Below, one piece after another: positions 1 through 58,642 of a stretch of 58,642 bases of DNA; the stretch's first letter is position 1; each line of letters opens with the position of its first letter. The translations under genes and the position numbers were made by a program. Under the pieces are notes generated by a model. That model searched no databases and was not told the DNA's origin. It worked only from the letters and a program-made list of their open reading frames with translations. Source of the stretch: Archangium lipolyticum (GTDB taxonomy: Bacteria > Myxococcota > Myxococcia > Myxococcales > Myxococcaceae); the NCBI RefSeq assembly GCF_024623785.1, contig NZ_JANKBZ010000051.1:1-58642 (forward strand), in the 5' to 3' direction.

Positions 1-12
1 CTTCCAGGGTGC

Positions 13-119
13 GTTCCACTTGCCCGGAATCGGTGTTCCACATGGCCGGAATGGGCGTTCCACATGCTCCGGAATCAGTGTTCCACTTGCCCCGGAATCG
101 GTGTTCCACATGGTCCGGT
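13..119. repeat. tandem 22-23 bp repeats, likely IS21-type element end
   Basis: Five copies of a 22-23 bp unit begin at 13, 35, 57, 80 and 103, each starting GTTCCAC and carrying a CCGGAAT core; the fifth is cut short at about 119. Multiple short terminal repeats of this kind, alternating TGTTCCAC and CCGGAAT, are known from the ends of IS21-family elements. No transposase is in the window; it would lie to the left. The repeats stop one spacer length before the first CRISPR repeat, so the element appears to sit inside or at the end of the array. The family assignment comes from pattern memory and is moderate. Confidence 0.5.
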
Positions 120-154
120 GCACGCAGTAGGAGCTCCGCGTCCTCGTACTCGTC

Positions 155-3100
155 GTTTCAACCCACGCCTCGCTCCGAAGAGCAGGGCGACGAGCGAGCC
201 GCCCGTGTTGGTCTCGGCGAAGATGTTTCAACCCACGCCCCGCTCCGAAGAGCAGGGCGACCCAGCGAGCCCTTCGGGATGATGAACACCGGGAAGTTTC
301 AACCCACGCCCCGCTCCGAAGAGCAGGGCGACCTGGGGTCCAGAGTCCACGGTCGCCCTGTACCTGGTTTCAACCCACGCCCCGCTCCGAAGAGCAGGGC
401 GACCGAGCTGCTCTCCTTGCGCCTCACCGCCTTGTGGTTTCAACCCACGCCCCGCTCCAAAGAGCAGGGCGACTCCGCCGCCGGCACCCGCGCGAGCGCC
501 GAGGAGGAGTTTCAACCCACGCCCCGCTCCGAAGAGCAGGGCGACTTCGGCGCCGTGACGAAGCTTCTACGTGAGGTGTTTCAACCCACGCCCGCTCCGA
601 AGAGCAGGGCGACAGAAGTTCCGCTCGCGGTCCGCGTAGAAGGTGAGGTTTCAACCCACGCCCCGCTCCGAAGAGCAGGGCGACAGAAGTTCCGCTCGCG
701 GTCCGCGTAGAAGGTGAGGTTTCAACCCACGCCCCGCTCCGAAGAGCAGGGCGACCTCTCCTTCTGCGGCGCGATGCCGCGGGTGATGTTTCAACCCACG
801 CCCCGCTCCGAAGAGCAGGGCGACGGGAGCCCTGGGGCGACTGGAGCGCGATGATGGTGTTTCAACCCATGCCCCGCGCCGAAGAGCAGGGCGACTCGCC
901 GGGGCGATGTCCACTGCTGACGTTGTAGAGGTTTCAACCCACGCCCCGCTCCGAAGAGCAGGGCGACCGTCACCGCGAAGAACATGCTGGTGTGGGACAA
1001 GTTTCAACCCACGCCCCGCGCCGAAGAGCAGGGCGACACAGGACGTGTCTCCGGTGGTGGACGCGTTGGAGTTTCAACCCACGCCCCGCTCCGAAGAGCA
1101 GGGCGACTCTCTGCTCAGGCGTCTCGTGAAGGCCCAGCTCAAGTTTCAACCCACGCCCCGCTCTGAAGAGCAGGGCGACCTCCGCTCTCCACGTCAGGAA
1201 CGACATCCAACGCGTTTCAACCCACGCCCCGCGCCGAAGAGCAGGGCGACCGCACCGCGCGTGGAGCCACCATGACGCAGAACCTGTTTCAACCCACGCC
1301 CCGCTCCGAAGAGCAGGGCGACAAAGTTCCGCTCGCGGTCCGCGTAGAACGTCAAGTTTCAACCCACGCCCCGCGCCGAAGAGCAGGGCGACCACGATGA
1401 GCCGCCGAGTCACCAACGTGGACCCGTTTCAACCCACGCCCCGCGCCGAAGAGCAGGGCGACAAAAGCAGGCGCGGACGGGCAATGCGACGATGCAGTTT
1501 CAACCCACGCCCCGCTCCGAAGAGCAGGGCGACCGCAGCCGGTGAGCAGTGCCAGGGGGAAGAGGGTTTCAACCCACGCCCCGCTCCGAAGAGCAGGGCG
1601 ACGCCGCGTGCGGGCAGCAGTCAGGGGCGCCCGAGGGTTTCAACCCACGCCCCGCTCCGAAGAGCAGGGCGACCTGCTCACCCCGGGCGGCTTCGATGCC
1701 GGCTGGATGTTTCAACCCACGCCCCGCTCCGAAGAGCAGGGCGACCTTCGCTGGGTGTTGGTGATGAAGGTCCACGATCCGTTTCAACCCACGCCCCGCT
1801 CCGAAGAGCAGGGCGGCCAGGAGGCGTCGAGACATGCCACCACGGCGTTCCAGTTTCAATCCATGCCCCGCTCCGAAGAGCAGGGCGACTCCGGCTCGTC
1901 AACCTGGTGCGCTACAGCTCGAAGTTTCAACCCACGCCTCGCTCCGAAGAGCAGGGCGACCAGCTCCTTGCGGGCGTGCCCGTTCCACAGCGCGTTTCAA
2001 CCCACGCCCCGCTCCGAAGAGCAGGGCGACGTCTTGGGGTAGCTGCCGATGACGCACTCATAGACGTTTCAACCCACGCCCCGCTCCGAAGAGCAGGGCG
2101 ACCTTCGCCTCGGACTCGTAGTCCAGGGCGTCCGCGTTGCAACCCACGCCCCGCTCCGAAGAGCAGGGCGACTTCGCCCCGCGCATGGAGCCACCATGAC
2201 CAACCTGTTTCAACCCACGCCCCGCTCCGAAGAGCAGGGCGACCAAGGGACACAGCACGGAATCCAGGTGGGAGACGTTTCAACCCACGCCCCGCTCCGA
2301 AGAGCAGGGCGACCTCGTGGGTGGTGATAAGGCGGTGCAGGACGTGAAGTTTCAACCCACGCCCCGCTCCGAAGAGCAGGGCGACCTGACGGGCCGCGGA
2401 CGCGTCCGCTTGGCTCTTGTTTCAACCCACGCCCCGCTCCGAAGAGCAGGGCGACTTGGTCACCTTCACAAGGCGGCCGGTCCTCTCGTAGTTTCAACCC
2501 ACGCCCCACTCCGAAGAGCAGGGCGACAAGGCGTTCTCGGTGCCTACGCGGCGGACGGGAAGTTTCAACCCACGCCCCGCTCCGAAGAGCAGGGCGACAT
2601 CTGCGCCAGCCCCTGCATCTGGCCGAGCTCTCCGTTTCAACCCACGCCCCGCTCCGAAGAGCAGGGCGACTCCGACTGGTCGTAGCTGTAGCGCGCCTCC
2701 ACGGCGTTTCAACCCACGCCCCGCTCTGAAGAGCAGGGCGACGAGGGGGAGGGTGGCGGGGCGGCAGAAGAGGAGGTTTCAACCCACGCCCCGCTCCGAA
2801 GAGCAGGGCGACTGAGTTTCCCCGTCTACTGGCTCGGCTAGTACCAGTTTCAACCCACGCCCCGCTCCGAAGAGCAGGGCGACCGGCGACGGAGTTGTTG
2901 CGGTTGGCGAGGGGTTGCAGTTTCAACCCACGCCCCGCTCCGAAGAGCAGGGCGACGTGGGGACTCGCACGCCATCCTCGAGCTGGACATGGTTTCAACC
3001 CACGCCCCGCTCCGAAGAGCAGGGCGACCGGCCGTCTCGGACTTCCACAGCAGCCAGGAGAGGTTTCAACCCACGCCTCGCTCCGAAGAGCAGGGCGACC

Positions 3101-3386
3101 GGCCGTCTCGGACTTCCACAGCAGCCAGGAGAGGTTTCAACCCACGCCTCGCTCCGAAGAGCAGGGCGACTCCATAGCCATGACGAGCTCGTCAGGGTGC
3201 TGTTGTTTCAACCCACGCCCCGCTCCGAAGAGCAGGGCGACCGGCTAGGCCGCGCTTGGACGCGAGGAAGATCTCCGGTTTCAACCCACGCCCCGCTCCG
3301 AAGAGCAGGGCGACGCGACGCCGGCTGACGTGGACCTGGAGTACAAGGAGTTTCAACCCACGCCCCGCTCCGAAGAGCAGGGCGAC
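155..3386 (-). CRISPR. type I-C CRISPR array, 46 repeats and 45 spacers
   Basis: A 37-nt repeat recurs every 69-73 nt from 155 to 3386. On the plus strand it begins GTTTCAACCCACG and ends AGCAGGGCGAC; the minus strand therefore starts GTCGCCC and ends GTTGAAAC, the usual crRNA orientation for type I-C, so transcription runs leftwards from the leader next to cas2. In that orientation CGCCCTGCTC and GAGCGGGGCG form a 10-bp hairpin (one G-T wobble) closed by a TTCG loop. Spacers are 32-35 nt. Variants: 578-613 lacks one C (36 nt); 859, 1001, 1214, 1356 and 1426 carry GCGCC for GCTCC; 155, 1924, 3063 and 3134 carry CGCCTCG; 2136 starts GTTGCAAC; 1781 ends GGCGGC. Spacer 614-647 equals 685-718, and 3029-3062 equals 3100-3133. 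Confidence 0.98.
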
Positions 3387-3575
3387 CGCGAGTGACGTAA
3401 CACACGGAACCCACTGAGGAAAGTAGCCGATTTTCGCGAACCTGGCTTCAGGTGACGACCGTGGGCTGGGCGTACTCCCGCAGCGCTTGGCCCAAACGAG
3501 TGATTTCGGTGAGTTACACGCTGCGCGAACCTACGGCGCGTAGCGCATCGGCCGGGGTTCGCGCTCCAGTCCGCC
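3387..3575 (-). promoter_or_regulatory. CRISPR leader and cas/array intergenic region
   Basis: This stretch between the cas2 stop and the first repeat read from the leader side should hold the array promoter and leader. It contains a perfect 9-bp inverted repeat, GCGCGAACC at 3523-3531 and GGTTCGCGC at 3556-3564, and a third CGCGAACC at 3435-3442. The pair could form a stem-loop ending the cas transcript, or be a binding site. The last 60 nt before the array are the least GC-rich part. No coding sequence is supported here. Confidence 0.7.
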
Positions 3576-3866
3576 CTACACGACCAGAGGTCCGGTGGGG
3601 TCCAGGGGACGACGGACTCCGTAGTGCTCGATCCGCTGTGCATCAGCGATCGACACATAATAGAAACGTAGACTGCCACGCTGGGAGTCGTACTCGGACA
3701 GCAGCTTGTTCTTGAGGACGACCCAGTTTTTGGCTTCCAGCCGACACTCGAAGACGGAGTACTGCACCCGTACGCCATAGTTCTTGCAGGCCTCCGCGAT
3801 ATGGCGGAGGCGGCGGGCTCCAGTCGAATCCTGGTTGGACACATCGTAGCAGACGATGACGAACAT
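3576..3866 (-). CDS. cas2: CRISPR-associated endonuclease Cas2 (type I-C)
   Basis: A 96-residue Cas2, the usual length, starting MFVIVCYDVSNQD with the conserved Asp of the first beta strand (YDV), then the RRLRHIAEACKNYG helix and the VQYSVFECRL strand typical of the ferredoxin-like fold. In working systems Cas2 dimers bridge Cas1 dimers in the spacer integration complex. It is the last cas gene, 6 nt after the cas1 remnant stop and 189 nt from the array. The frame is intact, but its partner Cas1 looks broken, so this Cas2 probably no longer supports acquisition unless a second cas1 exists elsewhere in the genome. Confidence 0.95.
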   Translation of the reverse strand: MFVIVCYDVSNQDSTGARRLRHIAEACKNYGVRVQYSVFECRLEAKNWVVLKNKLLSEYDSQRGSLRFYYVSIADAQRIEHYGVRRPLDPTGPLVV

Positions 3867-3872
3867 AGATTG

Positions 3873-4647
3873 CTACCCCATGGAGAAGGGGGGATAGACG
3901 TCCAAATCCTTTCGCAAGGTGCGCGCCAGGAGCAGAGCCTGCAGGTGGGGCATGCGGCTCCAGGGGGGCGTTCTGCTGGAGGAACTCGTGACGCAACTCT
4001 CCGCGTTTGTTCTCCTGCCAGGAGGTGAGAAATGTCTTTCGGCCAGCGTCCGTGAGCCTCCAGGCCTCGTTGGGCTTCTCGACGAAGTCCTCGGGGCCGA
4101 GCTGACCACGATTCACCAGGGACAGGACGAAGCGATCCACCAGTGGGACACGGAACTCCTCCATCAGGTCGAGTGCCAACGAGAGTCGTCCGGGTCGCTC
4201 CTCGTGGAGGAATCCCACGGCGGGGTCCAAGCCCACTCCTGCGAGGGCTGCGGCGCAATCCTGCATCAGCAGGGCATATCCGAAGGAGAGCAGCGCGTTG
4301 ATGCGATCCTTCGGTGGACGGTGTGAGCGTCCGCCAAAGCGGAAAGCCTCCTCTTGGCGCTTCACCAGCAGGGAGAAGACGGAAAAGTAGTCGCGGGCAG
4401 CCATGCCTTCCTGGCCACGGACCTCTTCCACGGAAGTGGCGCGGGAAAGGGCGCGCAAGTGGAGCGCGAGCCGGTCACAGATCTTTGCGAAGGCAGGCTT
4501 GCGCTCCTCGGCCGCATCTCGGCGGGCGTGGAGGAGGAACCTGCGTGCGTTGGCGACCTTGCCGACGACCATGGCGCGTGCCAGTTCCAGCGTCCGGATG
4601 ACGCAAACTGCTATGCACTTGTCAAAGAGCGCTTCTCTGGACAGTCT
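3873..4647 (-). pseudogene. cas1: cas1 remnant: 5' end deleted and 3' end frameshifted
   Basis: Translation from just after the cas7 TAA (4648-4650), in the cas7 frame, gives Cas1 sequence from about residue 85-90 onwards (TLELARAMVVGKVANARRF), with active-site neighbourhoods GQEGMAARDYF and LHEERPGRLSLALDLMEEFR present. No start codon, no N-terminal beta domain and no cas4 lie between cas7 and this point. Near the end the frame is lost at a run of six C (minus strand; G run at 3963-3968): with five C the protein would continue into PHLQALLLARTL and DLDVYPPF, the normal type I-C Cas1 C-terminus, ending at the TAG at 3873-3875. The first ATG (4572) would give a protein lacking the N-terminus and running in the wrong frame over cas2. 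A sequencing error could explain the single base but not the missing 5' end. Confidence 0.85.
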
Positions 4648-5589
4648 TTAGAGCGTCCGCTCGACGAGATTGATTCCGTTGGGGACGGAGCCCACTGTCA
4701 CCTCGTAGTCAGAGAAGTCGCGCGCGGGCCGCGAGCTGTCCTTGCGGCTGACCTTCACTAGGTCGAACAGCCGGTGGGCAGGGGCATTGCCAAGAGCGCT
4801 CTCGTGCTCGAAGACGATGAGGCGCCGCGAGGCCATCAGCCCGCGCGCGGCACTGCGATCATGCTCGAACATCTGGCCGAGCGCCTGCCACAGCAGCTCC
4901 AGGTCCTCGGGGCCGAAGCGCGTTTGTCTGGCCAGCGCGGGTGAGATGAATCCGTGGGTTCGGTAGAGCCCATAAGGCACCATCGTCTTGCGGCCCATGG
5001 TGCGGTTGTCTCCGCCCTGCTGGTCCGCTTCCTTCTGGGTGGCCACTGCCATGCGGGTGATGGCGTGCTCCAGACTGATGATGGGGTCCACCGAGCGACC
5101 GAAGGTGAGTTGGACCGGGCCGCGAACCTGGCCAGCGTTGTTCTCCTTGAGGGACATCACCGCCCCGAAGGTGCGGATGTCATAGAAACTGCGGCACATC
5201 CAGTCGCGTGCCTTTTCCACTACATCGCCGTCCGAGGCTTTCTTCGCCGGCTTCTTCGCGGCCTTCTTCTTGCCGCCCTCCTCGGTCCTGGAGGCATCCT
5301 CGCCATCGTCGGCGGCGGGGGCTTCGAGGCCTAGGGCCGCATAGGCGCGGCCCTGTTGTTGGCTGAGCACGGCCTTTTCCTTGATGTAGATGTCGTAGCC
5401 CTCCTGGCCGTTCCGTGCGAGCTGCACGAAGTTACGCACCTTGCGCTTGAGGCAGACGTCCGTCACCAGTCCGTGGCCGGTTTCCGGATCCACGCGCGGC
5501 AGGTTGCCCGCGTCGGGGTCGCCGTTGGGGTTGCCATCCTTCACATCGAAGAGGAGGACGAAGTCATAGCGATTCTTGAGTTCGGACAT
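4648..5589 (-). CDS. cas7: Cascade backbone protein Cas7 (Csd2, type I-C)
   Basis: 313 residues starting [26 protein letters not shown]; the [15 protein letters not shown] segment is the Csd2/Cas7 signature. Cas7 polymerises along the crRNA to make the Cascade backbone. The longer open frame upstream belongs to out-of-frame cas8, so I start at the ATG 40 nt after the cas8 stop. Middle motifs [11 protein letters not shown] and [15 protein letters not shown] are present, as is HGFISPALA. Unusual is a hydrophilic insert at about residues 95-120 with [11 protein letters not shown]. The gene ends NLVERTL-TAA and the cas1 remnant begins at the next codon, so a deletion joins here. Confidence 0.95.
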
Positions 5590-5629
5590 GAAATGCTCCT
5601 GCAAAGGATTGTCGGGAATCGGGAGTGGC

Positions 5630-7360
5630 TCACGCAGCGGTGGGCTCGGAGTTCGCAGTGCGCCCCTCGAAGAACCGATGGCGCTGGTGGTAGTAGCCCA
5701 CTGCGAAGAGGCCCTGATCTTCCAGGCCGAGAGTCGTGGGGAATGTGCGAGCGGGCAGACCCGCGCAGATCTGGTCCTTGAGGCGCTCCAGCCACCTTCC
5801 CTTCTCGTCGGCCTTCGATGCGTGGTGGTTGGAGAGACGCAGGAGTTGGGGAAAGACGATGGCGGGGTGGGCCATGGCCGAGCCGAAGTAGCGATCGCGC
5901 AGGGTCGTGTTGGTCTGGCCCAGGGCGGCGTACTGCAATCGCTCGAGCACGGCGAACAGCCGCCCGAGCAGGTAGGGAACGGCGGTGTTCTTTTCGTCCA
6001 GGGACACGGAGACCTCCAGGGATGGTAGGCCGCTACGAGGCAGCCTCGAGAGGGTGGCCTTGATGAGGGAGACGCGCGTGCGGAGATTCCAGGCGGGGTC
6101 CCCGTCACGTGGTGGAACACGCAGGCGCTGGAGGGCGGCTGCGAGTAGCTCGCGAGGGAAGGGGTGGCCGCGGAGGGCTGCGGACAGGAGCCGGGTGCCG
6201 AGCAGCGGAGGCAGCTCCGCGCGGCCGGGTGGATCCACGGCTTTCAGCAGCATCCAGAGTGGGATGGGCTGGTCCGCGTTTCCCGCCAGCTTCAGGTCCG
6301 CGAAGTAGCGGAGGACGTTTCGCTTGATGTCTCCAACCGTGGCTTCCAACCAGTCGCGTACGACGAGGCGAGCGTTGTTTCCGCTGAGGGTGACTGCATA
6401 GAAAGGAGTGGTGTCGAGGTCGGCGGGCTCCAGACCCCGCAGCGGCGAGCTGGCCAGTTCCATCGCGCGCTGGGCGTCCGGGGCCTCGAAGAGGGAGGTC
6501 AGAATGTCCTCGAAGCCGGTCTCGGTGCGCGTCCAGAAGACGGTTACCGCGCTGTTACCTAGAGCGACACCATGGCGGTAGCGGCGACCTTCCGCGCGTG
6601 CCAGCAGCCAGTTGAGCGCGGTGGTGTAACCCTCGGCGGCGGCTCGCGAGACGGGCGCGTTGGACCCCTGCTCCAGTCCGTGTGAACAGAACGATTCCTC
6701 ATTGAAGGAGACGAGTGAGGTGCCGGAGCTCTGACCTCCGGGCACGTTCTTCACCGCAGGGTGAAGACGGGCGGGCGGTGCCAGTTCGCCAGTGATGAGG
6801 CATCGCACCCGAGAGGCTTCGCCTTGCTGCTCCTCGCGCTCACGCGTGGCCCTCCACCATGCACGCACAGGCTCGCGTTCGTGAACGCAGCGGACCTCGT
6901 CCGGTAGGTAGATGAAGGCGATGTACTCGTCTCCGCCCCATTCCTCACGCGGGCGCCAGGACAGCAAACGAGACAACCACTGGTCTCGGGCTTCGAGGAA
7001 GCGCAGTACGGCCCGGACTCCCTCGTCGCCGGTGGCCTGAGCCAGTTCGGTCACGCGTTCCTGGAACGACTCCATGCACTGCTTCAGTCGCTCCGGATTC
7101 TCCTTCTCCGGGTCTCCCAAGCCGAGGATGTACTTGGCGTTGTCTACGAGGAGTCCAGCGCTGACGCCAGAGGTGCGCCGGGGCAGCCTGGGAATGCGCA
7201 GTGCCTTGGCTCGACCCTGCTCGTCAACCGTGGATTCCAGCGACAAGGGGCGTCCCTCATCATCCACCCGCAGCAGGAAGTGGACGGAGTGCTCCTCGTA
7301 GTCCGGGTCTTCCAACCAGCCCTTCTCGCGGGCCAGCGTATAGAGCGCCTGCAACATCAT
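5630..7360 (-). CDS. cas8c: Cascade large subunit Cas8c (Csd1)
   Basis: 576 residues, normal for Csd1, starting [22 protein letters not shown]; motifs include [14 protein letters not shown] near residue 75, [20 protein letters not shown] near 200 and [14 protein letters not shown], all typical of Cas8c. It recognises the PAM and the target strand in type I-C Cascade. In studied type I-C systems an internal start within cas8c also makes a small Cas11c subunit from the C-terminal part; I could not fix that start here. The ATG overlaps the cas5 TGA (ATGA), indicating translational coupling. Confidence 0.95.
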
Positions 7361-8019
7361 GGGGTGCCCCCGTTGGCGCGCAGCACCTCGTCTCGTGGTG
7401 GCACGTGAAGGACACCGCCCTTGAGCCGGGCCTCGAAGAAGAGCGGACGTACGGAGAGTTGGCCGTTGGGCCCATAGTCGAAATCGTAGAACATCAGCCC
7501 CAGCGGCCGGTCCACCTCCGGCTGGATGGCGCGGAGCACAGGAGGCGCTGGCTCCACTTCGGCGACAAATTCGCGGCAGCCCAGGTAGGGCTGATGAAAG
7601 GACTGTCCGCGCTCGAGCCTCCGCTCGAACATCTCCTCGAACTTGCGGACGTTTTCTTCCGGCCCCGCCCGCCCGGTCAGCGCGAAGGAGCAGGTGACGA
7701 CATAGTCCACGTCGCGCAGAGCCACGGTGTTGCGCTGGGCCCGGCGCTCCTCCACGTAGAAGTCCCGCACCTTGGGCGAGGCGCGGCTGCCCACCTCGTT
7801 GCGGCGGAAGCTGGTCCACTGGATGGGAGCCAGCACGGCAATTTCATGCACATGCCAGCGAATCGAGGGCTTCCACAGCACTGCCTCCAGGAGCCCGCGT
7901 GCAGCCGAGGGGGTCATGACTTCATAGCTGACACGCTCGGCCTTCATCTCCGGGCGGGTGAAGCAGGCCACTGGCCCCCGCGCCCGGACGCGGAAGCGGC
8001 CACTCTCCCTCTTCATCAT
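7357..8019 (-). CDS. cas5c: pre-crRNA endoribonuclease Cas5c
   Basis: 220 residues with the type I-C Cas5 N-terminus (ARGPVACFTRPEMKAERVSYEV, shown in part as FTRPEMKAERVSY) followed by TPSAARGLLEAVLWKP. In type I-C, which lacks Cas6, Cas5c cuts the repeat hairpin to make crRNAs and then caps the 5' handle in Cascade. The strong hairpin of the repeats in this array fits such a substrate. It lies 25 nt after cas3 and overlaps cas8c by 4 nt. Two Met codons start the frame; the first is taken. Confidence 0.95.
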   Translation of the reverse strand: MMKRESGRFRVRARGPVACFTRPEMKAERVSYEVMTPSAARGLLEAVLWKPSIRWHVHEIAVLAPIQWTSFRRNEVGSRASPKVRDFYVEERRAQRNTVALRDVDYVVTCSFALTGRAGPEENVRKFEEMFERRLERGQSFHQPYLGCREFVAEVEPAPPVLRAIQPEVDRPLGLMFYDFDYGPNGQLSVRPLFFEARLKGGVLHVPPRDEVLRANGGTP

Positions 8020-8044
8020 CGGCAGGGTCCCCCCTTCAGGGACA

Positions 8045-10297
8045 TCAATCGCTCACCACCAGCAAGCCCGCGTCGAGCAGGCCCACGCGCTCGGGCACCA
8101 GGCCGAAGCGCTCATCGTAGGCCGGTGCCAGCTCCGGCCCCAGGACCACCACCGTGTCCGCCACCGGCCGAGCCAGACCTCGTGCCAACCATGCTTCCCG
8201 CTGCTTCACTTGCACCTGCACCGTGAAGCCTTGCAACGCCCGTAGCCGCTCACGGCTGGGACCTGCGTGCTCCAGCCGTGCTACGTGTTCGGCCGCATCT
8301 CCCCAGGGGACGACTACCGGAGCGGACCAGCCGTCTTCCACCAGGTGGAAGTGTTGAGCCGTATCCTCGAAGCGGAGCTGTGCACGCATGGCTTGGATGC
8401 CCTTGGCGTCCAGTTCCTTGGCGGCGTAGAGGCGGCGGAAGTAGCGGCGGCACGTGTCTGGCTGGAAGGGGTCCAGGTCGGGACTCTCCGCGAGCAGGCC
8501 TCGGGTCACCTCGAGTGCCGTGCTGGCCACACCGCGGGGAGGGGCCGTGGGGGCGAGGAATACACGGAGCTCGCCCAGGCCGTTCAACCGCCCTTCGCGG
8601 TTGCAACGCCCGGCGGCTTGGGCGAGCGAGTCCAGCCCACCCAGTGCCCGGTAGACCACGGGGAAGTCCACATCCACCCCGGCCTCCACGAGCTGCGTAG
8701 ACACCAACCGCACCGGCTCTTGACGTGCCTTGCGTGCTTTCAGTTCGGCCAACACCCGGCTGCGATGGCGCGGACACATGAGCGCGGACAGGTGCAGTGT
8801 GGTGGTGTCTCCCAGCTTGCGGTCCAGTGTTTCGCACAGCTCGCGCGCGTCCCGGCGTCGGTGGACGATGGCCAGCACGTCCGGCTCGTGCGTCAACTCC
8901 TCGGCCAGTGCTTCGTAGGAGGTGGGTTCGGGTGCGGCCGGCCATCGCACTCGCACCCGGCGCAGGCGCTCGAAGGCGCGAACCTCGGCCGGAACAATCT
9001 CTCGAACGTCCTCCAGCCCAACCGGCAGTTCCGCGGTGCGGCCCAGAGCCGGTTGCGTGGCTGTGCACACCACGAGGCTGGTTCCGTAGTCCCTCACCAA
9101 TGAGCCCAGTACGTCGAGGATGGGGGCCAGCAGTTGAGGGGGTAGTGTCTGCGCCTCGTCCAGCACCAGCACGCTACGTGCCAGTCTGTGGAGCTTGCGA
9201 CAGGCGCCTGGACGTCGAGCGAAGAGACTGTCGAAGAGCTGCGCCGTCGTGGTCACCACCACCGACGCATCCCAGTTCTCCGAGGCCAGCCGGTTGCGCG
9301 CAGTCTCCCGTATTGGATCCAAAGCGCTGTGGTGCTCTACCACAGCCTCCTCGCCCAGGGCGTCGCGGTACACTGCGGCGCTCTGCTCGATGATGGAGGT
9401 GAAGGGGATGGCCACCACCACGCGCTCCAGGCCATGGCGCGCGGCATGATCCAGGGCGAAAGCCAGCGAGGCGAGTGTCTTGCCGCCTCCGGTGGGAACA
9501 GTGAGACTGAATGCGCCAGGGGGCAGAGCGGTTGCTTGGAGGCAGGCCGCGAGCACTTCGGCGCGCACGCGGTTGACCTCGGAGGCGACGGCTCGGGCCC
9601 GAAGGCCCTCCTGATAAGTGGCTAGCCTCCCGCGTAGGACTTCAAGGGGAGGTCGGCCGCCCCTCAACTGTGCGCGGTCGGGGGCGAGGAACTCCTCGGT
9701 ATCGAGGAAGTCCGCATCGCACAGCGCGGAGAAGAGTATGCGCGTCCACAGTTCCAGGTCTCTGCTGGCGGCTTGTGCCTCATGGCGGTCGCGAGGCTTT
9801 CGCGAGAGAAAGGAGGGGAGGGCAGGAGCGGTGGCTTCGAGAAGTACCGATGGAGGTTGAGCCCCCAATGCGCGCTGCAGCAGGTCCTTCCTGCTCTCCA
9901 ATCGCTGCTCTAGGCGTTCACGGTTGGCGAGGCCGGCATGGTGGCCGGCGATGGCGAAGGCCAGGAGGGAGCCCAGATTCTTGCCCAGCCTTTGCCGAGC
10001 GTGAAGAGCACCCGCGGTGGAGTGGTCTCGTGGGCCGTTGTCACCTTCCTTCTCGAGGTGAGCTTCGAATCCGTTTTCTTCACGGATGATGCGCTGAAAG
10101 CTGTGAGCGTACTTACCCAGGTCGTGCCAGCGTCCGGCCAAGCGAGCCCATTCTCCGGCTCCGAATCTCTCGGCGAACTCGCGTGCGCGCTCGCCCACCT
10201 GGACCAGATGGTCATGCAGGAGGTGGGCTCGGCCAGCTTCGTCCAGATGGGCCAGAGGCTCCGTGGTAAGTGGCTGCTGCTCAGTGGCTGCACGCAT
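8045..10297 (-). CDS. cas3: CRISPR helicase-nuclease Cas3 (type I-C)
   Basis: 750 residues with an N-terminal HD nuclease and C-terminal SF2 helicase. HD residues are visible: WHDLGKY at 57-63, DHSTAG at 91-96 and HH at 119-120. Helicase motifs include PTGGGKT at 268-274 (Walker A), IPFTSIIEQ at 297-305, DEAQTLPP at 380-387 and a motif VI region QAAGRCNREGR. Cas3 unwinds and degrades DNA marked by Cascade. It is the first gene of the minus-strand cas operon. No motif is missing, so interference should be possible even though adaptation is broken. The start ATG has no strong ribosome binding site. Confidence 0.96.
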   Translation of the reverse strand: MRAATEQQPLTTEPLAHLDEAGRAHLLHDHLVQVGERAREFAERFGAGEWARLAGRWHDLGKYAHSFQRIIREENGFEAHLEKEGDNGPRDHSTAGALHARQRLGKNLGSLLAFAIAGHHAGLANRERLEQRLESRKDLLQRALGAQPPSVLLEATAPALPSFLSRKPRDRHEAQAASRDLELWTRILFSALCDADFLDTEEFLAPDRAQLRGGRPPLEVLRGRLATYQEGLRARAVASEVNRVRAEVLAACLQATALPPGAFSLTVPTGGGKTLASLAFALDHAARHGLERVVVAIPFTSIIEQSAAVYRDALGEEAVVEHHSALDPIRETARNRLASENWDASVVVTTTAQLFDSLFARRPGACRKLHRLARSVLVLDEAQTLPPQLLAPILDVLGSLVRDYGTSLVVCTATQPALGRTAELPVGLEDVREIVPAEVRAFERLRRVRVRWPAAPEPTSYEALAEELTHEPDVLAIVHRRRDARELCETLDRKLGDTTTLHLSALMCPRHRSRVLAELKARKARQEPVRLVSTQLVEAGVDVDFPVVYRALGGLDSLAQAAGRCNREGRLNGLGELRVFLAPTAPPRGVASTALEVTRGLLAESPDLDPFQPDTCRRYFRRLYAAKELDAKGIQAMRAQLRFEDTAQHFHLVEDGWSAPVVVPWGDAAEHVARLEHAGPSRERLRALQGFTVQVQVKQREAWLARGLARPVADTVVVLGPELAPAYDERFGLVPERVGLLDAGLLVVSD

Positions 10298-10424
10298 GCT
10301 TTAGTCGAAGTGTGAATGCGCTCAGAAGGAGGGCAAGAAAACGTGCCAGCCCTGCGGAGGCAATACCGCGAAGGAAGTAGAGACATGCTACGGCGCGTTC
10401 ACCTTCGGCGGGTGCACACCACAA

Positions 10425-10439
10425 GGGTCGAGACCCCTG
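10425..10439 (-). terminator. short hairpin after the PhyH gene
   Basis: GGGTC and GACCC pair around GA just after the stop of the PhyH-family gene on the minus strand. The same 15 bases, GGGTCGAGACCCCTG, occur at 15752-15766 after another minus-strand gene. There is no T-tract, so the terminator call is tentative; it may be a small dispersed repeat. Confidence 0.3.
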
Positions 10440-10445
10440 CGTGCC

Positions 10446-11147
10446 TCACCATCGCTCGTGCCACTCCAGTCCGTCCGGCAAGGCCTCCGCCGCGTACTCC
10501 AGGTGAAGCACCCGGCGATGCGCGGGAGCCGTGGCGGGAGAGGAGGCGTGCAGCAGCAGTGGCCGCATCACCAGCAACCCACCTCGGGGCACGAGGCACT
10601 CGACGGGCGCGGTGCGCTCGCGCCACGCGGCGATGTCGTCCGGGCCGAGTCTCCCGACGCGGTGGGAGCCGGGCAGTACGCGCACTGGTCCGTTCTCCGC
10701 GCCACAGTCATCGAGGTGCAGGCGCACCGCCACCATCCGCTCCAGGTGCCCGGTGGGCGGCTGCACGTGGGGAATGCCCGCCTTCTCGGTCCAGGGGCCG
10801 AATCCCTCGACGGAGCGGCGCTCGCGCACGGCGAGGGTGAGGTCCTGGTGCCAGATGACCTTCCAGTTGGCTTCGGGTGTCTTGTCGAAGAGGAGGGCCC
10901 GGACGGCGAAGCACCCGGGGCCCAGCACCGCCTCGGCCGCCTCGCGCATCGCTCCCGTGCGAGCAAGCTCTCGCACCCTGGGAACGGACTCGAAGAGGTT
11001 GCGAACACCCCCGCGCCGCCGTGGCTCGGGGTCAGTGGAAAGGGTGGTGAGCGCCGCGAGCAACTCATCGAGGACAGTGCCAGGCACGGCCTCCGGGACG
11101 ATGGCGAAGCCCTCCTGTTCGATGCGTGCGGTCAGCTCCTTGTGCAT
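10446..11147 (-). CDS. phytanoyl-CoA dioxygenase (PhyH) family protein
   Basis: 233 residues of the Fe(II)/2-oxoglutarate-dependent PhyH family. WHQDLTLAV carries the HxD iron ligands, and LLLHASSPA followed by RRVLHLEY carries the distal His and the Arg expected to bind 2-oxoglutarate. PhyH-family members hydroxylate lipids or secondary metabolites; the substrate cannot be told from sequence. An AGGAGA site 7 nt before the ATG supports the start. The gene is transcribed towards the cas operon with 148 nt between them and shows no functional link to it. Confidence 0.85.
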   Translation of the reverse strand: MHKELTARIEQEGFAIVPEAVPGTVLDELLAALTTLSTDPEPRRRGGVRNLFESVPRVRELARTGAMREAAEAVLGPGCFAVRALLFDKTPEANWKVIWHQDLTLAVRERRSVEGFGPWTEKAGIPHVQPPTGHLERMVAVRLHLDDCGAENGPVRVLPGSHRVGRLGPDDIAAWRERTAPVECLVPRGGLLVMRPLLLHASSPATAPAHRRVLHLEYAAEALPDGLEWHERW

Positions 11148-11260
11148 ACCGTTCTCTCCTGCGTTCAGGGGTCATGGCCACGACGCGCTCTCCGGAGGCT
11201 GAGCCCGGCGAGCCAAGGCCCACGACGTTGTGGCTATCGAGCACAGCCGACTTCGCGAAA

Positions 11261-12352
11261 TCAGTTCCCGAGCGGAGGGAAGCGCGCGTCGAGCCAATCC
11301 AGGATGACCGCGTATGTCGTGGGCGCGTTGCGGTGGAGGTTCAGGTCGTGGCCCGACGCCGGGATGGCGACGAGCGTGAGCTGGGCGGCCGGCGAGTACA
11401 TGAGGGGCTCCAACGTCGTGGCGCTCAGGAGGTCGCCGCACGCGGGGATGCCGCAGAAGAGCTTGTCGTAGCGCCCGACGACGCTGAGCACCGGCACGTC
11501 GACCTGGTGGCTGATGGCCGCGCTGCCGACCACCGGAACCTCGGCGACCTCGAGCTCGGTGGTGGTCTCCTTCGTCGCTTCGTCCAGCGCGAGCACCGCG
11601 GGGTCCGTGTTGGCCAGGTGGTAGAACATCCCGTCCCGGCTGCCGGAACGTGTCGTGAGATAGCCCAGGTCGAGGCCCGCGCCCGCGAAGCGTGGATCCA
11701 GGGGAGCGGGCATGTAGTTCGGCAGGGTCAGGGGGAAGTAGGGGCCGAGGGTGTGCAGCCAGCCGGTGACGACGAGTCCCTCCACGTCGTGGTACGTCGC
11801 GCTCTGCGCGATCGAGATGATGGAGCCCAGGGAGTGGCCGACGAGCACCACGCGGCTCCACGCATGTCCGAACGCACCGTTGCGCAAGGCCTGCACGAGC
11901 TGGTGGCCCACGTAGGCCTGCGCGGTCAGGTTGACGGCGAGTGACAGGGGCCGGTCGCTGTTTCGGCTGCCAATGCGGTCGATGTTCAACGTCGCGTAGC
12001 CCGCGGCGTTGGCGTGGCGCACGAACGAGTAGCGCTCGGGCTGGTACGGGAAGTCCCAGTACTGGCTGGAGTACGTCGAGCCATGCATGGTGAGCAGCAC
12101 CGTGTCTCGCGAGTGCTCGGCGGGCACGCAGAGCTCGGCGGCGACTTCGTGATGCGCGGGTTGTCCCCGGACGAGCGCGACCGGGTACCGGAATGAGGTG
12201 CAGCTCCGTGGGCCGGGGTCTTTCACGAGGGGGGTCGCACTCTCGGGCTCCAGTGGCTCCTGATGCTCCGCGTGGGCCTCACCCAGACAGGTGAGTGCGA
12301 GCGCGAGCCCGAGCACCCGCGTGACGGATGGCAGACAAAGAGGACGGCGCAT
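11261..12352 (-). CDS. secreted alpha/beta hydrolase
   Basis: 363 residues with an N-terminal signal peptide (hydrophobic VLGLALALTCLGEAHA, cleavage likely after AHA). LLTMHGSTYSSQYWD resembles the oxyanion-loop region of alpha/beta hydrolases, VLVGHSLGSIIS holds the nucleophile Ser, GRYDKLFCG the likely acidic residue, and SGHDLNLH the catalytic His. Probably an exported esterase or lipase-like enzyme of unknown substrate. GGAGG lies 8 nt before the ATG. Confidence 0.8.
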   Translation of the reverse strand: MRRPLCLPSVTRVLGLALALTCLGEAHAEHQEPLEPESATPLVKDPGPRSCTSFRYPVALVRGQPAHHEVAAELCVPAEHSRDTVLLTMHGSTYSSQYWDFPYQPERYSFVRHANAAGYATLNIDRIGSRNSDRPLSLAVNLTAQAYVGHQLVQALRNGAFGHAWSRVVLVGHSLGSIISIAQSATYHDVEGLVVTGWLHTLGPYFPLTLPNYMPAPLDPRFAGAGLDLGYLTTRSGSRDGMFYHLANTDPAVLALDEATKETTTELEVAEVPVVGSAAISHQVDVPVLSVVGRYDKLFCGIPACGDLLSATTLEPLMYSPAAQLTLVAIPASGHDLNLHRNAPTTYAVILDWLDARFPPLGN

Positions 12353-12517
12353 GTGGAAGACCTCCGGACAGGCTGGCGAAGGGGCCGGCGAGAGGGAAGG
12401 CCGCTCCTGCCAGGGACGGCTGAGACTATGGGACGTTGCTGGGGTTGGTGAGCAAGTACTCGTGGCCCTGGTATGTGTTCCAGTGCGTTACTCTCAGGGA
12501 CCGAGGCGCTGGAGTTG

Positions 12518-14461
12518 TCATCGAACAACATTCTGCTGCCCCAAGGGCTGAGCCTCGGTGTCTGCCTCCATGGGGAGATCCAACGTGAAGGTGGCGCCCT
12601 GGCCGGGGCCGGCGCTCGTGCAGGTGAGGCTCCCCTTCAGCTCGAGGGCCGCCAGCGCGCTGGTGTGCAGCCCGAAGCCGTGGCCGCTCTTCTTCGTCGT
12701 GAAGCCCTGGGAGAAGAGGCGCGTCAGGTGCTCCGGCGGGATGCCCACTCCATTGTCGGATACCTCGATGACCAATCGCTCTCCTCTGGCATCCTGGCGG
12801 ATGCGGATGCGCAGGCGCTTGTCCGGGGTGTTGCTCTCCAACAGCGCATGCCGCGCGTTGCTCAGCAGGTTGATGAGGATCTGCAGCAGCTTGTGTCGAT
12901 CCACGAAGATGGGAGGGACCTCGGCGTACTCCCGCTCGATGTGGATGCCCTCGCGCCCGAGCGAGCCCGTGTGCAGGCGCAGGGCTTCCTCGATGAGCTC
13001 GGGCACCGGGAGCTGCTCCACCACCCCGGCGGCACGCGCGTGCCGCTGCTGCATGCTCACGATGGACTTGATGTGATCGACACTCTCGCTCAGGGAGTCG
13101 AGCTCCTTCCGCATCGTCTCGCGCTCCTTCTCCAACTGCTCCGAGAGGGCGATGAGGTAGCCCGGGAGCCGTTGCCCACGCGGATCCCTCGTGAGGAAGG
13201 TGCCGAAATCCGGAGCGTGTTCGCGCAACATCCGGGCAGCCTTGAGCAGGCCGGAGAGCCGCGAGGTGCGAAGCTGGTCTTTCAGCAGGCCCGTCGAGGT
13301 GTTGACGCTGTTGAGCGTGTTGCCCACGTTGTGCAACACGCCCGTGGCGACTTCCGCCATGCCCGCCTGGCGCGAGATGTCCATCAGGGTGCGGTGCATC
13401 TCCTTCAACCGGGCCTCGGCCTGCTTGCGCTCGGTGATGTCCCGCGAGAAGAGGGTCACGCCCGTCACCCGGCCTTCCTCCGCCACGATGGGACTGATGG
13501 AGACATCCATCACGACGGGCTTGTCCCCCATCCTGTCGTCATCCTCGATCCTCTGACGGTGTCCGGCGAGTGCCTTGTCGAGTCGCGGGGCCCAGCGCGC
13601 CTGGAACTCTGGTGGCGTCCCGGTGAAGAACTCCTGCCCTGGCTGGAACTCCCGGCCGTGGATGATGCGGTAGGCCCGCCGTATCGCCGCGTTGGTGGTG
13701 ATGACGTGCCTGTTGGTGTCGAGCGCGCAGATCAGGTCATCGGTGCTCTCGATGACGCTGAGCAACTTGCTCTCACTCTCCCGCAGGGTCTTCAGCGCCC
13801 GCTCGAGTGCCTCGTGGGCCGCATCGCGCGCGGTGCTGTGCAGCGTACCCAGCAGCCATGCTCCCAGAAGGGATACGGCCGCGGTGATGTGCGTGTTCCA
13901 GAACGCCTCGAGGGTGTAGGTCCCGAGGTCGGCGCCGATGTGAATGCGATAGAGCGGGAGGACGAACCCCGCGAACAGGCAGAGGAAGGCCGTGATGAAG
14001 AACCCCGGGCGGGGGCCCGCCAGATAGACCGCGATGGCGGGGAGCAGCATGGCCGAGGCATGGGTAGCCCCCAGGGGAGCCCCGTTGATGAAGTTGGAGG
14101 ACACCCATCCCAGCGTCGAGGCCGCGCTCAGGAGCAACCCAGGGAGGGCGAGCGAGGTGGCCCTGCGTGCCAGCACGAGCACGGCCAGGTAGCACAGGCC
14201 CACGATCATCGTGGGCACGTGGGAGGGCTGGAAGGGGGCGAACAGCAGGAACAGCCCCGAGAAGAGGAAGGAGAACAGGGTGGTGCCGATCAGCACCCGG
14301 TACCGGAGGAGCTCGGAGGGGGGCGCCTTGCGCAGGTGCTCCGAGAGGAAGCCGTCCAACAGGGGCGAGAGCCAGGTGTGCGGCCCTCTTCGTGTTTCGC
14401 CCGGCTTGGGCGGCGTGGGCTCTTCGGGGAGGACGGGCTTCAACTCGGATGAACTCGCCAT
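12518..14461 (-). CDS. membrane PAS-domain sensor histidine kinase
   Basis: 647 residues. A hydrophobic N-terminal part (about 50-215) with around six membrane helices is followed by a PAS domain (about 235-345, SKLLSVIESTDDLICALD to SRDITERKQAEARL), a histidine-phosphotransfer region with the box GVLHNVGNTLNSVN, and an ATPase domain with N box NLLSNARHALLE, G1 DNGVGIPPEHL and GHGFGLH. The HNVGN-type H box is common in myxobacterial orphan kinases. The longer frame upstream overlaps the glycosyltransferase gene, so the start is MASSSELKP at 14461. No response regulator is adjacent. Confidence 0.9.
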   Translation of the reverse strand: MASSSELKPVLPEEPTPPKPGETRRGPHTWLSPLLDGFLSEHLRKAPPSELLRYRVLIGTTLFSFLFSGLFLLFAPFQPSHVPTMIVGLCYLAVLVLARRATSLALPGLLLSAASTLGWVSSNFINGAPLGATHASAMLLPAIAVYLAGPRPGFFITAFLCLFAGFVLPLYRIHIGADLGTYTLEAFWNTHITAAVSLLGAWLLGTLHSTARDAAHEALERALKTLRESESKLLSVIESTDDLICALDTNRHVITTNAAIRRAYRIIHGREFQPGQEFFTGTPPEFQARWAPRLDKALAGHRQRIEDDDRMGDKPVVMDVSISPIVAEEGRVTGVTLFSRDITERKQAEARLKEMHRTLMDISRQAGMAEVATGVLHNVGNTLNSVNTSTGLLKDQLRTSRLSGLLKAARMLREHAPDFGTFLTRDPRGQRLPGYLIALSEQLEKERETMRKELDSLSESVDHIKSIVSMQQRHARAAGVVEQLPVPELIEEALRLHTGSLGREGIHIEREYAEVPPIFVDRHKLLQILINLLSNARHALLESNTPDKRLRIRIRQDARGERLVIEVSDNGVGIPPEHLTRLFSQGFTTKKSGHGFGLHTSALAALELKGSLTCTSAGPGQGATFTLDLPMEADTEAQPLGQQNVVR

Positions 14462-14535
14462 GGAGAGATTGCGCTCACCAGGGTGGACCCCTGTGTCGCG
14501 CGTAGCTAGGAGATGAGACCGCAACTCGACGGCCG

Positions 14536-15684
14536 TCAGCGTCCCATGCGCTGCCCGGCGCGCACCACGGACGTCGGGTAGAACGTCCCTCGCCACATGA
14601 CGCCCCCTCGTACGAGTGCCAGCACTGCCGAGCGGATCGCCGCCCAGGCGGCGGGCAGGACGCCCAGGAAGGCCAGGGGCGCGGGTCCTCGGGGAAAGCC
14701 CGACCAGACACTGAAGGCCCGGGTCATCACGGAGCCCAGTGCCCATGTTCCCACTCCCAATAACACGAGCGCCGGGCGTCCCGAGAACACTCCCGCGAGG
14801 AATCCGCACTCGAGCACCATCAGGAGCAGGTTGCCCAGGAGGAGCGCGGGGAAGGGAAAGGACGCGCCGCTCTTCTCGATCGCTCGGATGAAGGCGCCGA
14901 GGGACGGGTAGAACTCGAGGCTCACGCCGTTCCGGCCGTTGAGCACGGCCGACTTCGCGCCGGAGCGCTTGAGCATCATTCCGAGCGCGACGTCGTCGAC
15001 GATCTCCATCTTCAACCACTCCAGCCCGGGCGTGCGCTCCAGGGCCGAGCGACGCACGAGGTTGAAGGCGCCAGCCCCCATGGCGGCGGACGAACGCGGA
15101 TCGGACACCGCCCACATCCGGGTGCTCACGCACAGGAGCCGGAACATGGAGACGAGGGCCATCTGGAGCACGAATCCGGAGCAGGTGATCTCGGGCAACA
15201 CGCAGACATGGTCGAGCCCCTCGTGCTCCGCGTAGGCGATGATCTTCTCCAGGGCTCCCGGGGCCAGGTGGACGTCCGCGTCGCTGAAGAGGACCCACTC
15301 GCCGCTCGCGCGTTCCATCCCCCGTTGCATGGCGTGGACCTTTCCGAGCCAGCCCTCGGGCAGGTACTCGACGTGCACCACCTGGAGCCTGGGCTCGGTC
15401 CGGGCGAAGGTGTCGGCGAGGGTACCCGTCGCATCCGTCGAGCGGTCATCCACCAGCACCAGCTCGAGCTCCGGATAGGTGTTCCCCAGCTTGGAGCGCA
15501 TGGCGGACTCCAGCGTCTGCTCCTCATTGCGCGCGGGCATGATCAGCGACACCCGAGGCCACCGTGCGGGCGGCGGCGCGTTCAACCGCTGGAGCTGGGG
15601 CACGGCACGCATGACCCGGACCAGCAGGACGGCCATGGTGAGCGAATAGAGTGCACTGGCGGCGGTGAGGAGGAGGAGGAACAT
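14536..15684 (-). CDS. family 2 glycosyltransferase, membrane-anchored
   Basis: 382 residues. A single N-terminal helix (LLTAASALYSLTMAVLLV) precedes a GT-A fold: VSLIMPARNEEQTLESA, VLVDDRSTDATG, the metal-binding LFSDADVHL (DAD) and EIVDDVALGMMLKRSG, then three or four C-terminal hydrophobic helices. The layout resembles hopanoid-associated HpnB-type transferases, but no hopanoid gene is nearby, so the acceptor is unknown. It is followed by the PAS kinase 74 nt downstream. Confidence 0.8.
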   Translation of the reverse strand: MFLLLLTAASALYSLTMAVLLVRVMRAVPQLQRLNAPPPARWPRVSLIMPARNEEQTLESAMRSKLGNTYPELELVLVDDRSTDATGTLADTFARTEPRLQVVHVEYLPEGWLGKVHAMQRGMERASGEWVLFSDADVHLAPGALEKIIAYAEHEGLDHVCVLPEITCSGFVLQMALVSMFRLLCVSTRMWAVSDPRSSAAMGAGAFNLVRRSALERTPGLEWLKMEIVDDVALGMMLKRSGAKSAVLNGRNGVSLEFYPSLGAFIRAIEKSGASFPFPALLLGNLLLMVLECGFLAGVFSGRPALVLLGVGTWALGSVMTRAFSVWSGFPRGPAPLAFLGVLPAAWAAIRSAVLALVRGGVMWRGTFYPTSVVRAGQRMGR

Positions 15685-15827
15685 GGTTTGCCCAGGAGGA
15701 AGCTTCCCCGCTCCATATCGGTTCTTGCGCGCCGGAGGGAGGTACTCCGGGGGTCGAGACCCCTGAGCGACTCACTCCTGGCCGGCGGCGAGCCCGGACC
15801 GCGTTAGCCGCATCGAGTCTCCTTCGG

Positions 15828-16694
15828 TCACTGACAGGAAGCCGTTTCCAGCTTCACCCGGACCGTCTCCGTCCACAACGGACCGAGCAGGCCCGGCCGG
15901 CACTTCCAATGAGAGCCATCCTCCACGCACGACAAGGCACATGGCCCCAGCGTCAAGAGGCCGCACAGCGGCACGTCGTCGCAGATCCGCTTCTCGAGGA
16001 GCAGGGGCAGTCCCAGCAGGCCACAGGATTGGGGCAGCAGCGACTCCCAGCAGACGAACACGTTGAACGCGGGCAGAATCCCCAGCAGGGGCGTGGTGGA
16101 CGAGAACAGGTCACCGAAGACGGTCGACTCCTCGATGGGGTACTGCGAGGCATGAGCCGTTCCCCCCGCGAGGGCGGAATGGGGTCCATCGAGAAGGATG
16201 GGGACGGAAGTCCCGTAGTAGTTCAGTCTCTGGACCATGCACGCCGTCACATACCGGCGGCCCTCGGTATTCAGCACCTCACCGCGCCACGAGGGGGCGA
16301 GTCCCCACCAGCCCGTGTAGACCTCGTCCGTCACGGGATCTCGTATGGACTGGTCCGGTGTGAGGGCACACTGGACAGCGGAGCGGAGGACGTGCCGGCA
16401 GGACTGGGAGACCTGGCTCAGGGGGATGTCCGGGAGCGACCCGGCGCCCTGGTCGAGGGCGGCGCCGCCCAGCATCCTGAGCGCCTGCTGGGTGCCGGAG
16501 GCCCAGAAACAGGAGGGTTTCGTGCCGTTCAAGCCGTTGGGCGGGGGGCGGTCACCGCCCACATCGCCCGTATTCCGCACGACCGCCTGTCCGGTGGCCG
16601 CGTCCTGCTCGAGGTCTTCCCCGGTACTTCCACATCCGGCGAGACCCGGCATGACGAAAGTGAGGAAGAGAAGGTGTACGCACCTCATCTGCAT
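15828..16694 (-). CDS. hypothetical lipoprotein
   Basis: 288 residues starting MQMRCVHLLFLTF; AGGAG 6 nt before this ATG sets the start, not the upstream Met. The signal peptide ends in the lipobox LAGC, so it should be lipidated. The mature part is Cys-rich (more than ten Cys) with RRYVTACMVQRLNYYG in the middle, a pattern seen in secreted myxobacterial proteins of unknown function. It lies 84 nt after the Ser/Thr kinase gene and may share its transcript. No function is recognised. Confidence 0.75.
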   Translation of the reverse strand: MQMRCVHLLFLTFVMPGLAGCGSTGEDLEQDAATGQAVVRNTGDVGGDRPPPNGLNGTKPSCFWASGTQQALRMLGGAALDQGAGSLPDIPLSQVSQSCRHVLRSAVQCALTPDQSIRDPVTDEVYTGWWGLAPSWRGEVLNTEGRRYVTACMVQRLNYYGTSVPILLDGPHSALAGGTAHASQYPIEESTVFGDLFSSTTPLLGILPAFNVFVCWESLLPQSCGLLGLPLLLEKRICDDVPLCGLLTLGPCALSCVEDGSHWKCRPGLLGPLWTETVRVKLETASCQ

Positions 16695-16778
16695 GGGATT
16701 CTCCTGGGTCGTTTCGAGCACGAGAGGTCGTGCCCTGCTGTCTGGTTTTGAGTCGAATGCCTTCCAGGACGGATGGAG

Positions 16779-19610
16779 TCACGTCTTGGATGTCTTGATT
16801 CGGGTGGAGGGGTTCTCCGAATCGCTTTTCTGGAGGAACTGGCACTCGCGGGCCAGGAGCGGGCTCAGTTGAGCCGCCGCCTTGCAGATCCTCCTGGCTC
16901 GCCGCCTGTCCATCTCGCCCACCTTCCGCAGCGAGGCCCGTGCTTTCGCCAGGGCCGTCGCGGGAGCCCTCCCCTGGCGCCGCTCGTTCTCGGCTTCGAG
17001 GAGGCGGTCCAACACCCACTCCGTGAGCAGCCAGGCGTCCTCCGGCGGGTCCCCCGCAACGGAGCCGAGCACTTCGAATGCCTTCTCCAGCGACGGACGG
17101 GGATCCCGGCCGAGCACGAAGTCGTGATGGGCACGGAGCCGATGCGCGCGTGCCGTCCACAGCGCGACGACCTGGGGGCTCGAGCCCACCTGTTCGAGCC
17201 GGGTCAGCGCGTGGAAGAGCGCCTGGTGCGCCTCGGGCGCCTCGCGCTTCCGGGCGATCTCCGCTTCGATCCGGACAGTCGATGCCTCCAGCAAGCCGCC
17301 CACGGGCAACGCGAACCCGGAGTCGAGCGCCAGGGCCTGTTCGTACTGCCGCGAGGCCTTCTCCAGCAGTTGCGTGGCCTCCTGTCCCAGCGCGAGGATT
17401 CTCATGGCCTCCCCGAGATACGCCTCGCCCAGCTCGTTGTGGGCCCAGGTGAAACCCGGCTCCAATGACAGGACCCGCTGGTACGCCGCGATGGCCGGCT
17501 CCATGGAGGCCTCGCGATCCAGCGCGGACAGGATCCGGGCCCGGAGGTAGAGGGCCTGGGCCAGCGCGTAGTGGGCCATGACATCCCGGGGGCGCGCTCG
17601 CATCCCCTCCTCGGCGGCCGCGAGTGCCTCCTCCACCACGGGAACCGCATCCTCCGAGACGCTGCCACCCAGCACATGCACCCGCGCCAGGAGCACGAGG
17701 GCCCGTTGCACCAGGGCCTCGCCCTCTTTCGAGCTCGAGCGCACCGCGCGGTTGCACGCCACCTCGGCGGCCTCGAAGGACGGGCCGGGCGGCAGTCCCC
17801 GCGAGTAGTCCGCCCACCCCATCTTCTCCCAGAGCTCGCACTCCGCCCGGTGGATGGAGGGATCGCTCCTGCCCATCTCCGCCGCCACCCGGTAGGCCCG
17901 TGAGGCCCGCTCGAAGTAGCCCTTCATCTTCTCGTAGTCGAACGCCGCGTCGTGCCTGTACTTGCTGCCCTCGGCGTACAGCGCATCCCCCTCGAGCTTC
18001 TTCGGCTCGTACATCCAGGGGGCCTTGTCGAAGGCCGCCCGCGCCTTCTCGATCGCCTGGTCGTGGTTGCCCTCGTACAGGGCGATCAATCCCTCCACGT
18101 ACTCGGGCACCTCGAGCCTCGAGCCCATCGCCGCCCGCAGGTGGAGGAGGGCGGGCCCGCGCAGCTCCTTGTCGAGGAGCGCCACCTTCTCCTGACGTTC
18201 CCCCGGGTGGGTGATGCGCCGGGTGTCCTCCAGGGCTCGCCGGAACAGCTCTCCGAGCGCCCGTCCCAATGCATACTCGAGGCTCGCCGACGAGTACCCG
18301 GCCGCGAGTGCCTTCTCCAGGTGCTCCCGCGCCAGCCTGGGCTCCCCGAGCGCGAGGTATCCCAGCCCGAGCGCGTGGTGTCCGGGCGCCCTTCCGGTCT
18401 CGCCCGCGGCGCGCAGGTGCTGCTCCAGCTCTCCGAGCCGGGCGCGCACCACGTCCCGCTCCCGCTCCACGTCATGGAGAGGCAGCCCGTACGCCGCGCG
18501 GAGGAACAGCTCCATCTCCTTCACGCTCTCACCCAGCTCCCGGGCCAGCCGCGCCTGCTCCTCCGCGTGCCTTTGGGCTCCCACCCAGACGGCTCCAAGC
18601 CCGAGCGTTCCCAGCACGAGCGCACCCAGGCTCACCGTGAGCAGCTTGTTCCTGAGGGCCTTCTTCCAGAGGCGGTATCCCCAGGAGGCCTGTTTCGCCT
18701 GGATGGGCTCGCCGTCCAGGAAGCGCCGCAGCTCCTCCGCGAGCGCCCGCGCGGAGTCGTAGCGGCGCGCCGGCTCCCGCTCGAGGCACTTCATCACGAG
18801 GGTCTCGAGATCCTTCGGGACTCCCGGCTTCACCTGTCCCAGCGGCGGCGGGTCCTCCTGCACCGACATCAGGAGCAACTTCCACGGGTGCTCCGAGACA
18901 TAGGGAGGCCGCCCGGCGATCACGTCGTACAGCGTCGCCCCCAGTGAGTACACGTCCGTGCGGCGGTCCAGCTGGTGCACGTCCCCATTGGCCTGCTCTG
19001 GCGACATATAGGCGGGTGTGCCGAGCACCTCACCCGTCTGGGTCTGTCCCTGCTCCGCGACCTCGCGCGCCAGGCCGAAGTCCACCACGTAGGGCTTCCA
19101 CGTCCCGTCCTCGCGCTGCTCGACGAGGATGTTCCCCGGCTTGAGATCCCTGTGGATCATCCCCTGCCGGTGCGCCTCGTGCACCGCCGTGGCGACCTCC
19201 TGGAGCAGCTTCACCTGCTGCTCGAGCGTCATGCGCTCGCGCACGCGCGACAGCGGCTCGCCGTCGATGTACTGCATCACGATGTACGGCTCGCCATCCG
19301 CCAGCCCGGCCTCGTACACGCTGCACACGTGCTCGTGCTGGATGCGCGCCTGGGCGCGTGCCTCGGCGATGAACCTCCGGCAGAGCGACGGCTCGCCGCT
19401 CTTGAGGAGCTTCAGCGCGATGGGGCGTCCGAGCCGCGGATCCTCCGCGCGGTAGACGGTTCCCATCGCCCCTTCGCCAGCGAACCGGATGTCCTCGTAC
19501 CGCGCGGCGAGCGACGGAGGCAGCCTCCTGCGCACGGGCGACGGTTCGGCTCCATTTTTCAAGAATGTTGGAGCGAACCCGTGAGCGCTCTGGCTATCCT
19601 TCGTCTGCAT
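16779..19610 (-). CDS. Ser/Thr protein kinase with C-terminal helical repeats
   Basis: 943 residues. The N-terminal kinase domain (about 38-310) has the glycine loop GEGAMGTVYRAED, VAIK-like IALKLLK, the catalytic loop HRDLKPGNIL, DFGLA and GTPAYMSPEQ, so it is an active Hanks-type kinase. One membrane helix (LLTVSLGALVLGTLGLGAVWV, about 335-356) separates it from a roughly 580-residue tetratricopeptide-like region that should face the periplasm. This architecture is common in myxobacteria. AGGAG 6 nt before the ATG supports the start. The lipoprotein gene follows closely and is a possible partner. Confidence 0.93.
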   Translation of the reverse strand: MQTKDSQSAHGFAPTFLKNGAEPSPVRRRLPPSLAARYEDIRFAGEGAMGTVYRAEDPRLGRPIALKLLKSGEPSLCRRFIAEARAQARIQHEHVCSVYEAGLADGEPYIVMQYIDGEPLSRVRERMTLEQQVKLLQEVATAVHEAHRQGMIHRDLKPGNILVEQREDGTWKPYVVDFGLAREVAEQGQTQTGEVLGTPAYMSPEQANGDVHQLDRRTDVYSLGATLYDVIAGRPPYVSEHPWKLLLMSVQEDPPPLGQVKPGVPKDLETLVMKCLEREPARRYDSARALAEELRRFLDGEPIQAKQASWGYRLWKKALRNKLLTVSLGALVLGTLGLGAVWVGAQRHAEEQARLARELGESVKEMELFLRAAYGLPLHDVERERDVVRARLGELEQHLRAAGETGRAPGHHALGLGYLALGEPRLAREHLEKALAAGYSSASLEYALGRALGELFRRALEDTRRITHPGERQEKVALLDKELRGPALLHLRAAMGSRLEVPEYVEGLIALYEGNHDQAIEKARAAFDKAPWMYEPKKLEGDALYAEGSKYRHDAAFDYEKMKGYFERASRAYRVAAEMGRSDPSIHRAECELWEKMGWADYSRGLPPGPSFEAAEVACNRAVRSSSKEGEALVQRALVLLARVHVLGGSVSEDAVPVVEEALAAAEEGMRARPRDVMAHYALAQALYLRARILSALDREASMEPAIAAYQRVLSLEPGFTWAHNELGEAYLGEAMRILALGQEATQLLEKASRQYEQALALDSGFALPVGGLLEASTVRIEAEIARKREAPEAHQALFHALTRLEQVGSSPQVVALWTARAHRLRAHHDFVLGRDPRPSLEKAFEVLGSVAGDPPEDAWLLTEWVLDRLLEAENERRQGRAPATALAKARASLRKVGEMDRRRARRICKAAAQLSPLLARECQFLQKSDSENPSTRIKTSKT

Positions 19611-19731
19611 GGGTCACTCCTGCGCTGGCATTGTCTGCTCAGCGACGAACGACGCCCCCCAGGAGGCACCGCGAGATGCGAGCCTTCAGGTAATTCCTCC
19701 CCCGGAGTCAGCCCATGGGATCTTTGTTGAA

Positions 19732-19761
19732 TTGACAGTTTTCCTGGATTTTTACTAAAAT
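19732..19761 (+). promoter_or_regulatory. near-consensus sigma-70 promoter with no gene after it
   Basis: TTGACA at 19732-19737, an 18-nt spacer and TAAAAT at 19756-19761 form the strongest housekeeping-type promoter match I noticed in the window. It points rightwards, into DNA where the only genes lie on the minus strand, so any transcript would be antisense to the regulator remnant and the histidine kinase 3' end. Confidence 0.4.
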
Positions 19762-19781
19762 GGCGTAAGCCTGGAGCGTGC

Positions 19782-19934
19782 TCAGGGCAGTGATTCCAAC
19801 CGCTCCATCAGCCGCACCAGCTCCGCCACCGCGTACCCCTCCACCTGGAACATGTGCACGAGGCTGCGCAGTACCGAAGGGTCATCGTCCACGACGAACA
19901 CCGTGGGACGCTCTTGAGGCGGGCGGCCTTCCAA
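19782..19934 (-). pseudogene. FixJ-like response regulator remnant (receiver N-terminus)
   Basis: Minus-strand translation gives PQERPTVFVVDDDPSVLRSL followed by VHMFQVEGYAV, the first strand, acidic pocket (DDD) and first helix of a receiver domain. It then jumps to AELVRLMERLESLP and stops. The phospho-acceptor Asp region, the rest of the receiver and any output domain are missing, and there is no ATG; the open frame begins at best at a TTG. It directly follows the histidine kinase, where a FixJ-type partner is expected, so I read it as an internally deleted regulator. Confidence 0.6.
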
Positions 19935-19982
19935 CGCGAGTCCTCGTCACTCCGGTTGGCGTCCCAGGCTAGCACAGCCCTC

Positions 19983-22184
19983 TCAGGCGAGCGGGAGGGT
20001 GCAGCGGAAGCGTGCGCCGCGGCCCGGCCGGCGCTCGCCCTGGAGGCGTCCCTGGTGTTCCTCGAGGATGGAGCGGCTGATGGACAGGCCCATGCCCAGG
20101 CCCTTGGGCTTGGTGGTGAAGAAGGGCTCGAAGATGTGAGCGAGCACTTCCTCACTCAAGCCCACGCCCGTGTCCTCCACGATCAGCTCCACACGGTCCT
20201 CCACCTGACGGGTGCACACCTGGACCTGCCGTTCTCCGGGCGGGCACGGGCTCACCGCGTCCAGGGCATTGACGATCAGGTTGAGCACTACCTGTTGGAG
20301 CTGCACGCCGTCTCCCTTGACGGGGAGGGGTGAGCCGGCCAGGTGCAGTGTGAGGGAGGCCCCGCGAAGCTGCGCGTCATTGCTCACCAGGCGCGTCACC
20401 TGCCGCACCAGCTCGTTGAAGTCATGGGCGGTGGCCGGGAACTCGCCCTTCCTCAACAGTGCCCGCATGTGGCGGATGACCTCGCCGGCCCGCTTGTCGT
20501 CGGAGATGATGTCCTGGAGCATCTCGCGCACCAGGGAGAGGTCCGTGGGATTTCGCTCCAACAGGCGTTGAGCGGCCTCGGCGTTGGTGAGGATGGCCGC
20601 CAGGGGTTGGTTCAGCTCGTGGGCGATGGAGACACCCAGCTCTCCCACGGCGGCCACGCGCTCCATGTGGGCCCGCTCGTCCCGGGCCCGGCGTGCCTCC
20701 AGCTCGGCGCGCCGGCGGGGGGTGACGTCCACCAGGGACACGACGGCCCCGCCCTCGGGCAGCTCCAATCGCCGGGCGCGCAGCTCGAACCACGAGTCCG
20801 CCGCGAAGCCGTGGAACTCCACCACGTCCTCGTGAGCGTGGCCCGAGAGCACCTCCTGGAGCAGCGTGGCCACCCTGGCCGCCTCGGGGTGGCCCGTGCG
20901 CGCCGCCTCGCGGAAGGTCTCCAGGTACGGGCCTCCCGGTACGAAGAGCTTCTCGGTGGGCAGCCCTCCCAGGCCCTCGAGCCGGGCCGAGGCCGGGTTG
21001 GCCCGCAGCACCACCCCGTGCCTGTCGAGGATGGCCACGGAGCCCGGGAGCGAATCCAGCACCGCCAGGTTCACCCGCTGGGCGCTCATGCGCCCGCGGC
21101 GCTCCAGCAGCAGCACGGCGATGAGCACGGCCTGGAGCAGGCCGGCCGCCAGTGCCAGCGTCACCTGCCAGCGGTAGCGCTCCCAGAGGCCATGCTCGCG
21201 GAAATGCACCACGCTGCCGGGGGGCAGGCTGCTCTCGGGGATGCGCCAGCGCTTCAGCTCCCTGGCGTCGAAGGCGAGCACGTTGGCCTCGATGGGACCG
21301 GGCGGCAGGCTCGCGGCCTGCTCACCCCCCAGCAGCCGCATGGTGCGCCGCGCCACCTGTTGGCCGAGCAGCTCGTAGTCCAGCAGGATGCCCCCGACGA
21401 GTCCCTGGCCCAGCATCGTCTTGTGGACACTGAAGATGGGGGGACTTCCGTCGGCATGCAGCAGCCGCAGCACGTCGCGCCCGATGAGGCTCTGACCCCG
21501 CGCGTCGCGCATGAAGCCGATCATGAAGACCACGCTGTCCTCGGGCAGGGTGCGCACACGCTGTCGCAGCTCCTCCAGCGTCAGCCCGGTGAGGCCGATG
21601 AACTCGCGGCCCGGCGCGGCGGAGCGGACCTCTTGCTCCACGAAGCTCCAGGCGTCCACCTCGCGTTGGCTGGAGCCGAGGACGAGGACGACATGGCGTG
21701 TGTCCGGGAGGAGCCGCAGGGCCATCCGCACCGTGCCCGGTATGTCGAGGTCCGCCCAGTTGCCTCGCAGGTAGGGGCTCTGGGGAAGGGCCCGCGCCAG
21801 GAAGTCGTCGTTGACGATGGAGAGGAGCGGCACCTGTGGCCACAGCTCCTGCTGGAGCTTGAGCAGGAAGGGGGTGGCATCCGCGAAGACGACGAGGGCC
21901 TCGGGGCGCCGCTCCCGGTACTTGGCCACATAGAAGTCACGCAGCGCCCGCTCGTACCCGGCGCTGCCGAACCAGGCCATGTCGAGGTACTCGATGTTGA
22001 CGGTGACGGGCTCCCGCCACTCGCTCTGTAGCGTCTGCCGGAAGCTCCGGGCGAAGTCCGCGATGGCCGGCACCGAGACGTCCTCCGGCATGAAGAGCAG
22101 CACCGTCTTCGCCTTCGTCCGCTCGGGTTCCGCGAGTGAAGGAGCAGCCAGCAACAGCAGGAGCAGGAAGCCCAGGGCGCGCAT
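19983..22184 (-). CDS. sensor histidine kinase with periplasmic binding-type sensor
   Basis: 733 residues: signal peptide (FLLLLLLAAPSLA), a periplasmic domain of about 300 residues resembling uncharacterised ABC-type substrate-binding sensors, a membrane helix (VTLALAAGLLQAVLIAVLLL, about 345-365), a PAS domain (about 385-500), the H box VSIAHELNQPLAAI and an ATPase domain with NLIVNALDAV, EDTGVGLSEE, FFTTKPKGLGMGLSIS. The kinase core is of the FixL/DctB type, normally paired with a FixJ or NtrC-like regulator. Only a broken regulator remnant follows it. Confidence 0.9.
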   Translation of the reverse strand: MRALGFLLLLLLAAPSLAEPERTKAKTVLLFMPEDVSVPAIADFARSFRQTLQSEWREPVTVNIEYLDMAWFGSAGYERALRDFYVAKYRERRPEALVVFADATPFLLKLQQELWPQVPLLSIVNDDFLARALPQSPYLRGNWADLDIPGTVRMALRLLPDTRHVVLVLGSSQREVDAWSFVEQEVRSAAPGREFIGLTGLTLEELRQRVRTLPEDSVVFMIGFMRDARGQSLIGRDVLRLLHADGSPPIFSVHKTMLGQGLVGGILLDYELLGQQVARRTMRLLGGEQAASLPPGPIEANVLAFDARELKRWRIPESSLPPGSVVHFREHGLWERYRWQVTLALAAGLLQAVLIAVLLLERRGRMSAQRVNLAVLDSLPGSVAILDRHGVVLRANPASARLEGLGGLPTEKLFVPGGPYLETFREAARTGHPEAARVATLLQEVLSGHAHEDVVEFHGFAADSWFELRARRLELPEGGAVVSLVDVTPRRRAELEARRARDERAHMERVAAVGELGVSIAHELNQPLAAILTNAEAAQRLLERNPTDLSLVREMLQDIISDDKRAGEVIRHMRALLRKGEFPATAHDFNELVRQVTRLVSNDAQLRGASLTLHLAGSPLPVKGDGVQLQQVVLNLIVNALDAVSPCPPGERQVQVCTRQVEDRVELIVEDTGVGLSEEVLAHIFEPFFTTKPKGLGMGLSISRSILEEHQGRLQGERRPGRGARFRCTLPLA

Positions 22185-22235
22185 ACCGGAGGGACATGGT
22201 ACCCGCTGATGCGATTCAGGGGAGCGCCTCCGCCG

Positions 22236-24026
22236 TCAAATCACGTCGAAAACGTGATCGAGCAGCATGATGACGCCGCAACCGACAAGATCAGGGGCCG
22301 CATGGGCGCTCAGCACATGCCCGCCGATGACGGTGGCCGCCTGCTCCGGGGGGGTGCCCTCTGGCACGTGATTCACGTTCTGCACCACGAGATGCACATC
22401 CCATTTGCCCTGCTTCTCGGTCGGGGGCAGCCTGATGCTCCCGGTATAACAGCAGCGCTTTGCCCTCAGCCGCCGGTCAGCCTGCTTCAGGTCCGGCAGT
22501 TCCAGGGCGAGCCCGGTGGCTATCGATTCGGTGATGACGTTCGACAGGTTTGTCCTGGCACCACCGTGAACACAGTATTCCAGCAACACACCCTCGCCTC
22601 CGCCCCCCCGGAGCACCACACCCACAATGCCCTCGGCCCCGAGCTCGAGCACATGCTCGACGCCCTGGACATTCGGTGCCGTGGTCTGGCCGAGCGATTG
22701 TCCCGACGCGTTGTAGGCCGCCATTGTCACTGGCGTGCTGGTGAACTGTACCACCCGCGCCGTTACGCGATTCGTTGGAATGTGCGACAGCCGCAACGAG
22801 CCCGCCGGGATCGCCAGCGCGGGCGTGTTGTTGTACCAGTTGACGATACGGACCGGCTCTTGCGACTGGCTGAGGTACGTCAACCAATTGAAGGCGCCCT
22901 TGGACGGATACTCACCCAGGGAGAACCGAGCGAAGTCCAGGCAGGTCCGCTGCTGGTCGTCATCTTCCGGCGGGAAGGGATGGATGCTGCTCGGGCAGGT
23001 CGTCGGGTGCAGCACTACCCTGAGCGCATCTCCAGGCCGATTGTGCGGCAGCAGGTGCGCCACGACGTGGTAGGCGTCGCAAGGGCGCGGTTGATAGTCC
23101 CAGACCGCGGCCGTCAGGTTGACCACGTCGCCCGGCTTGTAGGAGCCGCGGTCGGTCACGATCATCTTGCCCAGGAGGAATTGCGAGTTGACGCGTTCCT
23201 CCTTGACCGTGTGCTCAAGCACGCGGCGCTCGGTATGGCGCTGGTAGTGCCACCGTACCTGCGTATGGAAGGGGCGGCCCGGCAACGGCAGCTGCGGGTA
23301 CTCGATCGCCATCTCCACCTCCTCGCGCAGGGTGCGCTCACCTGGATCCGGGGTGGTTTGATCCTGGCCACGGCGGATCGGGTCGCGGTAGTCGCTGGCC
23401 GCTGCCGCCACGGCCGCCGCCGCCGCCCCACCGTAGAGTCCGCCGGCCAGAGGTGAAGGCGCTTCCCATTCAATGACGGTGCTCAAGAGCGGCCCACAGG
23501 CCAACACCTTTCCCACGCCCTCGAGGTGGTCGCCAGCCGTCGGGTGCCCGGGTTGGATGATGTCGTCACCCTCGTCGCCGCCGTCAGCCCAGACATGCCA
23601 GTTCGACAGCGCCATGGGCGCGTTGGTGCTCGCGTCCCGCACCAGCATGCCGAGCGTGCCGCTGCCGTTGAACCAGAAGAGATGCTCCTCCGCATTGCTG
23701 GTGGCCGGCCCACCGACGAGCGGGTCGAACTGTCGGTCATCCCGCTGTCCAGCCGACTGGGTTCCCGGGCGTACCTCTTCGACATCGGTCGGATATCCCT
23801 CGAGCTCCTCTGGAATGGGATGTGAGCCCGCCGAGGCGATGGCCCGTTCCGAGGGCAGCTTGGATTTGACGTAGAAGATGATGCTGAGTACGTCCTGGAG
23901 GGAACCCTTCGAACGCTTGAGTCCCCAACCGATGGTGCGCACGTTCGGATCGCTGGCGTATTCCCCTCGCAACCGAGCGACCAGCGCGTTCAGTTTGTCG
24001 ATCTTCGCTCGGTTGTCGTCCGGCAT
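22236..24026 (-). CDS. S1-like protease half carrying the catalytic His
   Basis: 596 residues. The N-terminal 85 residues (NVRTIGWGLKRSKG, IIFYVKSKLPSE, IPEELEGYPTDVEEV) match the lead-in domain of bacterial NAL1-like chymotrypsin-fold proteases. Residues 121-180 then form the first beta-barrel: GSGTLGMLVRD and MALSNWHVWADG with the likely catalytic His144, then IIQPGHPTAGDHLEG. Where the second barrel should follow (Asp and GDSG motifs), the protein instead runs into an Ala-rich linker (about 197-210) and some 380 residues of beta-rich sequence, so no Asp or Ser motif is present. Those motifs are in the neighbouring upstream gene. GGGAGG lies 8 nt before the ATG and only 16 nt after that gene's stop. 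The protease-fold reading is by motif and is not structure-tested. Confidence 0.65.
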   Translation of the reverse strand: MPDDNRAKIDKLNALVARLRGEYASDPNVRTIGWGLKRSKGSLQDVLSIIFYVKSKLPSERAIASAGSHPIPEELEGYPTDVEEVRPGTQSAGQRDDRQFDPLVGGPATSNAEEHLFWFNGSGTLGMLVRDASTNAPMALSNWHVWADGGDEGDDIIQPGHPTAGDHLEGVGKVLACGPLLSTVIEWEAPSPLAGGLYGGAAAAAVAAAASDYRDPIRRGQDQTTPDPGERTLREEVEMAIEYPQLPLPGRPFHTQVRWHYQRHTERRVLEHTVKEERVNSQFLLGKMIVTDRGSYKPGDVVNLTAAVWDYQPRPCDAYHVVAHLLPHNRPGDALRVVLHPTTCPSSIHPFPPEDDDQQRTCLDFARFSLGEYPSKGAFNWLTYLSQSQEPVRIVNWYNNTPALAIPAGSLRLSHIPTNRVTARVVQFTSTPVTMAAYNASGQSLGQTTAPNVQGVEHVLELGAEGIVGVVLRGGGGEGVLLEYCVHGGARTNLSNVITESIATGLALELPDLKQADRRLRAKRCCYTGSIRLPPTEKQGKWDVHLVVQNVNHVPEGTPPEQAATVIGGHVLSAHAAPDLVGCGVIMLLDHVFDVI

Positions 24027-24042
24027 GTTCTCAGCCTCCCCA

Positions 24043-25848
24043 TCAAAGGGTTATGCCCATTCTGGCGAATACATCCTCGAGCAATGACGCCCAGGCGGTG
24101 TCGCCCGTGGGGTTGTCGTTGGCATCCCGCGAGCCGCTGTGGTTCAGCGCGATCGGCCGCAGGGTCGCCGTGTGTACCCAGACCGAGCCGGAATCGCCGG
24201 GGATGCTGACGTCTTCACCAAAAGCCGGATCGCGGTCGATGATGAGCTGATCGATGCCCCAGGTTGCCTTGTCGTGTCCATCCGGTGCGAGCGTGCGGAT
24301 CATTCCGTGGGTGAGGCCGGTGGTGGCGCCGGACTTGAAGACCCGCCGCCTCGGGTCGTTCGGCGGTGTCGTCAACAGGATGTCGTCGATCTCGGCGCGC
24401 GTCATCACAGGCCCGCTCACGTTGACCAATCCGTCGAGGGCGTTGATGAAGCCTTGATTGTCTTCATCGGATTGGGCGTCCAGCACCTGCGAGAAGCCCA
24501 GTGCCCGATCGGTGTCGAGCAGGCAGAGCGCCGCGTCGATGTCGTTCTGGCTCCAGCGGTTGAGCGTTCCAATCACCAGATCCTCGTCGTGGTAGGCGAG
24601 GTCGGAGGATTGCTCGAGCAGGGCCGCGATCAGGAGAATGGCCGCGATGATGAGGAGCAGCACCTTCCACCACGGGTCCTGGTAGGGAATGGGCCCGTAC
24701 TGGCCCGTGTAGGGAGTGCGCGGTGTCACCGAGAACGAGAACCGGGTGGGAAAGGCGTAGAAGGGGTCGTACTCGAAGCGGCCGTCGTGGGGCTTGTCGG
24801 GGTCTCTCGGTCCTCCAGGTCTCCCGTTCCCCGTGCAGTGGCAGGCCAGCAGGTGCAAGACTTCGCAGGGATCGACCTCGCGCCCGTCCAGGATTGACTT
24901 GAGGGCCTCCCGTATCGCCTCGCGCACCGCCGGATCGCGACCAGGACCTCCGGGGCGCTTGGGCAGGCGCCTGCGGCCCTTGTAGGCGGTCTCCCGGTCG
25001 AAGGCGAACTGCTTCAGGCTGAAGCGCAGTGTGCCTTCCTGTACTTCGGAGACGACCTCCCCCGTCGTCTGGTCGATGCGGGTGCGGCTGACGAAGATGT
25101 GCTTGCGCACCCGGCGGTTGGGGTTGTTGACATCTTGCATGCCGGCCATGTTCCAGCAGACGAACTCGACCTCGTGTTTGCGCGGGGCCGCACCACTGAC
25201 ATTGACCTTGAAGTAGACGGTGCGCGCGGCTCCTGGCACCAGCGGTCCCAGCACGATGCCGCTGCCGAGTTGCGTCTGGCCGAGCGCGGCCAATTCCGCG
25301 TTGGACCAGCCATCGAGCACGACGATGCCACGCGCGGCCAGGATGGCACGGCTTTCCGGCGTGATGTCGAGGACGTGGTTCTCGGTGAAGGGCAGGCCCC
25401 AGCGGTTCACCACCCTGACCGCCATGTAGTACGTGCCGAGCGCCGCCTCGAAAATGCCGTCGGGCATCTGAAAGAGGTCGGTGGTGCGCACCGCATAGGG
25501 CCGGTAGGGGATCTCCAGCATCGTGCCGCCGAGGTACCTGGCCTCCCACTGGATGTCCTCGAAGTCACGGGAAGGGAGCGGGTCCTCGGCACCGATGGTG
25601 GCCAGGATGTCCACCCGCTCGACCCCTGGGTCGATCATCATCTCCGAAGGTTTCCAACCGTCCGCGGTGGACTCCCGATATTCCGCGACCAACGACCAGC
25701 TCGCGCCGTCGGCAACCACCGCGAGGCCGACGGTGGGCGGATACGTGCCGCTGCCCGTGGTCGCTCCCTGGATTCGGAAGCGATTCTCCCAGGAGTGAAT
25801 CGCCTTGGTGACGCTGAGGCTCCAGCGGCCATGGAGTTGTATGGTCAT
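24043..25848 (-). CDS. S1-like protease half carrying catalytic Asp and Ser, membrane-anchored
   Basis: 601 residues starting MTIQLHGRWS, with AGAGGA just upstream; the longer open frame has no support. Residues 1-390 are a beta-rich, unrecognised region. A membrane helix (VLLLIIAAILLIAALL, about 396-411) comes next. The C-terminal 180 residues look like the second barrel of a chymotrypsin-fold protease: IGTLNRW at 426-432, DIDAALCLLD at 436-445 (likely catalytic Asp438), FKSGATTGLTHG at 504-515 and IPGDSGSVWV at 549-558 (Ser554). The first barrel with its His is absent and is found in the next gene of the operon (22236-24026). Function unknown; the two products may assemble into one enzyme. 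Confidence 0.65.
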   Translation of the reverse strand: MTIQLHGRWSLSVTKAIHSWENRFRIQGATTGSGTYPPTVGLAVVADGASWSLVAEYRESTADGWKPSEMMIDPGVERVDILATIGAEDPLPSRDFEDIQWEARYLGGTMLEIPYRPYAVRTTDLFQMPDGIFEAALGTYYMAVRVVNRWGLPFTENHVLDITPESRAILAARGIVVLDGWSNAELAALGQTQLGSGIVLGPLVPGAARTVYFKVNVSGAAPRKHEVEFVCWNMAGMQDVNNPNRRVRKHIFVSRTRIDQTTGEVVSEVQEGTLRFSLKQFAFDRETAYKGRRRLPKRPGGPGRDPAVREAIREALKSILDGREVDPCEVLHLLACHCTGNGRPGGPRDPDKPHDGRFEYDPFYAFPTRFSFSVTPRTPYTGQYGPIPYQDPWWKVLLLIIAAILLIAALLEQSSDLAYHDEDLVIGTLNRWSQNDIDAALCLLDTDRALGFSQVLDAQSDEDNQGFINALDGLVNVSGPVMTRAEIDDILLTTPPNDPRRRVFKSGATTGLTHGMIRTLAPDGHDKATWGIDQLIIDRDPAFGEDVSIPGDSGSVWVHTATLRPIALNHSGSRDANDNPTGDTAWASLLEDVFARMGITL

Positions 25849-26083
25849 GCCATCCTCTGCCCGCAATGGGCCGCGCCGCGACCCGCGCCTCGAGAACGGA
25901 CAGGTGTTCCCGCATGGGGTCCAGGGACCTGGGGTTGGGGGGCGTCCCTCGTGCTCGAACAGGCAGAGTGGCCTCGCTCTGGATGTGAGGAGGTCCAGGC
26001 GAGTCAGCGGCTCTTCCGCGGTGGGCTGCTTGGACAGCATGGGGGCTGAAGCCCGGCGAACCGGGCTCCAGCCGTGCATGCCC

Positions 26084-26356
26084 TCACTCCAGCACGGGAG
26101 GAGGGGGACACGGGCCGACCCAGGTGAGGGTGGGCCCGCATTTGGCGATGGCCACGGTGCGGCAGCGGATGGGCGAGGTGATGATGCCGCCGCCCGGCAA
26201 CCCGCCACCCACGGCCTGGTCCAGCTGCGACTCCTCGAGCTCCGCCATCGACTGGCCCGCGGGGCTCTCCGGCAGCGCCGCGCGCTCCTCCGTGGACAGA
26301 CTCGCCCGGTACCGCGGGTCCTTCCACGCCCGGATGATCAGCTCTCTACGATTCAT
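26084..26356 (-). CDS. mersacidin/lichenicidin-type lanthipeptide precursor
   Basis: 90 residues starting MNRRELIIRAWKDPRYRASL, then STEERAALPESPAG. This is the leader pattern of type 2 lantibiotic precursors (often related to nitrile-hydratase-like leaders), with acidic AELEESQLDQAVGGG ending in a double-Gly cleavage motif at about 50-52. The following core is rich in Gly, Thr, Ser, Pro and has three Cys (65, 73, 83), enough for up to three thioether rings. AGGAGG lies 5 nt before the ATG. No LanM, LanT or C39 peptidase gene is in the window; the next genes downstream on the same strand are the two protease halves, 235 nt away. Modification is inferred, not shown. Confidence 0.75.
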   Translation of the reverse strand: MNRRELIIRAWKDPRYRASLSTEERAALPESPAGQSMAELEESQLDQAVGGGLPGGGIITSPIRCRTVAIAKCGPTLTWVGPCPPPPVLE

Positions 26357-26420
26357 GGCGTCCTCCTGGTCATGCCCTTGATCGGGCATCTGGGTGGAGT
26401 CGCCCGCCGTACCTGTGACT

Positions 26421-26831
26421 TCAAATGAGTGGGGTCGTCAGTCCCGTGGACTCCTCCCGTTCCGTGGAGGCTTCGCGCTGCGCGTAGTTGGACATGCCCT
26501 CGAAGTCCACCAGTACGCAGGGCTCATCGCCCACCACCCTCGCATCGTGCCCGGGCGGAATGTAGGCCACGTCCCCCGCGTGAAGCGTCTTCCGGGTGCC
26601 GTCGTCCATGATGACCTCCATGCTCCCGGAGACGTAGTAGCAGGAGTGGGCAACCTGGCAGCTCTTCGTCCCAGCGATGGGCTGGACGTCCTTCGACCAG
26701 GTCCATCCGGGCTCGCAGACGATCAATCCCATGGTGCGGCCGTCGAGATGGATGACGTCCACATGGCCATGCGCGATGAAGGGCCGCCGCTCATCGGGTT
26801 GGGAGAACTTCTTGGTGATCAACTGGCTCAT
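26421..26831 (-). CDS. cupin-domain protein
   Basis: 136 residues starting MSQLITKKFSQPDERRPF; GAGGAGG 8 nt upstream favours this Met over the longer frame. A single cupin barrel is indicated by CQVAHSCYYVSGSMEV and by AGDVAYIPPGHDARVVGDEP. Metal ligands are likely His, Glu and a later His, but the first motif (AHSCYYVSG) lacks the usual HxH pair, so metal binding is uncertain. Such small cupins often act as isomerases, dioxygenases or sensors; the role here is unknown. Confidence 0.75.
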   Translation of the reverse strand: MSQLITKKFSQPDERRPFIAHGHVDVIHLDGRTMGLIVCEPGWTWSKDVQPIAGTKSCQVAHSCYYVSGSMEVIMDDGTRKTLHAGDVAYIPPGHDARVVGDEPCVLVDFEGMSNYAQREASTEREESTGLTTPLI

Positions 26832-26993
26832 GGCATTCGCCTCCTCGACCGTGGGCGGAACTTCCAGAGGAAGTTGGGGACGCGCCCGGGCCCGCGTGGA
26901 CCCTCCTTCGAGCGAGGGAAGGCTCAGCCAGATGCCCACCGCCCGGCTGGCCTCTTTCGAGGACAGGCTCCGGCGGCCGAGCCCCATCCCCTC

Positions 26994-28397
26994 TCATTCG
27001 TAGAGCGCGGGAATCGAGTAGGGCGCCCAACGGTCCTTCCACGGGCGCGCCTGTTCGAGCTGGTACGCGAGGCCGAGGAGCAGCGCGTCGGCGCCGGGGG
27101 CCGCGGCGAAGTGGGTGCCGATGGGCAGACCGTTCTCCGGGAAGTGGAGGGGCACGGACATCCCGGGGCAGCCCGCGATGTTGTGGAGCGATGTGTAACC
27201 GACGGAGCGCCCCGTGCGGCGGATCAGCTCTTCACGCCCGAGGATGGGCGAGAGGTGCCCGATGCGCCAGGGCTCGGTGGCGATCGTCGGCGTGAGCACC
27301 ACGTCATACCCTCGGGTCGTCTCGTGGTAGGCGTGCACCGCCCGCGCGAAGACGGCGCGCGATTGCGGCAGCGCGTCGGGACCGCGCGCGAGGAAGGTCT
27401 CGACCAGCGCCCAGGTGAACGGCTCGAGCTCGTCGCTCTGCACGGGCACACCACGCGTCTGGTCGATCATCTCGACGATGCCCGCGATGGCCGCACCCGA
27501 GACGATGAAGAACGCGTCACTCAGCGCGGCACGGTCGAACCCGGGCGGCGCGATTGGCTCGACGCTGTGACCGAGCCCGGTGAGTAGCGCCACCGCCTCA
27601 TCGTAGGCGCGGCGTACCGCGGGCTCCGGCTCCTCGCCCATCATCGTCCGCGTCCAGGTGGCGATGCGCAGCTTGCGGGCGATCGGCTCGCGCACGAAGC
27701 CGACGGGCGTACCACTCGAGCGATCCTCGGTGATGGACAGGAACAACGCGCTGTCACGCACCGAGCGGCTGATGCAGTGCTCGCTCGTCATGTCGCCGAA
27801 GTCCGAGCGGCCGAAGCTGGCCGGCACCGTGCGGCCACGGCTCGGCTTGAAGCCGAAGAGCCCGCACGCGGACGCGGGGACGCGGATGGAGCCGCCGCCA
27901 TCGTTGGCGTGCGCGAGCGGGACGAGCCCCGCGGCGACCGCGGCCGCGCTGCCGCCGGACGAGCCCGTGGCCGAGCAGGCGAGGTTCCACGGGTTGTGCG
28001 TCACGCCCTCGAGCAACGTCTCGGTGCTGAAGAGCAGACCGAACTCCGACGTCGCGCTCTTGCCGGCGCACACGAGCCCCGACTCCTGGAGCTGCTTGCC
28101 GTAGGGCGTCTGCTGCCGGGCGATGTTGGCCGCGAACAGCCGCGAGCCCATGGTCCAACGCAGCCCCGGCCACGGCGTGGCGTCCTTCACCAGGAACGGC
28201 ACCCCGGAGAACGGACCCGCGTTCGTCTGACGGGGGCGCTCGCGAGCGGCCGTGGTGACCGCACGCAACAGCGGGTTCAACGCGTCGATGCGCGCCAGGC
28301 ACGCGTCGAACAGCTCGTCCGCGGAGATCTCTCCCCGCGCACACAGCTCCGCCTGGGCCATGCCGTCGAGGCGGGCGAGAGACGCCAACTCCTTCAT
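26994..28397 (-). CDS. amidase-signature family hydrolase
   Basis: 467 residues with the amidase signature. GVPFLVKDATPW gives the catalytic Lys, ATGSSGGSAAAVAAGLVPLA the cis-Ser, and NDGGGSIRVPASACGLFGFK the nucleophile Ser, the complete Ser-cisSer-Lys triad. Members hydrolyse amide bonds in small molecules, nylon oligomers or indoleacetamide; the substrate is unknown. It is divergent from the saccharopine-dehydrogenase-like gene, with the operator region between them. Confidence 0.9.
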   Translation of the reverse strand: MKELASLARLDGMAQAELCARGEISADELFDACLARIDALNPLLRAVTTAARERPRQTNAGPFSGVPFLVKDATPWPGLRWTMGSRLFAANIARQQTPYGKQLQESGLVCAGKSATSEFGLLFSTETLLEGVTHNPWNLACSATGSSGGSAAAVAAGLVPLAHANDGGGSIRVPASACGLFGFKPSRGRTVPASFGRSDFGDMTSEHCISRSVRDSALFLSITEDRSSGTPVGFVREPIARKLRIATWTRTMMGEEPEPAVRRAYDEAVALLTGLGHSVEPIAPPGFDRAALSDAFFIVSGAAIAGIVEMIDQTRGVPVQSDELEPFTWALVETFLARGPDALPQSRAVFARAVHAYHETTRGYDVVLTPTIATEPWRIGHLSPILGREELIRRTGRSVGYTSLHNIAGCPGMSVPLHFPENGLPIGTHFAAAPGADALLLGLAYQLEQARPWKDRWAPYSIPALYE

Positions 28398-28563
28398 CTG
28401 ATACCCCCATTCAGGAACGGGAACGACATGCGCGTGATTTCCGTCTCGGTCAAGGTCTCACTCACTGGCCAAGGTGCTCGAGCTGGTGACCGGCGCCAAC
28501 GCGCCGAACGGCGGCATCGTCTGAGCCCGGCGAGCTCGACGCGCGAGGCTTCGTCGACACCCG

Positions 28564-28599
28564 TTGAAGAATTAGGTCAGATGACCTATATTCTTCCCA
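28564..28599 (+). promoter_or_regulatory. promoter with 16-bp palindromic operator in its spacer
   Basis: TTGAAG (28564-28569), a 17-nt spacer and TATATT (28587-28592) form a good sigma-70 type promoter. The perfect palindrome TAGGTCAGATGACCTA (28573-28588) fills the spacer, where a bound repressor would block polymerase. Transcription would start at about 28599, the A of the ATG used by the next gene, so the mRNA may be leaderless. The TetR repressor of the same operon is the obvious candidate to bind it. Confidence 0.65.
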
Positions 28600-29717
28600 T
28601 GAGCTCTCGGGAAATCGTCGTGAGGGACACGCTCCGGTACGACCCCAACGGGGCCGTGGTGCTCGCCGGGGGGTATGGAGTCGTCGGAGGTGAGGTGGCC
28701 CGGATGCTCCGGGCCCGTCATCCCTCGCTGCCGCTGGTGTTGGCCGGACGGACGCCCTCACGGGGCGAAGCCCTGGCGGCGGAAGTGGGGGCGTCGCTCC
28801 ATGCGTTGGACCTCATGGGAGCGGCCCCGCTCGACTTCTCCGCACGTGCCGTGGTCACCCTGGTGAACGATCCCCTGGACCGGCTGCTGCGCGCGTGCGT
28901 TCACGCGGGCATCCCCTTCGTGGACATCACCCGCTGGACGGCGCGCGTGCAGCAGGCCCTGGCGTGCGTGGCGGTGGAGCCGCCCCGTGCTCCTGTCGTT
29001 CTCGCCTCCGGATGGATGGGAGGCATCGTCCCACTGGTGGGCGCGGCGCTGGCCCGGGAGTTGGGGGGCGCGCAATCCATCGACACCTCCATCCTCTATG
29101 ACCTGGCCGATCGCGCGGGCGAGGACTCGATCGAGTTCATGGACCGCATGCACCTCCCCTTCGAGGTGATGGAGGAGGGACGGCGCCGGGAGGTGGAGCC
29201 ACTGACCGGAGCGCGCCGGGTCGAGCTCGCGGGCCGGCCCCGCCGGGTGGTGCGGCTCGATACGCCCGAGCAGCTCACGCTTCCCCTGGTGCTCGGCGCG
29301 CGGACGGTCTCCACGCGCATCGGCTTCAGTGACGAGTCGGCCACGCTCGCGTTCCAGGCCCTCCGGGGGCTGGGTCTCATCCACCTGCTCCGGGGGGAGC
29401 GTTTCCGGGGCGTGCGTCGCGCCCTGTTGCGTAGCTCCGGCCAGGGGGGCCGGGCCGTGGTCCGCATCGAGGTCTCCTCGGGAGGTGGGTCGCGCACGGC
29501 CACGCTGGTGGATGCTCGGGGTCAGGCCCACCTGACCGCGGCGGGAGCCACCCTGGCCCTGGAGCGCGCGCTCGGGCTGGATGGAGACGCACCCCCTCGA
29601 GGAGTCGCCTTCCCGGAGCAGACCCCGTCTCCAGAGCGAGCGCTCGCGGCGCTGCGCTCCCTGGGGGTGGAGCTCGAGGTCCAGGGCGGCACGGAGGGGG
29701 AGAGGCGGGCGGCATGA
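28599..29717 (+). CDS. saccharopine dehydrogenase-like NAD(P)-binding protein
   Basis: 372 residues with an N-terminal Rossmann fold (VVLAGGYGVVGGEVARML) and the layout of saccharopine-dehydrogenase-related reductases, including VDITRWTARVQQAL and a C-terminal domain. An earlier in-frame ATG at 28581 lies inside the operator and would precede the predicted transcription start, so 28599 is preferred. The stop overlaps the ATG of the TetR gene (ATGA), giving a two-gene autoregulated operon. The substrate is unknown; a lysine-pathway role is not implied by context. Confidence 0.8.
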   Translation: MSSREIVVRDTLRYDPNGAVVLAGGYGVVGGEVARMLRARHPSLPLVLAGRTPSRGEALAAEVGASLHALDLMGAAPLDFSARAVVTLVNDPLDRLLRACVHAGIPFVDITRWTARVQQALACVAVEPPRAPVVLASGWMGGIVPLVGAALARELGGAQSIDTSILYDLADRAGEDSIEFMDRMHLPFEVMEEGRRREVEPLTGARRVELAGRPRRVVRLDTPEQLTLPLVLGARTVSTRIGFSDESATLAFQALRGLGLIHLLRGERFRGVRRALLRSSGQGGRAVVRIEVSSGGGSRTATLVDARGQAHLTAAGATLALERALGLDGDAPPRGVAFPEQTPSPERALAALRSLGVELEVQGGTEGERRAA

Positions 29718-30319
29718 GCACGCGTGGTGCCTCCCGCAAGGGCCAGGAGCGGAGCGAAGCCATCCTCGACGCGGCGCAACGGCTGCTCGTGGACGAGGGA
29801 CACGCGGCCCTCACGCTGCGCGGGGTGGCCCAACGGGCGGGCATCCGGCTGGGCAACCTCCAGTACTACTTCGCGACTCGCGAGGAGCTGGTGCGGGCCC
29901 TGCTCGCGCGCGTCCTGGAGCGGGCGACGGCGCGGCTCGAGGAGCGGATGGGCGCGGCGGGAGACCCGGCCGAGGCACTCGACGAGTCGTTGAAGGCCCT
30001 GTTGGAGGATCAGCTGGACCCCGCCAGCTACCGGCTCTTCTACGACTTGTGGGCGCTAGCGGCGCGGGAGCCCGCCATCGCCGCGGAGCTTCGGACCTTC
30101 TACGCGCGCTATACCGACACGGTGGCGGAGCGGCTGGGCCAGTTGGCTCCAAGGCTGTCCCGCGCGGAGACCCGCGCACGCGCGGAGCTGCTCGTGGCCC
30201 TGCTGGAGGGGCTCTCGCTCTTCCGGTCCGGAACGGTGGGGGAGCCCGATAGGAAGGTGGAGGCCGAGCTGCGGCGCGTGGTGTCCTGGCTCACGGCGGG
30301 GAGCGGGCGCGCGCCCTAG
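29714..30319 (+). CDS. TetR-family transcriptional regulator
   Basis: 201 residues. The N-terminal helix-turn-helix is clear: SEAILDAAQRLLVDEG, TLRGVAQRAGIRLGNLQYYF and ATREELVRALL. The C-terminal part is a TetR ligand domain. It is translationally coupled to the dehydrogenase-like gene and probably represses the operon by binding the palindrome at 28573-28588, relieved by a small ligand related to that enzyme. Confidence 0.92.
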   Translation: MSTRGASRKGQERSEAILDAAQRLLVDEGHAALTLRGVAQRAGIRLGNLQYYFATREELVRALLARVLERATARLEERMGAAGDPAEALDESLKALLEDQLDPASYRLFYDLWALAAREPAIAAELRTFYARYTDTVAERLGQLAPRLSRAETRARAELLVALLEGLSLFRSGTVGEPDRKVEAELRRVVSWLTAGSGRAP

Positions 30320-30358
30320 GGCCCGAGCCTCCTCCCACGACCCGGTATCGCGCCCGGC

Positions 30359-30904
30359 CTACTCCGCCAGGGCCTTGTCGAGGGCGCTCTTGAGCTCGGC
30401 GCTCTCGGGCGTCACCGAGCTGGGGAAGGCGGCACGCACCTGGCCGTCCTTGCCCACCAGGTACTTGTGGAAGTTCCACTTCGGCTCGCCGTGCTTGCGC
30501 GCCAGGAACTCGTAGATGGGCGACTGGCCCGCGCCCTTCGTCTTCACCTTCTCGAGCATCGGGAACGTCACCTTGAAGCGCAGCTCGCAGAACTTCGCGA
30601 TCTGCTCCGCGCTGCCGGGCTCCTGGCCTCCAAAGTCGTTGGAGGGGATGCCCAGCACCACCACCCCCTTGTCCTTGTACTCGCCCCAGAGCTTCTCCAG
30701 CCCCGCGTACTGGGGCGTGTAGCCGCACTCGGACGCGGTGTTCACCACCAGCACCACCTTCCCCTTGTACTCGGAGAGGTTCACGGCCTGGCCATTGAGG
30801 CGCTTGGTCTGCAGCTCGAAGAAGGACATCGCACGCTCCGCGGATACGGCGGCCGTACCCATCAGCACAGCCGCCACGGTGAGGGGAAGCAGTCGGTTTG
30901 GCAT
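30359..30904 (-). CDS. exported glutathione-peroxidase-type thiol peroxidase
   Basis: 181 residues with a signal peptide (LLPLTVAAVLMGTAAVSA). The peroxidatic Cys is in VVNTASECGYTPQY, the Gln in GQEPGS and the Trp-Asn pair in PKWNFHKYLV, so the catalytic tetrad is complete. The Cys form usually uses thioredoxin in place of glutathione. Export suggests it protects the periplasm or envelope lipids from peroxides. It lies 45 nt downstream of the DUF2254 gene on the same strand and could share its transcript. Confidence 0.9.
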   Translation of the reverse strand: MPNRLLPLTVAAVLMGTAAVSAERAMSFFELQTKRLNGQAVNLSEYKGKVVLVVNTASECGYTPQYAGLEKLWGEYKDKGVVVLGIPSNDFGGQEPGSAEQIAKFCELRFKVTFPMLEKVKTKGAGQSPIYEFLARKHGEPKWNFHKYLVGKDGQVRAAFPSSVTPESAELKSALDKALAE

Positions 30905-30949
30905 GCCCCCCAGATGCTCGAGCCCTCCGCGCGTTTCACCAGGAATTCC

Positions 30950-32305
30950 TCAGTGCACCGTTTCGCACGGAAGGGAAGCGGACAGGGGAGCCTCCTTCTG
31001 CTGCAGCCCGAGCCAGAGCTCATCGATGAGCCGCATGTCACGTTCGCGTTGCTCGGAGAGCCGGACCGCCGCGTAGACCGACCGGCCGGTCCGCACCAGC
31101 ATCCTCCGGATCGTCGCGTCCTGCTCGACACTGGCGATCTGCGCGAGCACCTCCAGGATGCGCAGGATGACCCGGGGCTGGGAAGAGGCGGCGAGGGGAA
31201 TCTCCCCGAACGCGTCCTGCAGGAAGGGCGCGAGCCCGAAGCCAGGGCGCAGCAGCGTCACGCCACGGATGCGCCGCATCCACCAACCCTGGCCGAGCAG
31301 CCGCTTGTGTGCCACCGCCCGCCCCACCGCGCCCAGCTCGTTGATCACCATCACCGACGTGGTGACGTCATTGATGGCCGGCGAGAGCGCCTTGAGGGCC
31401 ATGTCCACCAGCTGCCTTACCCCGTAGAGCACGTCCTGTTGTGTGGTGCGGGTGCTCCCCACGGCGAGCGCGGCGTGCAGCCGTTTCCGTTGCCGCTCGG
31501 TCAAGGGGACCGGGGGCCAGAGCGACAGGAGCGGCAGCCCCGGGAAGAGGAAGTCCCCGGTCCTCACGTCGAGCCGCACCGTGTGCACCTCCTTGGGAAG
31601 GGCCGCGATCAGCCGCTCCTCGTCCAGGAGCTGCACGTAGCCCGTCTCCCTCGCGGTGACGGTCGTGGACTTCCCGGCCGGGCCGGGCAGCTCTTCGCCC
31701 AGCTCCCGCATCTCGTCGAGCTTCAACCGGTCCAGCTCCTGGATGACCTCCCTTCCGATGGACGAGATGATGGTGTTCGCCTGCACGGACCAGCCGGCGT
31801 GGTGGAGGAAGTGGGGCAGCAGCAGCAGGCAGCCCAGGGTGAGGAGCATCGCCACCCCGAGCGACAGGACTGGCAGGTCCCTCTTCTGGCCCTCGTACTC
31901 CGGAGTGCCCACCACCGATAGCAGGAGCAGCAGGTAGACCACGGTGAGCAGGTAGGTGCCGAGCACCCGCTGCGTGTCGTGGTCCGCCATGAAGCGCCCC
32001 AGCAGCCGTGGGGTGTACTGCGTGGAGGCGAGCTGCACCGCCACCATCGTCATGGAGGTGGCCACCGTCATGACGGTGACCAGCGCCGCCGCCATGCTGA
32101 TGAGCACCTCGCGGCTGCTGTCCGGCGTGGTGGGGATGTAGATGGACAACTCGTGGGAGCGCACTTCCCGGCCCAGTCCCGGCCAGATCCGGTCGAGTGT
32201 CGGCAGCACCAGTCCGAGCACGATGCCCGTGGCCACGAACAGCACGGGCCGCAACCAGAGGCTCGATTGGATGGAGTTCCACAGCTTCGCCAGGTGCGGT
32301 GGCAT
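30950..32305 (-). CDS. DUF2254 membrane protein
   Basis: 451 residues starting MPPHLAKLW, with GGAGGG 7 nt upstream. The N-terminal 180 residues hold four membrane helices (VLFVATGIVLGLVLPTL; LISMAAALVTVMTVATSM; LGTYLLTVVYLLLLLSVV; LSLGVAMLLTLGCLLLLP), followed by a soluble region with SPAINDVTTSVMVINELG, a hallmark of DUF2254. Family function is unknown; the architecture recalls small mechanosensitive or transport proteins only loosely. Confidence 0.85.
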   Translation of the reverse strand: MPPHLAKLWNSIQSSLWLRPVLFVATGIVLGLVLPTLDRIWPGLGREVRSHELSIYIPTTPDSSREVLISMAAALVTVMTVATSMTMVAVQLASTQYTPRLLGRFMADHDTQRVLGTYLLTVVYLLLLLSVVGTPEYEGQKRDLPVLSLGVAMLLTLGCLLLLPHFLHHAGWSVQANTIISSIGREVIQELDRLKLDEMRELGEELPGPAGKSTTVTARETGYVQLLDEERLIAALPKEVHTVRLDVRTGDFLFPGLPLLSLWPPVPLTERQRKRLHAALAVGSTRTTQQDVLYGVRQLVDMALKALSPAINDVTTSVMVINELGAVGRAVAHKRLLGQGWWMRRIRGVTLLRPGFGLAPFLQDAFGEIPLAASSQPRVILRILEVLAQIASVEQDATIRRMLVRTGRSVYAAVRLSEQRERDMRLIDELWLGLQQKEAPLSASLPCETVH

Positions 32306-32445
32306 CGACGGGCCCTCCAGACCCGGATGGGGGGGACTGCTCTTCCCTTCACCCTGTGAATGCCCCCAGGTGCTCGCAAGCTGCTCTCCCGTCCACGAGG
32401 GGGGCCCCCTGTCCATCACCCCGCCTGCTCGGATAGCGTGAGGGC

Positions 32446-33738
32446 GTGCTCGTTCAGGCGTTTCTGCTCGTTCCCCTGCTGTATGGCGCCACACCCGACC
32501 GCGTGGAGCTCGTCTTCGGTGGGGATGTCATTCCCCATGGCGAGGTGAAGGAGGCCGCGGCCGACCACGCGCGCTCCATCCAGGACGGAGATGGCACCCA
32601 CCGGTCGCTCAACAACGAGGGATGGGACCACGTCTTCGGACCCATCACCGACGTGCTGCGCACCGCCGACGTCGCCATGGTCAATCTGGAGACGCCCGTC
32701 AGCGGAGATCCCCGCGCGCCCACCGCGCCCCTCATCTTCGACGCGCCGCCCGCCATGCTGCGCGCCCTGGCCTCCGCCGGGGTGGACGTCGTGTCCACCG
32801 CCAACAACCATGCCTTCGACCAGCGCCGCGCGGGTGTCTCCTCCACGTGGAAGTACCTGGCGGAGGCGGGCCTCCGGAGCGTCGGCTCGGGCTCCTCCGA
32901 GGCCTCCGCGTGGACGCCCCTCATCCTCGAGAAGCGCGGGATGCGGATCGGCTTCCTGTCCTTCACCCGGTGGTTGAACGGCGCGCGAAATCCGAACGAG
33001 CCGGACACCTCGCCCCACGTCGCCTACGTGCCCTACAACGCCAAGGCGGGTGGTTCCTGGCTGGCCCCGGAGGCCGCCGTGGAGGTGGTGCGCGCCGCTG
33101 CCCGGCGCTGCGACGCGCTCATCGTCGCCATCCACTGGGGCACCGAGTACTCGCACACGCCGCATCCGGATGACCGGAAGCTGGCCCGTGCCCTCCTGGA
33201 GGCCGGCGCGCTCGCCATCATCGGCCACCACCCCCATGTGCTACAGCCCATCGAGTCGTACCGCACCACCTCCGGACGCGACACGCTCGTCGCCTTCTCC
33301 CTGGGCAACCTCATCGCCAACCAGGATCGGCACTACGTCCACGGCCCGCGGTCGGAGGAGGTGGGCAGCAAGCGCGACTCCCTGCTGCTGCGGCTCTCGC
33401 TCACGCGTCCCCATCCGGGCGCGCCCGTGTCGCTGGAGGGCTCGTCCGTCCTGCCCGTGTGGATCGAGAACAACCACTACGTCGCCCTCGGCCGGGGCAA
33501 GGTTCCTCGCCACATCCAGCCCGTGCTCCTCGACCAGGAGGTGCAGGTCATCCATGAGCGGCTGGTGGCGCTCGCGGCCCGCGCCGCCACCCAGTCCCAC
33601 GAAGTCCGTCAGGAGCGCACCGCGCTCGAGCGCCGGCTCGACATGGCCCGGCGCCGGCGCGAGCTCATCCTCCAGATAGCCCGGCCTCCCGGCTCCAGCG
33701 TGGGCACGGCGGAGCCCGGGAGGCGTCCGGCGGGTTAG
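32446..33738 (+). CDS. CapA-family metallophosphatase-like protein
   Basis: 430 residues from a GTG start with a short signal-like N-terminus. The calcineurin-like CapA pattern is present: [46 protein letters not shown] and [12 protein letters not shown] supply the usual metal ligands. CapA-family proteins take part in poly-gamma-glutamate export, but many are stand-alone exported enzymes, and no capBC genes are here. The last 100 residues are an Arg- and Glu-rich helix. The gene ends 4 nt into the convergent repeat-protein gene. Confidence 0.85.
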
Positions 33739-34403
33739 CGCTGCTGCTGGCCCGTGCCCGGAGGGCTCACGGTGTCCTGATCGGCCTGCCCCTCCTGATG
33801 GTCGAGCCCCTCATCGCGGAGGATTCCCTCGTCCTCATCACCCACGCGGTCCTGTCCGAGGTCACCCGCGCCGCCGGTGCCGGGCTCGTCGAGCGCCGGG
33901 TCATCCGTCATGTCATCGGCGCCCGCGCCGCCGGTGCCGGGCTCGTCGAGGGTACCGGGCTCGTCGAGGGTGCCCTGGTCCTGCGTGGTGCCCGTGCCGC
34001 CGGTGCCGGGCTCGTCCAGGGTGCTCGTGTCACCCGTGTCGTTCGTCCTGGATGGGTCGAGGGTGCCCTGGCCCTGCGGGGTGCCCGCGCCGCCCGTGCC
34101 GGTGTCAGTGCTCGTGCCAGTGCCAGTACCCGCGCCGCCGGTGCCGGTGTCAGTGCCGGTGCCCGTACCAGTCCCGGTGCCGGTGCCCGTACCAGTCCCG
34201 GTGCCCGTACCCGTGCCCGTGCCACCCGTACCCGTGCCCGTGCCACCCGTGCCCGTGCCGGTCTGTCCCATACCGGTGCCGCCGCCCTGTTGCAGGGCGA
34301 GGCCCAGTGGGGTCGTCCTGGCCTCCGCGCGCATGCCGGCGGTTCCCAGCGCCATGGAGCCCGCGAGCAGTCCAGCCAGTGCGAGTTTCGTCTTCCCGGT
34401 CAT
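33735..34403 (-). CDS. exported Gly-Thr repeat protein
   Basis: 222 residues with a signal peptide ([20 protein letters not shown]). The mature part is low complexity: a Thr-Gly repeat (about 40-100) followed by acidic repeats built on DEPGTGGAG and TLDEPGT, ending in a charged tail. No fold or enzyme motif is seen. Such proteins may be surface or matrix components, perhaps Ca-binding through the Asp/Glu repeats. The DNA tract is prone to slippage. Confidence 0.65.
34080..34262. repeat. hexanucleotide-like tandem repeat tract
   Basis: Imperfect tandem units built on GTGCCC, GTACCC and GTGCCG code for the Gly-Thr repeat on the minus strand. Units come in multiples of three, so length change would keep the frame. 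Confidence 0.8.
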
Positions 34404-34695
34404 CGTTCCGTCTCCTCGTTGAGATGTCGTGGGGTGTTCACTGTCAGACCGGGAACGTGGTCATGCGGGTCGCGAGGCCGCAGGAGGCGCCCGCCCTCCC
34501 GTGTGCTCTCCTGGCGCGCGGGGGACCTCCCAGGTCGGAAGAGGGGTCCAGGAGGACTCCCCCGGTCGTGGGGCGGTGCACGACCCATGGAGCAGGAGGC
34601 GGTGCTTCCGCGCGAGGACGAGATGCCGCAAGTTCCTAGGCGCGGGTTGGCCTCTCGGGTAATGTCTTCCTACGTCTCTTTGTACGTCAGGCACC

Positions 34696-35097
34696 ATGGC
34701 ATCGAAACGCATCCCACCCCCCATTTCGCAGCAGCGCATGGATGACAAGCTGGCCCTCGCATTGGGGGCGGCGGCGCGTGCCGCCCGGTTGCGCGCGGGG
34801 CTCACCCAGGCGGAAGCGGCCGAGAAGGTCGGTCTGGCTCCGGGTGTGTACGGCCGCATCGAGCGCGGGGGAATGATGCCCAGCGTCCCCACGCTGCGCC
34901 GGTTGAGCATCATCCTGAAGATTCCCTCGGACACGCTGTTGAGCCTGAGTCACACCGAGGTGACGGCCTGGGTGGACTCGCTGCCAGCGAAGGAGGAGCG
35001 CTCCCCGGAGCTGCGCAAGCTGGCGCGCTCGCTGCGCACCCTGTCTCCGTCCCAGCTCAAGGTGCTCAACGTCATCGCCACCGCGCTCACGCGTTGA
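34696..35097 (+). CDS. XRE-family helix-turn-helix regulator
   Basis: 133 residues. The domain at about 23-82 has the Cro/C1-type pattern RAGLTQAEAAEKVGLAPGVYGRIERGGMMPSVPTLRRL (shown in part as TQAEAAEKVGLAPGVYGRIE), followed by a short C-terminal helix. It ends 20 nt before the UbiA operon on the same strand and may control or be cotranscribed with it. Such small regulators are common in myxobacteria; the target is unknown. Confidence 0.88.
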   Translation: MASKRIPPPISQQRMDDKLALALGAAARAARLRAGLTQAEAAEKVGLAPGVYGRIERGGMMPSVPTLRRLSIILKIPSDTLLSLSHTEVTAWVDSLPAKEERSPELRKLARSLRTLSPSQLKVLNVIATALTR

Positions 35098-35117
35098 ATC
35101 TCACGTCGGGAGGCGCG

Positions 35118-36068
35118 GTGCGTGTCGGGTCGATGAGTCTCGCGGCGCGGTGGTGGTATGCCCTCAAGCCGGCGAGCTGGCCGAAGGTGTTCGTCCCGGC
35201 GCTGTTCGGACAGGCCGTGGGCGCCGCCACCACGGGCCGGCTGTCCGTGGGGGCGCTCGTCTTCGGCGCGGTGTGGATGCTCGCGGATGTCGCCTTCGTC
35301 GTGCTGCTCAACGACTGGGGGGATCGCGAGGTGGATGTCCTCAAGCGCCGCATGTTCCCCCAGGGCTGCTCGCCGAAGACGATTCCCGACGGCATCCTCC
35401 CCGCCGGGGCGGTGCTCGCCGCGGGCCTGGGGGCCGGCGTCGTGGCGCTGCTCGTGGCGTGGGCGGCGGGCCTCGCCCTGGGGCGTCCGTTGTTGTTGCC
35501 CCTCGCGGCGCTGGGGCTGTTCGTCTTCGTCGCCTATACGTTGCCGCCCCTGCGGCTGAACTACCGGGGCGGCGGTGAGCTGCTGGAGATGGTGGGCGTG
35601 GGGGGCGTGCTCCCCGCCCTGCATGCCTATGCCCAGTGTGGCGATTGGGCACCCGCGTGGTTGCTGGCACTGGCCCCGGGCATGCTGGCGCTGTCGCTGT
35701 CGAGCGCCCTGGCGAGCGGACTGTCGGACGAGGAGAGCGACCGGGCCGGAGGCAAGCGCACCTTCACCACGCTCCTAGGCAACGCGGCCGTCCGCGTGAG
35801 CGCGGAGGTGTTGCTCGCCCTGGGCGCGCTCCTCTGGCTCGTGGTGGCCTGTCTGACCGAGGACGCACCGCCGCCCGTCGCGGTGGTGCCGGCCGTACTG
35901 CTCACGTTACTCTTCGGAGGGCGCTCGGTGCGGAAGAGTCCGGGCGCGGTGACGAATGCCTTCGGCGCGCAGTCGGCGTACAAGGCGGAGCTCCATCGCG
36001 CCATCTGGTGGGGCACGGTCACATTGTCGGCGCTGGTACTCGTCGCGAGCTGGAGAGGGCCTGGGTGA
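35118..36068 (+). CDS. UbiA-family prenyltransferase 1
   Basis: 316 residues from a GTG with GGGAGG 4 nt upstream; the ATG at 35133 is an alternative. An integral membrane protein with about eight helices. The first Asp-rich motif NDWGDREVD matches UbiA NDxxDxxxD; the second, SDEESDRAGGKRTF, matches DxxxD. LPPLRLNYRGGGELLEMVG is a typical UbiA/MenA stretch. These enzymes attach a prenyl chain to an aromatic or other acceptor. The stop overlaps the next gene's GTG (GTGA). The acceptor is unknown. Confidence 0.85.
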   Translation: MRVGSMSLAARWWYALKPASWPKVFVPALFGQAVGAATTGRLSVGALVFGAVWMLADVAFVVLLNDWGDREVDVLKRRMFPQGCSPKTIPDGILPAGAVLAAGLGAGVVALLVAWAAGLALGRPLLLPLAALGLFVFVAYTLPPLRLNYRGGGELLEMVGVGGVLPALHAYAQCGDWAPAWLLALAPGMLALSLSSALASGLSDEESDRAGGKRTFTTLLGNAAVRVSAEVLLALGALLWLVVACLTEDAPPPVAVVPAVLLTLLFGGRSVRKSPGAVTNAFGAQSAYKAELHRAIWWGTVTLSALVLVASWRGPG

Positions 36069-36790
36069 GAGGACTGCCGGAAGACATCCTCGCGGGACTC
36101 GAGCGGTTGGCCCCGCTGGTCAGCGGGGGCGCCTCGCTCGACCCCAGCCGTCCGCGCGCGCTCCTCCCCGTGGAGCTGGCGGCGCGGGTGATGGACGGCC
36201 TGGGTGACGTGGAGCGGGCGCGGGCCTTCGCCGAGGGGCTGGGCGAAGTGGTGCGGGTCTTCGCGGAGGACTTCCCGGACAACATCTTCTGGGACCTCGA
36301 CTATCTGGCCTGCTGTATGTGGAACGCTGGCGGGCCGGGCGAGATAGAGGGCTTCGTGCGCCGGGTGGTGGTGCTGTGCCGTGGCTTCGGCAACAAGTCC
36401 GAGCTGCGCTTCCGTTACGCCCACGACTTCCTGTACGGCTACGACTGGGCCCGCTGGGTGGCGCGCCAGCCCGGGGACCGTGCGGGCATCGGGCCATTCG
36501 ACCTGGCGTTCTTCGACTATCTCGACGCCCGGCGCCAGACGTTGCTGGAGCTCATCGCCCGCAACGATGCCAAGTACGGGCAGCTCCAGGGCCCCGAGTT
36601 CCGCAACCCCTTCTTCTTCTGCCGCGAGCCTCGCGAGGAGGCGCACCTGCACCAGGTGCTCGCCCAGGCGGACCTCATCCCCGTCAAGGCCTGGCGGCTC
36701 GATGGCGAGCGGCGCTGGGACCTTCCCTTCACCGACCTGCGGACCGAGGCCGCGCGGCGTCTCGGCCTCGCGCGGGATGCCACGTCGTGA
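36065..36790 (+). CDS. conserved-looking unknown protein in prenyltransferase operon
   Basis: 241 residues, soluble, with no signal peptide or membrane helix. I do not recognise it. Visible landmarks are FPDNIFWDLDYLACCMWNAG, RFRYAHDFLYGYDWARW and FFDYLDARRQTLLELIARND, a helical, aromatic-rich sequence without metal or nucleotide motifs. Both ends overlap neighbouring genes by 4 nt (GTGA both times), so it is tightly co-translated between two UbiA enzymes and probably serves the same pathway. Confidence 0.75.
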   Translation: MRGLPEDILAGLERLAPLVSGGASLDPSRPRALLPVELAARVMDGLGDVERARAFAEGLGEVVRVFAEDFPDNIFWDLDYLACCMWNAGGPGEIEGFVRRVVVLCRGFGNKSELRFRYAHDFLYGYDWARWVARQPGDRAGIGPFDLAFFDYLDARRQTLLELIARNDAKYGQLQGPEFRNPFFFCREPREEAHLHQVLAQADLIPVKAWRLDGERRWDLPFTDLRTEAARRLGLARDATS

Positions 36791-37677
36791 GCCGGGCGTG
36801 GCTCCAGGCCTCGCGGCTCCCCTCCCAGTCGTACATCGCGCTCCCGCTGCTGCTCGGCCAGCTCGTCGCCGTGCGCATGCGGGGACAGTCGCTCGACCTC
36901 GGGACGCTGGTGGGGGTCCAGCTCTTCGGGCTGCTCGATCAGCTCTTCATCGTCTACGCCAATGACTGGGCGGATCAGGAGACCGACCGCCGCAACCGGA
37001 CGGCCACCGTCTTCTCCGGCGGCTCCCGCGTGCTCGTCGAGGGCCGACTCTCGCCGCGTGCGCTCGGGACGGCCGCCCTCGTCTGCGCGGGCTCGCTGCT
37101 GGCCGTGTCGGTGGGGCTGGCCGTGGCGCGTGGCGCACCGCTGCTCGTGCCGCTGGCCGTGCTGGCGCTGGGGCTGTTGTGGGCCTACAGCTATCCGCCG
37201 CTCCGGCTCTCCTATCGGGGCGGTGGTGAGTGGTTGCAGGTGATGGGCGTCGCCGGAGTGCTGCCACTCTATGGATACGTCGCGCAGGGCGGGGTCCTGG
37301 GGCACTTCCCCTGGGCGCTCGTCGTGCTCCTGCTGCCCACCCACCTGGCCTGTGCCATCGCCACCGCGCTCCCCGATGAGCCCTCGGACCGGGAGAGCGG
37401 CAAGCTCACGGTGCCCGCCCGGGTGGGCGGCGAGCGGGCCGCGTGGGGCATCCTGACGCTGAACGGGCTCACGTTGGCGCTGGCCCCGTTCGGCCTGGGC
37501 TCGGTGGGACTGCGCGCGGATGCGTGGTTGCTCGTTCCCGCGGTGGCGGCACTCGCGGTGCCGCTGGTGCGTCCCGCGCCGCCCGGCTCGAAGCGTGTCC
37601 AGGTCCGGGTCGCCGCCGCCATCACCGCCACCCTGGCGACGGTCGCGCTCCCGCTCATCGCCCTGGCGGCCAGCTGA
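36787..37677 (+). CDS. UbiA-family prenyltransferase 2
   Basis: 296 residues, about eight membrane helices. First motif YANDWADQETDRRNRT (NDxxDxxxD), second LPDEPSDRESGKLTVP (DxxxD), and YPPLRLSYRGGGEWLQVMG in between, close to MenA-type enzymes. It clearly resembles the first UbiA of the operon but is diverged, consistent with an old duplication and possibly different prenyl acceptors. GTG start overlaps the previous stop; the cyclase-like gene follows after 7 nt. Confidence 0.85.
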   Translation: MSRAWLQASRLPSQSYIALPLLLGQLVAVRMRGQSLDLGTLVGVQLFGLLDQLFIVYANDWADQETDRRNRTATVFSGGSRVLVEGRLSPRALGTAALVCAGSLLAVSVGLAVARGAPLLVPLAVLALGLLWAYSYPPLRLSYRGGGEWLQVMGVAGVLPLYGYVAQGGVLGHFPWALVVLLLPTHLACAIATALPDEPSDRESGKLTVPARVGGERAAWGILTLNGLTLALAPFGLGSVGLRADAWLLVPAVAALAVPLVRPAPPGSKRVQVRVAAAITATLATVALPLIALAAS

Positions 37678-37684
37678 GGGCCCC

Positions 37685-38383
37685 ATGACGTACGAGTTCC
37701 TGGTGCTGGCGCTCCTGTTCCTGGTTCCGGGAGCCCTCATCTGGCTCGTGCGCGCGGATCTGCGCGGGTTGATGGGACGGGTGGCGCTGGCCTCGCTCCC
37801 GTTCGCGGCGACCGAGTGGCTGTTCTATCCGGAGTATTGGGCCCCACGGTTCCTGTTCGACCTGGCGGACCGGATCGGCTTCGGCATCGAGGACGTGCTG
37901 TTCGTCGTCGGGCTCGGTGCCTTCTCCTGCAGTGCGTACGCGGTGGCGTTCCGCCGGACGGTGGTGCCCCTGGGCGGGAGCGTGCGGCCGTGGACTCGGG
38001 CCGTGGGGGCCATCGTCGCCCTGCTGGCGGTGGCCGGGCTGTTGCTCGCCCTGGGCGTGCCCATCCTCTACGCCTCGGTGCTGGCGATGGTGGGGATGGT
38101 GGTGGGGTTCCTGGTGATGCGCCCGGACCTGGTGGCGCCGAGCCTGCTGGGCGCGCTGGTGTCGGCGGCCATCTACCTCGGGCTGTGTCTGGTCTTCGAG
38201 TGGCTCGTCCCCGGTGTCTTCGAGCGCACGTGGAGGCCGAGCCTCCTGCTGCGGGGCAGGTTGCTCGGCGTTCCGCTGGATGAGCTGCTGTATGGGTGGG
38301 GCTCGGGGTTGGCCGCGACGGCTTTTCCGGCCTGGGCCTTCGGGCTGCGGTTCGCGCCGCTCACGGAGACGCGTTCAGGGTAG
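37685..38383 (+). CDS. lycopene-cyclase-domain-like membrane protein
   Basis: 232 residues, about seven membrane helices. ATEWLFYPEYWAPRFLFD followed by IGFGIEDVLFVVGLGAFSC resembles the repeat of heterodimeric CrtY-type lycopene cyclase domains (acidic residues after an aromatic-Pro cluster); LDELLYGWGSG near the end may be the second copy. Its place after two UbiA genes suggests cyclisation of an isoprenoid. No phytoene synthase or desaturase is in the window, so a carotenoid role is not shown. The end overlaps the convergent PLP gene by 9 nt. Confidence 0.6.
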   Translation: MTYEFLVLALLFLVPGALIWLVRADLRGLMGRVALASLPFAATEWLFYPEYWAPRFLFDLADRIGFGIEDVLFVVGLGAFSCSAYAVAFRRTVVPLGGSVRPWTRAVGAIVALLAVAGLLLALGVPILYASVLAMVGMVVGFLVMRPDLVAPSLLGALVSAAIYLGLCLVFEWLVPGVFERTWRPSLLLRGRLLGVPLDELLYGWGSGLAATAFPAWAFGLRFAPLTETRSG

Positions 38384-39565
38384 CGCGTCCAGCGCGGCGA
38401 GGAGCCGGTCCACGTCCTCGAGCGTGTTGTAGTGCAGCAGCGAGACGCGCACCGCGCCCTCGGGCATGAGGCCCAGCGCCTGCATGGACAGGGTGGCGTA
38501 GTAGTGGCCCGCGGCCACGCCCACTCCCCGTTGGGCGAGGTGCTCGGCCACAGCGCGCGGCGCGACTCCGGGCACGTTGAAGCAGAAGGTGGCCGTCCGG
38601 CCCTTGGGCTCGGGGATGCCGTACAGCCGCACGCGCGGGTGGGCACGCAGCCGCTCCAGCGCGGACTCCAGCAGCGGGCGCTCCAGGGACTCGATGCGGC
38701 GCCAGGCCCGCTCCAGTCCCGCGCGCCCGGGCTGCCCGTCACCGAGCACCTCGCGCACGTAGCGCAGCGTGCCCAGCCAACCCGCGAGAGCCTCGTGGTT
38801 GGCGGTGCCGGGCTCGAACTTCTGGGGGCTGTCGTCGGGGACGAACCACAGCTTGTCCGCGGGCAGCCGGGGCAGCAGCTCGCGGCGCACGTACAGGCAG
38901 CCCAGGTGCGGTCCGAAGACCTTGTACGGGGAGAACACGGCGAAGTCCGCGTCCCAGCCCTTCATGTCGGGCAGCTGGTGCGGGCTGGAGTGCACCGCGT
39001 CGATGATGCTCCACGCGCCCACGGAGTGGGCCAGCGCGGTGGCACCGGCCACGTCTGGCATCGTGCCCACCGAGTTGGCGGCGGCCGTCACCGCGACCAG
39101 CCGGGTGCGCGAGGTGAGCAGCGCGCGCAGATCCTCGAGCTCCAGGCGCCCCTCGGGCCAGTGCGCGCGCCACACCTTCACCACCGCGCCCTGGGCCTCC
39201 AGCCAGCGCCAGGGGCTGGCGTTGGACTCGTGCTCGAGCTCCGAGATGACGATTTCGTCCCCGGGCTGGAACAGGCGGGAGAAGGCGCGCGAGAGCTGGA
39301 AGGTGAGGGCGGTCGCGCTGGTGCCGAGCATGACCTCCTCGGGCTGACAGTGGAGGAATCCGGCGGTGGCGGCGCGGGCCTGGGCCTTCACCTCGGTGGC
39401 GCGCACGGAGGCCTCGTAGGGCTGGCCCACGTTGCAGCTGCCGCTGGTGAGGAACCGGGTGATGGCGTCGATGGTGTGCGAGGGCACCTGCGCACCGGCG
39501 GCGTTGTCGATGTAGCTGAAGCCCGACCGCAAGGCGGGGAAGTGCTCGGCGAAGGGGGAGGTCAT
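38375..39565 (-). CDS. class V aminotransferase / cysteine desulfurase-like PLP enzyme
   Basis: 396 residues starting MTSPFAEHFPALRSG. Fold-type I PLP enzyme: YIDNAAGAQVP, ELEHESNASPWRW, IIDAVHSSPHQLPD (PLP-ring Asp and His) and the PLP Lys in VFSPYKVFGPHLG. It is like the cysteine-desulfurase-like SufS relatives that lack the Cys loop; no active-site Cys loop is clear near the end, so desulfurase activity is doubtful. An ATG 15 nt upstream is a weaker start. Confidence 0.85.
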   Translation of the reverse strand: MTSPFAEHFPALRSGFSYIDNAAGAQVPSHTIDAITRFLTSGSCNVGQPYEASVRATEVKAQARAATAGFLHCQPEEVMLGTSATALTFQLSRAFSRLFQPGDEIVISELEHESNASPWRWLEAQGAVVKVWRAHWPEGRLELEDLRALLTSRTRLVAVTAAANSVGTMPDVAGATALAHSVGAWSIIDAVHSSPHQLPDMKGWDADFAVFSPYKVFGPHLGCLYVRRELLPRLPADKLWFVPDDSPQKFEPGTANHEALAGWLGTLRYVREVLGDGQPGRAGLERAWRRIESLERPLLESALERLRAHPRVRLYGIPEPKGRTATFCFNVPGVAPRAVAEHLAQRGVGVAAGHYYATLSMQALGLMPEGAVRVSLLHYNTLEDVDRLLAALDALP

Positions 39566-39618
39566 GACGCGCGGGAGCATAGCCTTGGGCGGGGTACGCC
39601 GGTACGCTCCGCCGCCCT

Positions 39619-40653
39619 ATGCGCGTCATCACTCAGCAGGCGTTTGGTGGAGTCGAGCAGTTGGTGGAAGAAGACTGGCCCCTGCCCGAGCCGGGCCCCG
39701 GGGAGGTGCGGGTCCGCATCCGGGCCGCGTCCTTCAATCCCATCGATGTCTACTTCCGCCGGGGAGGCTTCGGGGGCCGGTTGCCGCAGGTCCTGGGGCG
39801 GGACTTCTCGGGCGTGGTGGACGCGCTGGGCGAGGGCGTGAAGGGACTCGCCGTGGGTGACGCGGTGTATTGCTACCGCGCGGGGCAGGGCAGCAATGGC
39901 TCACACGCGGAGTACATCTGCATGCCGGCGTTGCTGGTGCTCCCCAAGCCCGCGCGTCTGGGTTTCCTCGAGGCGGCCGCACTGCCCGTGGTGGCGCTCA
40001 CGGCATGGCAGTCCGTCGCCCGGGCGCGCGTCCAGCGGGGCGAGGCCGTCTTCGTCGCCGGAGGCTCGGGAGGCGTGGGGTCCATGGCACTCCAAATACT
40101 TCGCCACCTGGGCGCTCACCCCCTCCTGACCACGGCCGGCGGCGACGCGAGCGCCGACTACCTGGTGCGGCAGCTGGGCGTGGAGCCCGGCCACATCCTC
40201 CGCTACCGCGGGCTGTCACGGGAGCGGTTGCTCTCGGAGGTGCTGGCGATGAACGGCGGACGGCACGTCCCCGTGGCCCTGGACTTCGTCGGCGGCACCA
40301 TGAAGGAGCTGTGCTTCGACGTGGCGGCGGTGGAGGGGCGCGTGGTGTCCATCGTGGAGGAGCCCGCGGACTCCCCCATCAACCTCTGGGACGAGGCGCG
40401 CAGCCCGCTCATCCTCCGCTCGCTGGAGTTCCACTTCATCCAGCTCGGCGCGCGGGCCCTGTACGCCCCGCGCGAGACATGGAGCGTCTACCGCGAGCAG
40501 CTCGGGACGATTTCCCGGCTCATCGAGGAGGGCGCCCTGAATCCACCCGCGGTGCGCTCCGTGGGCCCGCTGTCGGCGGTCTCGGTGCGCGAGGCCCACC
40601 GGTTGCTCGAGGAGGGCCGCGTGCAGGGGAAGCTCGTCGTGGAGTGCGGCTGA
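39619..40653 (+). CDS. zinc-independent MDR quinone-oxidoreductase-like enzyme
   Basis: 344 residues of the medium-chain reductase superfamily. GroES-like N-terminus with ASFNPIDVYFRRGGF and GRDFSGVV; cofactor loop VFVAGGSGGVGSMALQ (NADPH-type). No zinc-ligand Cys set is present, as in quinone oxidoreductases. Likely reduces an activated enone or quinone. Starts 53 nt from the divergent PLP gene start, so they may share a regulatory region. Confidence 0.85.
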   Translation: MRVITQQAFGGVEQLVEEDWPLPEPGPGEVRVRIRAASFNPIDVYFRRGGFGGRLPQVLGRDFSGVVDALGEGVKGLAVGDAVYCYRAGQGSNGSHAEYICMPALLVLPKPARLGFLEAAALPVVALTAWQSVARARVQRGEAVFVAGGSGGVGSMALQILRHLGAHPLLTTAGGDASADYLVRQLGVEPGHILRYRGLSRERLLSEVLAMNGGRHVPVALDFVGGTMKELCFDVAAVEGRVVSIVEEPADSPINLWDEARSPLILRSLEFHFIQLGARALYAPRETWSVYREQLGTISRLIEEGALNPPAVRSVGPLSAVSVREAHRLLEEGRVQGKLVVECG

Positions 40654-40704
40654 GCTTCCCGCGTCTGGCTCTTGGGACGCTGCTGGAAAAGTGCAGCGAG
40701 GGCG

Positions 40705-41232
40705 TCAGTGCAGCGAGGGGCCGGCCTCGTCGAGGTTCACCTTCTCGTTGTCGCCCGGACGGTACGGCTCGCCGGTGATGACACCCTTCACGAAGCCCAC
40801 CAGCTGCACCATGCGGCTGTTGGGGGTGTCCCAGTACTCGGCCTTGTTCACCTGGACACAGAGGAGCGCGAGCTCGGGGTCATCGAGCCCTTCGGGGAAC
40901 CAGGCCTTGAGGGTGGGGTTCCACAGCTCGCGGGCCTTCTCCTTGTCGAGCACCAGACGGGCCAGGCCGCTCACCGACACGTAGCGGTCCCGTCCCGGCT
41001 CCGAGTACGAGAGGTTGACGTGATGGTCCCGCTCCACCGCGTCCACCTTGGGCGAGTGCTCGCGGGTGAAGAACCACAGCTCTCCATCGAAGTCCCGGTC
41101 GTGGGTCCACATGGGGCGGCTGCGCAGGGTGCCGTCCTCCTCGACCGTCGTCATCATCGCGACCTTGATGCCGTGGATGAGCTCGCTCAGGTGCGCGATG
41201 GGGTCCTTCTTCTCCGTCTTCTTCGTGGCCAT
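40705..41232 (-). CDS. pyridoxamine-5'-phosphate-oxidase-like stress protein
   Basis: 175 residues starting MATKKTEKKDPIAHL; GGGAGG 5 nt upstream supports this start. Split-barrel flavin fold of the general stress protein 26 type: VAMMTTVEEDGTLRSRPM, ELWFFTREHSPKV and VNLSYSEPGRDRYVSVSG. Family members bind FMN or FAD and are made in stress. It faces the MDR gene tail-to-tail. Confidence 0.88.
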   Translation of the reverse strand: MATKKTEKKDPIAHLSELIHGIKVAMMTTVEEDGTLRSRPMWTHDRDFDGELWFFTREHSPKVDAVERDHHVNLSYSEPGRDRYVSVSGLARLVLDKEKARELWNPTLKAWFPEGLDDPELALLCVQVNKAEYWDTPNSRMVQLVGFVKGVITGEPYRPGDNEKVNLDEAGPSLH

Positions 41233-41595
41233 TCCTGCCTCCCGAGCCCTCACGGTAAGCAGGGAGGGAGAGGGTGGCAGGAGCGCGCATGTCGCTCCCT
41301 CGTCCGCCCGTCAGGTGGGCCTCTGCGTGAAGCTCTCACTCGGCGGGTGTTGCTTCCCAGGCAACTCATGCGCGGTGCCCGGAAGGCAACTATCAGACGC
41401 TGAGCGTGGCGTTCTTCACATTTGAGAAAGCGTTGCGCGATTGCTCCTGTACGCGGAGTATTGGAACCTTCGCGCCAGTCGTGTGTCCGCGAGGGCTCGC
41501 TCTCGGCGTCGCTGTGCAGGCGGGCAGGCCCTTATGTACTCTGTGATGACTGTTCATCACGGCCTCGGCCGGACTCTTCGAACAGGGGGACAGTA
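41233..41595. other. gene-free region with an inverted repeat
   Basis: No reading frame here is convincing. The main feature is the 18-nt inverted repeat GTGATGACTGTTCATCAC at 41543-41560 (7-bp arms, 4-nt centre), about 35 nt before the start of the next gene and right after a weak TATGTA (41533-41538). It looks like an operator for that gene. The rest shows nothing clear. Confidence 0.55.
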
Positions 41596-41937
41596 ATGGC
41601 TGGCATCCTGGGCATCGAGGGCCTGTCTACTGCACAGGTCCAGGAAGAGTTGCGACGTGGGGGAAGATTCGTGGTCTTCGAGTACTGCGTGTCCTTCTTC
41701 GTCACGACGACGCGTCGCTCCTCGGACGTCTACTTCGTCCGGGCCGGACAGGGCACGTTTGGCCTGAGCCTTGGCTATACGCTGCTGTCGCTGTTGCTCG
41801 GCTGGTGGGGCCTGCCGTGGGGGTTCGTCTATACGCCCCTGGTCCTGGCCACGAACCTGTTGGGAGGCAGGGACGTGACGGCGATGGTGGTGCCCTCGCT
41901 GCTCGCGCCCCGGTACGACCCGCGCCTGGGTTGCTAG
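41596..41937 (+). CDS. small hypothetical protein with hydrophobic segment
   Basis: 113 residues starting MAGILGIEGLSTAQVQEEL; AGGGGGA just upstream supports the ATG. N-terminal soluble part, then FVVFEYCVSFFVTTTRRSS and a hydrophobic stretch (TLLSLLLGWWGLPWGFVYTP) that likely inserts in the membrane, then a short tail. I do not recognise the family. Preceded by an inverted repeat that may regulate it. Confidence 0.7.
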   Translation: MAGILGIEGLSTAQVQEELRRGGRFVVFEYCVSFFVTTTRRSSDVYFVRAGQGTFGLSLGYTLLSLLLGWWGLPWGFVYTPLVLATNLLGGRDVTAMVVPSLLAPRYDPRLGC

Positions 41938-41948
41938 CCACCGCGCGC

Positions 41949-43850
41949 TCACATCACCGCTTCCCACGAGAAATGGGACATGAGGATGGAGCGCCGGCCC
42001 AGGTGGTAGGTGAGCGCGAAGTCCGCGTAGTCGTATGCGCCGGGCCGCGGGAGCTGGAAGCTGCGGCCCGCTGAGAGCTGGGCACACGAGGCCACCAGGG
42101 CCATGTGCGTGAAGGCTTGCGGGAAATTGCCCATCGCCTCGCCCGTGCCCGGCACCGCCTCCTCCGCGTAGAGGCCCACGTCGTTGGCCAGGCTCAGCAG
42201 GTGGCGCAGCAACTCCTCCGCCTCCTGCGTCCGACCCGAGTGCACCAGCACGTCGTGCAACCAGAAGGAGCACAGCAGGAAGGTGGCCTCCCCGCCGCTC
42301 AGCCCGTCCGGGGCGTGGTAGCGGAAGAGCAGCCCGTCGCGCTCCAGCGTCTGGCGCACCTTGTCCACCGTGCGGCTCACCAGCGGGTGGGCCGACGGGA
42401 GGAAGCCGAGCGCGGGCAGTTGCAGCACCGACGCATCCGCCCTGTCCGAGCCCACCGCCTGGGCGAACCACCCGGTGCGCGCGCCCTCGCGCAGCAGGTA
42501 CTCGCGCAGCAGCATGCGCTCACGCGACCAGCGCCCCACCGCCGCCGGCAACCGCCGCGCCCGCGCGATGCGCAGCCCCCGGTCCACCGCCACCCAGCAC
42601 AGCAGCTTCGAGTGGATGAAGTGCCGGGGCTCGTCGCGGATCTCCCACAGGCCCTGATCCGGCTCGCGCCAGCGCTCGCACACGCCGTCCACCAGCCCGC
42701 GCAGGAAGTCCCACGCCTCCCCCGTCATCCGCCCGCCCATCTTCGAGAAGAGCCACGCCCCCTCGAGCATCTCCCCGAAGACGTCGAGCTGGAGCTGCTT
42801 CACCGCTCCGTTGCCCACGCGCACCGGCCGTGCACCCTGGTGGCCCTCCAGGTGGGTCAGCTCCACCTCCGGCAGCCGCCGGTGGCCGCGGATGCCGTAC
42901 ATGATTTGAACGTCCTCGGGCCGGCCCGCGCTGGTGCGCCCCATCCAGTGCCGGAAGGCGATGGTTTCCTCCCGGTAGCCCAGGAGCATCAGCGAGATGA
43001 GCGTGAGCGTGGTGTCCCGCAGCCAGGTGTAGCGGTAGTCCCAGTTGCGCACGCCGCCCGGCTCCTCGGGCAGGGACGTGGTGGGGGCCGCGACGATGGC
43101 GCCCGAGGGCGCGTACGTGAGCGCCTTGAGCACCAGCGCAGAGCGGCGCACCGCCTGCGTGTACTCGCCCTCGTAGGCGCAGTGGGAGATCCACTCGCGC
43201 CAGAATGTGATGGTCTCCTCCAGCCGCCGGCGCATCGCGTTCTGGTCCGGCATGTCCTCCAGACCGCGCTGGACGAGCGAGGGCGTCCACGCCGCCTCCA
43301 CCCAGACCTCGTCTCCGGGCCGCAGGTGCCAGCGGGCGCGCAGGGCGTTCTCGTGCGCGGAGAGCGGGCGCGTGGCCGTCACCCACAGCGCGTCCGCGCC
43401 GCCCACCAGCTCCGCCGTCCGAGGCGAGGTGAGGCGGATGTGTGGCACGAAGGCCCCGTACTCGAAGCGCGGCGCCACCACCATGCGTGCATCCACCTCG
43501 CCACCGACACAGCGCAGCCGCCGCAGCAGCGAGTGCCGCGTCCCCACGCGCGAGCTGCGCGCCAGCGCGAGGCGCACGGGCATGCAGTCCGTCACCTCCA
43601 GCACGCCGGTGGGCGTGGTGAAGGTGGTGACGAGCACGTTGGTGTCGTCGATGTAGCGGCGCCTGGACTGGTAGGGGCCCTCGGGGCTCACCCGGAAGGA
43701 GCCCCCCTTGCGCAGGTCGAGGAGGCGGCAGAACACCGCGGCGGAGTCGAACCGGGGGAAGCACGCCCAGTCGATGGAGCCATCACGGCCCACCAGCGCC
43801 GCGGAGTGGCAGTCGCCCAGCAGGGCGTAGTCGTCGATGCGCTGCCGCAT
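41949..43850 (-). CDS. glycoside hydrolase family 15 (glucoamylase/trehalase-like)
   Basis: 633 residues starting MRQRIDDYALLGDCHSAAL, with GGGGGA 4 nt upstream, preferred over a Met 45 nt further up that lacks a site. GH15 layout: N-terminal beta-sandwich with SIDWACFPRFDS, then the (alpha/alpha)6 barrel with NWDYRYTWLRD, VQIMYGIRGHR and MGNFPQAFTHMAL (second catalytic Glu region is GEAMGNF). Bacterial GH15 enzymes of this type include trehalases and glucoamylases; which one is not clear. No signal peptide, so likely cytoplasmic. Confidence 0.88.
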   Translation of the reverse strand: MRQRIDDYALLGDCHSAALVGRDGSIDWACFPRFDSAAVFCRLLDLRKGGSFRVSPEGPYQSRRRYIDDTNVLVTTFTTPTGVLEVTDCMPVRLALARSSRVGTRHSLLRRLRCVGGEVDARMVVAPRFEYGAFVPHIRLTSPRTAELVGGADALWVTATRPLSAHENALRARWHLRPGDEVWVEAAWTPSLVQRGLEDMPDQNAMRRRLEETITFWREWISHCAYEGEYTQAVRRSALVLKALTYAPSGAIVAAPTTSLPEEPGGVRNWDYRYTWLRDTTLTLISLMLLGYREETIAFRHWMGRTSAGRPEDVQIMYGIRGHRRLPEVELTHLEGHQGARPVRVGNGAVKQLQLDVFGEMLEGAWLFSKMGGRMTGEAWDFLRGLVDGVCERWREPDQGLWEIRDEPRHFIHSKLLCWVAVDRGLRIARARRLPAAVGRWSRERMLLREYLLREGARTGWFAQAVGSDRADASVLQLPALGFLPSAHPLVSRTVDKVRQTLERDGLLFRYHAPDGLSGGEATFLLCSFWLHDVLVHSGRTQEAEELLRHLLSLANDVGLYAEEAVPGTGEAMGNFPQAFTHMALVASCAQLSAGRSFQLPRPGAYDYADFALTYHLGRRSILMSHFSWEAVM

Positions 43851-43987
43851 TCCATCCCCCGTGGCCCCTCCACGGCCTGGAGCCTTCACCGTCATTGAGT
43901 ACGGCCGGGAACCGTTGCAACAAGGAGGCGAGCGCTCCTGGCGGGGGAATGCCCGGTCTCCTTCCGGGCGGGTGCGCTCCGGGGTGT

Positions 43988-44671
43988 TCAGCCGTGGACC
44001 TGCGCGAGCAGGCGGCGCGTGGCCTCGTGCCGGGGGGCATCGAGCACCTGTTGGGGCGGGCCCTGCTCCACGAGATGGCCGTGGTCCAGCACCAGCACCA
44101 CCTCCGAGGCCCGTGCGAGCGCCACGTCGTGCGTCACCACGAGCTGGGTCATCCCCAGCGAGCCCACCCGGCGCAGCGTCTCCACCACCTCGCGGCGCAG
44201 GGACGGGTCCAACGCGCTCGTCGGCTCGTCGTAGAGCAGCACCGCCGGCTCCATGGCCAGCGCCCGCGCGATGGCCACCCGCTGCCGCTGCCCACCGGAG
44301 AGCATGTCCGGGTAGGCGTCCAGCCGCTGTGCCAGCCCGAGTGCCTCCAGCAACTGGCGCGCACGTGCCTCCGCGTCGGCGCGTGAGCGCTTCGCCACCA
44401 GCCGTTGCGCCAGCACGCAGTTGTCCAACGTCGTCAGGTGGGGGAACAGCTCGAAGGACTGGAACACCAGCCCCGCCTGTCCGCCCAGGTGGATGGCGCC
44501 CGAGTCCGGCCGCTCCAGGCCCACGATGCAGCGCAGCAGCGTGGACTTGCCCGAGCCGCTCGGCCCGAGGATGGCCGCCAGCCTGCCCGTCTCCAGGGTG
44601 AATGACACGCCGTCCAGCGTGGGCGCGGCCGCTCCGGGGAAGCGCTTGCGCACGTCCTCGACGCGAATCAT
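43988..44671 (-). CDS. polar amino-acid ABC transporter ATPase
   Basis: 227 residues with complete ATPase motifs: Walker A GPSGSGKST, Q-loop GLVFQSFELFPHLT, signature LSGGQRQRVAIARAL, Walker B VLLYDEPTSALD and the switch VVTHDV. The order and Q-loop are typical of GlnQ/HisP-type amino-acid importers. Its ATG overlaps the TGA of the binding-protein/permease fusion (ATGA), so the two form one transporter operon. Confidence 0.93.
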   Translation of the reverse strand: MIRVEDVRKRFPGAAAPTLDGVSFTLETGRLAAILGPSGSGKSTLLRCIVGLERPDSGAIHLGGQAGLVFQSFELFPHLTTLDNCVLAQRLVAKRSRADAEARARQLLEALGLAQRLDAYPDMLSGGQRQRVAIARALAMEPAVLLYDEPTSALDPSLRREVVETLRRVGSLGMTQLVVTHDVALARASEVVLVLDHGHLVEQGPPQQVLDAPRHEATRRLLAQVHG

Positions 44672-46218
44672 CGTGTCACCTCCTTCAGGTGCCGGCCGAG
44701 CCGGGCCTCCACCGTGCGCGCCAGGTGCGCGAAGGGCAGGCCGAGCAGCAGGTAGATGGCGGCCACGAGGAGGCCGAGGCCCAGGTGGTCCCGCATGGCG
44801 TTGGCCAGGTTGAGGTAGGTGCGCGTGAGCTCGGTGAGCGTCACCAGCGACACCAGCGAGCTGTCCTTGAGCAGCGCGATGAAGTCATTCGTCATTGGTG
44901 GCAGGGAGATGCGCATGGCCTGCGGGAACACCACGTGCCGCAACGTCTGCCACCGCGTGAGGCCAAGCACCCTGGCCGCTTCGTGCTGGCCCGCGGGCAC
45001 GCTGGAGATTCCGGCGCGGTAGTTCTCCGCCTCGGCCGCCGCGTAGTTGAGCCCCAGCGTCAGCACGCCCGCCGTGAGCGGATCCAACCGCAGGCCCAGT
45101 TGCGGCAGTCCGAAGTACACCAGGGTGAGCTGCACCAGCAGCGGCGTGCCTCGCACCACCTCGATGTAGGCCATGGCCAGCCAGCGCAGGGGCAGGGGAC
45201 CGAAGACGCGCATCACCGCCAGCACCACGCCCGTCGCCACCGCCAGCGCCATGGACAGCAGCGACACCCCCAGCGTCATCAGCGCTCCCCGGGCGAACAA
45301 GGCCAACGTGGCCGGGTAGCGTTCCCTCACGCGCTCGAGGAAGGGCGGCACCTTTCCCACCGCCGCCCGCCACGCGTCGTACTGCTCCGGCACGCCGCTC
45401 GGGCTCGGGTTCGGGTCTCCCAGCAGCGCCGCCGTCTCGGGGTTCCACAGGCCCCACCGCTCGTAGATGGAGCGCAGTGTGCCGTCGCGCGCCAGCTCGT
45501 CCAGCGCCTCGTCGATGGCTCGCAGCAGGTCCTCTTCCCCCAGCCGCACGGCCACCGCGTAGCGCACCTCGCCGAAGGAGCCCGGTGCGACCTCCAGGTC
45601 CGGTTCGATGGTGCCGTAGTACCGGGTGATGGGCTCGTCGAGCAGGACCGCGTCCGTACGGCCCAGCTTCAGGTCCGCGAAGATCTCATCCTGCCCACCC
45701 TCGTAGGTCCTCACCTGCGCGCCCTCGCGGCGGAGGATGCGCTCGGCGAGCGAGCCGGGCAACGTGCCGACCGGACGGCCCTTCACCTGTGACAGCACGT
45801 GGGGCGCCTGGGGGTCTCCCCGGCGCACGGTGAGCCGCTCTCCGGCGGAGTAGTAGGGGCGCGACAGGAGGCAGACGCGCCGCTTCTCCTCGGCCACCTC
45901 GATGCCGTTGAGCGCCACGTCGAAGTCGCCGCGCGCCAGCAGCTCCAGCAGCGAGTCCCACGGACCGAGCACCGGACGCGCCCGCACGCCGAGCTTCCCG
46001 GCGAGGGCGTTGGCCAGGTCCACCTCGAAGCCGATGAGCCGGTTGGGGTCCATCGGATCCTGGAAGACGTAGGGCGCGCCGCCTTGCGCGTCGGCCCCCC
46101 ACAACAGCTCTCCACGGGCTCTCACCGCCGCGAGCCCCTGGAGCCCGGTGGACGGTGCATCCTGCGCGAAGGTGGGGAGACCGCAGAGGAAGAGGCCGAC
46201 GAGGAGGATTCGGGTCAG
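44668..46218 (-). CDS. amino-acid ABC transporter, fused binding protein and permease
   Basis: 516 residues if started at a CTG (46216-46218). That start has GGGAGGG 7 nt upstream and yields a perfect signal peptide (TRILLVGLFLCGLPTFAQ); an in-frame TAG lies upstream and there is no ATG, GTG or TTG before 46125, where a GTG would remove the signal. Residues about 35-260 are a family-3 solute-binding domain (ELLWGADAQGG, IGFEVDLANALAGKLG, GDFDVALNGIEV). About 290-510 is a His/Glu/Gln-type permease with EVVRGTPLLVQL and the EAA-like loop HEAARVLGLTRWQTLRHVV. Such fusions tether the binding protein to the channel. Substrate is a polar amino acid by family. Confidence 0.9.
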   Translation of the reverse strand: MTRILLVGLFLCGLPTFAQDAPSTGLQGLAAVRARGELLWGADAQGGAPYVFQDPMDPNRLIGFEVDLANALAGKLGVRARPVLGPWDSLLELLARGDFDVALNGIEVAEEKRRVCLLSRPYYSAGERLTVRRGDPQAPHVLSQVKGRPVGTLPGSLAERILRREGAQVRTYEGGQDEIFADLKLGRTDAVLLDEPITRYYGTIEPDLEVAPGSFGEVRYAVAVRLGEEDLLRAIDEALDELARDGTLRSIYERWGLWNPETAALLGDPNPSPSGVPEQYDAWRAAVGKVPPFLERVRERYPATLALFARGALMTLGVSLLSMALAVATGVVLAVMRVFGPLPLRWLAMAYIEVVRGTPLLVQLTLVYFGLPQLGLRLDPLTAGVLTLGLNYAAAEAENYRAGISSVPAGQHEAARVLGLTRWQTLRHVVFPQAMRISLPPMTNDFIALLKDSSLVSLVTLTELTRTYLNLANAMRDHLGLGLLVAAIYLLLGLPFAHLARTVEARLGRHLKEVTR

Positions 46219-46304
46219 TGGTGGGCCCTCCCGTGGTGAAGAGAGGAGTGCAGTCTAGCGTCCCGCCACGTGGGGTGAAGAGTGTGCTATGCCCTGCCGC
46301 CACC

Positions 46305-47276
46305 ATGATGTGGGAGTCCCCCTTTCTTCGCTGCCCCCGGAGCGGCGAGCCGCTGCGCGCCGAGGGCGATGCGCTCGTGAGCTCCACGGCCCGCTACCCG
46401 CTGCGCCACGTGGCGGGCTCCACCTACGCCGACTTCCGGCTGGAGCTCGACGAGGTGGCGCGGCTGCAGCGGGAGACCTACGAGCAGGAGGACAGCCGCT
46501 ACGTGCGGGAGGGCCTCGAGGACAAGCGGGCCTTCATGGCCGGTTTCGTCGAGGACCGGGTGCGCGGGCGGGTGAAGGCCAAGGAGGAGTTCCTCTTGCG
46601 CGCCCTGCGGAGGCTGCCGCTCGGCGCCGGGAGCCGCGTGCTGGAGGTGGGCTGCAATGATGGGCGCTACCTCAACACCGTGGCCGCGCTCTCCGGTTGC
46701 GAGGGCGTGGGCATCGATCTGTCGGAGCGCTCCATCGCCCAGGCGGTCGCGGCCCGCCCCGAGCACCTGCGCACCCGCTTCCACGTGGCCCAGGCCACCG
46801 CGCTGCCCTTCGCGGATGCCTCCTTCGACGTGCTGCTGTCCTTCGACGTCTTCGAGCACCTCGGGCACCCGGGCTTCATCGCCACCATGCGCGAGTGCCA
46901 CCGGGTGCTGCGTCCCGGCGGCGTGCTGCTGGTCTACGTCGTCTCGCAGAAGGACACCTTCACCCTGCACGAGACCATCCGCCGGGTGAGCCACGGGAAG
47001 CTCGGCGTGGACGATGGCGAGGGCCACCGGTACGAGAACTTCATCCACCCGGACTTCTTCCGCTCGGCGGCCAGGGAGAGTGGTCTGGAGGTGAAGGACG
47101 TCACCGCCTATCACGGCTACTGGACGCTGCTGGCCGAGGAGTGCCTCCACAACGTGGCGCCGCGCGCCTTGTACCGGCTCTTCTCCTTCCTCGACGCGCC
47201 CCTGGTGCGTCAGGAGCACGGCAACGGCTTCCTCGCGCTGAGCGAGCGCCCGGCCCGCGCGGAGGTGCGGCGATGA
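46305..47276 (+). CDS. class I SAM-dependent methyltransferase
   Basis: 323 residues starting MMWESPFLRCPRSGEPLRA. The SAM-binding core is clear: SRVLEVGCNDGRYLNTVAAL (motif I), GVGIDLSERS, ATALPFADASFDVLLSFDVFEHL and VLRPGGVLLVYV. The N-terminal 95 residues include a Trm112-like CPRSGEPLR start. It may act in lipid or polysaccharide modification; the ATGA overlap with the next small gene and the flippase-like gene beyond suggest envelope chemistry, which is inference. Confidence 0.88.
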   Translation: MMWESPFLRCPRSGEPLRAEGDALVSSTARYPLRHVAGSTYADFRLELDEVARLQRETYEQEDSRYVREGLEDKRAFMAGFVEDRVRGRVKAKEEFLLRALRRLPLGAGSRVLEVGCNDGRYLNTVAALSGCEGVGIDLSERSIAQAVAARPEHLRTRFHVAQATALPFADASFDVLLSFDVFEHLGHPGFIATMRECHRVLRPGGVLLVYVVSQKDTFTLHETIRRVSHGKLGVDDGEGHRYENFIHPDFFRSAARESGLEVKDVTAYHGYWTLLAEECLHNVAPRALYRLFSFLDAPLVRQEHGNGFLALSERPARAEVRR

Positions 47277-47476
47277 GAATCCCGAGGAAGCGCGAGCAGT
47301 ACGTGCTGGCGCTCAAGCTGGCCACGGTGCTGTGCGTGGAGACGGCGCTCACCCCTCCCCTGCTGGCGGCCATGACGCTGCTGGGAGGCGTGGTGCCACC
47401 GCGCGAGCTACTCGACCTGCAGAACAGGTTGCGCCGTCGCACGCTGGTGTGGATGTTCCCCCACCTGCGCGGCTGA
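47273..47476 (+). CDS. small membrane-associated protein coupled to methyltransferase
   Basis: 67 residues starting MRIPRKREQYVLALKLATVL. Its ATG overlaps the methyltransferase TGA (ATGA). A hydrophobic part (TALTPPLLAAMTLLGGVVPP) may form a helix, with basic ends. I do not recognise it; the coupling is the main evidence that it is real. It ends 1 nt from the convergent flippase-like gene. Confidence 0.6.
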   Translation: MRIPRKREQYVLALKLATVLCVETALTPPLLAAMTLLGGVVPPRELLDLQNRLRRRTLVWMFPHLRG

Positions 47477-47477
47477 G

Positions 47478-48539
47478 TCAGGTGGGCTGCTGGCGAGCCC
47501 TCCACACCAGGGGCGTGAGGGCGCCGATCAGCACGAACAGCACCTGCATCGCATGGGCGATCAGCGCGATGGACATGGTCTTGGCCGCGGTGGTGCCGAA
47601 GGCCTTGGCCGACAGCGCGAAGGCCCCGTCGCTCACTCCGAACTGCCCTGGCACCAGCGTGCCCACCGCCAGCGCCACCAGGTTGAGCCCCTGCGCGACG
47701 AGCGCTCCCACCACCGTCACGTCGATGCCCACCGCCGCCGCCAGGACGCCGTACTGAACCACCTGCAGCACCCGGCCGAGCAGGGTGGCCAGGATGGGCC
47801 GGGTTGGCAGCAGCGCGCTGCTCCGCGCCGACTCCTGGAAGACCTCCGTATGCGTGGCGATGCGGTGGAAGCGGCGCTTCAGCCAGGCTCCGAGCCGGTG
47901 CGCCCTCATTCCCGCGCGCATGCTCGCGCCCGCGAGCACCAGCACTACCATGTGCACCCCCAGCGCCAGCGTCAGCCACGAGGGGCCCGTCATCACGTAC
48001 GCGGCCAGCGCGCAGGGGATGGAGATGAGGCCCGTCGAGACCAGCGAGGCCGCCTGAGACGTGGCCGCCGCCGCCATCGCCGTGGCGCCTCCCGTGTACG
48101 GGCTGACCAGCGCCGCCTTCGTCGCCTCGCCCGCGACCCGTCCCGCTGGCGCCAGCGTCGACACCACCGTGCTGATGAGCTGCGCACGGAACATGGAGCG
48201 GAACGGCACCTGCCGTGCCCGGCCGCCATACGCCACCCACGTGGCCAGCGCGTCCAGCGACAGGCGCCCCAGCTCGAGCGCGAACACCAGCGGCAACCAG
48301 GGCGCCGCCCGCGTCAGCACCTTCCGCAACTCCTCGGCCCCCACGTTCCGCACGAGCAGGACGAGCATGCCCAGTCCCAGCACCGCGAACGCCGGGCGTA
48401 GCACCGCCTGCACGCGCGCCCGCATGGGTTTGCGTGCGGCCAGGGGGCCATCCGGGGCCGGCAACGGTTCCGAGGCTCGTGCCGTCAGGGGAACGCCCGC
48501 CGGTGCCTCGAGGCTCAGCTCATGTCGCTCGCTCCCCAT
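47478..48539 (-). CDS. LPG-synthase-TM (YbhN/AglD-type) flippase-like membrane protein
   Basis: 353 residues with about seven to eight membrane helices and the family pattern: RLSLDALATWVAYGGRARQVPF, TLAPAGRVAGEATKAALV and GTLVPGQFGVSDGAFALSA (the PGglG-like loop). The lysylphosphatidylglycerol synthase TM domain family includes proteins that move lipids or lipid-linked sugars across the membrane. The soluble aminoacyl domain of MprF is absent. Tail-to-tail with the methyltransferase pair. Confidence 0.85.
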   Translation of the reverse strand: MGSERHELSLEAPAGVPLTARASEPLPAPDGPLAARKPMRARVQAVLRPAFAVLGLGMLVLLVRNVGAEELRKVLTRAAPWLPLVFALELGRLSLDALATWVAYGGRARQVPFRSMFRAQLISTVVSTLAPAGRVAGEATKAALVSPYTGGATAMAAAATSQAASLVSTGLISIPCALAAYVMTGPSWLTLALGVHMVVLVLAGASMRAGMRAHRLGAWLKRRFHRIATHTEVFQESARSSALLPTRPILATLLGRVLQVVQYGVLAAAVGIDVTVVGALVAQGLNLVALAVGTLVPGQFGVSDGAFALSAKAFGTTAAKTMSIALIAHAMQVLFVLIGALTPLVWRARQQPT

Positions 48540-48819
48540 GGCTCGCCCTCCTTTCTTCCGCGCTCAGGCGCTCAGGCCAAGGTGGGCAGTGCCCGGCCCC
48601 ATGGCGAGCGCCATACTTGCTTGCTCCTCTGGCCTCCGTGGAGGCCAGAAGCCACGTCCGGGGCCGGACAGCGGCTCGTACCGTGGTCCAGGTGGAATGT
48701 CGGGTTTCCGAACGCGCGGCACCATTGGACTCTGGAACGTGATAGGGGCCACGCGCCCTGCCCGCGGGAAGTCCCCGGGATGGACTGCGGGCCTCCCTGG
48801 CCCGAGGAGATGGACGGCG

Positions 48820-49314
48820 ATGCTGAAGACGGCGATGAACGAGTGGGCCCTCAAGGCGATCCAACTGGAGACGGCGCTGATGGCGCTGGACGAGGCCGGG
48901 TTGCCCACGAACATGAAGGCGCTCCAGGACAAGGCCGAGCAGTCCATGCGCGACCTGGTGAAGGGCTGGCAGGCGCAGAAGCCCAAGGCCGACGAGCGCA
49001 AGTGGAAGGTGGAGGAGAAGGCGGGCGGCACGCCTCGGGACGAGGAGCTCGCCGAGGTGACGTCCCACCTGAAGGAGGAGGGCATGGAGTGGACCGTGTA
49101 CCTGGCCACCAGTGACAAGGGGGACACGGTGGAGACGGTCGTCTCCGAGGACCGGGCGTGGATGACGGCGGGCGGCGAGTACTACCTGGGCCAGTGGGAC
49201 GAGGACGACAAGGTCGTCGACGTGGGCCGTGACGACGAGGAGGGCGAGCTGGGCACCGGCCTCGTCTTCTCGCTCACCGGCGAGCTCGTCTTCGAGTCCG
49301 AGCTCGGGGATTGA
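48820..49314 (+). CDS. acidic hypothetical protein
   Basis: 164 residues starting MLKTAMNEWALKAIQ; GAGGAG 10 nt upstream. Helical N-terminus, then a beta-rich, strongly acidic C-terminus (WTVYLATSDKGDT, YYLGQWDEDDKVVDVG, ESELGD). No signal peptide or motif. I do not recognise the family. Codon use and frame quality are like the neighbours, so the gene is probably real. Confidence 0.7.
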   Translation: MLKTAMNEWALKAIQLETALMALDEAGLPTNMKALQDKAEQSMRDLVKGWQAQKPKADERKWKVEEKAGGTPRDEELAEVTSHLKEEGMEWTVYLATSDKGDTVETVVSEDRAWMTAGGEYYLGQWDEDDKVVDVGRDDEEGELGTGLVFSLTGELVFESELGD

Positions 49315-49325
49315 GCCTCGCGCCG

Positions 49326-50147
49326 CTACAGGCCGAGGTACTCCACCATGCGGGCCCGGGTCTTCGTGTCGGGCAGGCGCCCGGTGCCCGCGCGCAGGTT
49401 GTCCTCGAGGTGACGCGGGTTGCTCGTGGCCGGAATGGGGCACGTCACCGCCGGGTGCCCGAGGATGTATTTGAGGAAGAACTCCGCCCAGCTCTTGCAG
49501 TCGAAGTCGGCGGCCCAGGGGGGCAGGGCCTTGCCCTTTACCCGCCGGAAGAGGTCCCCGCTCTCGAAGGGGCGCATCACCAGCACCGCGGTGCCGTGCT
49601 CGGCGGCCGCGGGCAGCAGCCGCTCCTCCGCGTCGCGCAGGGCGATGGAGTAGGGCAGCTGCACGAAGTCCAGTGACTCCTCGCGGATGAGCTTCTCCAG
49701 GTCGTCGAAGGCGCTCCGCAGGTAGTGGGTGACACCGAGATAGCGGATGCGCCCGGAGGCCTTCCACTCGCGCAGGGTGGGCAGGTGGGTGCGCCAGTCC
49801 ACGAGGTTGTGCACCTGCATCAGGTCCAGCTGGCCGTGGCCCATCTTGCGCATCGAGTCACGCATCTGCTCCTGGCCGGCCTCCTTGCCCGAGGTCCACA
49901 CCTTGGTGGCGAGGAAGGGGGGGCGCTCCTCGCCGAGCTCCCGCAGCAGATCCCCCACCACCTGCTCGGCGCGGCCGTACATGGGGGAGGAGTCGATGAC
50001 CCGGGCGCCGGAGGCGAGGAAGCGTTTGAGGACCGCCTTCTGCTCCTTGCGCTCGGCGGGGGAGGGCCCCACGTCGAAGGTCTGCCACGTTCCGAGGCCG
50101 ATGGCGGGCAGCTTCTCGCCGCTCTTGGGATGGGTGCGCGTCAGCAT
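49326..50147 (-). CDS. aldo/keto reductase
   Basis: 273 residues of the AKR barrel: GLGTWQTFDVG, VIDSSPMYGRAEQVVG (Asp and Tyr of the tetrad), LATKVWTSG (Lys) and DLMQVHNLVDWRTH (His). All four catalytic residues are present. NADPH-dependent carbonyl reduction is expected; the substrate is unknown. It faces the acidic protein gene convergently with 11 nt between. Confidence 0.9.
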   Translation of the reverse strand: MLTRTHPKSGEKLPAIGLGTWQTFDVGPSPAERKEQKAVLKRFLASGARVIDSSPMYGRAEQVVGDLLRELGEERPPFLATKVWTSGKEAGQEQMRDSMRKMGHGQLDLMQVHNLVDWRTHLPTLREWKASGRIRYLGVTHYLRSAFDDLEKLIREESLDFVQLPYSIALRDAEERLLPAAAEHGTAVLVMRPFESGDLFRRVKGKALPPWAADFDCKSWAEFFLKYILGHPAVTCPIPATSNPRHLEDNLRAGTGRLPDTKTRARMVEYLGL

Positions 50148-50253
50148 GGGGGCAGCGTACCGGTTCCGCGAGGGCAGGTGACACTTTCGCCGGGCATCGG
50201 TTTTCCAGTGGCCGGAGGGGGCGGTGCCGCCCCGATGGCAGGAAGGATACGCG

Positions 50254-51444
50254 ATGAAGCTCGAGGTCTCGGTGTGCGCGGGAGTGATGGCGGCGATGGT
50301 GGGGTTTTCGGCGGGGGCCGAGCAGCCAGCGCCCGAGCATCAGCCCGCGGTGGCGGAGGTCACCCAGCCGGCTCCGGCCCAGGAGGTCCACATGCCCGTG
50401 AGCCTCTCCCTCCTGCCCGGCATCAGCACCAATGGGTTCACGAGCGGCAACGTGGTGAACAACCTCTCCGTCGGATTGCTCGCCACGCACGCGGGCCGGG
50501 TGGACGGCATGGCCGCGTCCATCGTGGGCAACTGGGTGAACCGGGAGCTGCGGGGCGCCGAATTCGCGGTGGGTGCCAACTACGCCGGCCAGGTGAAGGG
50601 GGTGCAGTCCTCGGTGGGGGCCAACGTGTCCGGGGGCTCGATGCGGGGCCTGCAGGTGGTCGTGGGCGTGAACATCGCGGGGGGCGAGATGGTGGGCGCG
50701 CAGCTCTCCAGCGGCATCAACATCGCGGCGGGTGACACGCGCGGCCTCCAGGCGGCGGTGGGTCTCAACGTCGCCCCGGACATGGCGGGCCTGCAGGTGT
50801 CCTCGGCGGTGAGCATCGCGCGGCGCCTCGACGGCGCTCAGCTCTCCCTCCTCAACGTGGGAGGGGACGTGAACGGCGCGCAGGTGGGCCTCGTCAACAT
50901 CGCGCGGAAGGTGAAGGGCCTGCAGCTGGGCCTCCTCAACGTGGCCGGAGAGGCGGAGGGAGCCCCCATCGGCCTGCTGAGCTTCGTGGGCAACGGCCAG
51001 TTGCACCTGCAGGCCTGGGCCAGTGACGTCACCCTGACGAACGTGGCGCTGAAGCTCGGCGGCAAGAACATCCACACCCTGTTCACGGTGGGGGTGGAGC
51101 CCGGCCGCGCGGGCCAGCAGCGCCGTTGGTCGGCGGGCCTCGGAATGGGGGGCCACATCCCCTCCGGACGCTTCTTCGTCGACGTGGATGCCCTCGCCTT
51201 CGCCCTGCGCGAGGGCACCTTCCTGGGTGACAGCAACGACCTGCTGGCACAGCTCCGGGTGATCGGCGGCTGGCAGCTGGCCCCGCGCCTCGCGCTCTTC
51301 GGCGGGGTGACGGGCAATACGCTCATCACCTTCCGCGGAGAGGCGCTGGAGGGGGTGGACCGGTTCGGCCTGGGCCGGGTCTACAGGTCGGGAGACACGA
51401 GCGTGCGGCTGTGGCCGGGGCTCGTCGCTGGCATCCAGATCTGA
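50254..51444 (+). CDS. LA_2272-type surface repeat protein
   Basis: 396 residues with a signal peptide (ending SAGA). The middle consists of degenerate repeats of about 20-22 residues, such as VQSSVGANVSGGSMRG, LQVVVGVNIAGGEMVGAQ and LSLLNVGGDVNGAQ, each a short beta-turn unit, as in the Leptospira LA_2272 surface repeat family. The C-terminal 130 residues (GLGMGGHIPSGRFFVDVD, LRVIGGWQLAPRLALFGG) look like an outer-membrane barrel end. Likely outer surface; role unknown. Confidence 0.75.
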   Translation: MKLEVSVCAGVMAAMVGFSAGAEQPAPEHQPAVAEVTQPAPAQEVHMPVSLSLLPGISTNGFTSGNVVNNLSVGLLATHAGRVDGMAASIVGNWVNRELRGAEFAVGANYAGQVKGVQSSVGANVSGGSMRGLQVVVGVNIAGGEMVGAQLSSGINIAAGDTRGLQAAVGLNVAPDMAGLQVSSAVSIARRLDGAQLSLLNVGGDVNGAQVGLVNIARKVKGLQLGLLNVAGEAEGAPIGLLSFVGNGQLHLQAWASDVTLTNVALKLGGKNIHTLFTVGVEPGRAGQQRRWSAGLGMGGHIPSGRFFVDVDALAFALREGTFLGDSNDLLAQLRVIGGWQLAPRLALFGGVTGNTLITFRGEALEGVDRFGLGRVYRSGDTSVRLWPGLVAGIQI

Positions 51445-51677
51445 GCAGGGCCGGGCAGCGACCGAGCCCCCATTCCCTCCTCCGAGGCGCGGCCGGGCGC
51501 CGGGAGGTGGGGGTGGTGTCCGGCTCGGAGGTTCCTAGTTTTCAGATGCGTGCCCGGCACGGGACCAAGAGTTGGAGTCCGGTGCGGGACGGGGTGGGTA
51601 CCGGTTGGGTGGGTGTGGGGCAGGTGAGCCCCGTGTCGGACGCGCTCCTTTTCCGCTGAGCCCGGGTGACAATCCGA

Positions 51678-52688
51678 ATGCGTGCCATGGTGCTCCCCGC
51701 TCCGGGGCAGCCACTCCGGTTGGAGGAGCGGCCCATTCCGGAGCCGGGTCCCGAGCAGCTCTTGTTGAGAGTCCACGCGTGCGCGGTGTGCCGTACGGAC
51801 GTGCACGTGACGGATGGCGAGCTGGCGCGTCCCAAGCTGCCGTTGGTGCTGGGGCACGAAATCATCGGCCGGGTGGTGAAGGTGGGGGAGCGCGCGCGAA
51901 TCTTCGCTCCAGGCACCCGGGTGGGTGTGCCGTGGCTGGGGTGGACTGACGGGACGTGTCAGTACTGCCTCTCGGGCCGGGAGAACCTCTGCGACAACGC
52001 GCGCTTCACCGGCTATCAGATCGACGGCGGTTACGCCGACTACGCCGTGGCGGACCACCGCTTCTGCTTCCCCATCCCCGAGGGCTATCCGGACCTGCAG
52101 GCGGCGCCCCTGTTGTGCGCGGGGCTCATCGGCTACCGCTGCCTGCGCATGGCCGGGAACGCCGAGCGGCTGGGGCTGTATGGCTTTGGAGCGGCGGCGC
52201 ACGTCATCATCCAGGTGGCCCGATACCAGGGGCGGCGGGTGTTTGGCTTCACGCGCCCGGGAGACGTGGCGGCGCAGGACTTCGCGCTGCGGTTGGGGGC
52301 CGAGTGGGCGGGGGACTCGGACGTGCCGCCGCCCGTGCAGCTGGATGCGGCCATCCTCTTCGCGCCCGTGGGGAGCCTGGTCCCCGCCGCGCTGGCCTGC
52401 GTGGTGAAGGGGGGCACCGTGGTGTGCGGGGGCATCCACATGAGCGACATCCCCGCGTTCCCCTACTCCCTGCTGTGGGGTGAGCGCACCGTGCGCTCGG
52501 TGGCGAACCTCACGCGGCAGGACGGGCTGGACTTCCTCGCGCTCGCCCCGCGGGTGCCGGTGCACACCGAGGTGCAATCCTTCCCCTTGGAGGCCGCCAA
52601 CGAGGCGCTGGCGGCCCTGCGAGGGGGACGGGTACACGGCGCGGTGGTACTGGACATGGGCATCTCCGCCCCCGCGTCAGGCCAGTGA
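51678..52688 (+). CDS. zinc-dependent alcohol dehydrogenase
   Basis: 336 residues starting MRAMVLPAPGQPLRL. Catalytic zinc ligands in CAVCRTDVH and GHEIIGRVV, and structural zinc Cys in GTCQYCLSGRENLCDN. Rossmann loop LYGFGAAAHVIIQVAR, close to AdhP-like enzymes active on a broad range of alcohols. A GTG 12 nt upstream is an alternative start. The following palindrome and TetR gene are separate. Confidence 0.9.
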   Translation: MRAMVLPAPGQPLRLEERPIPEPGPEQLLLRVHACAVCRTDVHVTDGELARPKLPLVLGHEIIGRVVKVGERARIFAPGTRVGVPWLGWTDGTCQYCLSGRENLCDNARFTGYQIDGGYADYAVADHRFCFPIPEGYPDLQAAPLLCAGLIGYRCLRMAGNAERLGLYGFGAAAHVIIQVARYQGRRVFGFTRPGDVAAQDFALRLGAEWAGDSDVPPPVQLDAAILFAPVGSLVPAALACVVKGGTVVCGGIHMSDIPAFPYSLLWGERTVRSVANLTRQDGLDFLALAPRVPVHTEVQSFPLEAANEALAALRGGRVHGAVVLDMGISAPASGQ

Positions 52689-52708
52689 ACCCGGTAGGTG
52701 TCGGTTTT

Positions 52709-52741
52709 TTGACATTCTTGAAACGCTTGGAGCTCCAAGCG
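52709..52741 (+). promoter_or_regulatory. promoter region with 18-bp palindrome upstream of TetR gene
   Basis: TTGACA at 52709-52714 is followed, 9 nt on, by the perfect palindrome CGCTTGGAGCTCCAAGCG (52724-52741), which overlaps where the -10 box should be. The -10 match is poor, as is common here. A further CTGGTCTAACCAG inverted repeat lies about 50 nt downstream. One of them is likely the operator of the TetR/monooxygenase operon. Confidence 0.5.
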
Positions 52742-52856
52742 GGTCTGTTCGTCTCGGACTTCAAGGAGGTTGCATGGAGCGAGCGTTCAGACTATCTGGT
52801 CTAACCAGGAGGTTCGTACCCCTGGTCTGGCCATCGGGTCCGAGGTTCACAGCACC

Positions 52857-53495
52857 ATGCCCCGTCCGCGTTTCGAGAAGCTTCCCCCCGAGCGTCGCGC
52901 CCACATCCTGGAGGTGGCGGCGCGCGAGTTCGGCGCACTCGGCTACGAGGGGGCCTCGCTCAACCGCATCCTGGAGAAGGCGGACCTGAGCAAGGGCGCG
53001 GCCTACTACTACTTCGACGACAAGGCGGACCTGTTCCTCGCGGTGGTCCGGCACTGCCAGGAGCAGGCGATGTTCGTGGCCTGGCTGCGGCCCGAGGAGC
53101 TGCGCGCGGACACCTTCTGGGACGTCGCGCGCACCACCTACCAGCGCCAGTTCGTCCTCTTCCGCCAGAGCCCGTGGCTCATGGGCGTGGCGCGCGCCGT
53201 GTGGACGCTGCCGGCGCAGCTGCGCGAGAGCGGACCGCTGGCCGCCATCTTCGAACAGGGCCAATCCATCACGCGCACCATCCTCACGCGGGGCCGCGAG
53301 CTGGGCGTCGTGCGCGACGACGTGCCCGAGGAGCTGCTCGTGGCGTGGGTGGGGGCCATCGACAGCGCCGGAGACAGGTGGCTGCTGGCGAACTGGGAGC
53401 AGCTCGACGAGGCGGCCATGCAACGGCACGCGGAGCTGCTCGTGGATGGTTTTCGCCGGCTGCTCACGCCGGCCCAACCGGGAGGGAAGTCATGA
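52857..53495 (+). CDS. TetR-family transcriptional regulator
   Basis: 212 residues starting MPRPRFEKLPPERRAHI. Helix-turn-helix with ILEVAAREFGALGYEGASLN, ILEKADLSKGAAYYYF and DDKADLFLAVV, the TetR pattern. It overlaps the monooxygenase ATG by 4 nt (ATGA), so it probably controls its own two-gene operon, with an aromatic or polyketide-like inducer as a guess from the enzyme type. Confidence 0.92.
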   Translation: MPRPRFEKLPPERRAHILEVAAREFGALGYEGASLNRILEKADLSKGAAYYYFDDKADLFLAVVRHCQEQAMFVAWLRPEELRADTFWDVARTTYQRQFVLFRQSPWLMGVARAVWTLPAQLRESGPLAAIFEQGQSITRTILTRGRELGVVRDDVPEELLVAWVGAIDSAGDRWLLANWEQLDEAAMQRHAELLVDGFRRLLTPAQPGGKS

Positions 53496-54703
53496 AGCGT
53501 GTTCTCATCGTCGGAGCGGGACCGGCGGGTGCCGCCCTGGCCTACATCCTCGCGAGCCGGGGCGTGCCGGTGCACCTGCTGGAGCGCCAGCGGGACTTCT
53601 CGCGTGAGTTCCGCGGCGAGGGCTTCCAGCCGAGTGGCCGGGACGTGCTGCATCAGATGGGGTTGGGCGCACGTTTCGAGGCGCTGCCGTCGGTGCGGCT
53701 GGCGAGCCTGGCGGTGTGGAGGGGCACGAGGCGGTTGGTGTCGGTGGACGTGCCCGAGTCGGCCCGCGACAACGTGGCGCGCATCGTGAGCCAGCCGGCG
53801 CTGCTGGAGATGCTGGTGGAGGAGGCGGGACGCTTCCCGCACTTCCGTCTGGAGCGGGGCGTGGCGGTGCGGGACGTGGTGCGCGAGGCCGGGCGCGTGG
53901 TGGGCGTGCGCGTGGAGCGGGACGGGCACGAGGAAGAGCTGCGCGCGGACTTCGTCATCGGCACGGATGGGCGCAACTCGGTGCTGCGCCGCAAGGCGGA
54001 CCTGCACGAGGAGCGCATGCCTCAGTCCTTCGACATCCTCTGGTGCAAGGTGCCGCTTCCCACCTCCTGGCGGCCGGGCCACTCGGAGATCTACGCCACC
54101 CTGGGAGGCATGTGCCTGTCCTTCCCCTCCTATGACGGGACGCTGCAACTGGGCTGGAGCATGGGGAAGGGCCAGTTCAAGCAACTGCGCGGCAAGGGCG
54201 TGGATGCGTGGATGGAGGAACTGGCCCGGGTGGTGCGGCCGGAGCTGGCCGAGCACATCCTCGCGCACCGTGAACAGGTGAGCCACCCGTTCCTCCTGGA
54301 TGTCATCTGCGATCGGCTGGTGCGCTGGACTGCACCGGGGTTGCTGCTCATCGGGGACGCGGCGCACCCCATGTCGCCCGTGGGTGGGCAGGGGGTGAAC
54401 GTGGCCCTGCGCGATGCGCTCGTGGCCGCCAACCACCTGTTCCCCGTGCTCGCCGCGGATGGCTCCCCCGAGGCGCTGGATGCCGCGGCCACTCGCGTCC
54501 AGGCCGAGCGGCTGCCCGAGGTGACCGACATCCAGGCCATCCAGACGCGGCAGGCGCGCTTCCTCTCGGGGACGGGGCTGCTGCCCCGGCTGCTACTGGC
54601 CTCCCTCCCGCTGCTCGAGAAGCTGGGCATGATGCGGGGCTTCGCCGTAGGAGGGGACCGGCGCTTCCGAGGCGTGCTGAGACCGCTGCGGCTCGCCGTC
54701 TGA
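53492..54703 (+). CDS. FAD-dependent aromatic hydroxylase-like monooxygenase
   Basis: 403 residues of the PHBH-fold group A flavin monooxygenases: VLIVGAGPAGAALAYILASRG (GxGxxG), VIGTDGRNSVLRR (DG motif) and LLLIGDAAHPMSPVGGQGVN (GD motif). It should use NADPH and O2 to hydroxylate an aromatic or similar compound. Coupled to a TetR regulator, the layout is typical of inducible detoxification. The 3' end is followed by a strong hairpin. Confidence 0.92.
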   Translation: MKRVLIVGAGPAGAALAYILASRGVPVHLLERQRDFSREFRGEGFQPSGRDVLHQMGLGARFEALPSVRLASLAVWRGTRRLVSVDVPESARDNVARIVSQPALLEMLVEEAGRFPHFRLERGVAVRDVVREAGRVVGVRVERDGHEEELRADFVIGTDGRNSVLRRKADLHEERMPQSFDILWCKVPLPTSWRPGHSEIYATLGGMCLSFPSYDGTLQLGWSMGKGQFKQLRGKGVDAWMEELARVVRPELAEHILAHREQVSHPFLLDVICDRLVRWTAPGLLLIGDAAHPMSPVGGQGVNVALRDALVAANHLFPVLAADGSPEALDAAATRVQAERLPEVTDIQAIQTRQARFLSGTGLLPRLLLASLPLLEKLGMMRGFAVGGDRRFRGVLRPLRLAV

Positions 54704-54708
54704 CCCCA

Positions 54709-54729
54709 CCCTCTCCCTCTGGGAGAGGG
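54709..54729. terminator. 9-bp stem hairpin after the monooxygenase
   Basis: CCCTCTCCC and GGGAGAGGG form a perfect stem around TCT, 6 nt after the stop. The extended sequence with GACGGGGTGAGGG resembles a short dispersed repeat found between genes in many GC-rich bacteria, so it may be both repeat and terminator. It also lies just past the end of the convergent small gene. Confidence 0.55.
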
Positions 54730-54755
54730 ACGGGGTGAGGGTATCCGCCCCCGTC

Positions 54756-55049
54756 CTATTTCCCTGGCTCCTCGTCCTCGCGAGCGGGCGCGTCACCCTC
54801 AGGGGAGAACCGGGCCACCTGCTCCCTGCTCGCGTTCCAGGCGTCCTCCGCGTCGTGGGCGTGCACCTCCGAGGCCGCCTCGTCATCCTGCTTGCTCGCC
54901 CAGGTGGTATGGCCCCCGGCGAAGCCCTCGAGCGGGCGTGGGCCCCGATTCGCCTCCACTTCCAGGTCCTTGGCCTCCAGCTCGCGCAACCGCTCCCGCT
55001 CCTGTTCCCGCTCGCGCTGGTGCAGCTTCTCGATGGGATCTTTCGACAT
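54756..55049 (-). CDS. small highly charged hypothetical protein
   Basis: 97 residues starting MSKDPIEKLHQREREQERER; AAAGGAGA 6 nt upstream. The first 35 residues are a charged helix, probably coiled coil (REREQERERLRELEAKDLE), and the rest is acidic and likely disordered. No family is recognised. Lies convergent to the monooxygenase. Confidence 0.65.
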   Translation of the reverse strand: MSKDPIEKLHQREREQERERLRELEAKDLEVEANRGPRPLEGFAGGHTTWASKQDDEAASEVHAHDAEDAWNASREQVARFSPEGDAPAREDEEPGK

Positions 55050-55194
55050 CGGGTCTCTCCTTTGCCCGAAGGTGCGAACGGTGCTTCAGGGCGTCAGCGG
55101 GTGAAGCCGGGCCATTGGGGGCTCGGGTGCCCGGCCGCCGGGCGGCGAGACGGCGTCCTTGCGGGGCCGTTCCATCCCCCGGAAGCTGCGCGCC

Positions 55195-56394
55195 ATGAAG
55201 ACACTCCACCGCTCGTACGTCCTGTTGCTCCTGCTGGGCGCTGTGCTCGCCGGTTGCACCGTCGCCCGCGTCCATGTGCTACCGCCCACCGGGGACGAGG
55301 TCACCCTGCTGGTCCCGGGCTATCGCGGCAGCTTCCTCGTCACCGAGGGCCCCGAGCCCGAGCGGGCCTGGCTCTCGGTGGGGCAGGCGCTCTCGCGCGG
55401 AGAGCGTACGCTCGCCATCCCCTTTCCCGGACAGCGCCCCGTGCCCCACTACGGGCCGCTGCGCCCGGATGGACCGCTCACCCAGCTCTCGGCGGTCTTC
55501 GTGTCGGTGGACGCGTACCGCACGTTCATGGAGTTCGGCCGCGACCATCTCCCGGGCTTCGTTCCGTTCTCCTACGACTGGCGGCGGGACATCCGCGAGA
55601 GCGCGGGCCAGCTGTGCGCGCGCATCGAGCAGCTCGTGGCGGAAGGGGGAGGGCGGCGGAAGGTGAACATCGTGGCCCACAGCATGGGCGGGCTGGTGAC
55701 GATGCACTGCCTGCTCCACGGAGGCGCGCAGGCGGGCGAGCGCCCCTGGGCCGGTGCCGAGCACGTGAAGCGCGTGGTCATCCTCGGGACTCCGTTCTCC
55801 GGCGGACCGGGCATCTTCGATGACCTGCTGGTGGGCACGGAGACGATGCGCAACCGCGCGCTGCTCGCGCCCGAGGCGCTGTTCACCTTCGCCTCGGCCT
55901 TCCAGCTGCTGCCCCCGCGCAGCGACTTCTTCGTGGACGCGGAGGACAGGCCCGTCGAGCTGGATGCCTTTGATCCGGCCGTCTGGTTGAAGCAGGGGTG
56001 GGGCCCCTTCGCGGACCCCGCGTTGCGCGAGAACGAGGCCTACCGCGCGCAGCTCGTCCACATGCTGGACGCGCACCGGGAGCTGACCGGGGCGCTCGCG
56101 CCGAAGCCGGGGTTGACTCCGGCTCCCTTCGAGATGCTCGTGGTGGTAGGCAAGGGGCGGCCGACGGTGAGCGGCGTGCGGGTGGTGGATGGGAAGCTCG
56201 ACCTGGAGCACCCGCCGCGCGCGGATGGGGACGGGTCCGTGCTGGCCTCGCGCGCCCTGCCCGTGCTGCCCATTCCCTTCCGCCACCTGGACAGCCCGGC
56301 CGAGCACGTGGCGCTCATGTCCGACGCCGAGGTGCTCCAGGCCGTGGAGCGCTTCCTCCAGGGCGAAACGGTGGGCACGGCGCGGTCGCCGTGA
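55195..56394 (+). CDS. lipase-like lipoprotein (LCAT/alpha-beta hydrolase)
   Basis: 399 residues starting MKTLHRSYVLLLLLG; the lipobox LAGC gives lipidation at Cys20. LLVPGYRGS is the oxyanion region, FSYDWRRDIRESA and NIVAHSMGGLVTMH (nucleophile Ser) follow the LCAT-like pattern, FDPAVWLKQGWGPF is in the middle, and DGDGSVLASRAL plus a late His (SPAEHVALMSD) supply likely Asp and His. A secreted or surface phospholipase or acyltransferase is likely. Confidence 0.82.
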   Translation: MKTLHRSYVLLLLLGAVLAGCTVARVHVLPPTGDEVTLLVPGYRGSFLVTEGPEPERAWLSVGQALSRGERTLAIPFPGQRPVPHYGPLRPDGPLTQLSAVFVSVDAYRTFMEFGRDHLPGFVPFSYDWRRDIRESAGQLCARIEQLVAEGGGRRKVNIVAHSMGGLVTMHCLLHGGAQAGERPWAGAEHVKRVVILGTPFSGGPGIFDDLLVGTETMRNRALLAPEALFTFASAFQLLPPRSDFFVDAEDRPVELDAFDPAVWLKQGWGPFADPALRENEAYRAQLVHMLDAHRELTGALAPKPGLTPAPFEMLVVVGKGRPTVSGVRVVDGKLDLEHPPRADGDGSVLASRALPVLPIPFRHLDSPAEHVALMSDAEVLQAVERFLQGETVGTARSP

Positions 56395-56436
56395 CGACTT
56401 CGGTCAACGCTGCTCGGGCACTGTGAGGAGCCTGTC

Positions 56437-57756
56437 TTGAATCCGCGCCTCTGCCTGGCCTTGTTCCTGTTGCTGGTGGTGCCGCTTTTGGCCCGAGCGG
56501 CCCCGCCCGAGGTGGAAGCGCGGCTCTCGGTGCTGGAGCCAGTGGGGGTGAGCGAGTACCACGGAAGCCAGGGGCGAGGGCTGAAGCTCACCTTCAAGAA
56601 GCTCGAGCCCAACCCGGCGCTGGAGCTGTTCTCGTTGGAGGAGGCGAGGGCGGTGGTGGAGGAGTTGGGGCTGCCATCGGCCAGGGGAGTGGCGATGGCG
56701 GGCATGGCGGCCGAGCCACCGCCCCCGGCGGACCTGGAGAGGAGGGTGAGAGATGCCTACGAGGCGCTATACGGGCCGGCCCAGGCTGCACTGCCGGATT
56801 CGCTGGGGAGGGCGAGGTGGATGCGGGCCCTGGCGCTCTCACCGCGCTACATGGGGGAGGGGGTGAGGGAGGCGGCGGAGGAGATGTTCAGCTCACGGGC
56901 GGTGCTGCTGTCGGTGGGCATGTCGATGATGCTGTACATGGTGGCGTGGGCGGCGCCCGAGCCTGTCTTCTCCAAGGCGTTCGCCACGGCGGTGACGATA
57001 GGGCTGCTGATGACGTACACGGCGGTGGAGCTCTACAACGTGGGGCAGGCGTGCCTGAGGCTGTACCGGGAGGCGGAGGCGGCGAGGACGCAGGCGCAGT
57101 TGGAGGCTGTGGCCGAACGCTTCGGGAAGGAGATGGGGGGAGTGGGGCTGAGGGTGCTGGTGACGCTGGCGGGAGCGAGGCTGGCCAGGGCGTTGCCGGA
57201 GGTGCCAGGAGGAGGGCTGTGGGGGATGCTGTCACCGCCGCGATATGGCTTCGCGGGAGGAGGAGGGAGGGGAGGGCTGAGGGTGGGAGAGAGGGCGGGG
57301 GCGCAGGTGAGCGTGGCGGACGGCACGGTGGTGCTGATGGGGGTGACGGCGAACACGACAGCCGCGGCGGTGACGTCGGCGGTGTCAGCGGCCCGGACGA
57401 CGGGGGCGTGTGACGAGTCGAAGCAGAGTGACAACCAGGCCCACCATTTGTGCACGGACAAGAATGACACGTCCGTCATCAGCGGCGGCCCCTGGACGCC
57501 TCGGTTCGAAGAATTCTTCAAGCGGGCGGGGATGAGTCTCGATGACCCTGCGAACATCGTCTACCTGCGGGACCACAAGGGACCCCATCCCGAGGAGTAT
57601 CACCAAGAGATCTTCGATCGGCTGGAGGATGCGCTTGGGAGTTGCCAGTCTCGAGCTGAATGCCGAGCCAGGCTTGTGGAAGCGCTCGGTAGGATTGCAG
57701 GCGAGGTATGTACGCCGGGCTCCAAACTCAACAAGCTCGCTACGAGGAAGCCATGA
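56437..57756 (+). CDS. SitA-like polymorphic toxin with AHH-type nuclease tip
   Basis: 439 residues from a TTG start with GAGGAG 6 nt upstream. Signal peptide (LALFLLLVVPLLARA) without a lipobox Cys. The N-terminal 320 residues resemble SitA toxins of myxobacteria, which pass between cells during outer membrane exchange, with two membrane-like helices (about 155-200) and LARALPEVPGGGLWGMLSPP. The C-terminal tip has NQAHHLCTDKND and YLRDHKGPHPEEYHQEI, the pattern of AHH/HNH-type toxin nucleases. The stop overlaps the immunity gene ATG. The toxin tip and the immunity gene look less GC-rich than the N-terminal part, as expected for swapped toxin ends. Confidence 0.75.
   Translation: MNPRLCLALFLLLVVPLLARAAPPEVEARLSVLEPVGVSEYHGSQGRGLKLTFKKLEPNPALELFSLEEARAVVEELGLPSARGVAMAGMAAEPPPPADLERRVRDAYEALYGPAQAALPDSLGRARWMRALALSPRYMGEGVREAAEEMFSSRAVLLSVGMSMMLYMVAWAAPEPVFSKAFATAVTIGLLMTYTAVELYNVGQACLRLYREAEAARTQAQLEAVAERFGKEMGGVGLRVLVTLAGARLARALPEVPGGGLWGMLSPPRYGFAGGGGRGGLRVGERAGAQVSVADGTVVLMGVTANTTAAAVTSAVSAARTTGACDESKQSDNQAHHLCTDKNDTSVISGGPWTPRFEEFFKRAGMSLDDPANIVYLRDHKGPHPEEYHQEIFDRLEDALGSCQSRAECRARLVEALGRIAGEVCTPGSKLNKLATRKP
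56475..56632 (+). repeat. direct repeat between the two sitA genes (copy 1)
   Basis: About 158 bp at 56475-56632 recur at 58485-58642, offset 2010 nt, with roughly 9 of 10 or more bases equal. The match runs to the window edge, so the true repeat is longer. Confidence 0.85.
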
Positions 57757-58325
57757 CCTCGCAGACAAGATATTACAGGATATTCGACGACGTGTATTTT
57801 CCAGGGCGTTGGCACCTGAGGATGCCTGTCGATAGCAAGGGCGAGGGGATCGACACCTGGCAGTTCAAGGAGGGAAAAGTCCTGGAGCTCGAGGGCCCCA
57901 TTCGCTTCCCAGTGAAGCCAGCGGGCGTTGCGCTCGAATACAGTCTCTCCATGGGGGTTCCTGTCGTCCATCGCCGGGTGGTCTCTCTCTTCGAGCGCCT
58001 GGGGCTCGAGAAGGAGGTTCAATTCATTTCCGCAGAGGTGGAGGGACAGCCGGAGCCCTATTTCATTATCAACACCCTTCAAGTCATCAAATGCATCGAT
58101 GATGCCCGATGTGAGGAGGTGTTTTATTGGTTGCCGGAGGACAACCGTCCGGACAAGGAGGGCGGCTATCGGAACGTGCGAGGGCTGAAGGTGGATCCGG
58201 CGAAGATAGGGGACGCCAACATCTTCCGCACCTGGGGCTGGCTGGTGTCACTCGTCGTCTCCGAGCGCGTCAAGCTGGCGATGGAGCAAGAGTGCATCAC
58301 CGGCGCCAGATTCATCGAGGTTTGA
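57753..58325 (+). CDS. Imm11-like immunity protein
   Basis: 190 residues starting MTSQTRYYRIFDDVYFPGRW. It matches the Imm11/DUF1629 immunity family by its opening YYRIFDDVYFPGRWHL, the mid part FERLGLEKEVQFI and YFIINTLQVIKCID. It should bind and block the toxin tip just upstream. ATGA overlap with sitA secures balanced production. The tract is less GC-rich than most of the window. Confidence 0.75.
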   Translation: MTSQTRYYRIFDDVYFPGRWHLRMPVDSKGEGIDTWQFKEGKVLELEGPIRFPVKPAGVALEYSLSMGVPVVHRRVVSLFERLGLEKEVQFISAEVEGQPEPYFIINTLQVIKCIDDARCEEVFYWLPEDNRPDKEGGYRNVRGLKVDPAKIGDANIFRTWGWLVSLVVSERVKLAMEQECITGARFIEV

Positions 58326-58446
58326 AGGGGAGCCGCGAGCGGACACCGCGCCATGTGGTTGGTTCGGGGTCTGGCCTCCCCACCGTGCAGGGGAGCGGCG
58401 AGGGTTGGTCAATGTCCCTCGTTCGCCGAGGGCCGGAAGGAGCGTC

Positions 58447-58642
58447 ATGCATCCGAGCGTCGTCCTCGTTCTCTGTCTGCTGGTGGTGGTGCCGCTTTCG
58501 GCCCGAGCAGCCCCACCCGAAGTGGAGGCGCGGCTCTCGGTGCTGGAGCCAGTGGGGGTGAGCGAGTACCACGGAAGCCAGGGGCGAGGGCTGATGCTCA
58601 CCTTCAAAAGGCTCAAGCCCGACCCGGCGCTGGAGCTGTTCT
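58447..58642 (+). CDS. second SitA-like toxin, 5' end only
   Basis: The window ends 65 codons in. It starts MHPSVVLVLCLLVVVPLSARA (signal peptide, no lipobox) and continues APPEVEARLSVLEPVGV, nearly the same as the first SitA. The DNA of 58485-58642 matches 56475-56632 with only a few differences. The toxin end is outside the window and is expected to differ. Confidence 0.75.
   Translation, partial: MHPSVVLVLCLLVVVPLSARAAPPEVEARLSVLEPVGVSEYHGSQGRGLMLTFKRLKPDPALELF

Follow-up and report, generated by a model that had tools for sequence, protein, structure and literature searches.

Two adjacent genes on the minus strand of the window (the whole stretch of DNA analysed, 58,642 nucleotides) carry between them the motifs of one chymotrypsin-fold protease. 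The questions raised by this locus are whether the two products are halves of a single protease and what would bring them together. Gene B (24043..25848, minus strand, 601 aa) consists of X0, X, helix 1 and a protease C-half with Asp and Ser. Gene A (22236..24026, minus strand, 596 aa) consists of a protease N-half with His, helix 2 and Y. The operon order is X, helix 1, protease C, protease N, helix 2, Y. The TGA of B is separated from the ATG of A by 16 nt (24027..24042, minus strand), which is the spacing originally given; this intergenic stretch contains the ribosome-binding-like sequence GGGGAGG. The ATG start of B is the same as in the relatives L015 and L016.

Residues 1–170 of A (23517..24026, minus strand) comprise a NAL1-like lead-in and the His half of the first barrel (HMM stretch 12–167). 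His144 (23595..23597, minus strand) is located in LSNWHVWADG; by sequence inspection, GDSG is absent from A. Residues 425–601 of B (24046..24576, minus strand) comprise the Asp strand and the second barrel, with Asp438 (24535..24537, minus strand) in NDIDAALCLLD, GATTGLT at residue 507 and Ser553 (24190..24192, minus strand) in GDSGS. The motif [ST]NxHV is absent from B. These assignments agree with the original prediction, as does a hydrophobic helix in B from residue 393; the nucleophile is to be renumbered from Ser554 to Ser553. Helix 1 of B (about residues 393–413; 24610..24672, minus strand) starts with DPWWK and continues as a hydrophobic stretch, mean KD 2.65. Helix 2 of A (about residues 193–211; 23394..23450, minus strand) is Ala-rich, mean KD 1.37, and is followed by DYRDPIRRGQD.

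The protease HMM was built from 22 single-chain NAL1-like proteases and has 303 positions. Both halves are present in one chain in all 22. In the first ten gene pairs, A spans from positions 4–7 to 138–171, and significant stretches in B begin at 173–237 and end at 297–301. In the 11th pair A covers 5–146 and B 171–301. In most B proteins (8/10) the significant stretch starts at 197 or later, well past the point where the missing half should begin; for the Asp region the tiling therefore depends in part on alignment. In B of the window the significant stretch is formed by residues 501–600, with the Asp part placed by alignment with relatives. The break falls between the 'IIQP' and 'IGTL' strands, in keeping with the predicted cut before IGTL. 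In a profile built from six A proteins, positions 34–171 match rice NAL1 (7y77; E 2.9e-4), which bears out the NAL1-like lead-in; a profile of seven single-chain relatives reaches 1.2e-16 against NAL1, and phrog_20754, 'protease', matches A over 19–166 at 1.3e-15. No match of the B profile was detected among PDB sequences. Rice NAL1 and its single-chain relatives from bacteria and phages share with the pair the succession of lead-in, SNxHV, VDAA and GDSGS, but in one chain, whereas A and B are two chains, each with half of another protein attached.

Eleven gene pairs in total were found, in myxobacteria, Alphaproteobacteria and Betaproteobacteria, one of them on a Methylocystis plasmid recorded as complete. 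Plasmids were searched with B as the only query. In all 11 pairs B is followed by A on the same strand, adjacent and 9–16 nt apart, so that the halves stand side by side as had been expected of a two-component protease. For the 11th pair A was located first by search, and B was then found adjoining, as predicted. His in A and Asp and Ser in B are retained in 11/11 pairs, and in none of these pairs do the three residues occur in one polypeptide. Identity to the protease halves encoded in the window falls to 37% (N) and 33% (C) in the ten pairs compared. The KSG stretch is likewise retained (by eye). The distance from DPWW to the IGTL strand is 30 residues in 10/11 pairs and 29 in the remaining one. 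As judged from the sequences, the split of the protease motifs over A and B is confirmed beyond chance, since the pair recurs with the three residues kept. One protease domain thus appears to extend over two adjacent genes, as originally claimed, with invariant triad residues and with the halves contiguous in single-chain relatives.

Values of dN/dS are 0.04–0.24 in 16/16 segment comparisons and show purifying selection on four segments. The distances of the four segments correlate (r 0.96–0.98, 10 pairs), a correlation that shared ancestry alone also gives. In trees of the N-half and of the C-half, a single branch separates the 10 pair members from the other sequences (99/99 and 100/98). Which single chains are nearest is clear from the N-half tree but unresolved in the C-half tree. 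Both trees are consistent with a single origin of the pairs.

The regions fused to the protease halves, described earlier as different and unrecognised beta-rich regions, prove to be complementary halves of one family, XY. Fourteen single-chain XY examples were found, of which L030 is incomplete. The XY layout is a beta-sandwich X, a helix, a loop of about 35 residues, a second helix and a beta-sandwich Y, without a protease. L030, which is truncated at the N-terminus, was therefore excluded from the XY HMM; the HMM comprises 13 chains and 524 positions, with stretches counted at i-Evalue < 0.001. Stretches of this HMM lie within 2–286 in B and within 266–510 in A of the pairs. X, the helix hairpin and Y, which form one chain in XY, are therefore divided over B and A. 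The XY profile matches 20/20 pair proteins, with full-sequence E of 8e-36 to 2.3e-16 at Z = 1e6. Cross-family matches of the two HMMs were not detected (0/13 XY, 0/22 proteases).

In the window, X (B residues 109–390; 24679..25524, minus strand) corresponds to the first part of the XY profile. B matches profile positions 3–254 of 524, helix 1 included. Its XY matches start at residue 110, leaving as extra only the first ~108 residues, X0 (residues 1–108; 25525..25848, minus strand), which are beta-rich by eye. The Methylocystis parvus relative has a weak DUF4114 match below the cut-off. The Y part of A (residues 212–596; 22239..23393, minus strand), with helix 2, matches the second part of the profile (positions 278–380 and 449–501 of 524); its MG2 match is likewise weak and below the cut-off. 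In Foldseek and VIA searches, X and Y of an XY model match generic Ig/MG-type sandwiches (best Z 10.6 over 100–112 residues). A duplication of the IGxL strand, as GVGKV in A and VIGTL in B, was considered at first and dropped, since in L017 and L019 this stretch of A aligns (by eye) with the Cys-Cys region of the XY loop.

A partner gene, W, adjoins XY in 13/14 loci. W is absent from the 10 pair loci tested, some of which have short flanks (6 kb only). The XY system thus shares X–helix 1 and helix 2–Y with B and A, but is a single chain without a protease, next to W.

Since the fused regions are halves of a second protein, a reciprocal exchange is suggested, which gives a concrete reason for the protease halves to meet. 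A and B are best explained as reciprocal chimeras, as if from one exchange between two unrelated genes, with the cut protease in the hairpin loop of XY; the probability of this reading is put at about three in four. The first ancestor would be a NAL1-like trypsin-type protease in one chain, with its cut in barrel 1 between the IIQP and IGTL strands. The second would be a single-chain XY, cut in its helix-hairpin loop, its tails swapped with those of the protease. X–helix 1 and helix 2–Y would re-pair in trans as within XY and would hold both half-barrels at the hairpin tip; if X and Y are still paired as in XY, the protease halves are thereby brought together. Barrel 1 would close across the chains, and the His-Asp-Ser triad would form. 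Neither A nor B would be a protease alone. The probable function is either activation of the protease by assembly of the XY scaffold or a contribution of the protease halves to building that scaffold.

Four other explanations bear on the same observations. The halves may associate as a non-catalytic binding scaffold, a pseudoprotease whose fold survives solely to lock X onto Y. A split would be expected to reduce protease function, XY is the component with the wide distribution, and there is no known substrate; but invariant His, Asp and Ser in all pairs despite the low identities, together with the retained KSG stretch, make this explanation unlikely. It is less likely still that A and B are separate binding proteins with inherited protease fragments, operon partners for some other reason. 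Sequence gives adjacency, not contact; yet the complementarity concerns two domains at once, adjacency is invariable, both halves are under purifying selection, and a lone half beta-barrel would be expected to expose its hydrophobic core.

A single chain produced by frameshift or read-through, which would be a circularly permuted protease inside XY, is very improbable. The operon order from X to Y, the short gaps, in frame in 7/11 pairs, and the lack of a visible ribosome-binding-like sequence before the ATG of A in G1330 are in its favour. However, the gap is +1 in 4/11 pairs, the stop codon of B is TGA, TAA or TAG, and a GGAG/GAGG-like sequence precedes the start of A in 10/11 pairs (by eye). 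Because frame and stop vary, frameshift or read-through was rejected as a general mechanism. An assembly error, a local rearrangement or a decaying pseudogene is scarcely credible: only 2/6 genomes of the genus of the window carry the pair, but the same junctions occur in 11 genomes of several bacterial groups, one on the complete-recorded plasmid, dN/dS is well below 1, and the 20 proteins of 10 pairs are without internal stops. A single-genome accident is contradicted by the 11 pairs.

A linked model of the Archangium pair other than that of the window has protease-like strands (pLDDT 70.2, pTM 0.58); the other four models have pLDDT of 57–67. Helix 2 is weakly predicted (blocks 45–67). No Foldseek match reached 0.001. 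A model of the C-half of a relative aligns with NAL1 257–449 at Z 10.2 and rmsd 2.9 over 147 residues. In VIA, NAL1 and bacterial trypsin-type rows align with the linked model inside the B half (46–232); several Deg/HtrA rows span 48–49 to 361–363, touching the half of A, as ranges without residue-level pairing. An N-terminal hydrophobic signal is present in neither chain (maximum 15-residue KD 1.66), so simple insertion would put the protease half of A inside and the C-terminal half of B outside. For the protease halves to face one side, the helices would have to insert together as a pair or not span the membrane.

Both tilings, the conservation and the adjacency are established at the sequence level, and the earlier reading as a two-component protease is partly supported by them. 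A natural, conserved 'double split', in which two unrelated proteins, both cut at a single loop, exchanged tails and the hybrid chains became mutually dependent, is regarded as fairly probable; scaffold assembly would then be protease assembly, and activity would sense assembly, membrane insertion or the meeting of the products.

Flavivirus NS2B-NS3, hepatitis C NS4A-NS3 and split TEV are chymotrypsin-fold proteases needing a strand or fragment of another chain. The NS2B and NS4A cofactors supply no triad residue, and the TEV split is man-made; in A and B, by contrast, the triad residues themselves are divided between two natural genes. In split inteins and split DnaE, too, one protein comes from two genes whose products must meet; A and B differ in that no splicing is implied and that two different proteins are split and cross-joined. 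To our knowledge, no natural protease or other enzyme with such double-split wiring has been described. A natural split trypsin-type protease was absent from the matches listed in open-licence literature, an absence that is weak evidence. If the halves assemble, the pair is a naturally split trypsin-type protease whose triad residues come from two genes and whose halves are reciprocally wired into a second split protein. It would then show how unrelated proteins can become obligately interdependent through a single recombination event. The position after the IIQP strand is an evolved candidate split site in a chymotrypsin-fold protease for proximity sensors. The locus also leads to W + XY, an unstudied family of two genes that occurs in bacteria and an archaeon.

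In L139 and L140, the nearest single chains in the N-half tree, a protease is fused to Endonuclease_NS (E 4e-35 and 4.8e-41). These two share the protease–nuclease fusion architecture described for trypsin-NucA conflict systems (PMC7159879), in the main text of which the word 'split' does not occur. A and B, in contrast, lack a nuclease domain: no nuclease match was found in A and B of the window, of the other Archangium pair or of Methylocystis parvus, or in A of G946. A phage origin was rejected; A has no tblastn match among 50,697 phage records, and the patterns used to search viral_contigs detected single-chain proteases and one XY there but no relative of either A or B. The defence library gave no match. 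A lanthipeptide-processing role, to which a precursor ORF upstream of B in the window had pointed, is not supported, no precursor being seen (by eye, composition-filtered ORFs of at least 60 aa) beside the Archangium pair outside the window.

Gene B (24043-25848, minus strand, 601 aa) and gene A (22236-24026, minus strand, 596 aa) carry complementary parts of one trypsin-type protease. Gene A lies 16 nt downstream of B. A contains SNWHV with His144 and is devoid of GDSG. B lacks [ST]NxHV and contains Asp438, GATTGLT and GDSGS. Motifs and spacing are as in the original prediction, which had read one chymotrypsin-fold protease split over two neighbouring genes, except for the nucleophile, which is Ser553 of B; the number proposed, Ser554, is one too high. 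Neither protein is named by Pfam, in which the single match, MG2 in A, is sub-threshold; NCBIfam gives zero matches for A and for B. Residues 19-166 of A are matched by PHROG 20754 'protease' (E 1.3e-15).

In single-chain NAL1-like proteases (NAL1, rice NARROW LEAF 1, 7y77) the first ~165 residues of A and the last ~180 of B form one continuous run. On a profile of 22 single chains (303 positions), A of ten pairs extends from 4-7 to 138-171, and significant stretches of B begin at 173-237 and finish at 297-301. The eleventh pair, from genome G1330, gives 5-146 for A and 171-301 for B. In the window the significant stretch of B begins at profile position 209, so that its Asp strand is placed by the relatives' alignment and by position. 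His, Asp and Ser are conserved in 11/11 pairs. Complementary coverage, contiguity in single chains and the conserved triad residues support one protease distributed over two genes. Rice NAL1 is matched by the single chains at 1.2e-16 and by the A profile at 2.9e-4; a sequence search of PDB with the B profile gives no match.

The pair is recurrent. It is present in 2/6 genomes of the window's genus, the closest relative pair being that of Archangium lansinium (identity 65 and 59%). With B as the query against genome contigs, 17 relatives were obtained; the protease C-half is present in five, with A directly downstream in 5/5. Plasmid, order-level and family-level searches added the pair of Methylocystis parvus plasmid pMpar-2 (counted once, a second record of equal size and species being taken as the same plasmid), three members of one family and the divergent pair of G1330. 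The halves are adjacent, on a shared strand and with B first in all 11 pairs, with gaps of 9-16 nt. Among the matches listed in the genome searches, several of which were samples from a larger group, each full-length A or B belongs to one of the 11 pairs. G1330 served as a small test: the search gave A, and B, then looked for, was present alongside. Its A (L156:2828-4549) has a duplicated lead-in domain, with two profile matches at 13-80 and 94-240. One source, L015, bears the title Rhodocyclaceae; it is a MAG, and could be mis-binned.

The remaining 12/17 relatives are of a single-chain type, XY (beta-sandwich X, helix, loop, helix, beta-sandwich Y), in which X and helix 1 of B run directly into helix 2 and Y of A, and the protease is absent. 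Two additional XY chains are L106, on a viral contig, and L101, from the family to which the Rugamonas genome belongs. On the XY profile (13 chains, 524 positions, stretches kept at i-Evalue < 0.001), B falls within 2-286 and A within 266-510. The protease profile matches 0/13 XY chains, and the XY profile 0/22 proteases. The beta-rich regions of A and B, initially regarded as different and unrecognised, are instead complementary halves of XY. Hosts of XY, per record titles, include Pontibacter, Paenibacillus, Micromonospora, Saccharibacteria and the archaeon Halosimplex. W, a gene of ~275 residues, adjoins XY in 13/14 loci, the exception being L030, a contig of 3,961 bases. The 10 pair loci examined, some only 6 kb long, have no W. 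W and XY (L020-L029, L031, L101, L106) make up a two-gene unit that is widespread, has no name and includes a hydrophobic helix hairpin. In Micromonospora (L029), W matches a Tat signal weakly, below the cut-off. In Paenibacillus (L022:464-5056) the unit is preceded by genes with DUF6519 and sub-cut-off phage-tail-like matches (Tail_P2_I, Mu Gp48).

Native ends are retained in both families: A begins where single-chain proteases begin and B finishes where they finish; X of B has the same start as XY, preceded by ~108 extra residues, and Y of A finishes like XY. One junction is present per gene. The protease is cut between the IIQP and IGTL strands, and XY in the 22-40 residue loop separating its two hydrophobic helices. 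Operon order is X, helix 1, protease C-half, stop, start, protease N-half, helix 2, Y. The split protease at the core of the original prediction stands; the reciprocal exchange with XY had been missed. DPWW and the IG strand are 30 residues apart in 10/11 pairs and 29 in one, and this near-constancy suggests a fixed helix-to-strand join in B.

The Archangium pair was modelled as helix 1, both protease halves and helix 2 only, joined across the stop codon as a modelling device (pLDDT 70.2, pTM 0.58; other models 57-67). Helix 18-49 is predicted to pass straight into strand 51-59; the A half is modelled confidently around the His strands (blocks 84-88). In VIA, residues 49-228 align with NAL1 257-449 (Z 10.2, rmsd 2.9, 147 residues). 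Chains of the Deg/HtrA and bacterial trypsin types tie with NAL1, reaching Z 10.4, and some of them extend to residue 361-363. Foldseek gives no match for the linked model at 0.001. The XY model (mean pLDDT 67.6) is confident for parts of sandwiches X and Y and poor for the hairpin.

Most likely, XY-type contacts would join helix 1 of B to helix 2 of A, and the protease barrels would close across both chains. From sequence we infer contact and proteolytic activity of A with B. Topology is the main difficulty: a signal-like N-terminus is found in neither A nor B, so two single-helix proteins, read simply, would have their protease halves on opposite sides. Insertion of both helices as a pair is one possibility; burial in an assembly, without crossing a membrane, is another.

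In N-half and C-half trees of ten pair members and 22 single chains, the pair members occupy one side of a branch (support 99/99 and 100/98, respectively), a grouping compatible in both trees with a single origin of the pairs. In the N-half tree the closest single chains are L139 and L140, proteases fused to Endonuclease_NS; in the C-half tree, L098 and L100 or the clade of L139, L140, L099 and L141, in an order not separated. L139 and L140 (NAL1-like protease and DNA/RNA non-specific endonuclease, PF01223) resemble the protease-nuclease fusion of trypsin-NucA systems, as described in PMC7159879. Distances of protease N-half, Y, X and protease C-half correlate at 0.96-0.98, which shared descent alone could produce. 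Twelve segment comparisons give dN/dS of 0.04-0.14, and four others, near saturation, 0.11-0.24.

Viral single-chain proteases L107-L117 have, by eye, inserts between the IGxL and Asp strands, adjoining the split site. In viral-contig protease L119:669-2762 an insert of ~350 residues breaks the chain just after the His motif (SNNHVLA). By its motifs, this insert may be an intein. L003:22-1317, in a genome from the window's family, is a single-chain NAL1-like protease adjoining ORF 1330-2415, which has a partial match to TIGR03897, the LanM lanthipeptide synthetase (E 8e-98). In the window, a small ORF just upstream of B (26084-26389, minus strand) matches TIGR03898, the family of mersacidin/lichenicidin lantibiotic precursors (E 9.9e-20), and has, by eye, a GG-type leader end. 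By eye, a histidine kinase is directly downstream of A (19983-22184), and a similar one is near the Archangium pair (L007:2314-3729). The left part of the window (1-10300) contains, by eye, Cas-like genes and repeats, with a Cas2-like ORF at 3576-3866.
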